This document shows positions 1-64,000 of a DNA stretch of 64,000 nucleotides, piece after piece (the first letter of the stretch is position 1; each line of letters starts with the position of its first letter). Location of the stretch: contig JAJYLP010000006.1 of assembly GCA_021787615.1 (NCBI GenBank), positions 1 through 64,000 on the forward strand. Reading direction: 5' to 3'. The translations under genes and the position numbers were made by a program. The notes below the pieces were generated by a model. It was not told the DNA's origin. It did not search any database and saw nothing but the letters and a program-made list of their open reading frames with translations. The DNA is from Pseudomonadota bacterium (lineage in GTDB: Bacteria > Pseudomonadota > Gammaproteobacteria > Steroidobacterales > Steroidobacteraceae).

Positions 1-132
1 TCGCTGAAGCTGATCGAGATCCACGAGCAGATCGAGCGCGAGTACCCCGGCAGGATCGACCTGACCGAGCTGTTCGACTTCCCCACCATCGCCGAGCTCG
101 CCCGCCACCTCGAGGGCAAGCTCGCCGGCTGA
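1..132 (+). CDS. acyl carrier protein-like, C-terminal part
   Basis: The window opens inside this gene: frame 1 reads without a break to a TGA at 130-132 and gives 43 residues. The sequence begins SLKLIEIHEQIE and ends with FPTIAELARHLEGKL, which is the second half of a phosphopantetheine-binding carrier domain. The first serine is probably the serine of the DSL motif that carries the 4'-phosphopantetheine arm (inference, because the upstream residues are missing). The gene stops right after the domain, so this is either a free-standing carrier protein or the last domain of a larger synthase; the window cannot tell. The FPTIAELA pattern is commoner in secondary-metabolite or specialised acyl carriers than in the fatty-acid AcpP. 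It converges on nadC. Confidence 0.75.
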   Translation, partial: SLKLIEIHEQIEREYPGRIDLTELFDFPTIAELARHLEGKLAG

Positions 133-139
133 GCGTGCC

Positions 140-1018
140 TCAGCGCCCGTCGAACTCCAGGCGCATCGACAGGTCGACGGCGCGCACGTGCTTGGTCAGC
201 GCGCCGACCGACACGAAGTCGACCCCCGTGGCCGCAATGGCGCGCACGGTCTGGAGACTGACGCTGCCGGAGGCTTCGAGCAGCACGGGGCGGCCGCGGG
301 CACGGTTGTGCGCCACCGCCGCGGCCATGTCCTCGAGCGTGAAGTCATCGAGCATCACGATGTCCGGCTGCGCCTCGAGTGCCTGCTCGAGCTCGCCGAG
401 CGATTCGACCTCGACCTCGATGCGCGCCCCGGCGGCGCTCGCGCGCGCCACGGCCACCGCCTGTGCGATGGATCCGGCCGCGAGAATATGGTTCTCCTTG
501 ATGAGCACCATGTCGTAGAGCCCCATGCGATGGTTGCGGGCGCCGCCGCAGCGCACCGCGTACTTCTGCGCGCTGCGCAGCCCGGGCAGGGTCTTGCGGG
601 TGTCGAGGACGGTGCAGCCGGTGCCCGCCACGGCCGCGGCGAAGCGGCTGGCGGCCGTGGCGGTGGCCGAGAGCAGCTGCAGGAAGTTGAGCGCGGTGCG
701 CTCCCCGGTGAGCACGCTGCGGGCCGGTCCTTCAACGGTGCACACGAGCATTCCGGGCGTGAGGGTGGCGCCGTCGGCGGCGTTCCAGGTGAGGCGGGTC
801 GCGGGGTCGAGTCGCCGGAAGCACGCCTCGGCCCAGGCTTGTCCGCACAGCACCGCCGCCTCACGGCTCACGATCCGGCCGCGCGCGCGCTGGGCGAGGG
901 GCACGAGTGCCGCGGTGAGGTCGCCGCTGCCGACGTCCTCGCGCAGTGCGGCAGCGACCTGCTCGGCCAGGTCTGCGGGCAGGGTGAGGGCGGGGGGTGC
1001 TGTGCCGGGCTCGCTCAT
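140..1018 (-). CDS. nadC: nicotinate-nucleotide pyrophosphorylase (quinolinate phosphoribosyltransferase)
   Basis: The product, 292 aa, is the usual family length. NadC converts quinolinate and PRPP into nicotinate mononucleotide, CO2 and PPi in de novo NAD synthesis, in the cytoplasm. The protein shows the N-terminal domain (EDVGSGDLT near residue 27) and the barrel motifs DTRKTLPGLR, the Arg/His-rich GGARNHRMGLYD, then IKENH, the EVEVES strand and the substrate-loop MLDDFT (the family usually has MLDNF). It is monocistronic and divergent from the DUF1289-grxD pair, with 61 bp between the start codons. nadA and nadB are not in the window. Confidence 0.96.
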   Translation of the reverse strand: MSEPGTAPPALTLPADLAEQVAAALREDVGSGDLTAALVPLAQRARGRIVSREAAVLCGQAWAEACFRRLDPATRLTWNAADGATLTPGMLVCTVEGPARSVLTGERTALNFLQLLSATATAASRFAAAVAGTGCTVLDTRKTLPGLRSAQKYAVRCGGARNHRMGLYDMVLIKENHILAAGSIAQAVAVARASAAGARIEVEVESLGELEQALEAQPDIVMLDDFTLEDMAAAVAHNRARGRPVLLEASGSVSLQTVRAIAATGVDFVSVGALTKHVRAVDLSMRLEFDGR

Positions 1019-1037
1019 GGCGGCAGGCTATCACGGG

Positions 1038-1079
1038 CGGGGTTTGAACCTGGCCGGCGCGGCCTCATAATGGGCATGA
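1038..1079 (+). promoter_or_regulatory. candidate sigma-70 promoter for DUF1289-grxD
   Basis: A TTGAAC hexamer at 1044-1049 and CATAAT at 1066-1071 are separated by 16 bp. Transcription would start about 7-9 bases after the -10, at or next to the ATG at 1080, and no Shine-Dalgarno sequence is visible. This would give a leaderless or nearly leaderless message. The assignment rests on hexamer matching only. Confidence 0.4.
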
Positions 1080-1277
1080 ATGTCCGAGGCTCTCGCGCTG
1101 GCGCCACGCCGTCCCCCTTCTCCCTGCGTCAAGGTCTGCTCGCTGGATGAGCGGGGGTACTGCACCGGCTGCCTGCGCACCGTCGAGGAAATCGCCCGCT
1201 GGAGCGCGCTCAGCGCCGCGGAGCAATGGCAAGTGATCGCCGCGATCGAGCGGCGCAAAGTGTCCCTGAAGAGGTGA
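1080..1277 (+). CDS. DUF1289 family small cysteine protein
   Basis: A 65-aa protein matching the DUF1289 family, with the core SPCVKVCSLDERGYCTGC followed by RTVEEIARW. The four cysteines (two in CVKVC, two in CTGC) are spaced as a likely metal site, though the family's function is unknown. The gene lies 4 bp upstream of the monothiol glutaredoxin gene and is almost certainly co-transcribed with it, which would fit a part in iron or thiol handling (inference). The start is set by the ATG directly after the candidate -10. Confidence 0.85.
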   Translation: MSEALALAPRRPPSPCVKVCSLDERGYCTGCLRTVEEIARWSALSAAEQWQVIAAIERRKVSLKR

Positions 1278-1281
1278 AGCG

Positions 1282-1611
1282 ATGGACGTAGTCGAGAGAA
1301 TCAAGGCCGAGGTCAGCGCGCAACCGGTGGTGCTGTTCATGAAGGGCACGCCGGATTTCCCGCAGTGCGGCTTCTCGGCTCAGACGGTGGCGGCCCTGCG
1401 CGCGCTCGGCGCCGAGTTCAAGGCGGTCAATATCTTCGAGGAACCGGAGCTGCGCGAGGCGCTCAAGCGCTATTCCAACTGGCCGACGTACCCGCAGCTG
1501 TACGTCAAGGGCGAGCTGCTCGGCGGCTGCGACATCACGCTCGAGATGTATCAGAGCGGCGAGCTGCAGAAAGTGCTCGAGAGCGCCGGGGCGCTCGGCA
1601 AGCACAGCTGA
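1282..1611 (+). CDS. grxD: monothiol glutaredoxin Grx4
   Basis: A 109-aa CGFS-type glutaredoxin, full length for the single-domain class. It carries the active-site CGFS in PDFPQCGFSAQ, the glutathione-binding WPTYPQLYV and the GGCDI turn. Proteins of this class bind a bridging [2Fe-2S] cluster with glutathione and pass it to iron-sulfur targets, often with BolA, rather than acting as disulfide reductases. It is the second gene of the DUF1289-grxD pair and converges on rnt with 18 bp between. Confidence 0.95.
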   Translation: MDVVERIKAEVSAQPVVLFMKGTPDFPQCGFSAQTVAALRALGAEFKAVNIFEEPELREALKRYSNWPTYPQLYVKGELLGGCDITLEMYQSGELQKVLESAGALGKHS

Positions 1612-1629
1612 AGCGCTCGCCGCCGGCCC

Positions 1630-2343
1630 TCAGGGCTCTTCGGCGGCCTCCGGATCGCTCGGCTGGGTCTGCCAGCCGAGCGCTTGGGCGCGCGCCTGGG
1701 CCGCCAGGGCGCTTTCGCGCAGGCGGTTGCACACCAGACAGAACAGCTCCGCGGTGCGCTCGGCGTCGTAGCTCGCCGAATGCGCGCTCGAGGGATCCCA
1801 GTCGAGGCCCGCCACCATCGCCGCCTTGGCGAGCACGGTCTGGCCGAGGGCAGCGCCCGCCAGCGTCGCGGTGTCGAAGCACGAGAACGGATGGAAGGGA
1901 TTGCGCTTGATGTCGGCCCGCTTGACCGTGGCGTTGAGAAAGCCCAGGTCGAAGGCGGCGTTGTGGCCGACCAGGATCGCGCGCCGGCAGCCGCAGTCAC
2001 GCATGACGTGGCGGATTTCCCGGAAGATCCGCTGCAGCGCCTCGCGCTCCGGCAGCGCCGGGCGCAGCGGATGGAACGGATCGATGCCGTTGACTTGCAG
2101 CGCCGCCGGCTCGATGCGCGCGCCCTCGAACGGCTTGACGTGATACGAGTGCGTCGCGCCGCGGCGCAGCAGCCCGTCGGCGTCGATGTCGATCATCACT
2201 GCGGCGATCTCGAGCAGCGCATCCGTGGCAGCGTTGAATCCGCCGGTCTCGACATCGACCACCACCGGGAGAAAGCCGCGGAACCGCCCGGCCATCGGTC
2301 CGGGCGCCGCGGGCGCGGGTTCGGCGCCGTGGGTCTCGCTCAT
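1630..2343 (-). CDS. rnt: ribonuclease T
   Basis: The product is 237 aa, starting MSETHGAEP. RNase T is a 3'-5' exoribonuclease of the DEDDh family that trims tRNA and other stable RNA 3' ends. The exonuclease motifs are [11 protein letters not shown] (Exo I, near residue 27), [11 protein letters not shown] (Exo II) and [14 protein letters not shown] (Exo III with the catalytic His and Asp). The start ATG at 2343 overlaps the TGA of pyrC in an ATGA junction, so the two genes are translationally coupled. The upstream in-frame extension lies within pyrC and is not family-like. Confidence 0.93.
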
Positions 2344-3395
2344 GGACGCTCCACCGCCTCGATGCGCCAGCCGATGCGCTCCCCGGCGCGCAGCGCGACG
2401 ATCTGTCCGGTGCCGAACGCATAGCTCGCCGGCACCTCCCAGGGCGATCGCACCAGCCGCACGCGGTCCTCGTTGCGCGGCAGGCCATAAAAATCCGCGC
2501 CATGATGGGCGGCGAAGGCCTCCAGGCGCTCGAGCGCGCCGAGGGCCTCGAAGGCCTCCGCATACAACTCGAGCGCCGCATGCGCCGAGAAGATCCCGGC
2601 GCACCCGCAGGCGCTCTCCTTGGCCGAGCGGGCGTGCGGGGCGCTGTCGGTGCCGAGAAACAGCCGCGGGCTGCCGCCGCGCACGGCCGCGCAGAGCGCC
2701 TCGCGGTCGGCCTCCGACTTCAGCACCGGCAGACAGTAATGGTGGGGGCGGATGCCCCCGGCGAACAGCGCATTACGGTTCATCAGCAGATGCTGCGGCG
2801 TCACGGTCGCGGCGATCCCCGCGCGGGCGCCGAGGACGAACTCGACCGCCGCCCGCGTGGTGATGTGCTCGAACACCACGCGCAAGCGGGGGAAGCGCTC
2901 AACCAGAGGCGCGAGTACGGTGTCGATGAAGCGTGCCTCGCGGTCGAACACATCGACGCGCGGATCGGTCACCTCCCCGTGGACCTGCAGTGCAAGCCCG
3001 GTCTCCTGCAGCCGCTCGAGCACGCCGTGGACGCGAGGGATTTCCGTCACCCCCGCGTCCGAGTGGGTGGTCGCCCCGGCCGGGTAGAGCTTGAATCCCA
3101 GGATGCAGCCGCTCGCGCGGGCGCGCTCGACCTCCTCGGCCGGGGTATCGTCGGTGAGGTAGAGGCTCATCAGCGGCGTGAAGCGCGCGCCGGCCGGCAG
3201 GGCCGCGAGAATGCGCTCGCGGTACGCCAGCGCCTCGGCCGCGGTGCGCACCGGCGGGCGCAGATTCGGCATGATCAGCGCGCGCGCGAAGCGCGCCGCG
3301 CTGAAGGGCACGACAGCGGCGAGCGCCTGCCCGTCGCGCACGTGCAGGTGAAAGTCGTCAGGCCGGCGCAGCGTGAGAGTGCTCGGGGCGCTCAT
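2340..3395 (-). CDS. pyrC: dihydroorotase, class II
   Basis: The 351-aa enzyme catalyses reversible cyclisation of carbamoyl-aspartate to dihydroorotate in pyrimidine synthesis. Visible motifs are the metal-binding [10 protein letters not shown] near the N terminus, [17 protein letters not shown] with the lysine that is carbamylated in the family, VHGEVTD, FEHITTR and LGTDSAPH. The size matches the E. coli-type class II enzyme. The ATG at 3395 overlaps the stop of the upstream peptidase gene (ATGA), and its own stop overlaps rnt: a tight three-gene unit mixing peptidase, pyrimidine and RNA-processing functions. Confidence 0.96.
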
Positions 3396-4933
3396 GTGTG
3401 GCGCTCCAGTGTCTGCAGCACCTTCTGTCTTACGAGCAGCTCCAGCGCGAAGCGCACGCCGAAGCCGGTGATGTCGGTGTTGACGTGACCGAGACCGCCG
3501 GTGCGCGTGGCCGAGGACAGATCCACATGCGCCCAGGGTATCTGGCGCGGCACGAAGCGGCTGAGAAATCGCGCGGCGAGGATGTGATCGCCCTTGCCCT
3601 CGACGGCGCACTGCAGAATATCCGCCGCCTTGCTGTCGAGGTCGGCATCGAAATCCGCGTCGAACGGGAACGGCCAGACGCGCTCGCCGCTGGCGCGGCC
3701 GGCTGCGAGCAGCCGCTCGGCGAGCGCCGGGCGGTTGGTGAACACACCGCTCATGCGCTCGGTGAGTGCGTACACGCACGCACCGGTCAGCGTCGCAAAG
3801 TCGAGCATCAGGCGCGGGCGTGTGCGCGCGGCGAGCGCCAGCGTGTCGGCAAGCGCCATGCGCCCCTCCGCGTCGCTGTGCACGATTTGGATCGTGACGC
3901 CGTTAGCCGCGCGCACCACCTCCTGCGGCCGGTAAGCGCGCGGACCGATGTGGTTCTCGCTGATCGCGAGCCACGCGTCAGCCGCGATCGGTGCGTTGAG
4001 CTCGGCGAGCCCGATGAGCGTTGCGAGCGCCACGGCGCTGCCGCCCATGTCGGTGTGCATCTCGAGCATGCTCTTGTGCGGCTTGAGGTTGACTCCGCCG
4101 GTGTCGAACACAATGCCCTTGCCGATGAGCGCCAGATCCGGGGCTGCCGTGCGCCGGCGCGCCGGACGATACGAGAGCCTCGCAATGCCCGCGTCGCGAT
4201 GGCCGTTGCCCGCTGCGACCGCGAGAAACGCGTTCGCACCTGCGCGGCGCAGCGCCGCCTCGCCGAGCCAGCGCATGGCAAGGCCATGGCGGCGCGCGAG
4301 GCGGGTGAGCACGGAGTGGTAGCCGCGGGAGTCGAGCATGTTCGGCGGCAGCGCAGTGAGCCAGCGCGCCAGATTGGTCCCATCGGCGCTGACGGTCGCG
4401 TAGCGCGTATCGAGGGCAGGCTCGGGCGGCAGCACGATGCGGCGCAGGGCCGGGGTTGCGCGCCCGGCGCTCTTGAAGCTCGGCAGCGCGAAGTGCTCGG
4501 CGAGCGTTGCGGCGAGCAGCGCCTCGAGCGCGGACTGGATCCTCGCGGGCGTGCCGACGGCCGCGAGCGCGACGGTCTGCGGGGCGCGCGCGGCGGCCGC
4601 CTTGAGCATTCGTCCGGTCAGCTGCAGCAGCTCGAAAACACTGGCCTCGTCGGGGGCAAACCCGAGCACCGCCAGCGTCTGGCGGCGGTTGGCGAGCGCA
4701 CTCGTGCGCACGGTGCCGGCGCGCGGCCGCTCGCGCGCGTGTAGCGCCTGCCAGCGCTCGCCCTCGGGCAGGCGCGCGAGGCTCTCTCTTCCGGCAGACT
4801 CGGGCATCACCACAAGTAGAGTGTCGGGTTCGCCGAGCGTGCGCGAGCGCACGATTTGCGGCCGTACCGCCGGCGGCAGCAGCGCAACAGGGCCGCGCGG
4901 GCGCGCGCGCAGCTGCGGTCCTTGCTTGACCAT
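3392..4933 (-). CDS. M17 leucyl aminopeptidase-like protein (divergent paralogue)
   Basis: A 513-aa cytosolic metallo-aminopeptidase of family M17. The C-terminal catalytic domain keeps all metal-ligand positions: GKGIVFDTGGVNLKP (Lys and Asp), MLEMHTDMGGSA (Asp) and HSDAEGRMALAD (Asp, Glu and the following Arg). HSDAEGR replaces the NTDAEGR of canonical PepA. The N-terminal domain is not recognisably PepA-like. A second, canonical pepA lies at 44984-46477, so this is a divergent paralogue, perhaps with other substrates. Start chosen as the ATG at 4933 (MVKQGPQ); an ATG 11 codons upstream at 4966 is possible. It leads the peptidase-pyrC-rnt unit. Confidence 0.88.
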   Translation of the reverse strand: MVKQGPQLRARPRGPVALLPPAVRPQIVRSRTLGEPDTLLVVMPESAGRESLARLPEGERWQALHARERPRAGTVRTSALANRRQTLAVLGFAPDEASVFELLQLTGRMLKAAAARAPQTVALAAVGTPARIQSALEALLAATLAEHFALPSFKSAGRATPALRRIVLPPEPALDTRYATVSADGTNLARWLTALPPNMLDSRGYHSVLTRLARRHGLAMRWLGEAALRRAGANAFLAVAAGNGHRDAGIARLSYRPARRRTAAPDLALIGKGIVFDTGGVNLKPHKSMLEMHTDMGGSAVALATLIGLAELNAPIAADAWLAISENHIGPRAYRPQEVVRAANGVTIQIVHSDAEGRMALADTLALAARTRPRLMLDFATLTGACVYALTERMSGVFTNRPALAERLLAAGRASGERVWPFPFDADFDADLDSKAADILQCAVEGKGDHILAARFLSRFVPRQIPWAHVDLSSATRTGGLGHVNTDITGFGVRFALELLVRQKVLQTLERHT

Positions 4934-5153
4934 CGCGGTTGAAACCCGGATTATTGCGCGGCTCATTGACAGGCGACTTTCGCTCGCAGGGGATGCTGGC
5001 GGCGCATCGTACTCCATTCGGCCGAGGCGTTTCGCATCGGGTGTGTGCGTCGTAGGTCCGAGGCTGCGCCACCGGGCCGAGCGGCGGATGTCGAGGAATT
5101 CGACCCCTTGGGCCGCGCGCGCTGTGACGTTGCGCGGCCGAGTGTGAGACCGC

Positions 5154-7826
<2,673 letters not shown>

Positions 7827-7846
7827 AAGCTGAAGGCAATATTGCG

Positions 7847-9181
7847 ATGAGCGCGGCAGAGAGCCTCGTTGAAGTGCGCGTGCCCGACATGGGCAATTTC
7901 AAAGACGTCGCCGTGATCGACGTGCTGGTCAAGGCGGGCGAGGCCATCGAGCCGGAGGCGCCGCTGGTCACGCTGGAGACCGAGAAGGCCACTATGGACG
8001 TGCCCTCGACCGTCGGCGGGGTGATCGAGAAGCTGCACATCGACAAGGGCAGCACCGTCTCGGCGGGCGATCTGGTGGCCACCGTGCGCACCCGCGGCGC
8101 CGCCGCATCAGCTGCCGCCGCCGTGCCAGCACCGACGCCCACACCGCCGCCCGCACCCGCGGCTGCGGCTCAGCCCGCATCCGCGCGCGCACCAGCCGCC
8201 GCAGCCGCACCCGCGACTGCTCAGACTGCGGTGCCCGCCTCCGCGGATCTGCCGCCGATCAACGAGCCCGGTTTCTCGCGCGCCTACGCGGGGCCGAGCG
8301 TGCGCAAGTTCGCGCGCGAGCTCGGAGTGGACCTCACCCGCGTCACCGGCAGCGGCCTGAAGGGGCGCATCACCCACGATGACGTCAAGACGTTCGTCAA
8401 GGGCGCGCTGGCGGCGCCGGGCGGCGGCGGCACAGGCGCGCTGCCGGCGGTGCCAACGGTGGATTTCGCCGCGTTCGGACCGATCGAGACGCAGCCGCTC
8501 TCGCGCATTCAGCGCATCGCCGGCCCTCGTCTGCACGCCAGCTGGGTCAACGTGCCGCACGTGACGCAGTTTGACGAGGCGGACATCACGGAGCTCGAAG
8601 CGCTGCGCACCACGCTCAAGGGCCAGGCCGCCGAACGCGGCATCAAGCTCACGCCGCTCGCGTTCATCGTGCGCGCCTGCGTCAAGGCGCTGCAGGCATT
8701 CCCGACGTTCAACGCCTCGCTCGATCCCGCGGGCGCGAACCTGATCCTGAAGAAGTACGTGCACATCGGCTTTGCCGCTGACACACCGAACGGCCTGATG
8801 GTGCCGGTGCTGCGCGAGGCCGACCGCAAGGACATCTACGAGGTGGCGCGCCAGCTCGGGGAGCTGTCCGGCGCGGCGCGCGCCGGCAAGCTGTCCGCGG
8901 CGCAGATGCAGGGCGGGTGCTTCACGGTCTCCAGTCTCGGGGGCATCGGCGGGACCGCCTTCACCCCCATCATCAATGCTCCCGAGGTGGCCATCCTCGG
9001 GGTATCGCGTTCGGCGTTCAAGCCGGTCTATCGCGACGGCGAGTTCGTCCCGCGCCTGATGCTGCCGTTGTCGCTGTCCTACGATCACCGGGTCATCGAC
9101 GGGGCGGCCGCGGCGCGCTTCACGAGCTTCCTCGCCAAGGCTCTGGCCGATCCGCAGGCGCTGCTCGAGGCCGTGCCGTGA
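7847..9181 (+). CDS. aceF: pyruvate dehydrogenase E2, dihydrolipoamide acetyltransferase
   Basis: The 444-aa E2 core subunit transfers acetyl from its lipoyl arm to CoA. Order of domains: one N-terminal lipoyl domain with the lipoylated lysine in TLETEKATMDVP (near residue 45), a long Ala/Pro-rich linker (about residues 83-130), the peripheral subunit-binding domain (AGPSVRKFARELGVDL), a second linker, and the catalytic acetyltransferase domain ending with LSLSYDHRVIDGA (His and Asp of the active site). Many proteobacterial E2s carry two or three lipoyl domains; here there is one, and another sits on E3. Its TGA overlaps the GTG start of lpdA. Confidence 0.96.
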   Translation: MSAAESLVEVRVPDMGNFKDVAVIDVLVKAGEAIEPEAPLVTLETEKATMDVPSTVGGVIEKLHIDKGSTVSAGDLVATVRTRGAAASAAAAVPAPTPTPPPAPAAAAQPASARAPAAAAAPATAQTAVPASADLPPINEPGFSRAYAGPSVRKFARELGVDLTRVTGSGLKGRITHDDVKTFVKGALAAPGGGGTGALPAVPTVDFAAFGPIETQPLSRIQRIAGPRLHASWVNVPHVTQFDEADITELEALRTTLKGQAAERGIKLTPLAFIVRACVKALQAFPTFNASLDPAGANLILKKYVHIGFAADTPNGLMVPVLREADRKDIYEVARQLGELSGAARAGKLSAAQMQGGCFTVSSLGGIGGTAFTPIINAPEVAILGVSRSAFKPVYRDGEFVPRLMLPLSLSYDHRVIDGAAAARFTSFLAKALADPQALLEAVP

Positions 9182-10932
9182 GCCGCATCGAGCTGGCGGT
9201 GCCGGATCTCGGCAACTTCAGCGAAGTGGCGGTGGTCGATGTGCTCGTCAAGGCCGGCGAGCGCATCGAGGTGGACACGCCGCTGCTGACGCTCGAGACG
9301 GACAAGGCGTCCATGGATGTGCCCGCGACGGCCGGCGGCGTGATCGCCGAGGTGCTGGTCAAGTCGGGCGATAACGTTTCCAAGGGCACGCCGATCCTGC
9401 GCCTCGACACGGACGCGCCGGCGGCAGCCGCGGCTGCGCCGGCTGCGGCTGCGGCTCCTGCGCCCGCACCCGCCGCGACACCGGCACCATCGGGCGGATC
9501 AGCCCCCGGGGCCAACGTTGGCTTCGACCGCTCGACGCAGCTGCTGGTGCTCGGCGCGGGCCCGGGCGGGTACTCGGCGGCGTTCCGCGCCGCGGATCTC
9601 GGCCTGAAGGTGACGCTGCTCGAGCGCTGGTCCACGCTCGGGGGGGTGTGCCTGAACGTCGGGTGCATTCCCTCCAAGGCGCTGCTGCACGCTGCGAAGG
9701 TGATCGACGAGGCCGCCGCGATGGCCGCGCACGGCATTGCCTTCGGCGCGCCCGCGATCGATCGGACGAGACTGCGCGAGTGGAAGAACTCGGTGGTGCG
9801 CAAGCTCACCGGCGGCCTGGCCTCGCTCGCCAATCAGCGCAAGGTCGAGGTGGTGCGGGGCGAGGGCACGTTCCTCGGGCCGAATGTCATCGAGGTGCGC
9901 GCCGAGGGCGGCACCGAGCGCATCCGCTTCGAGCAGTGCATCATCGCGGCGGGCTCCGAGGCGGCGCGTCTGCCGGGGCTGCCCGAGGATGCGCGGATCA
10001 TCGACTCCACCGGCGCGCTCGAACTGGAGACATTCCAGGGGCCGCTGCTGGTGATCGGCGGCGGCATCATCGGCCTTGAGATGGCTTGCGTGTACGAGGC
10101 GCTCGGTACGCGCGTGAGCGTGGTGGAACTGACGCCGCAGCTGATTCCGGGCTGCGATCCGGATCTGGTGCGCCCGCTCGAGAAGCGCATCCGGGGCCGT
10201 TACGAGCAGATTCTGCTCGGCACCAAAGTGACGCGCGTCGAGGCACTTGCCGAGGGGCTGCGTGTGAGCTTCGAGGGGGCCAAGGCGCCCGCTTCGGCCA
10301 CCTACGAACGGGTGCTCGTGGCGGTCGGCCGGGTCCCGAACGGCAAACGGATCGGGGCCGAGGCCGCCGGCGTGCACGTGTCGCAGCGCGGCTTCATCCC
10401 CGTCGACAAGCAGATGCGCACCAACGTGCCGCACATCTTTGCAATCGGCGACATTGTCGGAGCGCCGATGCTCGCCCACAAGGCGTTGCACGAGGCGAAG
10501 GTCGCTGCCGAGGTGGCCGCCGGGCTCAAGCGCGCATTCGATGCGCGGGGCATTCCCTCGGTGGCCTACACCGATCCGGAGATCGCCTGGGTGGGCCTGA
10601 CCGAGACCGAAGCGAAGGCCAAGGACATCAAGGTGGAAAAGGGCACATTCCCGTGGGCCGCGAGCGGCCGCTCGCTCTCGCTCGGGCGCGACGAGGGGAT
10701 GAGCAAGCTGCTGTTCGACCCGGACACGCATCGGGTGCTCGGCGGCGGCATCGTCGGCCCCAACGCCGGGGAGCTGATCAGCGAGGTCGCGCTCGCGGTG
10801 GAGATGGGCTGTGATGCGGCCGACGTTGGCCTCACCATTCATCCGCATCCGACGCTCTCGGAAACAGTGGGCGCGGCAGCGGAAGCCTACGAAGGCACGC
10901 TGACCGACCTGTACATCCCGAAGAAGAAGTAG
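9178..10932 (+). CDS. lpdA: dihydrolipoamide dehydrogenase with N-terminal lipoyl domain (PDH E3)
   Basis: The 584-aa protein reoxidises dihydrolipoyl groups with FAD and NAD+. It is a fusion. Residues 1-80 are a lipoyl domain (TLETDKASMDVP holds the modified Lys), then an Ala/Pro linker, then full E3: FAD motif VLGAGPGGYSAA, redox disulfide GGVCLNVGCIPSK, NAD-binding VIGGGIIGLE, FAIGDIVG, and the C-terminal HPHPTLSE with the catalytic His-Glu pair. The GTG start at 9178 overlaps the aceF stop, and the E3 domain could not start elsewhere without losing the lipoyl domain. Lipoyl-E3 fusions are known in several beta- and gammaproteobacteria. Confidence 0.96.
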   Translation: MSRIELAVPDLGNFSEVAVVDVLVKAGERIEVDTPLLTLETDKASMDVPATAGGVIAEVLVKSGDNVSKGTPILRLDTDAPAAAAAAPAAAAAPAPAPAATPAPSGGSAPGANVGFDRSTQLLVLGAGPGGYSAAFRAADLGLKVTLLERWSTLGGVCLNVGCIPSKALLHAAKVIDEAAAMAAHGIAFGAPAIDRTRLREWKNSVVRKLTGGLASLANQRKVEVVRGEGTFLGPNVIEVRAEGGTERIRFEQCIIAAGSEAARLPGLPEDARIIDSTGALELETFQGPLLVIGGGIIGLEMACVYEALGTRVSVVELTPQLIPGCDPDLVRPLEKRIRGRYEQILLGTKVTRVEALAEGLRVSFEGAKAPASATYERVLVAVGRVPNGKRIGAEAAGVHVSQRGFIPVDKQMRTNVPHIFAIGDIVGAPMLAHKALHEAKVAAEVAAGLKRAFDARGIPSVAYTDPEIAWVGLTETEAKAKDIKVEKGTFPWAASGRSLSLGRDEGMSKLLFDPDTHRVLGGGIVGPNAGELISEVALAVEMGCDAADVGLTIHPHPTLSETVGAAAEAYEGTLTDLYIPKKK

Positions 10933-10966
10933 GCGGGCGGGCAGTGTCTCGAGCGCAAATCGGCTC

Positions 10967-12133
10967 TCACGTGCCGATCGCGGCGCGCACCCGCGCGCCG
11001 AGTCCGCGCAGCCGCCCAAGCGTTTCGTTTGCGAACACGAAGCGGATGTAGGGGCGGCCGTGGGTCTCGCCCCAACCGCTCATGGGCGTCGCGCACACGC
11101 CCTGCGCCAGCAGCCGCCCGGCCATCTGCTCGCCGTCGAGGCCGAAGTCGCTGACGCGCAGCAGCAGCGACCAGCCGCCCGCGGGCATCCCGAAGGGCAG
11201 GCCGGCGAGTTCCGCAGCGATCAGGTCGCGGCGCGCCTGCAGCTCCGCGACATACGCGTCCATCGTGACCTCGGAGCGCTCGAGCGCAACGGCCACGGCG
11301 TCCTGCGCGATGCCTACCGGCACCACGACGTTGGCGAGCGACACCGCGGTCAGATCCGGCATGAACGTCTCGGGCGCGACGATCCAGCCGACGCGCCATC
11401 CGATCATGCGCAGCTCCTTCGCCGCCGAGCCCACCGTGATGGTGCGCTCCGCCATGCCCTCAAGGGCCGCGGGATGCAGCACCGCGCGGCCGTCGAATAC
11501 GAGACGCTCCATGGCCGCATCGAGAATCAGGATCAGCTCGTGATCGCGGCACAGCTCGGCGATGAGCGACCAGTCGCCCTTATCGAGCACCGCTCCCGAG
11601 GGCATCGCGGGCGACATCAGCAGCATGGCCCTGACGCGCGGGCCGACCGCGCGGCGCAGCGCTTCACGGTCCAATCGCCACGCGCCGCCGGGGGTGAATA
11701 TGAACGGGGCGAACTTCGGCATGCCGCCTGCGAGGCGGATGCGGTTGAGCAGGCCGGCGTAGGTCGGGTCGCTGACGATCACCTCCTCTCCCACCTCGAT
11801 GGTGGCGAGCAGCACGCTGAGGATTCCCGAGAGCCCGCCGGCGCAGATGAGGCAGTTGCGCTCCCCGGAGTACTCGACACCCGAGATCCCCGAGACATGC
11901 TGCGCCACGGCCTCGCGCAAGCGCATCTGCCCGACGAAGGGCAGGTAGCTGTTGGCCGCATCGCTCGCGGCAGCCTCGCCGGTCCGCGCGATCGCCACGG
12001 CGTCCGGCGGGATATTCACATCGAGGTTCTCGAGCCTGAGGAGGTCGCGCCCGCAGGCATCCGCGATCGATCCCATGCGATCGACGCCGATGCCGGTGAT
12101 GTCGCGGAGTCGGGAGGGGCGGGACCGTTGCAT
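10967..12133 (-). CDS. PLP-dependent class I/II aminotransferase, unusual active site
   Basis: A 388-aa fold-type I aminotransferase. The Schiff-base lysine lies in GSAAKELRMIGWRVGW, with the downstream Arg of the GWRVGW motif, and a C-terminal carboxylate-binding Arg is likely in RPYIRFVFA. Two cofactor contacts differ from the usual pattern: the NPTG motif reads AMPSGAVL, and after the conserved Asp of ILDAAMERLVF the usual Tyr is Met. The substrate cannot be told from sequence. The start at 12133 (MQRSRPSRL) is the last ATG before the conserved region. It converges on lpdA and stands upstream of nothing obviously linked. Confidence 0.85.
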   Translation of the reverse strand: MQRSRPSRLRDITGIGVDRMGSIADACGRDLLRLENLDVNIPPDAVAIARTGEAAASDAANSYLPFVGQMRLREAVAQHVSGISGVEYSGERNCLICAGGLSGILSVLLATIEVGEEVIVSDPTYAGLLNRIRLAGGMPKFAPFIFTPGGAWRLDREALRRAVGPRVRAMLLMSPAMPSGAVLDKGDWSLIAELCRDHELILILDAAMERLVFDGRAVLHPAALEGMAERTITVGSAAKELRMIGWRVGWIVAPETFMPDLTAVSLANVVVPVGIAQDAVAVALERSEVTMDAYVAELQARRDLIAAELAGLPFGMPAGGWSLLLRVSDFGLDGEQMAGRLLAQGVCATPMSGWGETHGRPYIRFVFANETLGRLRGLGARVRAAIGT

Positions 12134-12223
12134 CGCGACTCCTGTTGCTGCAGATGGGCCAATTAGAGCACGACTTCCGTGCGCAGCGGCCGCCTGCAAG
12201 CGTCCGCGCGGTCCGGCATCCGG

Positions 12224-13540
12224 CTAATTCGGCAGATGGCGCGGCGTCAGCCGCGTCGTCTTGCCGGGCGCGTGCTCGATGGTGCCGGGGCGGTGCACCA
12301 CGACCGTCACACTCACCCCAATGTAAGTCTTGACCTGACGGGTCAACTCCGTGGCGATCCTGCCCCGGGCGGCATCACTCTCGTGCTCGCGCTCGAGCGT
12401 CTCGACGTGCACCGTCAGCTCATCGAGCGGGGCCTGGCGGGTGATCTCGAGCGTGTAGTGCGGCGAGAGCCCGCCGGTGTGCGCGATCAGCGCCTCGAGC
12501 TGAGACGGGTACACGTTGACGCCGTGGATGACCAGCATGTTGTCGGTGCGCGCAAGCACCCGCGCGATGCGGCGCATCGGGCCCTTGTGCGGCGGCAGCA
12601 GCCGTGTGAGGTCGTGCGTGCGGTAGCGGATCACCGGGAGAGCCTCCTTGGTGAGCGAGGTGAGCACCAGCTCGCCTTCCTCGCCCTCGGGCAGCGCCTG
12701 TCCGGTTTGCGGGTCGATCACCTCGGGGTAGATGTGATCCTCCCAGATCGTCAGCCCCCCACCACCGCCCACGGTCTCGCAAGCGACCCCCGGGCCCATC
12801 ACCTCGGCGAGTCCGTACAGATCGAGCGCCTCGATCCCGAGCCGCGACTGCAACGCGGCACGCGTCGTCTCGGTCCACGGCTCGGCGCCGAAGATGCCGA
12901 TGCGCAGCGAGCTGTCGCGCGGATCGAGCCCGCGCCGCTCGAACGCCTCGACCAGGTTCAGAGCATAGGAGGGCGTGGCCATCAGGATGTCGGGACGGAA
13001 ATCCTCGATGAGCTCCACCTGCCAGCCGCTGCGGCCGCTCGAGACGGGGATGACCGTGCAGCCGAGCCGCTCGGCGCCCCAGTGCGAGCCGAGTCCGCCG
13101 GTGAACAGCCCGTAGTCGTACGCAATGTGGACGACATCGCCGGTGCGGGCGCCCGCGGCGCGGATGCAGCGGCTCATCAATCCGGCCCAGGTGTCGATGT
13201 CGCGTGCGGTATACCCGACGACCGTGGGCTTGCCGGTCGTGCCGCTCGAGGTGTGGATGCGCACGACCTTCTGGCGCGGCACGGCGAACAGTCCGAACGG
13301 GTAGTTGGCGCGGAAGTCCTGTTTGGTCAGGAACGGAAACCGGGCGAGGTCCTCGAGCGTGCGCAGCTCATCCGGATGCATCCCCTGGGCGGCGAAGCTG
13401 CGTTGGTAGTGCGGGACGTTCTCCCACGCATGACGGACCGACCAGCGCAGCCGCTGAAGCTGCAGCTCTCGGATCTGCTCGGCCGGCGTGCCCTCCTCAG
13501 GCTCGTCGGCGCTCAACGTGTCCTCACCGCTCAACCCCAC
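12224..13540 (-). CDS. paaK: phenylacetate-CoA ligase family protein
   Basis: A 438-aa AMP-forming acyl-CoA ligase of the PaaK family. It shows the ATP/AMP loop HTSSGTTGKPTVVGYT near residue 96, PSYALNLVEA, GAEPWTE, DLYGLAEVMGPGVACE, and the C-terminal hinge and catalytic region RTDNMLVIHGVNVYP. These enzymes activate phenylacetate or related aryl acids to CoA thioesters. No other paa catabolic genes are near, so the substrate may not be phenylacetate itself. Only a short gap separates it from the aminotransferase on the same strand; a link (an amino acid deaminated, then activated) is speculative. Confidence 0.88.
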   Translation of the reverse strand: MGLSGEDTLSADEPEEGTPAEQIRELQLQRLRWSVRHAWENVPHYQRSFAAQGMHPDELRTLEDLARFPFLTKQDFRANYPFGLFAVPRQKVVRIHTSSGTTGKPTVVGYTARDIDTWAGLMSRCIRAAGARTGDVVHIAYDYGLFTGGLGSHWGAERLGCTVIPVSSGRSGWQVELIEDFRPDILMATPSYALNLVEAFERRGLDPRDSSLRIGIFGAEPWTETTRAALQSRLGIEALDLYGLAEVMGPGVACETVGGGGGLTIWEDHIYPEVIDPQTGQALPEGEEGELVLTSLTKEALPVIRYRTHDLTRLLPPHKGPMRRIARVLARTDNMLVIHGVNVYPSQLEALIAHTGGLSPHYTLEITRQAPLDELTVHVETLEREHESDAARGRIATELTRQVKTYIGVSVTVVVHRPGTIEHAPGKTTRLTPRHLPN

Positions 13541-13790
13541 GTGCGGTCCCCGGTGTGCAGGTCCCGTTGCAGTGTATCAGCCGCGCCTCGCCCGGCGCAT
13601 GCGCTGGCCGGCAGAGTGTGCGCGACTGCTCGGACTGCGGATCCGGGGCTTGCGCGCGGCCCTGGGCCTGCGGCTGCAACGGACCGGTCCGCATTCGTGC
13701 TACCATCCGTCGACTTGGAGTTGCGCCTGCGGCCGAGGGAACGGCCATAAGAAGAAATATCAGCATGCGTTGCACTGAAGGGGAATGCCC

Positions 13791-14495
13791 ATGTACAAGC
13801 GTTTGGCGGCAGAGTTCTTCGGGACATTCTGGCTGGTGCTCGGCGGCTGCGGCAGCGCCGTGCTCGCTGCGGCCTATCCGCATCTCGGCATCGGCTTCAT
13901 CGGCGTCGCGTTCGCCTTCGGCCTCACGGTCCTCACGATGTGGTACGCCGTGGGGCACATCTCGGGCGGGCACTTCAACCCCGGCGTGACGGTGGGCCTG
14001 TTCGCCGGCGGACGGTTCGGCGCCCGAGACGTGATCCCGTACATCATCGCGCAGGTGCTCGGCTCGATCGTTGCGGCCGCCGTGCTCTATGCCATCGCCA
14101 CGGGCAAGCCGGGCTTCAGCGCCTCGGCGAGCGGTTTCGCCTCGAACGGCTACGGCGCGCACTCGCCCGGCGGGTACTCCATGCACGCGGTGATGGTCTC
14201 GGAGTTCGTGCTGACGGCGATGTTCGTGTTCGTCATCCAGGGCGCCACCGACCGGCGCGCGCCGGCCGGCTTTGCGGGGCTGGCGATCGGCCTGACCCTG
14301 ACCCTCATCCACCTGATCAGCATCCCGGTCGACAACACCTCGGTCAACCCGGCGCGCAGCACCGGTGTCGCCCTGTTCCAGGGCGGCTGGGCCGTGCATC
14401 AGTTGTGGCTGTTCTGGGTGATGCCGCTGCTCGGGGGCGCCGCGGGCGGCCTGATCTACCGTCTGCTCCTCGAGGAACGCAGCGCGCGCGCTTAG
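13791..14495 (+). CDS. aqpZ: aquaporin Z with NPG in the first pore motif
   Basis: A 234-aa inner-membrane water channel, closely AqpZ-like from the first residues ([14 protein letters not shown]) to the end ([11 protein letters not shown]), with six membrane spans and two half-helices. The first signature motif is HFNPGVTVG: Asn63-Pro64-Gly65 instead of NPA. The second is intact (TSVNPARST). The selectivity filter looks water-type: Phe43, the His in IHLISIP, the Thr before SVNPAR and the Arg. The ATG at 13791 is preferred over the one at 13785 because AAGGGG at 13779-13784 then has correct spacing and the product aligns with E. coli AqpZ at residue 1. Confidence 0.94.
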
Positions 14496-14509
14496 GCGCC
14501 GAGGCGCCC

Positions 14510-14938
14510 CTAGAGCCCCTGCAGGCGCTCCAGGTAGCGCTGCTCGTCGGGCCTCTCGCCGCTGCGCTGTGCCTCCCACAGCGCTTCGGCGAGCCGCTCG
14601 AGCATGGCGTGCTCTGCGGCGTGCGCATCGCCCAACCGGCGAGTGAGGTCGCGGTGGATGCGGGCGATTCCGGGCGGCCGGTCGGTTGCCACCTGCTCGC
14701 GGATCGCCAGATGCAGCCCCATGTGCAGGAACGGATTCTCCTGTCCGCCCTCGGGCGTGAAGTCGGCCGCGGTTGCCGCGGGGGACTCGAGCAACGGCAC
14801 GTACTCGCGATGCTCGGCGATCACCGCGGCGATCTGTCCCTCGAGCGGCTCGAGCGGCTGCCCGGCGCAGTACTTGCGCCACGCCTCGAGGTACATCCGG
14901 CGCAGCTGCTCACGATTCTGCTGGGCGAAGACGGGCAT
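14510..14938 (-). CDS. DUF1841 family protein
   Basis: A 142-aa soluble protein with the DUF1841 hallmark ENPFLHMGLHLAIREQ near residue 67, followed by DRPPGI. The function is unknown. The gene ends the run metG-rnfB-nth-DUF1841 on the minus strand, with only 5 bp to nth, so it is very likely in the same transcript. It converges on aqpZ. Confidence 0.88.
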   Translation of the reverse strand: MPVFAQQNREQLRRMYLEAWRKYCAGQPLEPLEGQIAAVIAEHREYVPLLESPAATAADFTPEGGQENPFLHMGLHLAIREQVATDRPPGIARIHRDLTRRLGDAHAAEHAMLERLAEALWEAQRSGERPDEQRYLERLQGL

Positions 14939-14943
14939 GGGGT

Positions 14944-15636
14944 TCAGCCGCCCGCGCGACGGCGGCGCGCGAGCCGGGCCGCCGGCGGCCGCGCCGGTGC
15001 CGCCGCGGCGCTCTTATGAGGATACCCGCACAGATCCGCAAGAATGCAGCGGGAGCAGTGCGGCGCGCGGGCCGTGCAGACGTAGCGCCCGTGCAAGAGT
15101 AGCCAGTGGTGCGCATCGCGCTTGAACTCGGCCGGCGTGTTGCGCGCAAGGGCCTGCTCGACTGCGAGCGGCGTGCGCCCGGGTGCGAGCCCGGTGCGGT
15201 TGGCCACGCGGAAGATGTGCGTGTCGACGGCGATCTGCTCCTCGCCGAACACGATGTTGAGGATGATGCTCGCGGTCTTGCGCCCAACCCCCGGCAGCGC
15301 CTCGAGTGCGGCGCGCTCGCCGGGCACCTCGCCGCCGTGGCGCTCGAGGATCTGGCGGCTCAGTCCGATGAGGTTGCGCGACTTGGCGTTGTAGAGCCCG
15401 ACAGTGCGCAGATAGGGTTTGACGCCCTCGACGCCGAGCTCGGCCAGCGCGCGCGGGGTGTTGGCGAGGGGAAAGAGCTTGCGCGTGGCTGCGTTGACGC
15501 TCTTGTCCGTCGTGTGCGCCGAGAGCATCACCGCCACCAGCAGCTCGAACGGGGTCGTGTACTCGAGCTCACTGCGCGGGGCGGGATTGGCGGCGCGCAG
15601 GCGTCGGTACAGCGCGCGGCGGGTGGCCGGGTGCAT
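14944..15636 (-). CDS. nth: endonuclease III
   Basis: The 230-aa base-excision DNA glycosylase/AP lyase removes oxidised pyrimidines. The helix-hairpin-helix LPGVGRKTASI carries the catalytic Lys, and the catalytic Asp is in AVDTHIFRV. The C-terminal [4Fe-4S] loop has the exact spacing C-x6-C-x2-C-x5-C (CTARAPHCSRC, then C). A Pro/Ala/Arg-rich tail of about 20 residues follows the cluster. The start (MHPATRR) at 15636 lies 5 bp past the rnfB stop. The nth-rnfB pairing is common in proteobacteria. Confidence 0.95.
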   Translation of the reverse strand: MHPATRRALYRRLRAANPAPRSELEYTTPFELLVAVMLSAHTTDKSVNAATRKLFPLANTPRALAELGVEGVKPYLRTVGLYNAKSRNLIGLSRQILERHGGEVPGERAALEALPGVGRKTASIILNIVFGEEQIAVDTHIFRVANRTGLAPGRTPLAVEQALARNTPAEFKRDAHHWLLLHGRYVCTARAPHCSRCILADLCGYPHKSAAAAPARPPAARLARRRRAGG

Positions 15637-15641
15637 CGCAG

Positions 15642-16196
15642 TCAGCTCCGGCCGGGCGGTGCACCCGCCAGGCCCTTGCGCGTCGCAAGCAACGCGGCGC
15701 GCTCGCTGGCGCGCCGCTCGAGCCGTGCCGTGTGTGCTGTGTAGCGCAGACGGTTGGCGGCCGGCTCGGGCGCCGGAGGCATCGCCGGCGGCGCCGGGCG
15801 CGGCGCCAGGGTGATGCAGTCGACCGGGCACGGCGCGAGGCACAGCTCGCAGCCGGTGCACAGCTGCGCGACCACGGTGTGCATGTGCTTGCGCACTCCG
15901 ATGATGGCATCGACCGGGCACGGCGGCAGGCACTTCGCGCAGCCGATGCAGGCCTGCTCGTCGATGCGGGCAATGAGCGGCGGCCCTTCGGTCCCGTTGG
16001 TGGGATTCAGGGGCAGCGGCACGCGCGACAGCAGCGCCGCGAGCCGCCCGATCACGGCCGTGCCCCCGGGCGGGCACTGATTGATCTGCGCTTCGCCGCG
16101 CGCGATGGCCTGCGCATACGGGCGGCAGCCCGCGTAGCCGCAGCGCGCGCACTGCGTCTGCGGCAGCAGAGCCTCGATGGCCTCGAGCTGACTCAC
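15642..16196 (-). CDS. rnfB: RnfB-like ferredoxin, soluble orphan form
   Basis: A 184-aa iron-sulfur protein. The N-terminal four-Cys domain of RnfB/RsxB is present ([15 protein letters not shown], then the Cys of NQCPPGG), followed by two [4Fe-4S] ferredoxin motifs ([12 protein letters not shown] and [12 protein letters not shown]). The hydrophobic N-terminal anchor of complex-bound RnfB is absent: the protein begins [15 protein letters not shown], so it is predicted soluble. No rnfA, C, D, G or E gene is nearby. It probably serves as a free electron carrier, possibly for the adjacent Nth or for cluster maintenance (inference). Confidence 0.88.
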
Positions 16197-16214
16197 GGCG
16201 GGAGTGCGGTGAAC

Positions 16215-18290
16215 TCAGCTGATGCGCATGCCCGGGGCGGCGCCCACATCGGGCGTGAGCAGAAACGGCCCGCCCGCGGGCCCGCTCGCGGCGAGCACCA
16301 TACCCTCGGAAACGCCGAACTTCATCTTGCGCGGCGCAAGGTTGGCCACCATCACGGTGAGGCGGCCGACGAGCGCGGCCGGGTCGTACGCGGACTTGAT
16401 GCCCGCGAACACGGTGCGGGTCTCGGTGCCCAGATCGAGCGTGAGGCGCAGCAGCTTGTCGGCGCCGGCGACCTGCTCGGCTGCCGCGATGCGCGCCACG
16501 CGCAGATCGATCTGCTTGAACTGGTCGATGGAGATCGTCGCGGGCGCATCGGTCGCGATGGCGGCGGGCGGCGTCGGGGCGGGCGGCGCGGAGGTCTCGG
16601 ACACGGTCTTCTCCTGAGGTTCGAGCAGCGCATCGAGCTGTTTGGGATCGACGCGCGTCATGAGGTGCTGGTAGGGATTGACGCGCCGCGGTGGCGCGAG
16701 CGCATCGGCGAAGGTCAGCGCCCGGTCGAGCCCGAACAGCTCGCGCGCCGCCCGCTCGGCCACTGCCGGCAGCACCGGGGCCAGCAGGCAGGTGAGGGTC
16801 TTGAAGCCATAGAGCGCCCGGGCGCAGCTGTCCTGCAGCGCCTCGCGCCGCGCAGGATCCTTGGCGAGCACCCAGGGCTGGCGTGCGTCGAATTCCTGGT
16901 TCAGCCGATCGGCGAACGCCATGATCTCGCGCATCGCGCGGCCGAACTCGCGCGCGGCATAGCTCGAGCGGACCTGCTCGAGCAATTCCCGCGCGCGCAG
17001 CGTCAGCTCCTCGGTCCCGGACGGGTACTCGAGCACGCCCGCGAAGTGACGGGTGATGAAGCTCGCCGCGCGGCTGGCGATGTTGACGTACTTGCCGATC
17101 AGATCGCTGTTGATCCGGGCGATGAAGTCCGCGGGATTGAAATCCAGGTCCTCGACGGCGGCGTTGAGCTTGGCGGCGATGTAGTAGCGCAGCCATTCGG
17201 GGTTCATGCCGAGTTCGAGGTAGCGCAGCGGACTGATGCCGGTGCCGCGCGACTTGGACATCTTCTCGCCCGAGACGGTGATGAAGCCGTGCACGTGGAC
17301 GTTGTCGGGCGCCCGGTAGGGGGCGCCCGCGAAATGCAGCATCGCGGGCCAGAACAGCGTGTGGAAGTAGATGATGTCCTTGCCGATGAAGTGCACCTGG
17401 CGCGTATCGGGGGCGCCGAGGAAGGCCTCGAACGAGCGCGTCTCGCCGTTGGCGCGCGCCTTGCCGCTGTCGAAGTAGCTCTTCAGCGCCGCGAGATAGC
17501 CGATCGGCGCATCGAGCCACACGTAGAAGAACTTCCCGGGCGCATCCGGAATGGGGATGCCGAAGTAGGGCGCATCGCGCGAGATGTCCCAGTCCCCGAG
17601 CGCCTGCTCAGCCTTGCCCGAGAGCCATTCGCGCGCCTTGTTGGCGACCTGCGGCTGCACGTGGCCGGCGACGGCGAGCCACTCCTGCAGAAACTCGACG
17701 CAGAGCGGGTCGGAGAGCCTGAAGAAGAAATGCTCCGAGGTCCTGAGCACGGGCTGCGCGCCGGTGAGGGCCGAGTACGGCTCGATGAGCTCGGTCGGCG
17801 CGTACACGCTGCCGCAGACCTCGCAGGCATCCCCGTACTGGTCCTTGGCGTGGCACTTGGGGCACTCACCCTTGATGTAGCGGTCGGCGAGGAACATGCC
17901 CTTGACGGGGTCGAAGAACTGCTCGATCGGCTTGGAGTAGATCAGGCCGGCGGCCTTCAGGCGCCGGTAGATATCCTGCGAGAGCGCGGTGTTCTCGCTC
18001 GAGTGGGTCGAGTGCCAGTGGTCGAAGCCGATGTGAAAGCCCTCGAGATAGCGCCCGCGGCCCGCGGCGATGCGCGCCACCAGGGCCTCGGGGCTCACGT
18101 GCTCGGCTTCGGCCTTGAGCATGATGGGCGCCCCGTGCGCATCGTCGGCGCCGACGAAATGCACCCGCCTGCCCTGCAGGCGCTCGAAGCGCACCCAGAT
18201 GTCGGCCTGGATGTACTCCATGATGTGCCCGATGTGGAACGGGCCGTTCGCGTAGGGCAGCGCGGTGGTGACGAAGAATGTCTCGCTCAT
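16215..18290 (-). CDS. metG: methionyl-tRNA synthetase
   Basis: The 691-aa class I synthetase charges tRNA-Met. Near the N terminus is [15 protein letters not shown] (HIGH motif). The zinc knuckle is [17 protein letters not shown], the KMSKS loop is [11 protein letters not shown], the anticodon-binding region is in the middle, and an appended C-terminal EMAP/Trbp-like dimerisation and tRNA-binding domain begins near [13 protein letters not shown]. It starts the run metG-rnfB-nth-DUF1841, with 18 bp to rnfB. It is divergent from mrp-type genes only in the distance; the nearest upstream gene is the second PilT-family ATPase on the same strand, 101 bp away. Confidence 0.97.
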
Positions 18291-18391
18291 CCGGCGATTT
18301 TACCGGGTGCGGCTGTGCCGCGACAGCAGCACACGTCCGGGGCCGGTGCCGGGCCGTCCGGAACGCCCGGCGCGTCGCCTCCGGGCGGCGC

Positions 18392-19453
18392 TCAGCCGGT
18401 GTCCTTCAGCCCTTCGAAGCGCCCCTTGTTGATCGCTTTGTTGTAGGCCTCGCGCGGACTGATGAGGCGCTGCTCGAGCAGCTGTTGGATTGCCGAGTCC
18501 ATGGTGCGCATGCCGAACTGGGCCCCCGACTGCATGGTGTTCTCGAGCTGATCGAGCTTGCCCTGGCGGATCAGGCTCGCCGCGGCCGGCGTATTGATCA
18601 GGATCTCGAGCGCCGCGACCCGGCCCTGGCGGTCGGCGCGCTGCAGCAGCTGCTGGGAGATGACCCCGCGCAGCGAGGTCGAGAGCATCGCCCGCACGTG
18701 CGACTGCTTGTCGGACGGGAAGACGTTGACCATGCGGTCGACGGTCTGCGCCGCGCCGTTGGTGTGCAGCGTGCCCATCACCAGGATGCCGGTCTCGGCC
18801 GCGGTCACCGCGATGCTCATGGTCTCCAGGTCGCGCAACTCGCCGACCAGGATGACGTCCGGATCCTCGCGCAGCGCCGAGTGCAGCGCGGCGGCGAAGC
18901 TCTTGCTGTGCACGCCGATCTCGCGCTGGCTGACCAGGCAGTTCTTGCGCTGGTGCAAGAATTCGATCGGGTCCTCGATGGTGAGGATGTGGCCCTTCTC
19001 GCGCGTGTTGATGTCATCGATCATCGCCGCGAGGGTGGTGGACTTGCCCGAGCCGGTCTTGCCCGTGACCAGCACCAGGCCGTTGTTGGCGCGGCACATC
19101 TGGGTGACCGCGGCGGGCAATTCGAGTTCCTCGAGGGTGAGCGCCGTGGAGGGGATGGCGCGGAACACCGCTCCCATCCCGTTCAGCTGGCGCAGCACAT
19201 TGACGCGAAAACGGCCGCGCTCGGGGATGCTGTAGGCGAAGTCGGCGCCGTCGTGCGCCTCGAAGCGCTCCACGGCGAGCTTCGGCATGATCTCGTAGAG
19301 GGCCTGCCTGACGAACTCCTGGCCGAGCGGCTCGCCCTTCAGCGGCATCAGCTCGCCGTACAGGCGGATGCGCGGCGGCTCGCCGGAGATGAAGTGCAGG
19401 TCCGAGCCGCGCTTTTGCAGAATCTCGAGCAGCAGAGTGTCGACGCTCGCCAC
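18392..19453 (-). CDS. pilU: PilT/PilU-family type IV pilus retraction ATPase (second paralogue)
   Basis: A 353-aa hexameric secretion-type ATPase. Features are the N-terminal KRGSDLHFISGEPP, Walker A GKTGSGKSTTLA, the Asp box TIEDPIEFLH, Walker B ALREDPDVILVGELRD, and the His box GTLHTNGAAQTVDR. The GTG start at 19453 is preceded by AAGGA, 10 bases upstream, and the upstream in-frame extension overlaps the neighbouring ATPase. The gene follows the other paralogue by 11 bp. The PilU-typical APDVIMIGEVR is not present (it reads EDPDVILVGELR), so assignment as PilU rests mainly on position and is uncertain; it could be PilT proper. Confidence 0.85.
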   Translation of the reverse strand: MASVDTLLLEILQKRGSDLHFISGEPPRIRLYGELMPLKGEPLGQEFVRQALYEIMPKLAVERFEAHDGADFAYSIPERGRFRVNVLRQLNGMGAVFRAIPSTALTLEELELPAAVTQMCRANNGLVLVTGKTGSGKSTTLAAMIDDINTREKGHILTIEDPIEFLHQRKNCLVSQREIGVHSKSFAAALHSALREDPDVILVGELRDLETMSIAVTAAETGILVMGTLHTNGAAQTVDRMVNVFPSDKQSHVRAMLSTSLRGVISQQLLQRADRQGRVAALEILINTPAAASLIRQGKLDQLENTMQSGAQFGMRTMDSAIQQLLEQRLISPREAYNKAINKGRFEGLKDTG

Positions 19454-19464
19454 GGTGCCCGTCC

Positions 19465-20568
19465 TTACGCGCCGGCCATATCGGTCTTCGGCAGCAGATC
19501 GACGTCGCTGACGAGCTTCTGGAAGGGGCGCTTGTCGCTGGCGTACACGTAGGCCTCGTCCGGATCGATCTCCCGCGCGTTCACGGCCGTCAGCAGCGCC
19601 TGATCGAGCAGCTGCATGCCCAGGTCGCGCCCGGTCTGCACCAGGCTCGGGATCTGGAAGGTCTGCTCGGTCTGGATGAGCTTGGCGATCGCGCGCGTCA
19701 TCATCATGATCTCGCACACCGGCCGGCGGCCGCGCCGATCGGGGGTCTTCACCAGCACCTGGGTGATCACCGCGAGCAGGCTCTGGGCGAGGAAACTCTT
19801 GGTCTGCTCGCGCTGCTCGACCGGCAGCGCATCGACGATGCGGTCGACGGTCTTGACCGCGCTGGTGGTGTGCAGCGTGCCGAGCACCAGGTGGCCGGTC
19901 TCCGCCGCGGTCATTGCCATGGAGATGGTCTCGGCATCGCGCATCTCACCGACCAGGATCACGTCCGGATCCTCGCGCAGCGCCGCGCGCACGCCCTCGG
20001 CGAAGCTCGGGATGTGGGTGCCGAGCTCGCGCTGGATGACCTGGCTCATCTTGCTGCGGTGCACCACCTCGATCGGGTCCTCGAGCGTGATGATGTTGAG
20101 TTTGCGCGTCTCGTTGAGCAGGTCGATCATCGCCGCGAGCGTGGTCGACTTGCCGGTGCCGGTCGCGCCGGTGACCAGGACCATGCCCTGGTGGTAGTCA
20201 CAGAGCTTGGCGACCACCGGCGGCAGGCCCATGGTCGCAAGCTGCGGCACCGAGGTGGGGATGGCCCGGAAGGTGGCCCCGATGCCGGTGTCCTTGCGGA
20301 ACACGTTGACGCGGAAGCGCCCGCCCTCGGCCGAAACGTAGGAGAAGTCGAGATCGTTCCCGGCGTTGAACCGCTCCGCCTGCGAGGGCGTGAGGATCTC
20401 CGTGATGTAGCCCTCGAGTTCCGCCCCGCGCAGGTCGCGGAACTTGATCGGCAGCAGGTCGCCCTGCATGCGCAGCATCGGTGGCACCCCGACGGCCAGA
20501 TGCACGTCCGAGCAGCCTTGCTGCACGCCAAGCTTCAAGAAGGCATCGATACGAGCCAAAAGGGGCAC
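19465..20568 (-). CDS. pilT: PilT-family type IV pilus ATPase (first paralogue)
   Basis: A 367-aa retraction-type ATPase. It shows GCSDVHLAVGVPPMLRM at the N terminus, Walker A GATGTGKSTTLA, TLEDPIEVVH, LREDPDVILVGEMRD and GTLHTTSAVKTVDR. The C-terminal tail (about residues 330-367, EAYVYASDKRPFQKLV) is longer than in P. aeruginosa PilT and lacks that protein's usual C-terminal end. No pilus structural or assembly genes are in the window. The order kinase - this gene - second ATPase, all on the minus strand, suggests a regulatory unit. I cannot say which paralogue is the main motor. Confidence 0.87.
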   Translation of the reverse strand: MPLLARIDAFLKLGVQQGCSDVHLAVGVPPMLRMQGDLLPIKFRDLRGAELEGYITEILTPSQAERFNAGNDLDFSYVSAEGGRFRVNVFRKDTGIGATFRAIPTSVPQLATMGLPPVVAKLCDYHQGMVLVTGATGTGKSTTLAAMIDLLNETRKLNIITLEDPIEVVHRSKMSQVIQRELGTHIPSFAEGVRAALREDPDVILVGEMRDAETISMAMTAAETGHLVLGTLHTTSAVKTVDRIVDALPVEQREQTKSFLAQSLLAVITQVLVKTPDRRGRRPVCEIMMMTRAIAKLIQTEQTFQIPSLVQTGRDLGMQLLDQALLTAVNAREIDPDEAYVYASDKRPFQKLVSDVDLLPKTDMAGA

Positions 20569-20692
20569 TCCCGAGCCGAGTCCGAAGCGCTACTTTCGCG
20601 CCGCTTCCCTCACAAAATCAACCGTATGCGCATGAAACCTTGAGCTGCGGCACGTTACCGGGCGCCGGTCCGGCGCACCGCGGCCACCCGGG

Positions 20693-23092
<2,400 letters not shown>

Positions 23093-23287
23093 TCAACCGA
23101 TCCGCAGGGCCCACCGTGGAGGCCCCCTTGCATGCCTTAGCATCCTCGTGTCCCGGTGCCGTCGCGCGTGACGTGGGTCGCACTCCTCGGCGCTGAGCGC
23201 GGCATTTTATGGGCTGCGCCCGGGGACGCTGGAAGTATGCCATAGCCCCCGGGGCGGGAGACGCCGATGCGCGACACGCCGCGAGCC

Positions 23288-23330
23288 TCTACAATCACCC
23301 TTCTACATCTGCGGCGGTTGCAAAATCCTC
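23288..23330 (+). promoter_or_regulatory. candidate -10 element upstream of mrp
   Basis: A perfect TACAAT lies at 23290-23295, 35 bases before the mrp ATG. No good -35 hexamer was found at 16-18 bp spacing. The 238-bp gap 23093-23330 separates the divergent kinase and mrp genes and should hold promoters for both; I see no gene in it. Confidence 0.3.
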
Positions 23331-24428
23331 ATGTCCGATGATCCCACCCTGGACGCCCTGCGCGCGGCGATCGAGAGCTACGTCGAGCCCTACCTGCATC
23401 AGAGTCTGCGGGAGGCCGGCGCGCTGCGCGATCTGTCCACCGCACCCGAGGGGTACACGGCGCGCATCGTGCTCGACATGCCGGTCGGGGGATATCCGCA
23501 GGCCCTCGCGGCGGCCCTCGGCGCGCACCTGGCGGCCGCCGGCGTCAGCGCATCGGTCCGGTTTACCGTTGAAGCGCAGATTCGCGCGCACGCGGTGCAG
23601 CGGCCGCTGCAGCCGCTCGCGGGCATCAAGAACGTGGTGGCGGTGGCCTCCGGCAAGGGCGGGGTGGGCAAGTCGACGGTGGCGGTCAATCTGGCGCTCG
23701 CCTGGGCCGCCCAGGGCGCCCGGGTCGGGTTGCTCGATGCGGATATCTACGGTCCCAGCCAGCCGCTGATGCTGGGGCTGGCCGGGCAGCGGCCGGACTC
23801 GCCCGACGGCCAGCACATCATCCCGCTGCGCAACCACGGCATCGTGGCGATGTCCATCGGCTTCATGGTCGATGCCGAGCAGCCCATGGTCTGGCGCGGC
23901 CCCATGGTGACCCAGGCGCTGCAGCAGCTGCTCTCGCAGACGCAGTGGGGCGAGCTCGATTACCTGGTGGTCGACATGCCCCCGGGGACCGGGGATATCC
24001 AGCTCACGCTTGCCCAGAAGGTGCCGGTGGCCGGCGCGGTGATCGTCACCACCCCGCAGGACATCGCGCTTGCCGATGCGCGCAAGGGTCTGAAGATGTT
24101 CGAGAAGGTCTCCGTGCCGGTGCTCGGCATCGTCGAGAACATGAGCATGCACGTGTGCTCGAACTGCGGCCACGTGGAGCACATCTTCGGCACCGGCGGC
24201 GGGGCGCGCATGGCCGAGCAGTACGGCGTGCGGTTGCTCGGGGAGCTGCCGCTCGATGCGCGCGTGCGCGAGGAGGCCGACGGCGGACGGCCGACGGTGG
24301 TGGCCGAGCCCGGCTCAGCGCGCGCCGAGGCGTATCTGCAGATGGCCCGCCGCACCGCCGGGGCGCTCGCCACGCGGCCGCTCGACCGCAGCGGCATGTT
24401 TCCGAAGATCGTCGTCGAGAAGGGCTGA
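23331..24428 (+). CDS. mrp: Mrp/ApbC iron-sulfur cluster carrier ATPase
   Basis: A 365-aa P-loop NTPase of the MinD/Mrp family that carries [4Fe-4S] clusters to apoproteins. An N-terminal DUF59/MIP18-like domain (residues 1-90) precedes the deviant Walker A SGKGGVGKSTVAVN, LLDADIYGPSQP, VVDMPPGTGD, and the cluster-binding C-x-x-C in HVCSNCGH. It is complete and of usual length. It lies next to dcd, with 141 bp between them, on the same strand; in its family it often neighbours metG, here 5 kb away on the other strand. Confidence 0.95.
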   Translation: MSDDPTLDALRAAIESYVEPYLHQSLREAGALRDLSTAPEGYTARIVLDMPVGGYPQALAAALGAHLAAAGVSASVRFTVEAQIRAHAVQRPLQPLAGIKNVVAVASGKGGVGKSTVAVNLALAWAAQGARVGLLDADIYGPSQPLMLGLAGQRPDSPDGQHIIPLRNHGIVAMSIGFMVDAEQPMVWRGPMVTQALQQLLSQTQWGELDYLVVDMPPGTGDIQLTLAQKVPVAGAVIVTTPQDIALADARKGLKMFEKVSVPVLGIVENMSMHVCSNCGHVEHIFGTGGGARMAEQYGVRLLGELPLDARVREEADGGRPTVVAEPGSARAEAYLQMARRTAGALATRPLDRSGMFPKIVVEKG

Positions 24429-24555
24429 GGCGTTGGGGGCTGTCGGATCTGAGGCTGCAAGTGATCGGACGGGTGAGGCCGCGGGCCGCAGCGCGCCCCA
24501 ATGTTGGTGCCGATCAAGAACGGCTGAACTCGTGGCCGATACGGTGTTTGTCGAG

Positions 24556-24569
24556 ATTATCATTAGCGC
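24556..24569 (+). promoter_or_regulatory. candidate -10 element directly before dcd
   Basis: TATCAT at 24558-24563 is followed by six bases and then the dcd ATG at 24570, where transcription would be expected to start. No Shine-Dalgarno sequence is visible, so a leaderless dcd mRNA is possible. No convincing -35 hexamer accompanies it. Confidence 0.25.
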
Positions 24570-25727
24570 ATGAGCATCAAATCGGATAACTGGATCCGCC
24601 GCATGGCGCGCGAGCATGGCATGATCGAGCCGTTCGCGCCCGAACAGGTTCGCTACGTCGATGGTCAAAAGATCGTCTCGTACGGCACATCGAGCTACGG
24701 CTACGACGTGCGTTGTGCGAGCGAGTTCAAGATATTCACCAACATCAACTCGACCATCGTCGATCCGAAGCGTTTCGACGAGAAGAGCTTCGTTAATCTC
24801 GAGGCGAACGTGTGCGTCATCCCGCCCAACTCCTTCGCGCTGGCGCGCACCGTGGAGTATTTCCGGATTCCCCGCACTGTGCTGACCGTTTGCCTCGGGA
24901 AGTCGACGTACGCGCGGTGCTTCCGCGGTGACACGCGTGTTGCGTTGGTGGACGGCGAGGCGCCGACGCTGGAGGACATGGCGCGCCGGCACGATTCCGG
25001 GGAGCTCTTCTGGGGCTACAGCGTAGGTCCGAACGGGCGGATCATCGCGGCTCTTCTGGATTGCCCGCGATACATCGGCCGGGATGCGCTGCTCGAGATC
25101 GAGCTGGATAATGGCGCGCGCATTGAGGCCACCGCGGATCATGAGTTCATGCGCCGCGACGGGCGGCTGGCCGAGGCGCATGCGCTGCGCCCGGGCGATG
25201 CGCTCATGCCGCTGTACCGCGAACTCCTCGGGGGCTGCGCGGCGGTGTATCAGCCGGTGGACGGCCCTGGGCACCTTGCCGGCCGTCTGGCCGGCGAGTC
25301 GACCGCCTCGTGCGGCCTGGACGCGGATGGGCCGGGCGCTCCGCCGCGCCACTTCCCGCCGGCCGTTGCGCATCGGCACGGCACTGCCGCGTACCGCAAT
25401 CACCAGGTCGTCGCGATTCGCGAGTTGCCCGGCGACCACGACGTCTATTGTCTGACCGTGCCTGAAGCCGGCAATTTCGCCCTCCAAGCCGGTGTCTTCG
25501 TCCACAATTGCGGCATCATCGTGAACGTGACGCCCCTGGAGCCGGAGTGGGAAGGGCACGTCACGCTGGAGTTTTCCAACACGACGCCGCTGCCGGCGAA
25601 GATCTACGCCAACGAGGGCGTGGCGCAGATGCTGTTCTTCGAGTCCGACGAGGTGTGCTCGACCTCGTACAAGGATCGCGGCGGGAAATATCAGGGCCAG
25701 CGCGGCGTGACGCTGCCGAAGACCTGA
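24570..25727 (+). CDS. dcd: dCTP deaminase precursor interrupted by an intein
   Basis: The 385-aa open frame encodes dCTP deaminase, which converts dCTP to dUTP for thymidylate synthesis, in two pieces: N-extein residues 1-116 (ending CLGKSTYAR) and C-extein 314-385 (starting CGIIVNVTP). Joined, they give a normal 188-aa Dcd containing the unbroken family motif [16 protein letters not shown] and the catalytic Glu in [12 protein letters not shown]. Residues 117-313 are an intein in frame. The junction falls directly after the active-site Arg, so the unspliced protein should be inactive. The reading frame is clean throughout, with no stop or frameshift. It converges on the DUF3108 gene with 11 bp between. 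Confidence 0.95.
24918..25508 (+). mobile_element. mini-intein in dcd
   Basis: This 197-residue in-frame element has the hallmarks of a class 1 intein. Block A is [10 protein letters not shown] with Cys1. Block B is [11 protein letters not shown], with the T-x-x-H histidine at intein position 75. Block F is NHQVVAI...DVYCLTV. Block G is GVFVHN, with penultimate His and terminal Asn, followed by Cys as the +1 residue. It is too short for a LAGLIDADG endonuclease. Between blocks B and [18 protein letters not shown] resembles the start of HNH-bearing inteins as I recall them, so it may be the remnant of a lost endonuclease. Block F lacks the common His before Asn-Phe (EAGNF). Base composition resembles the host gene. 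Confidence 0.93.
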
Positions 25728-25738
25728 GGCGGCGCGCC

Positions 25739-26491
25739 TCAGGTGCGCTTGAAGGCCCGGATGTTGAGCGAGAACAGTGTGCTGTCGCCGCGGTGCTGCT
25801 CGAGGCGCACCGGCAGGTAATCGAGCGACGGGGCGAGCCACATGTAGGTGGTGCGGCGCGCCTGGGCATGGTGGCTGGTGTAGAGCACGGTCTGCAGCTT
25901 GCCGAGCGGGGTGTCGAGCGTCGCCTCGCCGCGGCGCACGAGCTCGAACTGATTGATCACGTCGGTGTTGAGCATCCAGAAGCTCGACGGCGGCTTGCCG
26001 GCGAGAAACGCCATCATCAGCGCGATCTGCACCGAGCCGGGATCCTGCGTGCCCGGCTCGAGCTGCAAGTCGATATGCTTCTTCTTCGCGGTGCCGCTGA
26101 CGCGCCCGCTCGTCCAGTCGAAGCGCACGTCCTCCGGGGGGCCGCCGCCCTGGGAGCGGAAACTGAGTGGCTGGATCTGGCCGTCCACGAGCCGGAAGCG
26201 GCTCTCCTGGGTGATGGCGTGAGGCAGGAACAGCGCGAACAGGCCGTGGGCGTGATCCACCGAGCTGTAGCGGTATTCACCCGGCGCCGTCTCGGCGAGG
26301 GTGAGGGTCGATTCGCCGGCCGTGATGCCGTGCCAGGCGATGGAGTAGGTGGCCACGAAGGTCGGTGGCTTCAGCGCCGCGCCCGGCTGCGCCGGGGCTT
26401 GGGCCGCGAGAGCTGGCGCGGGACCGGCCTGCAGCATCAGCAAGGCGGCGGCCAGTGCGACCCGGGACGGCGCGGCAAGTCGATTACGCAT
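25739..26491 (-). CDS. DUF3108 family exported protein
   Basis: A 250-aa protein with an N-terminal signal peptide ([20 protein letters not shown], then an Ala-rich cleavage region) and the DUF3108 domain: TYSIAWHGITAGEST near the start of the mature part, and TTYMWLAPSLDYLPVRLEQ near the end. It is probably periplasmic; the function is unknown. The start at 26491 is preferred because it begins the signal peptide; an ATG nine codons upstream also exists. It follows purN with a short overlap, as in Pseudomonas, and is probably in the same operon. Confidence 0.85.
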   Translation of the reverse strand: MRNRLAAPSRVALAAALLMLQAGPAPALAAQAPAQPGAALKPPTFVATYSIAWHGITAGESTLTLAETAPGEYRYSSVDHAHGLFALFLPHAITQESRFRLVDGQIQPLSFRSQGGGPPEDVRFDWTSGRVSGTAKKKHIDLQLEPGTQDPGSVQIALMMAFLAGKPPSSFWMLNTDVINQFELVRRGEATLDTPLGKLQTVLYTSHHAQARRTTYMWLAPSLDYLPVRLEQHRGDSTLFSLNIRAFKRT

Positions 26492-27143
26492 CGAAATCCT
26501 CAAGCAGCGGTTGCTCAAGCGGTTGACCGTCGAGCCAGGGGCGCGCCTCGCGCCACTCGAGGCGTCCGTCGGCCCGCCAGCCGATCACTCGCGGGTAGAT
26601 GATGTGCTCGGTCGCCTGAACACGCGCTGAGAGCGTCTCCTCGCTGTCCCCGGGGTGTACGGCGATCCTAGACTGCAGCACCCGCGGCCCGCCGTCGAGT
26701 TCGGAAGTTACGAAGTGCACGGTCGCCCCGTGCACGCGGTCGCCGGCTTCGAGCACCCGCCGGTGGGTATGCAGGCCCGGATACCTCGGCAACAGCGACG
26801 GATGAATGTTGAGGATGGCGCCGGCGCGGGCGGTCACGAAGGAGGGCGAGAGGATGCGCATGAAGCCGGCCAGCACGATCAGCTCGGCGCCGGCATCCGC
26901 GAGCGCCGCCGCGGCCGCCGCTTCGAACTGCTCGCGCCGCGCCGCGCCCGGCCAGGCGATCGCCCGAGCTGCGATGCCGTACTCGCGGGCCGTACCGAGG
27001 CCGGCCGCCTCGGGCCGCTCGGAGATCACCACGGCGACCTCGGCCGCAATGCGCCCCGCGCGGCACTGGCGTGCGATCGCCGCCATGTTCGAGCCGCGGC
27101 CGGAGATCAGGATCCCGAGCCGCAGTGCCGGCCGGGTGCTCAA
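26484..27143 (-). CDS. purN: phosphoribosylglycinamide formyltransferase
   Basis: The 219-aa enzyme uses 10-formyl-tetrahydrofolate to formylate GAR in purine synthesis. It contains the N-terminal LISGRGSNM, the active-site Asn and His in [18 protein letters not shown], and the conserved [14 protein letters not shown] with the catalytic Asp. The start codon is TTG at 27143, overlapping the TGA of purM in a TTGA junction, so translation is probably coupled to purM. There is no ATG upstream within the conserved N terminus. Confidence 0.95.
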
Positions 27144-28177
27144 TCGATCACGACGCCGCGCGCGCCGGCGCGGATCTCGCCGATGAGGCGCGCCGGCTCG
27201 CCGTGCGCGGCGAGAAATTCGAGCGCGGCGGTCTCGTGCCCGGCCGGCACGACTACCACCATGCCGATGCCGCAGTTGAACGTGCGGTACATCTCAGCCG
27301 GATCGATGCGGCCGGCGCGCTGCAGCCAGTCGAACACCGGGTCCTCCGGCCAGTTGCGCCACTTCAGCACCGCCTCGAGCCCATCGGGCAGCACACGGGG
27401 GATGTTGTCCGTCAGCCCGCCGCCGGTGATGTGCGCGAGCGCGCGCACTGGCATGGCGCGTGCCAGCGCAAGCACCGGCTTGACGTAGATGCGCGTCGGC
27501 GCGAGCAGCCGCTCGAAGAGGGTCTTGCCCTCGAGCGTGGTGTGTGCGTCCGCGCCGCTCTTGGCGATCAGCTTGCGGATCAGTGAATAGCCGTTGGAGT
27601 GCGGCCCCGAGGAGGGCAGCCCGATGATCGCATCGCCGGCGCGGGTCTGGCGCCCGTCGATGATCCGGTCCCGCTCCACCACGCCGACGCAGAAACCAGC
27701 CAGATCGTAATCTTCGCCGTGATACAGGCCCGGCATCTCGGCGGTCTCTCCGCCGACCAGCGCGCAGCCTGCCTGGACGCAGCCCTCGGCGATGCCGCGC
27801 ACCACTGTCTCGGCAACATCCACCCGCAGCTTGCCCGTGGCGTAGTAGTCGAGGAAGAAGAGCGGCTCGGCGCCCTGCACCAAGACGTCATTGACACACA
27901 TCGCCACCAGATCGATGCCGATGCTCTCGTGGCGCCCGGTGTCGATGGCCAGGCGCAGCTTCGTGCCCACCCCGTCGGTGCCCGACACCAGCACCGGCCG
28001 GCGGTAGCCGGAGGGCAGCTCCACGAGCGCGCCGAAGCCGCCGATCCCGGCCAGCACCTCCGGCCGACGCGTGCGCGCAACATGAGGCTTGATGCGCTCG
28101 ACGAGCTCGTCGCCGGCATCGATGTTCACACCGGCATCACGATACGTCATGCCGCGCGGGATTTTCCGGTCAGTCAT
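27140..28177 (-). CDS. purM: phosphoribosylformylglycinamidine cyclo-ligase (AIR synthetase)
   Basis: The 345-aa enzyme closes the imidazole ring of AIR with ATP. It shows [20 protein letters not shown] at the N terminus, [45 protein letters not shown], and [16 protein letters not shown] near the C terminus. The start (MTDRKIPRG) is set at 28177 by family alignment. It heads purM-purN-DUF3108 and is divergent from the DUF2066 gene. The 100-bp gap (28178-28279) holds ATTGTACA-like AT-rich sequence at 28230-28240 that could supply -10 elements for either direction. Confidence 0.96.
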
Positions 28178-28279
28178 GGAGTTGCTGTTCCCGATTGGAT
28201 CTGCCGCCGTGCGGCGATTTCGCGTATGGTATTGTACATTCCGTCCAGCGCTGTGGCGCGGCACAGACACCAGGATCGA

Positions 28280-29464
28280 ATGCTTGTTCGGATGAGCACT
28301 GCTTTGCGCCGCGTGGGGCGCCTGCTGACGCTGCTGGCCTGCACCGCCGTTCCGGCGCTGTGCCTGGCGAGCCGCGAGGTGCCCGTGTTCACCGTGCCGG
28401 TGGCCGCACAGACCCCCGCGGCGCTGCAGCAGGCGATGCAGGCGGTGCTGGTGCGGGCGACCGGCCACACGAGCGCCGCCACCGATCCGCAGCTCGCCTC
28501 CCTGGTGGCGAACGCCGCGCAGTACGTGCAAGGCTACCAGCACGGCGGCCAGGGTCAGCTGCTGGTGGACTTCAATGCCGCCGCGCTCGCACAGGCCATC
28601 AGCGCTGCGGGACGAAACGTGTGGAACGCCGATCGCCCCTTCACGCTCATCGTGCTCAGTCCGCCGCCCGATGCGTCGCAGCAGGCCACGGACGCTGCGG
28701 CCGTGCAGCAGGCCGCCGAAGCGCGCGCAATGCCGATCAGCGTCGTGCCGCTCGGGGTGCGCGACGCGAACGGCACTCTGCTGCCGTCCGAGACGCTGCT
28801 CGCCATGGTGCACAACCTGGGCGCCGAGCAGCTGCTCATCGGCCGCGAGATGACCCCGCCGTCGAGTCTCGCGCTGCCTGCGCCTTCGCCGGCGGGCGCG
28901 GCAGCGGCACCGGCGCCCGGTTCCGCGCCGGGGGCGACGACGGCCGGCGCCTCTGACGGCGCGACGTCCTCCATGGCCGTGCCGGCGCCGACGGATACCT
29001 GGCGCTGGACGCTGGTGACCCCGTTCCTCACCCGGCAGTTCACCGGCTCGATCACGACGGGCATCGATGCGACCGTGGATCTGCTGGCGCCTCCCATCGA
29101 GGCCTCGCCGGCCGACAGCATCGCCATGACGCCGGTGCGCATCGAAGGTCTCAGGACACTCGACCAGTACGCGCGGGTCGAGACCATGCTCGCGGCGGTG
29201 CCGGGTGTCCGCCACAGCACCGTCGAGCGGATCGCCGGCACGACGGCAGTCTTTGACCTCTGGGCCCGCGGCGGCGCGAGCGCCGTGAGCCGCATGCTGG
29301 CGATCTCACCGCGATTCAAGCCGCTCTTTGCCAACGGCATGCTGGCGTACCAGTACGTACCGGCCCCACCGCCTGCCTCGACCCCGGCCGCCCCGGGCGC
29401 ATCCTCGGCGGGGCAGGCCGATGCGCCGGCCGCCGCGGCGAATCCGGCGGCGCCACCGCCCTGA
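28280..29464 (+). CDS. DUF2066 family exported protein
   Basis: A 394-aa protein with a signal peptide (hydrophobic [16 protein letters not shown]) and a DUF2066-type mature region: [26 protein letters not shown] near residue 40, a low-complexity Ala/Pro/Gly stretch near 205-235, and a conserved C-terminal segment ([16 protein letters not shown]), followed by a Pro/Ala tail. The function is unknown. Its place beside purM and upstream of a CDP-alcohol phosphotransferase and hda matches Pseudomonas. ATG at 28280 has AGGA close by; the ATG at 28292 is an alternative. Confidence 0.85.
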
Positions 29465-29467
29465 GCC

Positions 29468-30019
29468 GTGCGCCACATCCCCAACCTGATCTGTCTGATC
29501 CGGCTGGCGTTGATCTGGCCGGTGGCGAGCGCACTGCACGAGGGGCGCTATCTGCTGGCGCTCGCGCTGTTCGTGGTCGCGGCGATCTCCGACGGCCTGG
29601 ACGGCTTTCTCGCCAAGCGGTTCAACTGGGTCTCCGAACTCGGCAAGGTGCTGGATCCGGCCGCCGACAAGCTGCTGCTGGTGGTGGTGTTCGTCGAGTC
29701 GGCATGGCTCGGCCTCGTGCCGTGGTGGGTGACCGCCGCGGCGGTGGCGCGCGATGTGATGATCGCCCTCGGGGCGCTCATCTACCACGCCTGGATCGGC
29801 CCGCTGCGCGGGCGGCCGACGCTGATCAGCAAGATCAACACCGCGGCGCAGCTGGTGTACCTGGCCGGCGTGGTGTTCGTCGCCGCGTTCGCCCTGCCGC
29901 TCGCCGGCGAGGTGCGCGCGTTCGCGTTCATCGTGTTGGCGACCACGGTGCTCTCGGGACTCGATTACCTCGTGACTTTCACGCACCGCGCCTGGACAAC
30001 TCCGCCGCGGGTGGCCTGA
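29468..30019 (+). CDS. CDP-alcohol phosphatidyltransferase family membrane protein
   Basis: A 183-aa polytopic inner-membrane enzyme with a GTG start 3 bp after the DUF2066 stop. The family motif D-G-x2-A-R-x8-G-x3-D-x3-D is recognisable in SDGLDGFLAKRFNWVSELG and the following KVLDPAADK, with Lys before the Arg. It looks like PgsA and cardiolipin-synthase-type enzymes (phosphatidylglycerophosphate synthase). The in vivo alcohol acceptor is not decidable from sequence. It sits between DUF2066 and hda in an evident operon. Confidence 0.87.
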   Translation: MRHIPNLICLIRLALIWPVASALHEGRYLLALALFVVAAISDGLDGFLAKRFNWVSELGKVLDPAADKLLLVVVFVESAWLGLVPWWVTAAAVARDVMIALGALIYHAWIGPLRGRPTLISKINTAAQLVYLAGVVFVAAFALPLAGEVRAFAFIVLATTVLSGLDYLVTFTHRAWTTPPRVA

Positions 30020-30022
30020 GCG

Positions 30023-30724
30023 ATGGCGATGCAGCAGCTGCCGCTCGGCGTGCGCCTCGCGGACCGGGCCGTGTTCGAGAGCTTTCTGCCGGCGCGCAAC
30101 GGCGAGGCGCTCGCGCACGCGCGGCGCGCCGCGGCCGGCGAGCCGGGCCTCACCTGGGTCTGCGGCCCCCGCGGCGCTGGCAAGACGCATCTGCTGCAGG
30201 CGATCTGCGCCGCCGGGGGCGGGGGGCGCCGCGCCGGCTACCTGCCGCTCGGGGAGCTCGAGCGCCTCGGCGTCGAGGTGCTCGGCGGATTGCCGCAGCT
30301 CGAGTGTCTCGCGCTCGATGATCTTGACGCGGTGCTCGGGCGCATCGAGTGGGAGCGCTCGCTGTTCACGCTCGTGCGCGAAGCCGCCGAGCGCGGCATG
30401 GCGCTGGTGTTGGCCGCGCAGAGCCCGCCGGCCCTCATCGAGTGGGCGCTCGCGGACCTCGGCTCGCGCTGCGCCGCGGCGGCGGTCTTTCAGCTGCGCG
30501 CCCTCGATGAGGCCGAACAGCAGGCGGCGCTGCGGCTGCGGGCGCGGCTGCGGGGGCTCGAGCTGCCGGACGATACCTTGCGCTGGCTGCAGCGGCGCTT
30601 TCCCCGCGACATGCGCCGGCTCTACGAGTTGCTCGACACGCTCGATGAGGCGGCGCTCGCGGCGCAGCGGCGTCTGACGGTGCCCTTCATCCGCGAGGTG
30701 CTGGCGCGCGCCGGGCGCGCCTGA
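30023..30724 (+). CDS. hda: DnaA regulatory inactivator Hda
   Basis: The 233-aa AAA+ protein promotes DnaA-ATP hydrolysis when bound to the DNA-loaded sliding clamp. The N-terminal QQLPLGVRL is a plausible beta-clamp-binding motif. Walker A is CGPRGAGKTHLLQA and Walker B is CLALDDLDAV. It is a truncated DnaA relative without the DNA-binding domain IV. It lies 3 bp after the phosphotransferase gene, continuing the DUF2066 operon, as in Pseudomonas. Confidence 0.93.
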   Translation: MAMQQLPLGVRLADRAVFESFLPARNGEALAHARRAAAGEPGLTWVCGPRGAGKTHLLQAICAAGGGGRRAGYLPLGELERLGVEVLGGLPQLECLALDDLDAVLGRIEWERSLFTLVREAAERGMALVLAAQSPPALIEWALADLGSRCAAAAVFQLRALDEAEQQAALRLRARLRGLELPDDTLRWLQRRFPRDMRRLYELLDTLDEAALAAQRRLTVPFIREVLARAGRA

Positions 30725-30742
30725 GCCGGCGCGCGCGGCGGC

Positions 30743-31363
<621 letters not shown>

Positions 31364-31382
31364 TTAAAAAGTTCGCTTAGGG

Positions 31383-31394
31383 TATATTGATTTC
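31383..31394 (+). promoter_or_regulatory. candidate -10 element directly before acyP
   Basis: TATATT at 31383-31388 is followed by six bases and the ATG at 31395. Initiation at the usual distance would fall on the start codon, giving a leaderless message. The -35 region is poor (TTAAAA at 31364 is too close), so this is a tentative call. Confidence 0.3.
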
Positions 31395-31670
31395 ATGGTG
31401 TGCAAGAAGTGCCTGGTGTCCGGGCGCGTTCAAGGGGTCTTCTACCGCGCCACGTGCCAGCGCCGTGCGCGCGAGCTCGACGTATACGGCCACGCCGCGA
31501 ACCTGCCCGACGGCCGGGTGGAGGTGCTCGTGTGCGGCGAGGCCGCCGCGGTGCGCAAGTTCATCGAGTGGCTGTGGGAGGGCTCGGCGGCGAGCCGGGT
31601 CGATGCGGTCGATGTGAGCGATGCGCCGGAGTACGCCGAGCGTCCCCCGGAGACGTTTCGCACCGCCTAA
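31395..31670 (+). CDS. acyP: acylphosphatase
   Basis: A 91-aa enzyme that hydrolyses acyl phosphates. The active-site Arg lies in SGRVQGVFYRATCQ and the catalytic Asn in HAANLPDGRVEVLV. Length and motifs fit the family. The N-terminal CKKC pair is unusual for the family and could be a chance dicysteine. Its stop codon overlaps that of the convergent lytic transglycosylase gene by 3 bp. Confidence 0.93.
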   Translation: MVCKKCLVSGRVQGVFYRATCQRRARELDVYGHAANLPDGRVEVLVCGEAAAVRKFIEWLWEGSAASRVDAVDVSDAPEYAERPPETFRTA

Positions 31671-32326
31671 CGCGGCGCCCGGCCGGCCGCGCGCGCGCGC
31701 ACCGGGAAGCCGAGGTTATCGGCGCCGCTCCAGTTCTCCCACGCCGTGAGCACCCGATCGGGGTAGAAGTGCCGCCCGACGCTGCCGTTGTATTCCTCGA
31801 GCGCGAGACGCACGTCATCGTGGGTGAGCTCGAGGTAATAGCGCAGGATCGCGCAGCCCATGCGGATGTTGGCCGCGACGTGCACCAGACGGTAGCCCCG
31901 CATGCCGAGCCGCTCCGGCCAGTACGGCATCACCTGCATCAGACCGACCGCGCCGCTCGCCGAGACCGCCCAGCGGTTGAAGTCGCTTTCCACCTGCATC
32001 ACCGCGAGCACCAGCCCCGGGGGCACTTTGGACGCGCCCGGCTGATGGGTCACGCAGTAGACCTGCTTGAGGATGCTCAGCCGTTCGGCCGCGTTGTGCA
32101 CGTAGCGGGCGAGTCGCGGTTCCATCAGGGTGTACCACACCGCCGAGTCGTAGCGGTTGGGGAAGCACTGGGCGCGCACGATGGCGTGCTGCACGATCGG
32201 CCGCAGCGCCGGATCGCGCTGTCCGGCAGCTTCGGCGCGCGCGCCGAGCGCGAGGGCGAGCGCGCCGATGAGTCCCGGCGCGGCCCTAGCGGCGCAGCCG
32301 CGTGCGCAGGAACGCAAGCGCCTCAT
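31667..32326 (-). CDS. lytic transglycosylase domain protein
   Basis: A 219-aa exported protein. After a signal-like N terminus ([17 protein letters not shown]) comes an SLT domain: [20 protein letters not shown] with the catalytic Glu113, [18 protein letters not shown] and [11 protein letters not shown]. Such enzymes cleave peptidoglycan with formation of 1,6-anhydromuramic acid. The ATG at 32326 makes it overlap proS by 41 bp; a TTG three codons in is an alternative. The position next to proS matches Pseudomonas. Confidence 0.88.
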
Positions 32327-33998
32327 CGGCGGGGAACTCCACGCTTTCGGTGTCGCGTCGATGCCGGTACTCCAGGCGGCCGGCCGCGAGCCCGCGTTCG
32401 GCCACCACCAGCCGGTGCGGGATGCCCAGCAGCTCCGCATCGGCGAACTTCACCCCGGGGCGCGCGTCACGGTCGTCATAGAGCACCTCGATGCCCGCGG
32501 CCGTCAGCTCGGCGTAGAGCCGCTCGGCCGTCTCGCGCACCGCGGCCGCCTTGTGCGCCCCCAGGCTCACCAGCACCACCTGGAAGGGCGCAAGCGGCTC
32601 CGGCCAGATGATGCCGCGCTCATCGTGATTCTGTTCGATGGCTGCCGCCACGACGCGCGTCACGCCGATGCCATAGCAGCCCATCAGGACGGTCACTTCC
32701 TGGCCCGCCTCGTCCAGCACGAGGGCCTTCATGGCCTGGCTGTACTTGCGGCCGAGCTGGAAGATGTGCCCGACCTCGATGCCGCGGGCGAGCTTGAGCC
32801 GTCCGGCGCCGCTCGGGCTGGGATCGCCCTCGACGACATTGCGGATATCGGCCGCGACGTAGCCCTGCACGTCGCGGTCCCAGTTCACGCCCGTCAGGTG
32901 CATGTCCTTCTCGTTGGCGCCGCAGACGAAATCCGCGACCGCGAGCGCGCTGTGATCGGCGTAGATGCGGCACTGCAGGCCCACCGGGCCGATGAAGCCG
33001 GCCTCGGAGCCCGTGGCGCGCTCGATGCGGGCGGCCGAGGCCATGCGCAGGGGGCTCGCCACGCCCGCCAGGCGCTGCGCCTTGGCGGCATTGAGCTCGT
33101 GATCGCCGCGGACCACGAGTGCGACGACCGCCTCGTCTCCCTTGCCCTCGACGAGCAGCGTCTTCAGGCAGAGGGCGGGCTCGACCTTCAGCAGCCGCGA
33201 GATCGCCTCGATGGTCTTGGCGCCGGGCGTGGCCACCTTGGCGAGAGCGGCGCCCGGGGCGGGACGCCCCGCCGAGGGAGGCAGCGCCTCGGCCGCCTCG
33301 ATGTTGGCGGCATAGCCGTCCGCGTCGGAGAACACGATGGCGTCCTCGCCCGAGGAGGCCAGCACGTGGAACTCCTGCGACACATCGCCCCCGATGGGAC
33401 CGGACTCGGCGCGCACGGCGCGGAAATCGAGCTCCATGCGCGTGAAGATGCGCGTATAGGTCTCGTGCATCAGCCGGTAACCCGCCTCGAGCGAGCCCGC
33501 ATCGGCGTGGAACGAATAGGCGTCCTTCATGATGAACTCGCGCGCGCGCATCACGCCGAAGCGCGGGCGGATCTCGTCGCGGAACTTCGTCTGGATCTGG
33601 TAGAAGTTGACCGGCAGCTGGCGGTAGCTTTTCAGCTCGCGCCGGGCGATGTCCGTGATCACCTCCTCGTGGGTGGGGCCGGTGACGAAATCGCGATCGT
33701 GGCGGTCCTTCAGCCGCAGCAGCTCCGGGCCGTACTCGCGCCAGCGGCCCGACTCCTGCCAGAGTTCGGCCGGCTGGATCATCGGCATCAGCAGCTCCAG
33801 GGCGCCCGAGCGGTCCATCTCCTCGCGGATGATGGCCTCGGCCTTACGCAGCGTGCGCAGGCCCATCGGCAGCCAGCTGTACAGGCCCGAGGCGAGGCGG
33901 CGGATGAGCCCGGCGCGCAGCATCAGCTGATGGCTGACGATTTCCGCCTCGGCGGGGGTTTCCTTGGTGGTCTGAATGGGATACTGCGAGAGCCTCAT
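32286..33998 (-). CDS. proS: prolyl-tRNA synthetase, bacterial type
   Basis: The 570-aa class II synthetase is of the bacterial form with an editing insertion. It begins with the family N terminus ([19 protein letters not shown]), and has [19 protein letters not shown], motif 2 around [19 protein letters not shown], the editing domain between about residues 225 and 400, and the C-terminal anticodon-binding domain ending at RTRLRR. The start at 33998 is set by alignment; two upstream ATGs (34007, 34016) add only MATMRV. It is divergent from pssA. Confidence 0.96.
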
Positions 33999-34103
33999 GA
34001 CGCGCATCGTGGCCAAAGGGAGCGCGCATCATAACAGCTGGGCTTGAGCTGATAAGATACGATCCCGGAACGCCCGATCGATCCTCCCCGAAGCGCCAGC
34101 GTC

Positions 34104-34919
34104 ATGCATGACCGTCCGAGCACCGAGAGCGAGCCGTCCGCCGAGGCGCGCGAAGTCCCCCGCCCGCGCCGGGGCTTTTATCTGTTGCCGAACCTGCTCA
34201 CCACCGCGAGCCTGTTCTCGGGGTTCTACGCGATCGTCGCCGCCATCGACAAGCACTTCTCGCCGGCCGGCATGGCGGTGTTCATCGCGATGGTGTTCGA
34301 CGCCCTCGACGGGCGCATCGCCCGCCTGACCCGCACCGAGAGCGCCTTCGGCAAGGAGTACGACAGCCTCTCGGACATGGTGTCCTTCGGCCTCGCCCCG
34401 GCGATCGTCGCCTACCAGTGGGGCGTGATCCGGATCGCCGAGTACGGGCGGGCCTGGGGCCGCTTCGGCTGGCTGGCGTGCTTCTTCTACGCGGCTGCCG
34501 CGGCGCTGCGCCTGGCGCGCTTCAACGTCCGCACCGCGAGCATCGACAAGCGCTATTTCGAGGGTCTGCCCAGTCCCTCGGCCGCGGCCACGGTGGCCGG
34601 CTTCGTGTGGCTCTCGAGCCAGTGGCGCCAGCCGGGCCTGACCGGACTGATCGTGGCCTTCAGCGTGACGGCGCTTGCCGGTGCCCTCATGGTCAGCCGT
34701 TTCAGCTATTTCAGCTTCAAGAAGATCGACTTCGACGGGCCCGTGCGCTTCATCTACCTGCTGCTGGTGCTGCTGGCCTTCGTGCTGATCGCGAGCGACC
34801 CGCCGCTGATCCTGCTGCTGATCTTCGGCGGCTACGCGGTCTCGGCCCCGCTGCAGTGGGTGTGGCGCCGCCTGCGGCGCCGCCGCCGGCTGCCGCGGCG
34901 GGAGCGGCCCGCCCAATGA
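34104..34919 (+). CDS. pssA: CDP-diacylglycerol-serine O-phosphatidyltransferase
   Basis: A 271-aa polytopic membrane enzyme that makes phosphatidylserine, the precursor of phosphatidylethanolamine. The CDP-alcohol motif is complete: [18 protein letters not shown] with the following [12 protein letters not shown]. It has about eight hydrophobic segments and a basic, Arg-rich C terminus. It is of the type II (PssA of Bacillus/Helicobacter) membrane family rather than the soluble E. coli PLD-like enzyme. Its stop overlaps the start of the UDG gene (ATGA). Confidence 0.93.
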
Positions 34920-35689
34920 GCGCCGCGACGCGGCGCGCCCAATACCTCGAAGCCCTCGGCATCGACTGCTGGGTGCCACGGGCGAGCGCGCAGCGGGCGC
35001 AAGAGCCGCGCCCGCAGGCATCCCCAGCGCTGTCCGTGCCCGCCGGCCCGGCGCCGCCCACGGCCTTTTCCCGAGAGGCTGCGGCTGACGCTGATGCGCC
35101 AGCCTGGGAGCGGCTGCGCGAGGAGGTGCGGGGCTGCACCCGCTGCGCGCTGCATGAGACCCGCACCCAGGCGGTCTTCGGCGTGGGCAACCCGCACGCC
35201 GAATGGATGGTGATCGGGGAGGCCCCGGGAGCCGAAGAGGACCGCCGCGGCGAGCCCTTCGTCGGGCGCGCGGGACAGCTGCTCGATGCGATGCTGCGCG
35301 CGCTCGGCCTGTCCCGCGCGACGAACGTCTACATCGCCAATATCTTGAAGAGCCGCCCGCCGGGCAACCGCGATCCGCGGCCCGAGGAGGTCGCCGCGTG
35401 CCTGCCGTACCTGCACCGCCAGATCGCCCTGGTACGCCCGCGGCTGCTGCTGGCGGTCGGGCGGATCGCGGCGCAGAACCTGCTTCAGACCGATGCGCCG
35501 CTCGGCCGGCTGCGCGGCCAGGTGCACCGCTTCGGGGAGCGCAACGTGCCGCTCGTGGTGACGTATCATCCCGCGTATCTGCTGCGCTCCCCTGCGGACA
35601 AGCGCAAGGCATGGGAAGATTTAAAATTCGCCCGTAGCGTATTTGCGCGCACGGCGAACCCCGAAACGAACGATGGCCACCGCTCCTGA
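34916..35689 (+). CDS. uracil-DNA glycosylase, family 4 (Fe-S type), one cluster Cys replaced
   Basis: A 257-aa protein starting with the gammaproteobacterial N terminus ([13 protein letters not shown]), a Pro/Ala linker, then the family 4 core from residue 70: CTRC (Cys74, Cys77), [20 protein letters not shown] with the catalytic region, [13 protein letters not shown], Cys162, and HPAYLL (His218). The iron-sulfur cluster in this family usually has four Cys; the third, normally in KCRPP, is Ser146 here. It removes uracil from DNA. It starts inside the pssA stop and overlaps rimI by 17 bp. Confidence 0.9.
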
Positions 35690-36173
35690 ACTGCTCGCCC
35701 AGATGCCTCCGGCGGCGATCCGCCCCATGTGCACGGGGGATGTCGCCGAGGTGTTCGCGATCGAGCGCTCCGCCTACGCGTTCCCGTGGAGCGCCGGCAT
35801 CTTTCGCGACTGCCTGCGGGTCGGCTATGTGTGCCGCGTGCTCACCGTCGGGGCACGGATCGCCGGCTACGGCGTGATGAGCATGGGCGCAGGCGAGATG
35901 CACGTGCTCAACCTGTGCATCGCCGAGACCGAGCGTGGCCGCGGGCTTGGCAGGCAGATGCTCGAGCATCTGCTCGAGCAGGGCGCCGCCGCGGGCATGC
36001 TCGATGCGTTCCTCGAGGTGCGCCCTTCGAACGCCGCGGCGCTCGCGCTGTACCGGACGCTCGGCTTCGAGCAGATCGGTCTGCGCCGCGGCTATTACCA
36101 GGCGGTCAATGGCCGTGAAGACGCCTGCGTGCTGAGACTATCCCTGGGCGCGCGCCGCGCCGCTGAAACCTGA
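35673..36173 (+). CDS. rimI: ribosomal protein S18-alanine N-acetyltransferase
   Basis: A 166-aa GNAT acetyltransferase. [19 protein letters not shown] is the N-terminal fold start, and the acetyl-CoA loop is [13 protein letters not shown]. RimI-type features are the PWSAGIF segment, LNLCIAE and [18 protein letters not shown]. It acetylates the N-terminal Ala of S18. The ATG at 35673 overlaps the end of the UDG gene by 17 bp. An upstream ATG in the same frame (35643) lies deeper in UDG and adds no family sequence. Confidence 0.92.
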
Positions 36174-36186
36174 CTGCACGGAATTC

Positions 36187-37773
36187 ATGACTGACCTGAC
36201 TGCCGAAGTCCGCAGGCGGCGGACGTTTGCCATCATCTCGCACCCTGACGCGGGCAAGACTACCCTCACCGAGAAGCTGCTGCTGTTCGGCGGGGCGATC
36301 CAGATGGCCGGCACCGTCAAGGGCCGCAAGGCCGCCCGCCACGCCACCTCGGACTGGATGCGCCTCGAGCAGCAGCGCGGCATCTCGGTGACCTCCTCGG
36401 TGATGCAGTTCCCCTACGGGCAGTGCGTCGTCAACCTGCTCGACACCCCGGGCCACGAGGACTTCTCCGAGGACACCTACCGCACCCTCACCGCGGTGGA
36501 CTCGGCGCTGATGGTCATAGACTGCGCCAAGGGCGTCGAGGAGCGCACCATCAAGCTGATGGAGGTGTGCCGGCTGCGCGATACGCCCATCATGACTTTC
36601 ATCAATAAGCTCGACCGCGAGGGGCGCGCGCCCATCGACCTGCTCGATGAGATCGATCGGGTGCTCGCCATCCGCACCGCGCCGGTGACCTGGCCGATCG
36701 GCATGGGGCGCGCCCTGCGCGGCATCTATCACCTGCTCGAGGACCGACTGTACGTGTACGCGGCCGGGGAGGCCGGCCGGGTCGGCGAGAACCAGGTGAT
36801 CGAGGGGCTCGCGAGCGAGGCGGCCGAGCGCTTCCTCGGTGCCGATGCGGCCGCGGTGCGCGAGGAGATCGAGCTGGTGCGCGGGGCGAGCGCCGAGTTC
36901 GACCCCGCGGCCTATCGCGCCGGAGCGCAGACGCCCGTGTTCTTCGGCTCCGCGATCAACAACTTCGGGGTCGAGGAGCTGCTCGCGGCCTTCACGCGCT
37001 TCGCGCCGGGGCCGCTGCCGCGCAGCGCGCGCGAGCGGCAGGTCGAGCCGCTGGAGAGCTCCCTCAGCGGCTTCGTGTTCAAGATCCAGGCCAACATGGA
37101 TCCAGGGCATCGCGACCGCATCGCGTTTGTGCGTCTGTGCTCGGGGCGCTACAGCCGCGGCATGCGCCTCTATCACGTGCGGCTCGGCAAGGAGGTGCGC
37201 ATCGCCGATGCGCTCACGTTCATGGCCTCCGAGCGCGAACATGCCGAGGAGGCCTTCGCCGGCGACATCATCGGCCTGCACAACCACGGCACCATCAACA
37301 TCGGCGACACCTTCACGGAGGGTGAGCGGCTGGCATTCACCGGCATCCCGAACTTCGCCCCGGAGATCTTCCGGCGCGCGGTGCTGAAGGATCCGCTGAA
37401 GATGAAGGCGCTGCACAAGGGGCTCGCGCAGCTGTGCGAGGAGGGGGCGACGCAGCTGTTCAAGCCGCTGCGCAACAATGACCTGATCCTCGGGGCGGTT
37501 GGGCCGCTGCAGTTCGAGGTCGTCGCCTTCCGCCTGCAGGACGAGTACGGCGTCAACTGCGTGTTCGAGCCAGTCAACGTCTACACGGTGCGTTGGGTCG
37601 GAAGCGACGATGCGCGCAAGCTCGAGGAGTTCCGCGCGCGCGCCCACGAGCATCTGGCGCTCGATCACAGCGGCGCGCCGGTCTACCTGGCGCCCTCGCG
37701 CGTCAATCTGGAACTGACGCTCGAGCGCTGGCCCGGCATCACCTTCCGCGAGACCCGCGAGCACGCGATCTGA
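36187..37773 (+). CDS. prfC: peptide chain release factor 3
   Basis: A 528-aa translational GTPase that recycles RF1 and RF2 after termination. GTP-binding motifs: [15 protein letters not shown] (G1), the G2 region around [22 protein letters not shown] (G3) and NKLDREGR (G4). Domains II and III follow, to a complete C terminus (ETREHAI). It is the last gene of the pssA-UDG-rimI-prfC run, 13 bp after rimI. Confidence 0.97.
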
Positions 37774-38213
37774 CCCGCGCCGCCCCGCCGTCCGCACAGC
37801 GCGGGCCGCACCGCAAGCCCCGACCCGACGCCCAAACGGCAGCACTGCAGGCACGGTCGTTCGAGGAAATTACGTATTCCACAGGCAGTGGCCTCGGCCT
37901 CACCGTGTGCACTGGAACGGGCGCCGCGCGTAAGGCTGCGCGCATCCGGAAGACAACCTGAAGCGGCGGGTGAGGCCGGATCCGCCCCCGCCGCCCACGG
38001 CCTGCATGCACGGTTGCGCCAGCGAGCGCGGGCGGCCTGACCCAGGGTGGTGGGAACCGCGATGGCTCACCAGCACGCCGCCGCTGCGTGCGCGGATCAC
38101 GGCGCGCCGATCGCCGGCTCCGCAGGGACGCGCACGGTTGTGTGAGGTGGCCGCCGGTCGCTCCTTCGAACACCAACAAACAACCGCTGCGATCGACGAG
38201 GAGGCGAGAGGCC
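37774..38213. other. 440-bp gap with no recognisable gene
   Basis: Between prfC and the sulfotransferase remnant I find no conserved protein, RNA gene or terminator. A few small frames are Arg/Pro-rich and without RBS or conserved motifs. The start of the next gene is preceded by a good AGGAGG at 38199-38204, so the promoter for it presumably lies here. Confidence 0.5.
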
Positions 38214-39446
38214 ATGGGAATGATGCAACGGCAGGCGATGCGGGTCCTGCGGCGCTCGATGCCGCTCGATGCGGACGAGCTGACGGAGACGGCATTGCGC
38301 AACGCCGGCCGCTCGCGCTTCGCCGATGAGTCGTTCAGGCCGGCGCTCGCGCGGCTGCTCGAGGCGCTCGGCGGCGAGGCGCAGCTTGGGGTCTTCGGCC
38401 ACATGGCGGCGCGCTACGACCTGCTGCGCTGCATGCGCAACCTCTTGCGCATGGACAGGGCCGAGGAAGAGGATGCGCGCATCGTTACACGCGCGGTGGG
38501 GCGCCCCATCTTCATCACTGGACTGCCGCGCAGCGGCTCGACCTTCCTGCACTCGCTGCTCGCGCTCGATCCGGCCAACGTCGTGCCGCGCAGCTGGCAG
38601 CTCATCTATCCGTACCCGCTGGCCCGGGCATCGCCCGCAGGCGATCAGCGCCGCGCGCAGGTCGCGCGACAGCTCGCGCTGTTTCGGCTGCTCTCGCCCG
38701 GCCTCGCGCGCATGCACCCGTTGAGCGCCGATGCGCCGCAGGAGTGCACCGACATCACCGGGCACGTATTCCGCAGTCTGCGCTTTGACACCATTTATCG
38801 CATCCTCTCGTACCGCGACTGGCTCGATGAGAGCGGGCACGAGCTCGCCTAGCTCTTCCATCGCCGATTTCTGCGCCACCTCGATGCGCAGGGCCTCGCG
38901 GGCCGGCAGTGGGTGCTGAAAAGCCCGGACCATGTGTTCGCGCTGGAGGCGCTCAGACGGGTCTATCCCGATGCGCCCGTCGTCATGCTGCACCGCGATC
39001 CGCTGAAAGTGCTGGCCTCTGTGGCCCGACTCACCGAGATCCTGCGCCGGCCCTTCACCACGCATCTGCAGCGAGCCGAGATCGGTGAGGAGGTGAGCGA
39101 GCGCTGGGCGCAGGGCGTCGAGCGGATGATGGCGTTCAAGGCCGTCTCGCAGAACGTGCTGCACCTGTATTACCGGGACATCGTCGCCGCGCCGATGCAC
39201 ACCGTGGCGCGACTGTACCGGCACTGCGGACTGACCTTGAGTGCAGCGGCCGAAGCGCGCATGCAGGAGTTTCTGCGCCGCGTGCCCCGCGGCGGCTAAG
39301 CCGTGCATCACCACAGTCTCGAGGCGTTCGGCCTCGAGCCGCTGAAGCTGCGTGAGCAGTTCGCGCGTTACATCAACACGCTCGACGTGCCGCCCGAGCG
39401 TCCGCGGCAGGCCGCGGGCGGCGTGTTCACCGCGAGGCCGGCGTGA
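38214..39446 (+). pseudogene. sulfotransferase family protein, two in-frame stop codons
   Basis: One frame encodes a sulfotransferase of about 410 residues broken by TAG at 38850-38852 and TAA at 39297-39299, with no frameshift. The first part has the PAPS-binding loop FITGLPRSGSTFLHSLLALD. After the TAG it continues LFHRRFLRHLDAQG and WVLKSPDHVFALEALRRVYP, HRDPLKVLASVARL. After the TAA comes HHHSLEAFGLEPLKLREQFA, the expected C-terminal end. The original TGA at 39444-39446 overlaps the GTG start of the next gene, showing the gene was once intact in this place. It is a pseudogene unless both stops are read through. An RBS (AGGAGG) precedes the ATG. Confidence 0.85.
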
Positions 39447-40405
39447 GCCGCGCGAAGCTCTTTGCGTTCGCCTGCGGCCTCGCCGCGCTCGTGGCCGCCG
39501 TCGCCTACGCGGGAACGACCGCCGTCGAGCAGGCGGTGCTGCGCGTGGGAATCGTGGGGCTCGCGCTCGTGGCGCTGATTCACCTGCCGGTCATCGCCGC
39601 AACCGGCTCGGCGTGGTGGCTGATCGGCGCGGAGCTGCCCGGCGCCGCGCCATGGAAGTTCATCTGGGCGCGCTACGTACGGGAGGCCACCGCGGAGGTG
39701 CTCCCATTCTCCCAGCTCGGCGGGATCGTGGCGGGCGCCCGCACGCTCACTCTGACTGGACTCGAGTCCATCCCGGTCGCCGCGACGCTGCTCGCCGATC
39801 TGCTCATCGAGCAGCTCGCCAAACTGCCCTACGTGCTCGCCGGGGTGGCGATGCTGCTGCTTGGGGCGCGGGGCGCGCCGCTGCGACTGATCGCCGCGGC
39901 GCTGCTGCCAGTGTGCGCGATCGCGATCCTCGCGAGCTTCGGGCGCAGGCGCTGCGCGGCGCTGCTGCGCCGCAGCGCCGAGGCGCTTGCGCGCCGGTGG
40001 CCGGCGCTACGCCTGCCGCGCGCCGGGCCGCTCGATCGAATCTTCAAATGGGACCGGCGCACCGCGGCGGCGCTCGCGATGCATACCGCCGCCTGGGCGC
40101 TCGGCGCGGCCGAAACCTGGGTGGTCTGTCATCTGATGGGGCTCGCGGTCAGCCCGGCGCAGGCGCTCATCCTCGACAGCCTGTTCTGCGGGCTGCGGAC
40201 CTTCGGGTTTGCGGTCCCGGCGGCGCTCGGCGTGCAGGAGGCCGGCTATGTGCTGGCCTGTGCGCTCATCGGCGTGCCGGCAGCGCCCGCGGTGGCTCTG
40301 TCGCTGCTGCGCCGGGTGCGCGAGCTGCTCGTCGGCGCCCCGGCGCTCGGTGTCTGGCAGGCCGTGGAGGGCGGACGGGCGCTCGCGGGGCTCTCCGACG
40401 AGTAA
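39443..40405 (+). CDS. lysylphosphatidylglycerol synthase/flippase-like membrane protein
   Basis: A 320-aa polytopic membrane protein of the UPF0104/flippase-like family (the transmembrane part of MprF relatives; HpnL-like). Features are seven to eight hydrophobic segments, ARYVREATAEVLPFSQLGG near residue 75, and the conserved C-terminal GLRTFGFAVPAALGVQEAGY and LRRVRELL. The substrate is unknown; relatives translocate lipids or take part in hopanoid metabolism. It starts with GTG overlapping the old stop of the sulfotransferase, which suggests the two were once co-translated. Confidence 0.82.
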   Translation: MSRAKLFAFACGLAALVAAVAYAGTTAVEQAVLRVGIVGLALVALIHLPVIAATGSAWWLIGAELPGAAPWKFIWARYVREATAEVLPFSQLGGIVAGARTLTLTGLESIPVAATLLADLLIEQLAKLPYVLAGVAMLLLGARGAPLRLIAAALLPVCAIAILASFGRRRCAALLRRSAEALARRWPALRLPRAGPLDRIFKWDRRTAAALAMHTAAWALGAAETWVVCHLMGLAVSPAQALILDSLFCGLRTFGFAVPAALGVQEAGYVLACALIGVPAAPAVALSLLRRVRELLVGAPALGVWQAVEGGRALAGLSDE

Positions 40406-40461
40406 TTGCGCCCGGCAGGTTTGATCGCACTCGTCGGCTCAGGTGCGCGCGGGAGGCGCCG

Positions 40462-41727
40462 ATGACAAGATTCGCGTCACGGTCTGCGCCGCGGGCGGCA
40501 GCTGCCGTGCTTGCCGCTGCGGGCCTCATCGGCGCGGGGCGCGCGGCCGAGCCGTCCCAGCACTCATTCAACTGGCTCGACCCGGCGAGCTGGCCTGCGA
40601 TCCCGGTGCCGAATATCTCGGTCGATCCCACCAACGGCGTGACCGTGGGCCTCATTCCCACCCTCCTGCAGCACGACAGCCGCGGGCGCATCGTGCGGAT
40701 CATCGCCCCGGACATCGTGCATAACGCCGACTTCGGCTGGGGCGGGCACATGCGCATCCTCGACTTTCCGTCCGCCGACCGACAGTGGTCGGTGGTCGCG
40801 GGAGTGATGCAGCACGTGGAGAGCAACCTCGATGCGCTCTACGCCAGCGGCCTGCTGCGCACGCGGCGCTGGTCGCAGCGCACGGAGCTCGACTACGAGC
40901 GCAGCGGCACGGAGCGCTTCTTCGGCATCGGTAACGAGACACCGTACGCGGCGCAGAGCGTTTACACCGTCCAGACGCTGCAGCTGCAGACGCGGCTCGG
41001 ATGGAATCTCACGCACGCCTGGCAGCTGGCCGGCACGCTGATCGTTCAGACGGTCAAGGTGAGCGCCGGCCATCTGCCCGGGATCGTCTCGATCACGAAC
41101 CGCTTCCCGTCCGTGCTCGGCGTCGGCACGACTCACGAGGTGCTCGAGCGAGTCTCCGTGACCTACGATACCCGCAACGACATCACGGTGCCCACGCACG
41201 GCCTCGACGTTGTCGTCTATGGCGGCGCCGCGAGCCGCAACGGGGCGCCCGACGGGTCGTTGTTCACGGAACTCGGGGCGGACGGCCGCTTCTATTGGTC
41301 GCCGACGCGCACGCTCACGATTGCCACGCATTTCGACCTGCGTTACATGCCCTCGCTGCATGACGTACCGTTCTGGGCGCTGAGCAGCATCGGCGGCGAT
41401 CGCAGCGCCGTGGGCGGACCGCAGACGCTGCGCGGCTTCGGCGCAGGGCGGTTCTATGGCCGCGACGCGTTCGTGGCGAATATCGAGTTTCGCCAGAGTG
41501 TGGCCACGCTGAACGCGCTCGGGACGCGTCTCACCCTGCAGGTCGCCCCCTTCTACGACACCGGCCGCGTATTCTCGCGCGCCGCGACGTTTCCGCTCGA
41601 CAAGCTGCACAACGTGCTCGGTGTGGGATTCCGCGGCATCGCGGCGCCGTTCATCGTCGGTTACGTCGACGTCGGCTACGGCAGCGAGAGGGCGGCCGTC
41701 TTCACCGGGATCAACTATCCGTTCTGA
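40462..41727 (+). CDS. BamA/TamA-family (D15-like) outer membrane protein
   Basis: A 421-aa outer membrane beta-barrel protein. It has an N-terminal signal ([17 protein letters not shown]), many alternating-residue strands, the D15-type segment [18 protein letters not shown], the [20 protein letters not shown] turn with RGF, and a terminal Phe (YPF), the BAM-recognition signal. It lacks POTRA domains, so it is a small barrel like other surface antigen (D15)-like proteins; its partner is unknown. A GGGAGG RBS lies directly upstream. Its last four codons overlap the 3' end of valS by 13 bp (convergent). Confidence 0.86.
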
Positions 41728-44495
41728 GGCGGGGCCGGCAGCATCGAGCGCACCCGCTCGAGCTGCGCGCCGAGCCCGGCGGCCGTGCGCTGCAGCTCGG
41801 CGGCGCGCTCGCGTTCACCGGCGACCACCTCAGCCGGCGCGTTGCTGACGAAGCCGTCGTTGGCGAGCCGCCCGCGCACTTTGGTGAGATCGGCCTGGGC
41901 GCGGGCGAGGAGCTTCTCCAGCCGCTCGGCTTCGGCGGCCGCGTCGATCAGCCCGGCCATCGGCACGAGCACCGTCAGCTCGCCGATCAGCGCCGTGGCC
42001 GATTGCGGCGTGGGCTCGGCGGCCGCGAGCGCCGTAACCGACTCGATGCCCGCGAGGCGCTCAAGATACGCGCGATGACGCTCGAGATAGGCCAGGTCCT
42101 GCGCGCAGGCGCCCTTCAGCAGCACCGGGATGCGCCGCGACGGAGCGATGTTCATCTCGCCGCGGATCTGGCGCACGGCGAGCACGAATGCCTGGATCCA
42201 TCCGACCTCGCGCTCGCTCGCCTCATCCGGCGCGAATTCCTCCGGCAGCGGGTAGGCCGCGCGCATCACCGTCTCGCCGCTGCATCCGGCCAGCGGCGCG
42301 GCGCGCTGCCAGATCGCCTCGGTGATGAACGGCATGATCGGATGCAGCGCGCGCTGCAGGGCCTCGAGGATTTCGGCGAGCGTGCGGCGCGCGCCGCGCC
42401 TCGCGGCCGCGCTGCTCGTCTCGGATTGCAGCACCGGTTTGGTGAACTCGAGGTACCAGTCGCAGTACTCGTACCAGCTGAACTCGTAGAGCGCGTTGGC
42501 GGCGTAGTCGAAGCGGTACTCGGCCAGCGCCTTCTCCACCGCCTCGAGCACTCGGCCGAAGCGCGAGCGGATCCAGCGGTCGGCCACCGACAGCTCGAGG
42601 GCGCCCGTATCGCTGTCCTGCTCGCACATCAGAGTGACGAAGCGCGCGGCGTTCCACAGCTTGTTGCAGAAGTTGCGGTAACCGGCGACGCGCGCCAGGT
42701 CGAAGCGGATGTCGCGGCTCGGAGAGGCCAGCGCAGCGAACGTGAAGCGCAGCGCGTCCGCGCCGTGCGCGGCGATGCCATCGGGAAACTGCTTGCGCGT
42801 GGCCTTCTCGATGGCCGGGCGCATCTGCGGCTGCATCAGGCCGCCGGTGCGCTTCTCGATCAGGGCCGGCAGATCGATGCCATCGACGATGTCGAGCGGG
42901 TCGATGACGTTGCCCTTGGATTTGGACATCTTCTCGCCGGACTCGTCACGGATCAGTCCGTGGATGTAGACGTCGCGGAAGGGCACATCCCCCATGAATT
43001 TCAGTCCCATCATCATCATCCGCGCCACCCAGAAGAAGATGATGTCGAAGCCGGTGATCAGCACCGTGGTGGGGTAGTAGCGCGCGAGTTCGGGGGTGCG
43101 CTCGGGCCAGCCGAGCGTCGAGAACGGCCACAGCGCCGAGGAGAACCACGTGTCGAGCACGTCGGGATCCTGCCGCAGCGCCACGCCCGCACCGAGACCG
43201 TGCCTGGCGCGCACGTCCTGCTCGCTGTGCCCGACGTACACCTTGCCTTGCTCGTCGTACCAGGCCGGAATGCGGTGGCCCCACCACAGCTGCCGGCTGA
43301 TGCACCAGTCCTCGATGTTGCGCATCCACTCGAAGTAGGTCTTGCCCCAGTTCTCCGGGATGAACCGCGTGCGGCCGCTCTCCACGGCGGCGATCGCCGG
43401 CGCGGCGAGCGGCGCGATCTTCACGTACCACTGGTCGGTGAGATACGGCTCGAGCACCGCGCCGCTTCGATCGCCGCGCGGCACCATCATCCTGTGCGCC
43501 TCGGTGCGCTCGATCAGTCCGAGCGCCTGCAGCTCCTGCAGCACCCGCCGGCGCGCCTCGCCGCGCTCGAGGCCGCGCAGGCGCTCGGGCACGTTCTCGT
43601 TGAGCGCCGCGCGCGGCGTGAAGATGTTGATCTGCGGCAGGTTGTGGCGCTGGCCGATCTCGTAGTCGTTGAAATCGTGCGCCGGGGTGATCTTGACGCA
43701 GCCGGAGCCGAATGAGGCATCGACGTAGGCATCGGCGATGACCGGAATCAGCCGCTCGGTGAGCGGCAGTCGCGCCCGCTTGCCGATCAGATGCCGGTAG
43801 CGCTCGTCGCGCGGATTGACGGCCACGGCGGCATCGCCGAGCAGCGTCTCGGGACGGGTGGTGGCCACCACGACATAACCGCTGCCGTCCTCGAGCGGAT
43901 AGCGCAGGTGCCACAGATGGCCATTCTCCTCCGTGCTCTGCACCTCCAGATCCGACAGCGCCGTCAGCAGCACCGGGTCCCAGTTGACCAGGCGCTTGCC
44001 GCGGTAGATGAGTCCCTCCTCGTGCAGCCGGACGAACACCTCGATGACCGCCCGCGAGAGCCCCTCGTCCAGGGTGAAGCGCTCGCGCGACCAGTCGACC
44101 GAATCGCCGAGGCGGCGCATCTGCGCGGCCATGGTGCCGCCGGAGCGGGCCCGCCACTGCCACACGCGCTCAATGAACGCCTCGCGCCCCAGATCGGCGC
44201 GGCGCACGCCCTCGGCCTCGAGCTGCCGCTCGACCACCATCTGCGTGGCGATGCCGGCGTGATCGGTGCCGGGCTGCCACAGCGCATCGTCGCCGCGCAT
44301 GCGGTGATAGCGCGTCAGCGTGTCCATGAGGGTGTGGTTGAACGCGTGGCCCATGTGCAGCGTGCCGGTCACGTTCGGCGGCGGGATCATGATGCAAAAC
44401 GGCGCGCCGCGGCCGCTCGGGGCGAACCACCCGCGGGATTCCCAGCGCTCGTAGATCTGCCGCTCGATCTCATGCGGCGCGTAGACTTTGTCCAT
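41715..44495 (-). CDS. valS: valyl-tRNA synthetase
   Basis: The 926-aa class I synthetase has the N-terminal signature [15 protein letters not shown] (the HIGH variant HMGH), the CP1 editing domain in the middle, the KMSKS loop [16 protein letters not shown], an anticodon-binding helical domain, and the C-terminal coiled-coil arm ([17 protein letters not shown]). It is complete at the expected length. The 3' end overlaps the outer membrane protein gene. Upstream lies holC, on the same strand. Confidence 0.97.
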
Positions 44496-44542
44496 GGTCC
44501 TCGGGGACTCGTTGCTCAGCGGTCGGGGGAATTATAGGGCGC

Positions 44543-44974
44543 CTACGGGGCGTGCAGCGTGTGCGTCGCCGGCTCGCAGCCGAGCTGCCGATAGGCCCGG
44601 AAGCGGGCGCGGGCGGCCTCGCGCTGCGCCGGCTCGGCAGCGATGATCTCGACGATGCGCTCGGCCGAGGAGGCGACCGGGGGCAGTTCGGGCGATGCGG
44701 CGAGGTTGATGAGCACCCCGACCCCGTCGGCGGGCGGCTCCCCGGCACTCAGCAGCACCGGCGCCTCGCTCCCGGCCCCGAGCCACTCGTGCGGCACGAA
44801 GCTCGCCTCGGCAAAGGTCCACAGCAGCTCATCGAAGCGCGCGAGCTCCTCGCGGTCGGTGTGCCACACGAGCACGCGCTGGCCGGCCCGATACGCCTTC
44901 ATGGCGATGCGGCAGGCGACCTTCAGCCGCGCCGCCGGCGCCGCCTCCTCGAGAACGTAGAAATCCGCCTGCAA
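44543..44974 (-). CDS. holC: DNA polymerase III subunit chi
   Basis: A 143-aa protein of the HolC family, with a Rossmann-like fold: MQADFYVLEE at the start, ACRIAMKAYRAGQRVLVWH, FDELLWTFAEASFVPHEW and VLINLAASPEL. It links the clamp loader to SSB through the psi subunit. It sits between pepA and valS, the classical order in gammaproteobacteria (pepA-holC-valS), and was identified in part from that context. The TGA of pepA is 9 bp upstream. Confidence 0.9.
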   Translation of the reverse strand: MQADFYVLEEAAPAARLKVACRIAMKAYRAGQRVLVWHTDREELARFDELLWTFAEASFVPHEWLGAGSEAPVLLSAGEPPADGVGVLINLAASPELPPVASSAERIVEIIAAEPAQREAARARFRAYRQLGCEPATHTLHAP

Positions 44975-44983
44975 TGCGCCCCT

Positions 44984-46477
44984 CTACACCTTGGCGCGCC
45001 GCAGCAGGAAGTCCGCGAGCAGCGGCGAGGGACGGCCGGTGCTGCCCTTGTGCGCGCCGCTCTGCCAGGCGGTGCCGGCGATGTCGAGGTGCGCCCAGCG
45101 CATGCCGCGGGTGAACTTGCCGAGGAACGCCGCCGCGGTGATGGCCCCGCCGTCGCGGCCGCCGATGTTGGCGAAGTCCGCAAAATTGCTCTTCAGCTGC
45201 TCGGCGTACTCCTCGGTGAGCGGCAGCGGCCAGGCGCGGTCATCGGCGCGCACCCCGGCCTCGATCAGCTCCTGCACCAGCGCCTCGTCGTTGCCGATGG
45301 CGGCCGAGTGATGGTGGCCGAGGGCGATGACGCAGGCGCCGGTGAGGGTCGCCATGTCGATGAGCGCGGCGGGCTTGAAGCGCCGCGCGTAGTGCAGGGC
45401 ATCAGCGAGCACCAGCCGCCCCTCGGCGTCGGTGTTGAGAATCTCCACGGTCTGCCCCGAGGAGCTGGTGACGATATCGCCGGGCTTGACGGCCTTGCCG
45501 TCCGGCATGTTCTCCACCGCCCCGACGATGCCCACGACATGCAGCGGCAGTTTCACCTGCGCGGCGAAGGACAGGGCCGCGAGCACGGCGGCCGCGCCGC
45601 TCATGTCGTACTTCATCTCGTCCATCTCGGCGGCGGGCTTCAGCGAGATGCCGCCGCTGTCGAAGGTGACGCCCTTGCCCACGAGCACCACCGGTGCCTC
45701 ACCGCCCTTGCCGCCCTTGTACTCGAGCACGATCAGCCGCGGCGGCTCGCTGCTGCCCTGCGCGACCGCGAGCAGGCAGCCCATCTTCTCGCGCCGCAGG
45801 GCCCGCTCATCGAGCACCCGTACCCGCAGCGAGCGGTGCTCGCGGGCAAGCCGGCGAGCCTGCTCGGCCAGGTAGCGAGGCGTGCAGATGTTGCCCGGCA
45901 GGTTGCCGAGGTCGCGCTGCAGCGCCGCGGCCTGCGCGAGCGCCTCGCCGTGCGCGAGACCCCGCGCCACCTCGCGTGCCGAGGCGCGCGAGGATGCTTC
46001 GGCGAGCACCCGCGCCAGGGCGGCGGGCTTGGGCTTCTTGCCGGTCTTGAGGTCATTGACGCGATACAATCCCGCGACGGTGAGCTCGGCCACGGCCCGG
46101 CCATAGTAGTAATCGTCGAGCGCCTCGTGATCCGGGCGCTCGAGCGCGAAGGCGGCGCTCTTGACGCCGGTTCGCGTGAGCGCCGCGACGGCGGCCGAGA
46201 CGGCCTTGCGCCAGGACCTGCGCCCGAAGGCCGTGCGCGCACCCAGTCCGGTCAGCAGCACGCGCCGGGCGGCGAGCCCCGGCAGATCCGTCAGCAGCAG
46301 CGTTTCGCCGGCGCGGCCCGGGAAGTCCCCGCGCCCGAGCAGCGTCCCGAGGCGACCGCCGGCCGCCTGGTCGATGCGCCGCGCCGCGGCGGTGAGCTCG
46401 CTTTCCTCGAAAATCCCCACGATCAGGCAATCCACCCCGAGCGTGGTGATGCTCGTGCTCCAGGTCTCGAAACGCAT
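44984..46477 (-). CDS. pepA: leucyl aminopeptidase (cytosol aminopeptidase A)
   Basis: A 497-aa metallo-aminopeptidase of family M17 with the canonical motifs: VGKGVTFDSGGISLKP (Lys, Asp), MDEMKYDMSGAAA (Asp) and NTDAEGRLVLADAL (Asp, Glu, Arg). It is close to E. coli PepA, which also binds DNA in Xer recombination and carAB control. Compared with the other M17 gene at 3392-4933, this is the standard one. It heads pepA-holC-valS and is divergent from lptF. Confidence 0.96.
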   Translation of the reverse strand: MRFETWSTSITTLGVDCLIVGIFEESELTAAARRIDQAAGGRLGTLLGRGDFPGRAGETLLLTDLPGLAARRVLLTGLGARTAFGRRSWRKAVSAAVAALTRTGVKSAAFALERPDHEALDDYYYGRAVAELTVAGLYRVNDLKTGKKPKPAALARVLAEASSRASAREVARGLAHGEALAQAAALQRDLGNLPGNICTPRYLAEQARRLAREHRSLRVRVLDERALRREKMGCLLAVAQGSSEPPRLIVLEYKGGKGGEAPVVLVGKGVTFDSGGISLKPAAEMDEMKYDMSGAAAVLAALSFAAQVKLPLHVVGIVGAVENMPDGKAVKPGDIVTSSSGQTVEILNTDAEGRLVLADALHYARRFKPAALIDMATLTGACVIALGHHHSAAIGNDEALVQELIEAGVRADDRAWPLPLTEEYAEQLKSNFADFANIGGRDGGAITAAAFLGKFTRGMRWAHLDIAGTAWQSGAHKGSTGRPSPLLADFLLRRAKV

Positions 46478-46523
46478 TCCGCTTCTCCCGTATGCCGGCC
46501 ACCGCCGGTGAACCCTGTTTTAT

Positions 46524-46552
46524 GGGTGGCGTCCCATTGAGCTACGCCACCC
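46524..46552. other. perfect 9-bp hairpin resembling a tRNA D-arm, pepA-lptF gap
   Basis: GGGTGGCGT at 46524-46532 and its exact complement ACGCCACCC at 46544-46552 enclose an 11-base loop. On the minus strand the sequence reads GTAGCTCAATGG in the loop region, like the D-arm of a tRNA. No anticodon arm, T-arm or CCA end follows, so it is not a working tRNA. It may be a tRNA-derived remnant, a regulatory hairpin in the 213-bp pepA-lptF gap, or part of an unknown repeat. No gene is seen in the rest of the gap (46478-46690). Confidence 0.45.
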
Positions 46553-46690
46553 GCTGCTTTATCTTCACTAGCGCTGCGCACCGCGCGGTGTTGAGTGCGC
46601 CGGACCCGTGCGTTGCAGGGACGGCCCTCGCGCGCGGTCGCGCACGGGCAGTGTAACTCAAGCCGGTGTTCCGGCGGGCAGGCTCCTCGG

Positions 46691-47782
46691 GTGGGAAAGA
46701 CTATCGGACGCTACGTTTTGCGCGAGGTGCTGAGCGCCTGGCTGCTGATGATGGCGGTGCTGCTGATTATTCTCACCACCTACGAGGTGGCCGCCGTGCT
46801 CGAGCGGGCCGCAGCCGACCAGTTCCCCCAGGGGGTCATCCTGCGGCTGATCTACCTCGGTCTGCTGCAGTACGTGAGCCTGGTGGCGCCCATGGCGCTG
46901 CTGCTGGGGATCGTCTGGGCGTTCGGGCGGCTCTATCACGACAGCGAGATGGCCGCGGCGCTCGCCTGCGGCGTGCGCCCGGCGGTGCTGTACCGTCCGG
47001 TCATCGGCCTGGGCCTGCTCGTCGCCGCGGCCCTCGCGGCGGTCACCCTGGTGCTCGCGCCGGCGGCGACCTACCAAGCCCTCACGCTGCGCGATCAGGC
47101 GATCCGTGCCGGGCAGTTCGCGCCGCTTGCGCCCGGACAGTTCCGCGCCTTCGGCGGCGGCAGCGCCGTGGTCTATGCCCAGCGGGTGGAGCCTGACGGC
47201 ACCCTCGCCAACGTGTTCATCGAACGGACTCGCGGGCCGGTGGTGGAGGTGGCCCTTGCCGACCGGGCGCGCCATACGGTCTCTCCGGACGGCAGCACGC
47301 AGACCATCGAGCTTTATCACGGCGAGCGCTTCGAGGGGGTGCCCGGCAGCGCCGAGTTTCGCATGATGCGCTTCGCCGAGCACACCGTGCCGATTCCGAT
47401 GCCGCGCGCGAACACGGTTGTGACCGATCTCGATGCGGCGCCGACGGCTGCGCTTTACGCCGCCGCCGGCCCGCGCCATCAGGCGAAGCTGCAGTGGCGC
47501 ATCGCGCTGCCGCTGATGTGCTTGGTGCTCGCCGTCATCGCGCTGCCGCTCGCGCGCCTGAGGCCGCGCCAGGGCCGCTATGCGCGCGTGTGGCTCGCAC
47601 TGGTGGTGTACGTGGTGTATCTGAATCTGCTCACGGCCGGGGAGGCCTGGCTCGGCCGCGGCACCCTCCCGGTGGCGCTGGGACTGTGGTGGGTGCACGC
47701 GGTCGTGATCCTGCTCGCGATCGCGATCGTGCGCGGCCCGGCAGTGGCGCACGCGCTGCGCCACCGATTGGTGCGTGCATGA
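46691..47782 (+). CDS. lptF: LPS export ABC transporter permease LptF
   Basis: A 363-aa inner-membrane subunit of the LptB2FGC machine that extracts lipopolysaccharide. The N-terminal GRYVLREVLSAWLLMM, three predicted spans, a periplasmic beta-jellyroll domain (about 110-270) and three C-terminal spans are visible, with the LPRARLRPRQGRYARV-like loop near 300. The GTG start at 46691 is the first start before the conserved N terminus, but no clear RBS is seen. Its TGA overlaps the lptG ATG. Confidence 0.92.
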   Translation: MGKTIGRYVLREVLSAWLLMMAVLLIILTTYEVAAVLERAAADQFPQGVILRLIYLGLLQYVSLVAPMALLLGIVWAFGRLYHDSEMAAALACGVRPAVLYRPVIGLGLLVAAALAAVTLVLAPAATYQALTLRDQAIRAGQFAPLAPGQFRAFGGGSAVVYAQRVEPDGTLANVFIERTRGPVVEVALADRARHTVSPDGSTQTIELYHGERFEGVPGSAEFRMMRFAEHTVPIPMPRANTVVTDLDAAPTAALYAAAGPRHQAKLQWRIALPLMCLVLAVIALPLARLRPRQGRYARVWLALVVYVVYLNLLTAGEAWLGRGTLPVALGLWWVHAVVILLAIAIVRGPAVAHALRHRLVRA

Positions 47783-48846
47783 GCATTCTCGACCGCTACA
47801 TCGTGCGCACCATTCTCGGATCGGTGCTGCTGGTGCTCGCCGTGTTCGTGGTGCTCGGCGGACTGTTCGCCTTCATCAGCCAGCAGGGCAACATCGGCGT
47901 CGGGAATTACACGCTGCTCGATGCTCTGTGGTTCACCCTGCTCAACGTGCCCGAGCAGGCCTACCAGCTGCTGCCGGTCACGACGGTGATTGGCTCGCTG
48001 ATCGGGCTCGGCGCGCTGGCTCGCGGGAGCGAGATCACCGTGATCCGCGCCACCGGGATGTCGGTGCTGCGCCTGGCGGGGGCGGCGCTCATCGCCGCGC
48101 TGATCCTGATCGCCGCCGAGGCGGTGGTCGGGGAGTTCGTGGCGCCGCAGCTGCAGGAGGCGGCTAGCCAGCAGCGCGCCTTCAACCAGTACAACACCAT
48201 CAGCTTCGGCGGGGGCACGGGCGCATGGGCGCGCGACGGCGATCTGATCCTGAACGTCTCGCGCCAGTCCGGCTCGCGGCGCTTCGGCGGCATGCAGGTG
48301 TTCGAGCTGTCCCCGACGCATCAGCTGCTTGCCATCGGGCACGCCACGCGCGCCACCGCCGCGGGCGGTGACCGCTGGCTGCTCGATGACTACGCGGCCT
48401 CGCACTTCTCGGGCGATCGCGTCACCGTGCGCCCGAGCGGCCCGAAGGTGCTGCATTCGAACATCTCGGCGAGTTTCCTCGGCTTCGCCGTGCAGGATCC
48501 GGCACAGATGACCCTGCGTTCGCTGTGGCAGCTGATCGGCTATTACCGGGCCAACTCCATCGACGCCAGCCAGTACGTGTTCGCCTTCTGGTCGCGCATC
48601 GCGCGCACCGTGGCCATCGTCTTCTCGGTGCTGCTCGCCGTGCCGCTGGTGCTCGGCTCGATGCGCTCGGCGGGCGCGGGAGCGCGGACCATGCTCGGGC
48701 TCGGCATCGGCATCGCCTTCTTCCTGCTGCAGCGGCTCATCGAGAGCGGCACCATCGTCTTTCACCTCAATCCGGTGATCCTGGCGTGGCTGCCGACGGT
48801 GCTGTTCGCCACCGTGACGATGCTGCTGTTCGCGAGTGCCCGCTGA
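47779..48846 (+). CDS. lptG: LPS export ABC transporter permease LptG
   Basis: A 355-aa partner of LptF. It begins MSILDRYIVRTILGSVLLVL, has LLPVTTVIGSLIGLGALARGSEI and VIRATGMSVLRL, a periplasmic domain, and ends with three spans (AFFLLQRLIESG). The coupling helix interaction with LptB is expected. It begins in the lptF stop (ATGA). lptB and lptC are elsewhere. Confidence 0.93.
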   Translation: MSILDRYIVRTILGSVLLVLAVFVVLGGLFAFISQQGNIGVGNYTLLDALWFTLLNVPEQAYQLLPVTTVIGSLIGLGALARGSEITVIRATGMSVLRLAGAALIAALILIAAEAVVGEFVAPQLQEAASQQRAFNQYNTISFGGGTGAWARDGDLILNVSRQSGSRRFGGMQVFELSPTHQLLAIGHATRATAAGGDRWLLDDYAASHFSGDRVTVRPSGPKVLHSNISASFLGFAVQDPAQMTLRSLWQLIGYYRANSIDASQYVFAFWSRIARTVAIVFSVLLAVPLVLGSMRSAGAGARTMLGLGIGIAFFLLQRLIESGTIVFHLNPVILAWLPTVLFATVTMLLFASAR

Positions 48847-48870
48847 GATCTGCTCAGGCGGCAGGTTTTA
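48839..48870 (+). terminator. possible terminator after lptG
   Basis: CTGAG at 48843-48847 and CTCAG at 48853-48857 form a small stem around a five-base loop, with the outer CCG/CGG pairs added if one G bulges. TTTT follows at 48866-48869. The stem is short, so this is a weak call. It lies where lptFG and the convergent DUF4340 gene meet. Confidence 0.3.
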
Positions 48871-49896
48871 TCGCCGCGCCGGCGGATGCGGCTTCGGCAG
48901 CGGCTTGAGCAGCCCCGAGAGCGGCTGGAAGATCTGCTTGAAGGTGTAGCTCGGGACGCGATATTGCCAGCCGTGCACGCGCGCGTTGATCCTCGCGGCC
49001 GCGGCGGCGGCCTTCGGTCCGGCAGCGTCTGCGATGAGCTCGATGTAGTACGGGCCCTTTTTCGCGGCATGATAGCCGCTCAGCGCGACGGTGAGGCCAT
49101 CGAACCTCGTGAACTGCGCGCTCGAGAGACGCACGCCCTTCGGTGCCGGGGCCGCCTTGCGCACATCGCTCAGCGTGAGATTCGACAAGGCGCTCGCCAC
49201 CGCGTTGCCGGCATCCGCGCTCGCCAGAGCGCGTCCGGGCGGAATGCCGATGACGTGGAAATTCACGTCGGTGGCCTTGGCCCGCTCGATGCGGTAGGGG
49301 CGCTCGCCGGCCGGATGCTCCTCGATGCTGCGCACCTGCTTGCGGCGCACGTCGACGATGATCGGCTCGAGCCACTCGGCGGGCTTGGCGTCGGCCATCA
49401 CCAGCGGCCGAGCGAGCAGGGTCTGCTTGTGCCCCACACGGCGCACGTACGAGCCGATGCCCTCGTCGTTGTGACCGACGATGAGCGACCAGGTGCGCTT
49501 GGGGCTCACCACATCGATGCGCACGCCGCTCGCGTCGGCGGCGCTCACCGACTGCACGCCGAGCAGCGGATAGTTCTGCTTCACACGCGTCTTGCGCGCC
49601 ATCGCCTTGAGGTTGCCGAGATCGATGAGCAGCTTGCGCAGCCTGCCCGAGTCGGCCGGGTAGCCGACACTTTTCACCATCCAGTGGGCCGCGCCCCTGG
49701 CGAGCGTGACCCGCTTGCCGCCGGGACCGGTGATGCGCACCGAGGTGACGTCGTTGAGGTGGTTCGCCAGCCCCGGCAGCACCGTCATGCCGGCGACCGA
49801 GGCGCTGCCGCGATGCTCATCGTGCGCCACCCACACCGCGAGGGCCAGCACGGCGATGCTCACGGCGAACAGTATACCGAGTCGACGTTGAGTCAT
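48868..49896 (-). CDS. DUF4340 domain membrane-anchored protein
   Basis: A 342-aa protein with one N-terminal membrane segment (LGILFAVSIAVLALAVWVA) and a DUF4340-type extracytoplasmic part, with internal repeats around VTSVRITGPGGKRVTLARG and TWSLIVGHNDEG. It ends in a Pro/Lys-rich tail. In many genomes DUF4340 proteins follow GldG-like ABC genes, as here; its start overlaps the GldG-like stop (4 bp). The function is unknown. Confidence 0.85.
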   Translation of the reverse strand: MTQRRLGILFAVSIAVLALAVWVAHDEHRGSASVAGMTVLPGLANHLNDVTSVRITGPGGKRVTLARGAAHWMVKSVGYPADSGRLRKLLIDLGNLKAMARKTRVKQNYPLLGVQSVSAADASGVRIDVVSPKRTWSLIVGHNDEGIGSYVRRVGHKQTLLARPLVMADAKPAEWLEPIIVDVRRKQVRSIEEHPAGERPYRIERAKATDVNFHVIGIPPGRALASADAGNAVASALSNLTLSDVRKAAPAPKGVRLSSAQFTRFDGLTVALSGYHAAKKGPYYIELIADAAGPKAAAAAARINARVHGWQYRVPSYTFKQIFQPLSGLLKPLPKPHPPARR

Positions 49897-51767
49897 GAGT
49901 GCTCCCGCTTCTGACCGCTGGGGCCGCGGCGGCGCCGGCGCAGCGCCGCGCCGGCGAGCGCCAACAGCGCGAACGCAGCCGGCATGATAATGATGTTCAT
50001 GACCTTAAGCTCCGTGCCGAGCTCATCGATGCTGCGCACCAGGCCCGCCTGCACCGCGCGCAGGCGCTTCCTGATCGAGAGCCGCTCGGCCTCGAAGTGC
50101 TGCAGCTCGCGCTCCTGGGCCGGCGTCAGAATGAGTGTCGACTTGTTGTTGCGCTTGGTCTGCAGCAACGTCAGCTGCTGCTCGGTCTGCTGCAGCTCCT
50201 GCTGCAGCCGCTGCTGCTGCGCCCGGTAGCGCACCTCGGCGGCGTGGCGCAGCGCCTCGACGCGGGTGAACGGCCGGGTGAAGCCGGCCTTGCCGCGCAC
50301 GCTGATCAGATCGTCGCTGCCGGCGAAGTTGTCGATCGCATTCATCACCAGATCGCCGTTGCTCGCCCATGCCTCGGCGATCGGCTGGCCGAACAGGTTC
50401 ATGCTGTGCACCCACAGGAAGTTGGCGAGCATGTCCGAATCGGCGAACACCAGCAGGTGCAGCGGTTTGACTGCCGCTTTGAGCACCTTCGCGCCGCTCG
50501 GCAGCTTGACCCCCTTGGGCGGGCCGTCCGGGAAGGCGGTCTTGACCATGCCGGTGACGCGCGCGCCGAAGGTGTAACGCTTGCCGGTGGCCTTGAAGGC
50601 GTTGAGCAGGCTCGATGGGTCGGTCATGCCGGCGAGCAACTCGCCGGGCACCGGCCTGGCCTCGGTGCTGCTCCAGAGCAGCGGCTTGAACGTCGTCCCG
50701 GCGCCCTTGATGGGGCTCAGGTACCCGGCGGTGTCGAGGTTGACTCTCGAGAGTCCCGCCGTGACCACATCGTTCTGGGACATGTCGGCCTTGCCGAGGC
50801 CGACGATCACCGGGTCGAGGCTGGGGGCGCCGCTCGGGCCGGCGACGTTCAGCGCGAGCGCGCTGTCGGCGATGACCTCGTTGGGATTGAAGCGCACGCC
50901 CCAGGAGGCGAGCAGCCCCGCTAGATCCGGGCCGCCGGCGGCCGGCGGCGCGTCCGGCGCGGCGGCCGACTCGGCCAGCGGATCGACGAAGGCGATGATG
51001 TGGCCGCCGGCCAGCGCGTACTGATCGATGGCAAAGCGCGTCGCCGGCGGCAGGTTGCGCGGATTGGCGAGCACCAGCACGCGGGTGTCGGCGGGGATGC
51101 TCGTCGCGCCGGGCCGCAGGGCATGCACGTCATAGAGCTGCGTGGCTTGGCGATACACGAGCCAGGGTTGGCGCATCTGGCCGCTCTGCGGATTGAACCC
51201 GCCGGTCATCGGCAGGCCCGAATACCACTCCACGTCGGGCTTCTGCGGATGCGCCAGCCGATAGATCAACTTGGCGACATCGTATTCGAGGAAGCGCTGC
51301 TTGCTCGGGTCGAAGAACGGAATGCTGTCATGGCCATTGGTGGAGTTGGTGCCGGCGAGACCGAAATAAAACTTGCTGCCGGCGGAGTTCATCGGCGCGC
51401 CCGTCACGCCGAGCTCGGCGGCGCGGTCCTCCTCGACCGAAAAGGGGCGCGGATCGATGATGTGGAGGCGGATCTTGCCGTCGGCCTGGTCGGCCACCTC
51501 GCGCAGGAAATTCTCCACGTGATCGCCGTAGGCGCGCAGCTGCGGCACGTTCTCGGCCGCCTTGCTGGAGTAGAAGAAGTAGAGGTCGATCGGCTCGGGA
51601 ATGCTTTTGAGGATGCGCCGGGTGCCGCTCGAGAGCGTGTACAGGTGGTTCGCGGTGAGGTCGACCTGCCAGCCCGAGAGCGCGTAGTTGAAGATGATGA
51701 TCAGACCGACGAGCAGCACCGCCAGCGCGCCCACCGAGCTCCAGCCGAGAGTCGAGCGTTTCATCAT
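49893..51767 (-). CDS. GldG-like ABC transport accessory protein
   Basis: A 624-aa protein of the GldG family (ABC-type uncharacterised transport, auxiliary). It has an N-terminal span (LAVLLVGLIIIFNYALSGW), a large extracytoplasmic domain with YTLSSGTRRILKSIPEPIDLYFFYS, EWYSGLPMTGGFN and a SPIKGAGTTF region, a Gln-rich coiled coil near 510-560 (QQQRLQQELQQTEQQLTLLQ), and a C-terminal span. It forms an ABC system with the neighbouring permease and ATPase. The RBS TAGGAG overlaps the permease stop. Confidence 0.87.
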   Translation of the reverse strand: MMKRSTLGWSSVGALAVLLVGLIIIFNYALSGWQVDLTANHLYTLSSGTRRILKSIPEPIDLYFFYSSKAAENVPQLRAYGDHVENFLREVADQADGKIRLHIIDPRPFSVEEDRAAELGVTGAPMNSAGSKFYFGLAGTNSTNGHDSIPFFDPSKQRFLEYDVAKLIYRLAHPQKPDVEWYSGLPMTGGFNPQSGQMRQPWLVYRQATQLYDVHALRPGATSIPADTRVLVLANPRNLPPATRFAIDQYALAGGHIIAFVDPLAESAAAPDAPPAAGGPDLAGLLASWGVRFNPNEVIADSALALNVAGPSGAPSLDPVIVGLGKADMSQNDVVTAGLSRVNLDTAGYLSPIKGAGTTFKPLLWSSTEARPVPGELLAGMTDPSSLLNAFKATGKRYTFGARVTGMVKTAFPDGPPKGVKLPSGAKVLKAAVKPLHLLVFADSDMLANFLWVHSMNLFGQPIAEAWASNGDLVMNAIDNFAGSDDLISVRGKAGFTRPFTRVEALRHAAEVRYRAQQQRLQQELQQTEQQLTLLQTKRNNKSTLILTPAQERELQHFEAERLSIRKRLRAVQAGLVRSIDELGTELKVMNIIIMPAAFALLALAGAALRRRRRGPSGQKREHS

Positions 51768-51776
51768 GCTGCGCTC

Positions 51777-52511
51777 CTAATCCGCTTTGCGCAGGTCGAT
51801 GGCGACCGTGGTGGTGAACAGGAAAAAGCCGATCAGCATCGCAAAATACAGGATGTCGCGCGCCTCGAGGACGCCGCGGGTGATCGACTGGAAGTGCGTC
51901 AGCAGCGACAGCGAGGCGACGGCCTCGATGAGCATCTGGGGCGCCCAGCCGCGGAATACATCGAGCACGAGCGGGTAGCCCGCGAGCAGCAGCACGAAGC
52001 AGGCGGCCACCCCGAGGATGAAGGCCACCACCTGGTTACGCGTCAGCGCCGACATGCACGAGCCGATGGCGAGAAAGCCGCCGGCGAGCAGCAGGCTGCC
52101 GAGGTACGAGGCGATGATCACCCCGTTGTCGGGGCTGCCGAGGTAGTTGACGGTGAGCCAGATCGGAAAGGTGAGCGCGAGGGCGATCCCGGTGAAGATC
52201 CACGCGGCCAGATATTTGCCGAGCACCGCCTCCCAGACCTTCACCGGCAGCGTCATCAGCAGCTCGATGCTGCCCGATTTGCGCTCCTCGGCCCACAGCT
52301 TCATGGTGAGCGCCGGGATCAGGAACAGGTACAGCCACGGATGGAACATGAAGAACGGCCTGAGGTCCGCCTGGCCGAGCTGGAAGAAGCCTCCCACGTA
52401 GAACGCGAAGGCGTTGGCCAGCACCAGGAAGATGAGTATGAATACGTAGGCGAGCGGCGTCGCGAAATAACTCGCGAGCTCGCGGCGCAGGATCAGTGCC
52501 ACGTTGCGCAT
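51777..52511 (-). CDS. ABC transporter permease, GldF-like (ABC-2 type)
   Basis: A 244-aa ABC-2 type permease with six predicted spans. It begins MRNVALILRRELASYFATPLAYV and has a GSIELLMTLPVKVWEAVLGKYL loop near residue 90 (the ABC-2 coupling region). It resembles GldF of the Bacteroidetes gliding cluster, but here serves in a proteobacterial ATPase-permease-GldG-DUF4340 operon. The transported substrate is unknown. Confidence 0.88.
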   Translation of the reverse strand: MRNVALILRRELASYFATPLAYVFILIFLVLANAFAFYVGGFFQLGQADLRPFFMFHPWLYLFLIPALTMKLWAEERKSGSIELLMTLPVKVWEAVLGKYLAAWIFTGIALALTFPIWLTVNYLGSPDNGVIIASYLGSLLLAGGFLAIGSCMSALTRNQVVAFILGVAACFVLLLAGYPLVLDVFRGWAPQMLIEAVASLSLLTHFQSITRGVLEARDILYFAMLIGFFLFTTTVAIDLRKAD

Positions 52512-52531
52512 GAGTCCCCCCAGGTGTGCCG

Positions 52532-53455
52532 TCAGGCGGTAATGGTCCGGAATACGTCGTCGAGCCGCCCCGATTCCAGGCGCAGCTCCTTCAGCTGCAG
52601 CCCCTGGCTCGCCGCGAGCGCCGAGATGTCCTGCAGGATCATCGCGCCGGCGCGCGGCAGCGCCGTCAGGCGCGCCTCGCGCTCGCGCACCTCGACGTCG
52701 GCGACCGCCGGCAGCGCGGCGAGCGCCTCGCGAGCCGCTTCCAGTTGCTCGGCGCGCGAGAGCTGCAGCGATACGGCGTTGTGGTAGCGCGAGCGCGTGG
52801 TCAGCTGCAGCGGCGTATCGTCGGCGACGATGCGTCCGCGCGCGATGATGATGGCGCGAGTGCAGACCGCGTCGACCTCCTCGAGGATGTGCGTGGAGAT
52901 CACGGTGATCTTCTCGTGCGCCATCTCCTCGATGAGCGTGCGGACTTCATGCTTCTGATTCGGATCGAGGCCGTCGGTGGGCTCATCGAGCACCAGCACC
53001 GGCGGGTCGTGCACGATGGCCTGCGCGAGGCCGACGCGCCGCTTGAAGCCCTTGGAAAGCGTCTCGATGGGCTGCTCCAGCACGCTCGCGAGCTGCAGGC
53101 GTTCGATCACGTAGTTGAGCCGCTCGCGCTTGCGCGGCCCCTCGAGGCGTCGCACATCGGCAATGAAGTCGAGGAACCCCTGCACGCGCATCTCGCCGTA
53201 GCTCGGGGCGCCCTCGGGCAGATACCCGAGGCACTGGCGCGCCGCGAGCGGATCGGTCTCGACGTCATGGCCGTAGATGCTCGCGCGCCCCGAGGTGGGC
53301 GTGACGAAGCCGGCCAGCATGCGCATGGTGGTGGTCTTGCCCGCGCCGTTGGGACCGAGAAATCCCAGCACTTCGCCGGGACTCACTTCGAAGGTGACAT
53401 CCTCGACGGCCGTTACCGCCGGGTAGTGCTTGCACAGGTGCTCGGTCTTGATCAT
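52532..53455 (-). CDS. ABC transporter ATP-binding protein, GldA-like
   Basis: A 307-aa ATPase with Walker A GFLGPNGAGKTTTMRML, Q-loop LGYLPEGAPSYGEM, signature LSKGFKRRVGLAQ, Walker B PVLVLDEPTDGLDPNQ and the His of STHILEEVDAV. LSKGFKRR is the variant signature seen in ABC-2 exporters. The ATG at 53455 has AAGGAGG at 53459-53465 (minus strand), so the longer in-frame start is rejected. It leads the operon ATPase-permease-GldG-DUF4340. Confidence 0.92.
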   Translation of the reverse strand: MIKTEHLCKHYPAVTAVEDVTFEVSPGEVLGFLGPNGAGKTTTMRMLAGFVTPTSGRASIYGHDVETDPLAARQCLGYLPEGAPSYGEMRVQGFLDFIADVRRLEGPRKRERLNYVIERLQLASVLEQPIETLSKGFKRRVGLAQAIVHDPPVLVLDEPTDGLDPNQKHEVRTLIEEMAHEKITVISTHILEEVDAVCTRAIIIARGRIVADDTPLQLTTRSRYHNAVSLQLSRAEQLEAAREALAALPAVADVEVREREARLTALPRAGAMILQDISALAASQGLQLKELRLESGRLDDVFRTITA

Positions 53456-53507
53456 CGCGCCTCCTTCCCAGGGAGCCATAGAGTTGCCATCGGGGGAAAA
53501 AGTTCCG

Positions 53508-54110
53508 CTAGCGCGGCAGCCAGCCGCCGCGGTCGGCGCGCGAGCGCCAATACAGCATCATGATGGCCCCGCCCAGCATACCGCCGAGGTGCGCGAAATG
53601 CCCGATGCCGGGCTCGGTGCCGGTGATGCCGAAGAACAGCTCGAGCAGCCCGTACAGCGAGACGAACAGCCACGCGGGCAGCGGGATGGGCGGCAGCAGC
53701 AGCTGCAGCCGCGCGCGCGGGAAGAGCATGGCGAAGGCGAGCAGCACGCCGAACACGCCCCCGGAGGCGCCGATGGTCGGCTCGTGACTGCCGGTGGCGT
53801 GCAGCACGGCGATCTCGGTGAGCGCCGCAGCGATCACGCACACGAAATAATAAAGGAGAAAGCGCCGCGCGCCCCAGTACATCTCGAGGGCCGGGGCAAA
53901 CACGAACAGGCCGAACATGTTGCCGAAGATGTGCCACCAGGTGGCATGCAGGAAGGCGTACGTGACCAGCTGCCAGAGGTGGAAATGCGTTCCGAGCGGA
54001 TAGAGCGCGAAGCGCAGTATGAGCGCGGGCGGCGCGAACTGTTCGAACAGGAAGATCACCACGTTCGCGGCGATCAGGCCGAGCACGGCCGGTGTGAGCG
54101 AGCGGAACAT
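53508..54110 (-). CDS. rhomboid family intramembrane serine protease
   Basis: A 200-aa membrane protein with six predicted spans. Catalytic Ser116 lies in GASGGVFG and His174 in AHLGGMLGG; the oxyanion-side residues sit in HATWWHIFGNM near 55. All key rhomboid motifs are intact, so it should be active. It lies 53 bp upstream of the ABC ATPase gene on the same strand and may be co-transcribed, but a functional link is not evident from sequence. Confidence 0.92.
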   Translation of the reverse strand: MFRSLTPAVLGLIAANVVIFLFEQFAPPALILRFALYPLGTHFHLWQLVTYAFLHATWWHIFGNMFGLFVFAPALEMYWGARRFLLYYFVCVIAAALTEIAVLHATGSHEPTIGASGGVFGVLLAFAMLFPRARLQLLLPPIPLPAWLFVSLYGLLELFFGITGTEPGIGHFAHLGGMLGGAIMMLYWRSRADRGGWLPR

Positions 54111-54159
54111 CCGCGCAGTGTACGCGCCGCCGGTAAGCGTTGCCGGCGAAAACGCGCGC

Positions 54160-54996
54160 TCAAGGCGCGAGTTGGCCGCCGAGCCGTTCCGCCGCGGCGC
54201 GCAGCGGCGACAGCGCGGTGTCGATCAGCTCGCGGCGCGACAGGCGCGAGGCCTGCGCGCTGACATTCATGGCCGCGACCGTGACGCCGACCACGTTGCG
54301 CACCGGCACGGCGATCGAGCGCAGCCCGATCTCCAGTTCCTGATCGTTGAGTGCGAAGCCCTCGGCGCGCACCTCGGCGAGAATCTCAAGCAACGGCTCG
54401 AGGGAGGTGACCGTGAAGCGGGTGTGGGCGATGCGCGCCTCGCTCTCGAGCGAGTCTGCCGCCTGCGCCGGCGGCAGACTCGCCAGCAACACTCTTCCGA
54501 GCGCGGTGCAGTACGCCTGCAGGCGGCTGCCGACCCCGAGCGTGACTGACATAATGCGCTGGGTCGAGGCGCGCGCCACGTACACCACCACGCCCTCATC
54601 GAGTACCGCGACCGTGGTGGCCTCGCCGATGCGCTCACTCAGCTCCTTAAGAATCGGCTGTGCCGCGATGGCGAGCGGCGCGGTGGACAGGTAGGCGTAA
54701 CCGAGGCTGAGCACACGCGGCTGCAGGTAAAAGGCGCGCCCGTCGCTGGCCGCGTAGCCTAACTCGCGCAGCGTATACAGGCAGCGGCGCACCACCGCGC
54801 GCGTCAGTCCCGTGGCGCGGCTGACATCGGCGATGGTCAGCCGCCGGTCGACGCCGGCGAAGGCGCGGATGACATGCAGGCCGCGCGCCAGCGAGGTCAT
54901 GAAATCCGGATCGCCGGCACGAAACAGCGTGTCGCCGGCGTCGGCCGGCCGGCGCGCGGCGGTAGGACTGCGGGTTGAGGTCTTCGGAGGCAGCAC
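54160..54996 (-). CDS. IclR family transcriptional regulator, PcaR/PobR type
   Basis: A 278-aa regulator: winged helix-turn-helix at about 33-95 (TIADVSRATGLTRAVVRRCL), then the IclR effector domain (TALGRVLLASLPPA, LNDQELEIGLRSIAVPV). It resembles regulators of aromatic-acid catabolism (Pca, Pob), but no such target cluster is in the window. It lies 49 bp upstream of the rhomboid gene on the same strand, and the TetR gene is upstream of it, also on the minus strand. Confidence 0.88.
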   Translation of the reverse strand: MLPPKTSTRSPTAARRPADAGDTLFRAGDPDFMTSLARGLHVIRAFAGVDRRLTIADVSRATGLTRAVVRRCLYTLRELGYAASDGRAFYLQPRVLSLGYAYLSTAPLAIAAQPILKELSERIGEATTVAVLDEGVVVYVARASTQRIMSVTLGVGSRLQAYCTALGRVLLASLPPAQAADSLESEARIAHTRFTVTSLEPLLEILAEVRAEGFALNDQELEIGLRSIAVPVRNVVGVTVAAMNVSAQASRLSRRELIDTALSPLRAAAERLGGQLAP

Positions 54997-55068
54997 GGCG
55001 AGTGGGCGGTCGCAAGTGCGGTAATCGTACTGCTCGGCGTGGCGCCGCGCGAGTGCCGGCGTGTGCGG

Positions 55069-55791
55069 TTACGGTGTCCCGAGGCTCGCCTCGATGCTGC
55101 GCCACAGCACGCTCTTCAGCGTGATCAGCCGCTCGCCGGCAAAGTCCGGCCAGCCCAGCGCCTTCAGCATCAGGGGGCGCGCGCGGCGCACCAGTGTCGC
55201 CTGGCCCATGATGGCGACGGCCCGGATCTGCGCTTGCGGGCCGGTGATCGGCTCCTCGAGGAGGCGGGCGATGATTTCGGTCATCAGTGCCACGAGACGC
55301 CCGCCGATGCGCTGGTAGATCGCCTCGAACGCCTCGTTGTGCTCGGTCTGCGCGCGCGCGAAGAACAGCGCCCAGCTCTCGGGCCGGTCGGTGGCCAGCG
55401 CCTCGAGCAGCGGGTCGAGCAGACTGCGCAGCAGGGCGAGCAGCTGGGCGCGGCTGAGCGGGCCTGCGTGCAGCGCCTCGCGCGCCCGCCCGGCGGCGGG
55501 CTCCAGGCGCACTCGCACGTCCTCGGTGATGTATTCGATGCAGGCCCGGTGCAGCCCCTGCTTGCCGCCGAAGTAGTACTGCAGGGCCGGCAGGCTGACC
55601 TGCGCGCGCTCGGCGATGGCGCGGGTCGAGGCGCCCTGGAAGCCGAGCTGCGCGAACAGCGCGATCGCCGTCTCGAGAATCCGGCGCCGGGTATCTTCGC
55701 CGCAGGCGTAGCCGCGGCGCGGTGCGCGCCGGAGGGGCGCGCGGCGCCGGCCACCCGGGGTTGGCGCGCGGGGCGCGCGCTTGCTGCTCAT
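55069..55791 (-). CDS. TetR family regulator, CecR (DUF1956) type
   Basis: A 240-aa repressor. A basic N-terminal tail precedes a TetR helix-turn-helix (RRRILETAIALFAQLGFQGA, then STRAIAERAQVSLPALQYYF), and the C-terminal part fits the DUF1956/CecR family. In E. coli CecR (YbiH) controls the ybhGFSR exporter; here the matching exporter is directly divergent (55920 on), strongly suggesting it regulates that operon (inference). The ATG at 55791 is chosen; the longer in-frame start at 55836 reaches into the intergenic promoter region. Confidence 0.87.
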   Translation of the reverse strand: MSSKRAPRAPTPGGRRRAPLRRAPRRGYACGEDTRRRILETAIALFAQLGFQGASTRAIAERAQVSLPALQYYFGGKQGLHRACIEYITEDVRVRLEPAAGRAREALHAGPLSRAQLLALLRSLLDPLLEALATDRPESWALFFARAQTEHNEAFEAIYQRIGGRLVALMTEIIARLLEEPITGPQAQIRAVAIMGQATLVRRARPLMLKALGWPDFAGERLITLKSVLWRSIEASLGTP

Positions 55792-55851
55792 CGTGTCCAC
55801 CGTATCAGTCCCGCTCACTCTGCCAGGGTCCGCCATTGCGGTGAATACGAA

Positions 55852-55885
55852 ATACTATCAATTGACAGAAAAGTATCAAGCGACA
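55852..55885. promoter_or_regulatory. candidate operator/promoter between cecR-like gene and exporter operon
   Basis: The 128-bp divergent gap holds a near-perfect direct repeat: TATCAATTGACA at 55856-55867 and TATCAAGCGACA at 55874-55885, 18 bp apart. The first copy contains the palindrome TCAATTGA (55858-55865) and a perfect plus-strand -35 TTGACA at 55862-55867. On the minus strand TTGATA is present. A TetR-type protein could bind here and control both directions. This is sequence inspection only. Confidence 0.4.
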
Positions 55886-55919
55886 CAGAATCCGCGCGGC
55901 CACACACAGGAGTCCGGCA

Positions 55920-56978
55920 GTGAACGAGTCGTCCTCGGAACCGGCGCAAGCGGCGCCGGCGGCAGCGCTGCGCCGCGCTCGGCCCTGGCTGGCTCTCGCC
56001 GTGGGTGTTGTCGTTGCGGCGAGCCTCGGGGCGTGGTGGTACGCGGGCCGACATCACGGTCCTGCCGACATCGTGCTGTACGGCAACGTGGATCTGCGCG
56101 AGGTCGATCTGGCGTTCAATGACAGCGGCCGGATCGACACCGTCGCGGTGCAGGAGGGCGATCGGGTGCACCCGGGAGAGGCACTGGCGCGGCTCGACAC
56201 CAGCCGCATGCGGCCGATGCTCGCGCAGGCCGCGGCACAGGCTGCAGCCGAGCGCGCCGTGCTGGCGCGGCTGCGCCACGGCAGCCGGCCGCAGGAGATC
56301 GCCCAGGCGCGCGCCAACGTGGCGCTGGCGCGCGCGCAGCAGCAACAGGCGCTCGTGCAGTACTCGCGTGTCGCGACCGTGTTTCGCCGTTCCAAGGGCC
56401 GCGCGGTGAGCCGGCAGGATGTCACGGATGCTCAGGCCGCAGCCGCGGTGGCCGTGGCACGCACGCGCGTCGCCCGTGAGGCGCTGCATCTTGCGGTGCT
56501 CGGGCCGCGCCGCGAGGACATCGAGCAGGCGTCTGCGCTGCTCGCGGCTGATGAGGCGCAGGTTGCGCTGCTGCGCCGGGAGCTCGCCGATGCCGTGCTG
56601 CGCGCGCCGCTCGCGGCGGTGGTGCGCACCCGGGTTGCCGAGCCCGGCGACATGGCCTCCCCGCAGCGGACCGTCTTTACCCTGGCGATCACCAACCCGA
56701 AGTGGGTGCGCGCCTACATCCCGGAGACGGATCTCGGCCGCGTCCATCCCGGCATGAAGGCGACTGTGGCGGTGGACGCCTTCCCGCGCCGGCGCTTCCC
56801 CGGCTGGGTGGGGTTCATCTCCTCCGAGGCGCAATTCACGCCAAGGGCGGTCGAGACGCCGCAGCTGCGCACCAGCCTCGTCTACGAGATCCGGGTGTTC
56901 GTGGACGATCCTCACGATGAGCTGCGCCTCGGCATGCCCGCGACGGTGTACCTGATGCCCGGCGGGAAGCGCTCGTGA
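55920..56978 (+). CDS. ybhG: HlyD family periplasmic adaptor of ABC exporter (YbhG-like)
   Basis: A 352-aa membrane fusion protein: one N-terminal span (PWLALAVGVVVAASLGAWW), a biotinyl/lipoyl-like half motif, a helical hairpin (about 95-215) including ARANVALARAQQQQALVQYS, and a beta-barrel domain with ITNPKWVRAYIPETDLGRV. The start is GTG at 55920 with AGGAG at the right distance. It is the first gene of the operon adaptor-ATPase-permease-permease-outer membrane factor. Symbol by analogy to E. coli ybhG. Confidence 0.88.
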   Translation: MNESSSEPAQAAPAAALRRARPWLALAVGVVVAASLGAWWYAGRHHGPADIVLYGNVDLREVDLAFNDSGRIDTVAVQEGDRVHPGEALARLDTSRMRPMLAQAAAQAAAERAVLARLRHGSRPQEIAQARANVALARAQQQQALVQYSRVATVFRRSKGRAVSRQDVTDAQAAAAVAVARTRVAREALHLAVLGPRREDIEQASALLAADEAQVALLRRELADAVLRAPLAAVVRTRVAEPGDMASPQRTVFTLAITNPKWVRAYIPETDLGRVHPGMKATVAVDAFPRRRFPGWVGFISSEAQFTPRAVETPQLRTSLVYEIRVFVDDPHDELRLGMPATVYLMPGGKRS

Positions 56979-58705
56979 ACGGCGAGCCGGGCGCGGTGCT
57001 CGAATGCCGGGAGGTGCACAAGTCCTTCGGCCCCCGGGCCCCCGCGCTCGCGGGCGTCTCGCTCGCGGTGCCGGCCGGGCGCCTGAGCGCGCTCATCGGT
57101 CCCGACGGGGCCGGCAAGACCACCCTGATGCGCCTCGCCTGCGGGCTGCTCCGCGCCGAGCGCGGCACGCTGCGCGTGCTGGGATTCGACCCGGCCGTCG
57201 CCGCGCTGCGCATCCAGGAGCGAGTGAGCTACATGCCGCAGAAGTTCGGCCTGTACGAGGATCTGACGGTGCGCGAGAACCTGGATCTGTACGCCGATCT
57301 GCACGGGGTGAGCGCCGATGCGCGCGCGCAGCGCTATCCGCAACTGCTGCACATGACCGATCTGGCGCGCTTCGAGCGGCGGCTCGCCGGGCGGCTCTCC
57401 GGCGGCATGAAGCAGAAGCTCGGCTTGGCGTGCACCCTGGTGGGCTCCCCGCAGCTGCTGCTGCTCGATGAGCCGACCGTCGGGGTCGATCCGCTCTCGC
57501 GGCGCGAGCTGTGGCAGATCGTGAGCCATCTCGTGCGCGAGCAGGGGCTGACGGTGCTGCTGAGCACCGCCTATCTCGATGAGGCCGAGCGCGCCGACCG
57601 GGTGATCGTGCTGCAGGCCGGACGGGTGCTCGCCGAGGATGTGCCGCTGGGGATCATCCGCCTCGCCGCGGGCCGCACCTTCAAACTCACGCCGGCCGCC
57701 CCTGAGAACGCGCGCCGGCTCCAGGCGCGCCTGCTCGCCTCGAGCGCGGTGATCGATGCGGTGCCCGATGCGGGCGCGGTGCGCTGCGTCTGCGCGCAGG
57801 CCGACGGCCCGCCCGCTGCCGGTCTGACAGCGGTGGCGCCGCGCTTCGAGGACGGGTTCATGGTGTTGCTGCGGCGCTCGCACGCGCCCGAGGCGCTGAC
57901 CGACATCGTCCTCTCGAACCCGCCGGCGCCCTCGAGCGGCGCGGTCATCGAGGTGCGCGACCTCGTGAAGCGCTTCGGCGCGTTCACCGCCGTCGACCGG
58001 GTGAGCTTCAGTGTGAGCCAGGGCGAGATCTTCGGACTGCTCGGGCCGAACGGCGCCGGCAAGACCACCACGTTCCGCATGCTCTGCGGGCTGCTCGCGC
58101 CGAGCGGCGGCGTACTGCGCGTCGGCGGGGTCGATGTGGCGCGCGCGGGCGATGCCGCGCGCGGACAGCTCGGCTACGTTGCGCAGAAATTCTCGCTGTA
58201 TGGACCGCTCAACGTGCGCGAGAACCTGGAGTTCTTCGCCAGCGCCTACGGGCTGCGCGGCGCGCGGCGGCGCGAGCGGATCGACTGGGCGATGCGCCAG
58301 TTCGACCTCACGCGCACCGCCGGCGCGGCGGCCGACCTGCCCGGCGGCTTCAAGCAGCGCCTTGCGATGGCCGCGGCGCTGCTGCACGAGCCGCGCATCC
58401 TGTTTCTCGATGAGCCGACCAGCGGCGCCGATGCGCTGGCGCGGCGCGCCTTCTGGCGGCGCATCTCGGCGCTCGCCGATCAGGGCGTCACCGTGGTGGT
58501 CACGACGCACTTCATGCCGGAGGCCGAGTACTGCGATCACATCGTCATCATGGATTCGGGCAGAGTGTTGGCGCAGGGCACACCGGCGCAGGTTCGCTCG
58601 CTCGCGCCGCGCCAGGGCGAGCTCGAGCCGACCATGGAAGATGCGTTCATCGCCGTGGTCGAGCGTTCGCGCGCCGCCGAGGCGGCCGCCGCGGGGGCGG
58701 GCTGA
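56975..58705 (+). CDS. ybhF: ABC transporter ATPase with two nucleotide-binding domains (YbhF-like)
   Basis: A 576-aa tandem ATPase. NBD1 has IGPDGAGKTTLMRL (the usual Asn of PNGAGKT is Asp), LSGGMKQKLGLA and LLLLDEPTVGVDP. NBD2, from about residue 325, has LLGPNGAGKTTTFRML, LPGGFKQRLAMAAALL and LFLDEPTSGAD. Signature 2 (LPGGF) departs from LSGGQ. It begins with GTG overlapping the adaptor stop. The two NBDs in one chain match YbhF, which works with permeases YbhS and YbhR. Confidence 0.92.
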   Translation: MNGEPGAVLECREVHKSFGPRAPALAGVSLAVPAGRLSALIGPDGAGKTTLMRLACGLLRAERGTLRVLGFDPAVAALRIQERVSYMPQKFGLYEDLTVRENLDLYADLHGVSADARAQRYPQLLHMTDLARFERRLAGRLSGGMKQKLGLACTLVGSPQLLLLDEPTVGVDPLSRRELWQIVSHLVREQGLTVLLSTAYLDEAERADRVIVLQAGRVLAEDVPLGIIRLAAGRTFKLTPAAPENARRLQARLLASSAVIDAVPDAGAVRCVCAQADGPPAAGLTAVAPRFEDGFMVLLRRSHAPEALTDIVLSNPPAPSSGAVIEVRDLVKRFGAFTAVDRVSFSVSQGEIFGLLGPNGAGKTTTFRMLCGLLAPSGGVLRVGGVDVARAGDAARGQLGYVAQKFSLYGPLNVRENLEFFASAYGLRGARRRERIDWAMRQFDLTRTAGAAADLPGGFKQRLAMAAALLHEPRILFLDEPTSGADALARRAFWRRISALADQGVTVVVTTHFMPEAEYCDHIVIMDSGRVLAQGTPAQVRSLAPRQGELEPTMEDAFIAVVERSRAAEAAAAGAG

Positions 58706-58708
58706 GCC

Positions 58709-59839
58709 ATGGCTGCCCGGGCAATGAGCGATGGGCGTGCGCGCCTCGCGCGGGTCCGCACACTGGTGCTGAAGGAATGGCGGCAGATGATCCGCGATCC
58801 GGCGAGCATCGCCATCGGTGTCGTGCTGCCGGTGATTCTCATCCTGCTGTTCGGCTACGGGCTGTCGCTCGATGTGAAGAACGTGCCGCTCGCCGTGCTC
58901 GACCAGGATGGCTCATCGCTCGCGAGCGGACTGATCGGGGATTTGCGGCTCTCGCCGTACTTCAAGCCCTACAGCGTCACCTCGCTGCACTCGGCCGAGC
59001 GGTTGCTCGCCGCTGCAAGGGTCGAGGGCATCCTTACCGTGCCGCCCAACTTTGCGCGCGAGGCGCGCACGGGCACCGCCGCCGTGCAGCTGATCGTGTC
59101 CGGCGCCGACGCCAACACGGCGCGCATCATGGAGGCTTACGTGAGCGGCGCGGTGGCGGGTTGGGCGGCCCGGGAGGCCCCCGCGCTCGCGGGCCCGGTG
59201 GGCGTGCAGAGCCGCCTGTGGTTCAACGCTGCCAACGACAGCCGCTACTTCCTCGTGCCTGGACTGATCGTGCTGGTCATGACGCTGATCGGCGCCTTTC
59301 TCACCGCCATGGTGGTGGCGCGCGAGTGGGAGCGCGGTACGTTCGAGGCGCTGTTCGTCACGCCGGTACGCGCCGAGGAGATTCTGCTCGGCAAGACCAT
59401 CCCGTACTTCGCTCTGGGGATGGTCGGGCTCGCATTGTGCGTGCTCTCGGGACGCTTCCTGTTTCACGTGCCGCTGCGCGGCTCGCTGCTCGTGCTGCTC
59501 GCCGTCTCGATGCTCTACGTGCTCGTGGCGCTCGCCATCGGCTTGCTCATCTCCTCGGCGGTGAAGAACCAGCTGGTGGCGAGCCAGCTGACGCTGATCG
59601 TCACCTTCATGCCGGCAACCATGCTCTCGGGGCTGCTGTTCGATCTGCGCAGCATGCCGGCAGCGATCCGCGCGATCACCTATGTGCTGCCGGCCCGCTA
59701 CTACGTGACGCTGCTGCAGACGATCTTTCTCGCCGGGGACATCTGGACGGTCATCGTGCCGAACGCGCTCGCGCTGCTCGCCATGCTGGCGCTGTTCGCG
59801 CTCGCGCTGCGCGCGGTGACCCGCAAGAGGCTCGCCTGA
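58709..59839 (+). CDS. ybhS: ABC-2 type permease (YbhS-like)
   Basis: A 376-aa permease: one N-terminal span, a large periplasmic loop (about 60-190), then five spans ending at VTRKRLA. It has the family segment VAREWERGTFEALFVTPVR and FLPA-type stretch MPATMLSGLLFDL. It lies 3 bp after the ATPase and 3 bp before the second permease. An ATG five codons in (58724) is a possible alternative start. Confidence 0.9.
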   Translation: MAARAMSDGRARLARVRTLVLKEWRQMIRDPASIAIGVVLPVILILLFGYGLSLDVKNVPLAVLDQDGSSLASGLIGDLRLSPYFKPYSVTSLHSAERLLAAARVEGILTVPPNFAREARTGTAAVQLIVSGADANTARIMEAYVSGAVAGWAAREAPALAGPVGVQSRLWFNAANDSRYFLVPGLIVLVMTLIGAFLTAMVVAREWERGTFEALFVTPVRAEEILLGKTIPYFALGMVGLALCVLSGRFLFHVPLRGSLLVLLAVSMLYVLVALAIGLLISSAVKNQLVASQLTLIVTFMPATMLSGLLFDLRSMPAAIRAITYVLPARYYVTLLQTIFLAGDIWTVIVPNALALLAMLALFALALRAVTRKRLA

Positions 59840-59842
59840 ATC

Positions 59843-60961
59843 ATGCTCAACTCGCTCTTGCGCATCGTGGCACTCGCCCGCAAGGAGCTCCTCGCGGTGC
59901 TCAAGGACCGGCGCGCCCTGTTGAGCTTGCTGGTGCCGGTGCTGGTGCAGACCATGGTGTTCGGTTACGCGGCGAGCTACGACCTCAATCGGGTACCGTA
60001 CGTTCTCTGGTCGCGCGATCAGGGCGAGGCGGCTACGGCGCTCATCGCTCGCTTCGACGGCACGGGGATTTTCCAGCGCGTGGCCACGGTCGAGCGCGAG
60101 CGCGAGCTGCGCGCGGCGATCGACGATCGGCGCGCGCTGCTCGCGATCGGCATTCCGGCGGATTTCACGCGGCGGCTGGCCGCGGGGAGCTCCGTCGACG
60201 TGCAGCTGATCGCCGATGGCCGCAATTCCAACACCGCGAGCACCGCGCTCGGTTACGCCCAGACGGTGGTCGGCGCCTTCAATGCGCAATGGCGTGCCGC
60301 GCATGGGGAGTCGGGTCCGCCGGCGCGGCTCACGGCGCGGGCCTGGTACAACCCCAACCTGATCAGCCGCTGGGACATGGTGCCGGGGCTGATCGGCACG
60401 CTGACGCTGCTGCAGACGATGCTGCTCGCGGCGATGTCGGTGGCGCGCGAGCGCGAGCAGGGCACCTTCGATCAGCTGCTGGTGACGCCGATCCGGCCGG
60501 GGGAGATCATGGCCGGCAAGGCGCTGCCGGCGATGCTGATCGGCATCGCGCAGGCGACCGGGGTGCTGCTGGTGGCGCAGTTGTGGTTTCGTATCCCGTT
60601 CGAGGGATCCTTCGCTGTCCTCTACGGTGGACTGGTGGTCTTCGTGCTCGCCGCCGTGGGCATTGGACTGGTACTCTCAGCGTTGTCCTATACGATGCAG
60701 CAGGCGATGCTGTACTCATTCCTGCTGCTGATGCCGTTCACGCTGCTGTCGGGCCTCACCACGCCCATCGCGAACATGCCGCGCGTGCTGCAAGACTTCA
60801 CTCTCATCGACCCGCTGCGCTACGCTATCAACATCGCCCAGCGGGTCTATCTCGAGGGCGCGGGCGTGAAGCTGTTGCTGCCCGAACTGTGGCCGCTGGC
60901 GCTGATCGCGACGGTCACGCTGAGCGCCGCGTCCTGGATGTTTCGTCACCGCCTGCAATGA
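59843..60961 (+). CDS. ybhR: ABC-2 type permease (YbhR-like)
   Basis: A 372-aa permease paralogous to the preceding one, with the same topology: VAREREQGTFDQLLVTPIR in the coupling region, MLYSFLLLMPFTLLSGLTTP and LRYAINIAQRVYLEGA near the end. The two permeases probably form the heterodimeric channel. Its stop overlaps an in-frame ATG of the following outer membrane factor gene. Confidence 0.9.
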   Translation: MLNSLLRIVALARKELLAVLKDRRALLSLLVPVLVQTMVFGYAASYDLNRVPYVLWSRDQGEAATALIARFDGTGIFQRVATVERERELRAAIDDRRALLAIGIPADFTRRLAAGSSVDVQLIADGRNSNTASTALGYAQTVVGAFNAQWRAAHGESGPPARLTARAWYNPNLISRWDMVPGLIGTLTLLQTMLLAAMSVAREREQGTFDQLLVTPIRPGEIMAGKALPAMLIGIAQATGVLLVAQLWFRIPFEGSFAVLYGGLVVFVLAAVGIGLVLSALSYTMQQAMLYSFLLLMPFTLLSGLTTPIANMPRVLQDFTLIDPLRYAINIAQRVYLEGAGVKLLLPELWPLALIATVTLSAASWMFRHRLQ

Positions 60962-60990
60962 CCGTCGTGATGCTGAATAGGGAATTGCGT

Positions 60991-62523
60991 ATGCCCCGCC
61001 TGATGTCCAACCGCTCGGCTCGCTGGCTCGCCGCCGGCGCCGTGCTTGTGCTCGGCGGCTGCGCCGTCGGCCCGAACTTCGTCAAGCCGAAGGCGCAGGT
61101 TCCGGCGCAGTGGTCCGCGACCGCGCGGCGCAACGGCTCGGAGGGCGCCTCGCACGTGAGCACGGGCGAGGCCCCGAGCGTCGCATGGTGGTCGGATTTC
61201 CACGATCCGCTGCTCACCTCTCTGGTGCGCCAGTCGGCGCGACAGAACCTCGATGTGCGCGAGGCTGCGCTGCGCATCCGCGAGGCCGAGACGCAGGCCC
61301 AGGCGCTCTCCGGAGCGCTCTGGCCCAGTGTCTCGGCCAACGCCGCATGGAGCCGCCAGCGCATCAGCACGAACACACCGAACGGCTTTCTCTTCAGCGG
61401 CAAGTTTCCCGGACTGCCGCCGAGCATCACCAACCCCTACAACCAGTACCAGCTCGGTCTCGGCGTGTCCTGGGGGCTCGACCTGTTCGGCGGCACCCGG
61501 CGGGCGATCGAGGCGGCCAACGCCACGACCCGCGCAGCGGTGTTCGACGCCCGCGGCGTCGTGCTCAGCATGGTGAGCGACGTGGCGCAGACCTACATCG
61601 AGCTGCGCGGCGCGCAGCTGCGCCAGGCCATTCTCAAGCGCACGCTGCGCACCCAGCACGATCTGCTGCAGCTGACGCAGGACCGTTACGATGCGGGACT
61701 GACTTCGGATCTGGACGTGCAGAATGCGGCCACCGAACTCAATACGACGCGCGCGCAGCTGCCGCTCGCCGATGAGCAGGTCACGCTCGACATCAATCAG
61801 CTGAGCAAGCTCATGGCGCGTCAGCCCGAGGCGCTGCGCGCCGAGCTGGTGCGCGCCCGGCCGGTGCCGCCGGTGCCGCCGGTGGTGCCGATCGGCCTGC
61901 CCTCGGATCTGCTGCGCCGCCGGCCGGACATCCGCGCCGCGGAAGCCAACCTGCACGCGGCCACGGCCGAGATCGGCGTGGCGGTCTCGGAGTACTTTCC
62001 GCGCATCACGCTCACGGCCGGGGGCGGCTACCAGTCCGAGGGGCTGAGTCAGCTGCTTCAGACGGCGAGCCACTTCGCCTCGTTCGGCCCCGCGATCGAG
62101 TTGCCGATCTTCGAGGGCGGGCGGATCCGCGCGACGGTGCGGCTGCGGCGCCTGCAGGCCAAGCAGGCCGCGGTCGAGTACGCGCGCACGGTGCTGAACG
62201 CCCTGAACCAGGTGGAGGATACGCTGGCGGCCTACGGGGCCGATCAGCGCCAGCGCGTCTCGCTCGAGGCGGCGGTCAAGACCAGCCGCAACGCGCTCGC
62301 GCTGGCGCGCCAGCGCTACGAGAGCGGCGTTGCCAACTTCATCGTGGTGCTCGACGCCGAGCGCACCGAGCAGCAGACCGAGCTCGCCCTGGCGAGCGCC
62401 ACCACCGCGGTCTCGCTTGATCTGGTGCGCCTGTACAAGGCGCTCGGCGGGGGTTGGCAGCGCCAGGGCCTCGCGAGCGCCGCGACCGGCGGGCCGGGCG
62501 CGCACGGCGCAATGCATGATTGA
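60991..62523 (+). CDS. NodT-family outer membrane factor lipoprotein
   Basis: A 510-aa TolC-like efflux protein. The N-terminal signal ends in the lipobox LGGC (Cys24 from this start) followed by AVGPNFVKP, typical of NodT lipoproteins. Two OEP repeats follow: VREAALRIREAETQAQALSG, GLDLFGGTRRAIEAANA and RRRPDIRAAEANLHAATAEIG, then LARQRYESGVANFIVVLDAER. An AGGGA RBS precedes the ATG at 60991; an in-frame ATG at 60958 overlapping the ybhR stop is possible. E. coli ybhGFSR has no such partner; here the exporter brings its own outer membrane channel. Confidence 0.9.
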   Translation: MPRLMSNRSARWLAAGAVLVLGGCAVGPNFVKPKAQVPAQWSATARRNGSEGASHVSTGEAPSVAWWSDFHDPLLTSLVRQSARQNLDVREAALRIREAETQAQALSGALWPSVSANAAWSRQRISTNTPNGFLFSGKFPGLPPSITNPYNQYQLGLGVSWGLDLFGGTRRAIEAANATTRAAVFDARGVVLSMVSDVAQTYIELRGAQLRQAILKRTLRTQHDLLQLTQDRYDAGLTSDLDVQNAATELNTTRAQLPLADEQVTLDINQLSKLMARQPEALRAELVRARPVPPVPPVVPIGLPSDLLRRRPDIRAAEANLHAATAEIGVAVSEYFPRITLTAGGGYQSEGLSQLLQTASHFASFGPAIELPIFEGGRIRATVRLRRLQAKQAAVEYARTVLNALNQVEDTLAAYGADQRQRVSLEAAVKTSRNALALARQRYESGVANFIVVLDAERTEQQTELALASATTAVSLDLVRLYKALGGGWQRQGLASAATGGPGAHGAMHD

Positions 62524-62570
62524 GCGGCCCGCCCCGGGGGCGGTCTGACATGACTCGGGGGGACCAGACG

Positions 62571-63428
62571 ATGAGCCAGCCATTCGAGACGATCAGCCAG
62601 CATCGCTGCTTCGGCGGCACCGTGGGCTTCTACCGTCACCAGGCGGCCAGCACCGCCTGCGCGATGCGCTTTGCGGTGTTCACGCCGCCGCAGGCGCGCG
62701 CCGGGCGGGTGCCGGTGCTGTACTACCTGGCGGGACTGACGTGTACCGAAGAGACCTTCATGATCAAGGCCGGCGCGCAGCGCGTGGCGGCCGAGCTCGG
62801 CATGATGCTGGTCGCGCCCGATACCAGCCCGCGCGGCCTGAATCTGCCCGGTGAGAGCGAATCGTGGGACTTCGGCGTGGGTGCGGGCTTCTACGTCGAT
62901 GCGACCGAGTCGCCCTGGTCGAAGCACTTCCGCATGTACCGCTACGTGACGCAGGAGCTGCGCGAGCTGATCGCGGCGCACTTCCCGGCCGATGCGGCCC
63001 GCAGCGGCATTTTCGGCCACTCCATGGGCGGGCACGGCGCGCTGGTGCTCGGGCTGCGCAACCCCGATATCTATCGTTCGATCTCGGCATTCGCGCCGGT
63101 TGCCGCGCCCTCCCAGTGCCCCTGGGGCAAGAAGGCCTTCGGCGGTTACCTCGGCGCAGATCACGGCCAGTGGGCGCAGTACGATGCCACCCAACTCGCC
63201 ACCGCCATCAAGGATGCGGGCCGCCGCCCGCCGCTGCTCGTCGATCAGGGCCTTGCCGACCAGTTCCTGGCCGAGCAGCTGCACCCGCACCTGCTCGAGC
63301 AGGCCTGCCAGCGCAGCGGCCTTAAGCTCACGCTGCGCCGGCACGAAGGCTACGATCACGGCTATTACTTCATCTCCACCGTCATGGAGGATCACCTGCG
63401 CCATCATGCGCAGATCCTGAACCGCTGA
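62571..63428 (+). CDS. fghA: S-formylglutathione hydrolase
   Basis: The 285-aa alpha/beta-hydrolase cleaves S-formylglutathione to formate and glutathione, in formaldehyde detoxification. The nucleophile Ser151 lies in GHSMGGHGA, with LAGLTCTEETFMIKAG, DTSPRGLNLPGE, the Asp in LVDQGLADQFL and the His in GYDHGYYF. The ATG at 62571 follows a GGGGGG-rich RBS; in-frame upstream ATGs give unrelated residues. No glutathione-dependent formaldehyde dehydrogenase gene is in view. It precedes the probable formate dehydrogenase gene. Confidence 0.94.
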   Translation: MSQPFETISQHRCFGGTVGFYRHQAASTACAMRFAVFTPPQARAGRVPVLYYLAGLTCTEETFMIKAGAQRVAAELGMMLVAPDTSPRGLNLPGESESWDFGVGAGFYVDATESPWSKHFRMYRYVTQELRELIAAHFPADAARSGIFGHSMGGHGALVLGLRNPDIYRSISAFAPVAAPSQCPWGKKAFGGYLGADHGQWAQYDATQLATAIKDAGRRPPLLVDQGLADQFLAEQLHPHLLEQACQRSGLKLTLRRHEGYDHGYYFISTVMEDHLRHHAQILNR

Positions 63429-63577
63429 GCGGACGCGCCGCGCACGGGCCTTGGGCAGGCAAGCCGGCGACTGCGGCCGGGCGTGCGCCGCCGCGTCGCT
63501 GAGCCGTGCCGGAATTTGAACAGCCGCCGGCCCGCACGCCCGCGGCCGCGCCGGAGCCGCCGGCGCGTGCCCGCGGC

Positions 63578-63593
63578 CGTATACTGATCGACC
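63578..63593 (+). promoter_or_regulatory. candidate -10 element directly before the 63594 gene
   Basis: TATACT at 63580-63585 precedes the ATG at 63594 by eight bases, with no Shine-Dalgarno sequence between, so a leaderless start is possible. No -35 is seen. The 165-bp gap 63429-63593 holds no gene. Confidence 0.25.
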
Positions 63594-64000
63594 ATGCACA
63601 CATCAGCGGTCGATCGGAACCATGACATTCGCCGGATCCTTGCGCAGTTCAAGGACCGTCCGGGGCCGTTGCTCGAGGTCTTGCACACCGTCCAGGCGGC
63701 GTTCGGGTTCATTCCGCCGCAATCCATCAGCCTCATCGCCGAGCACCTGAACCTCTCGCGGGCCGAGGTGCACGGTGTCGTCACGTTTTATCACCACTTC
63801 CGCTGCGCGCCGCCGGGGCAGCACGTGCTGCAGCTGTGCCGGGCAGAGTCGTGCCAGGCCGTCGGCGCCGAGGCGCTCGCGGCGCACGCGCGCGCGCGCC
63901 TCGGGGTGGATTTTCACGAGAGCACGCCCGATGGGCGCTTCTCGCTCGAGCCGGTCTACTGCCTGGGCAATTGCGCCTGCTCGCCGGCGGTGATGCTCGA
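63594..64000 (+). CDS. fdsG: formate dehydrogenase gamma/NuoE-like [2Fe-2S] subunit, 3' truncated by window
   Basis: The first 135 residues of a thioredoxin-like [2Fe-2S] protein. Cluster cysteines are in place: Cys82 and Cys87 (LCRAESCQ), Cys123 and Cys127 ([10 protein letters not shown]). The N-terminal helical part has [20 protein letters not shown] and [12 protein letters not shown]. Both NuoE and the FdsG subunit of NAD-dependent formate dehydrogenase fit. CRAESCQ and [10 protein letters not shown], plus the S-formylglutathione hydrolase next door, favour FdsG. If so, the formate made by FghA would be oxidised to CO2 by the enzyme encoded downstream. Confidence 0.8.

Follow-up and report, generated by a model that had tools for sequence, protein, structure and literature searches.

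Two in-frame stop codons point to a probable recent sulfotransferase gene loss beside an intact HpnL-like gene

Young strain-specific pseudogenes have been described in Salmonella, where 346 of 378 curated pseudogenes carry one inactivating mutation and 32 carry more; premature stops account for 131 of the 346 single-mutation pseudogenes, and the majority have diverged with little acceleration or none (Kuo and Ochman 2010, PMC2916853). The sulfotransferase gene reported here shares with them a premature stop removing more than 20% of the frame, conserved flanks, absence from relatives and a divergence that is barely accelerated. It differs in carrying two inactivating mutations where one is usual, and in lying in an uncultured draft genome that is compared above the strain level. 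Within the Sulfotransfer_3 family (PF13469), this gene stands apart in being interrupted twice, and a full-length product is not expected. The gene downstream resembles HpnL (TIGR03476), in that it passes the family cut-off and the genome has a squalene-hopene cyclase gene; it differs in being a second copy beside a sulfotransferase, whereas the other homologue (G000:C18:36151-37083) shares a contig with the cyclase gene. HpnL itself is described as a protein whose function is not established (PMC12583986). A literature query on sulfotransferases together with hopanoids gave no relevant title among the matches listed.

The window, meaning the whole stretch of 64,000 bases that was analysed, spans positions 1-64000 of its contig, which is 74,088 bases long and belongs to a draft assembly of 3.73 Mb in 176 contigs with a completeness of 99.69. 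The initial annotation had placed a TAG and a TAA within a coherent sulfotransferase frame free of frameshifts, with the ancestral TGA overlapping the GTG start of the next gene, and each of these statements is exact in coordinate, frame and stop type (Table 1). Two of the three pieces into which the stops divide the frame match Sulfotransfer_3 well above its cut-off of 27 bits: piece 1 scores 59.5 bits over profile positions 1-104, and piece 2 scores 93.5 bits over positions 99-214. The family match thus carries on in frame past the first stop, and the two pieces jointly span positions 1-214 of the 216 in the profile. Piece 3 (48 aa) has no match of its own in the Pfam search, but its alignment with L002, the closest relative, is at 96%. 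The gene therefore scores as a member of the family by the curated cut-off, and it is not a single uninterrupted coding frame. No insertion or deletion was found over 1230 bases compared with either of the relatives G141 and G102. The one-base step from the TGA to the next gene is repeated in L002 (1414) and L005 (6588). A GAGG at 39434-39437 may serve the HpnL-like gene as its own ribosome-binding site.

Table 1. Features at and around the interrupted sulfotransferase frame (window coordinates)
Feature	Position	Strand	Remark
prfC (release factor RF3)	36187..37773	+	upstream neighbour, outside the feature
GAGGAGG, likely ribosome-binding site of the sulfotransferase frame	38198..38204	+	inferred from sequence only
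Interrupted Sulfotransfer_3 frame	38214..39446	+	410 codons and final TGA; start matches open copies of relatives
Stop 1, TAG, codon 213	38850..38852	+	212 of 410 residues remain
Stop 2, TAA, codon 362	39297..39299	+	
Ancestral stop TGA	39444..39446	+	overlaps GTG start (39443-39445) of HpnL-like gene
HpnL-like membrane protein gene	39443..40405	+	GTG start, intact; TIGR03476 205.8 bits (cut-off 195.65); PF03706
Omp85-domain outer-membrane protein gene	40405..41727	+	start approximate
Frames with a stop near start or end	140-1104, 19465-20633, 24483-25727, 44984-46549, 53509-54110, 55069-55999		

The gene is present in 27 of 58 genomes of the genus at E <= 1e-80, the window's own included, and the window's copy is the only one with in-frame stops (0/26 among the others). 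Twenty-five of the 26 are open over almost their full length, at the same place, and the remaining one, in G134, is independently truncated. The nearest copies are L002 of G141 (94% over the frame), L003 of G102 and L005 of G018. At the site of stop 1 all 26 relatives have Tyr; at stop 2 there are 16 with Tyr, 8 with His and 2 with Arg, a column that is less certain in the distant copies, which align at only 46-52% identity. In a set of 17 relative loci, which overlaps with the genus set, no copy has a stop at either site. An intact orthologue ending at the first stop, which by the initial annotation would refute the interruption, was sought and not found; none of the 26 terminates at either site, and the short product is thus not an ancestral form. 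Apparent stops in L027, L028, L031, L033 and L038 are terminal stops within the reported match range, and that in L047 occupies codon 1 of the match, ahead of the start; there is therefore no recurrent stop in this gene.

The frame shows the constraint of its neighbours. Pairwise dN/dS is 0.25 between the window and G141, and 0.26 between the intact copies of G141 and G102. On the window branch, set against G102 and polarised by G018, there are 7 missense, 17 synonymous and 2 nonsense changes over 401 codons compared, while the G102 branch has 11 missense and 13 synonymous changes. In 23 other genes of the contig, hand-picked mainly from open frames (9,076 codons compared, 117 gapped codons excluded), missense to synonymous changes stand at 125:317 on the window branch and 134:272 on the G102 branch, and the sulfotransferase does not differ from the former (7:17 against 125:317; Fisher p = 1.0). 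A three-way count, also polarised with G018, assigns 6 missense, 8 synonymous and 2 nonsense changes to the window alone, similar to the 10:16 of the two sister branches (Fisher p = 1.0). The relaxed constraint that is expected in old, not young, pseudogenes is thus not seen here, and the gene, if it is a pseudogene, is young by its neighbour-like ratio: if dead, it died recently. The 23 genes contain no internal stop, a result that is partly by construction, because most gene borders were taken from open frames of the window; nine stops flagged in the window's copies are the terminal codons of minus-strand genes whose ranges included them, and a 'stop' of G102 in the gene at 44543-44974 concerns its last codons, beyond the alignment coverage.

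We propose that the sulfotransferase probably underwent recent nonsense inactivation and is a very young unitary pseudogene, a reading drawn from sequence comparison. Between the recent loss and the readthrough that the initial annotation had put forward, loss fits best, with 25 of 26 other copies open, no excess of amino-acid changes and no sign of a changed code. The product of the gene would once have been a PAPS-type sulfotransferase, produced jointly with the HpnL-like membrane protein, and with the Omp85-domain protein as well in the nearest species. Two separate point mutations would then have created the TAG and the TAA from sense codons that read Tyr in the nearest relatives. Translation would halt at the TAG past the GLPRSGSTF loop, which we take to be the 5'-phosphosulfate-binding loop, and ahead of the HRDP segment, presumably a functional motif; with that segment beyond the stop, no active enzyme would be expected. 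The downstream gene, with its own plausible ribosome-binding site, remains intact. The stops, the frame, the open copies of the relatives and the absence of decay are observed; we infer the loss of enzyme activity, its fixation in the strain and the order of the two mutations.

Two inactivating changes without other decay strain this model mildly and do not contradict it. Of all random single changes to the gene, 2.2-2.5% create a stop, and the probability of a second stop is about 0.07 within 3 neutral changes, 0.11 within 5, 0.20-0.22 within 10 and 0.38 within 20. That both stops fall on ancestral Tyr codons has a chance of 0.04-0.07 (the squared Tyr shares 0.188 and 0.261). The lack of decay, for its part, is also expected from a working gene or a consensus error.

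The alternative that survives best, although unlikely, is that the gene is intact and that one or both codons are wrong in the assembly or its consensus, or that co-existing strains were merged there into a chimaeric consensus. A draft in 176 contigs whose named relatives are metagenome bins may have low local coverage, and nothing around the stops has decayed. Against this, amino-acid changes are not in excess on the window branch compared with the G102 branch in the 23 genes, the sulfotransferase has no frameshift, and at such a low error level two random errors that both create stops in one gene would be improbable.

Functional readthrough is very improbable. Both stops would have to be decoded, with Tyr inserted perhaps by a suppressor tRNA, to yield the full-length enzyme. 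This reading would suit the Tyr of the nearest relatives at both sites and a frame that appears constrained throughout, including behind the stops, but this constraint is mostly history common to the open copies. The release factors RF1 and RF2 are intact (prfA 516.2 bits, prfB 498.7 bits, both above cut-off and with no stops inside). A covariance search found 40 tRNA places, 39 of them above cut-off, and ARAGORN called 39 tRNA genes at those places; none of the 39 has a stop-reading anticodon, and the lone tRNA-Tyr is GTA. Since tRNA-His is also missing, this set is incomplete, and a suppressor could have been missed. The genome has a second tRNA-Cys (GCA) at L119:308-396 (G000:C21:22707-22795), 89 bases long with a long variable arm, which a DNA search matched in 4 of 58 genus genomes, at full length only in the window's genome and G165; tRNA-Cys genes that resemble selenocysteine tRNA are treated in a review (PMC7609411).

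Ordinary genes use the same stops: among 31 genes of the window the terminal codon is TGA in 22, TAG in 5 and TAA in 4; a 32nd gene was left out because its end coordinate was faulty. A less biased look than the hand-picked 23 genes came from 60 open frames of G018 mapped on the contig, 12 of which, the sulfotransferase and 11 others, contain a stop in the window's version. Six of the 11 stops precede the window's start codon or hit the last residues (Table 1); at 140-1104 the first 37 residues align in another frame too, which either a changed start or a frameshift would fit. Four others (28537-29154, 34948-35367, 40129-40815 and 60915-61571) lie on the opposite strand or straddle borders, and compete with better-conserved open frames or with two known genes, by a small margin of conservation at 34948-35367 and 28537-29154. 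The eleventh, at G000:C129 71788-72278 of the contig (L078), is a minus-strand frame and a candidate gene; it is open over 161 codons in G018, whereas the window's genome shows a stop there together with a change of frame. With this stretch set aside, the sulfotransferase alone has clear internal stops. Stop-codon reassignment thus appears unsupported, with release factors unaltered and stops that do not serve as sense codons in many genes.

Programmed recoding had been judged unlikely from the two different stop types, and we agree: a programmed stop and its context should be conserved, and neither stop occurs in any of the 26 relatives. With two different stops in series and a context that is not conserved, readthrough to useful levels would be unlikely. 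The particular proposal that UAG and UAA are both decoded, with a suppressor tRNA-Tyr, absent from the incomplete set, plausibly inserting Tyr, is more doubtful still; if true, it would account for stops at ancestral Tyr codons and for a frame without decay. A Tyr-specific signal was considered and rejected, the coincidence being only mildly unlikely and 10 of 26 relatives being non-Tyr at site 2. Among the literature matches for pseudogene in-frame stops at tyrosine codons, only engineered E. coli appeared. It is scarcely probable that the pieces act as separate proteins, the N-terminal 212 aa and a re-initiated middle (for example from the GTG at 38913, 128 aa) associating or taking new roles, for although each retains its family segment and an open frame at 38913-39299 exists behind stop 1, no genus relative has a split gene, that GTG lies within the conserved segment WVLKSPDH, and no special gene arrangement lends support.

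Recent nonsense inactivation remains the preferred reading. In all 26 genus relatives the HpnL-like gene lies downstream of the sulfotransferase and is read on the same strand (21 loci, L050-L070, with L023, L024, L002, L003 and L005); it runs off the contig end in L054 and L007. In another genus of the family (G117), the L022 stretch examined gave no HpnL-like match. Because of this constant neighbour and the squalene-hopene cyclase in the genome, a sulfated envelope lipid or glycolipid can be named as the enzyme's product, as a guess only. Six more Sulfotransfer_3 genes occur in the genome, and the stretches matched in them contain no internal stop.

The truncated copy of G134 (L070) offers a second case. 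Where its alignment with the intact copy L010 breaks, 678 bases in L010 stand against 48 in L070, and the missing part is N-terminal and includes the 5' binding loop. L013 is 99.6% identical to L070, and L012 is 98% identical to L013. The rest of the G134 copy has 25 missense and 5 synonymous changes against L010 (230 codons; 23 ambiguous excluded), which differs from the window's 7:17 (p = 8e-5) and from its 6:8 (p = 0.012). Its HpnL-like neighbour, at 2 missense to 14 synonymous, is still constrained; the enzyme was thus dispensable at least once, while the partner was kept. Many of the changes in the truncated copies L070, L012 and L013 are L>P, Q>R, D>G and Y>C. The intact L010 and the truncated L013 are both filed under bin TL2-1.bin3, which probably holds two species; L060 of G135, a genome with 6% contamination, is identical to L010.

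The probable loss in the window is an ordinary event, one more young bacterial gene loss, and carries little weight alone. Its value lies in two snapshots of the same sulfotransferase lost twice in one genus: the loss is fresh in the window's lineage, whereas in G134 it is older and the remnant is freely decaying, and the HpnL-like partner is intact both times. That the partner persists through both losses suggests that the HpnL-like membrane protein has a role for which the sulfotransferase is not needed. This independent role is a small, testable point on hopanoid-associated genes of unknown function.
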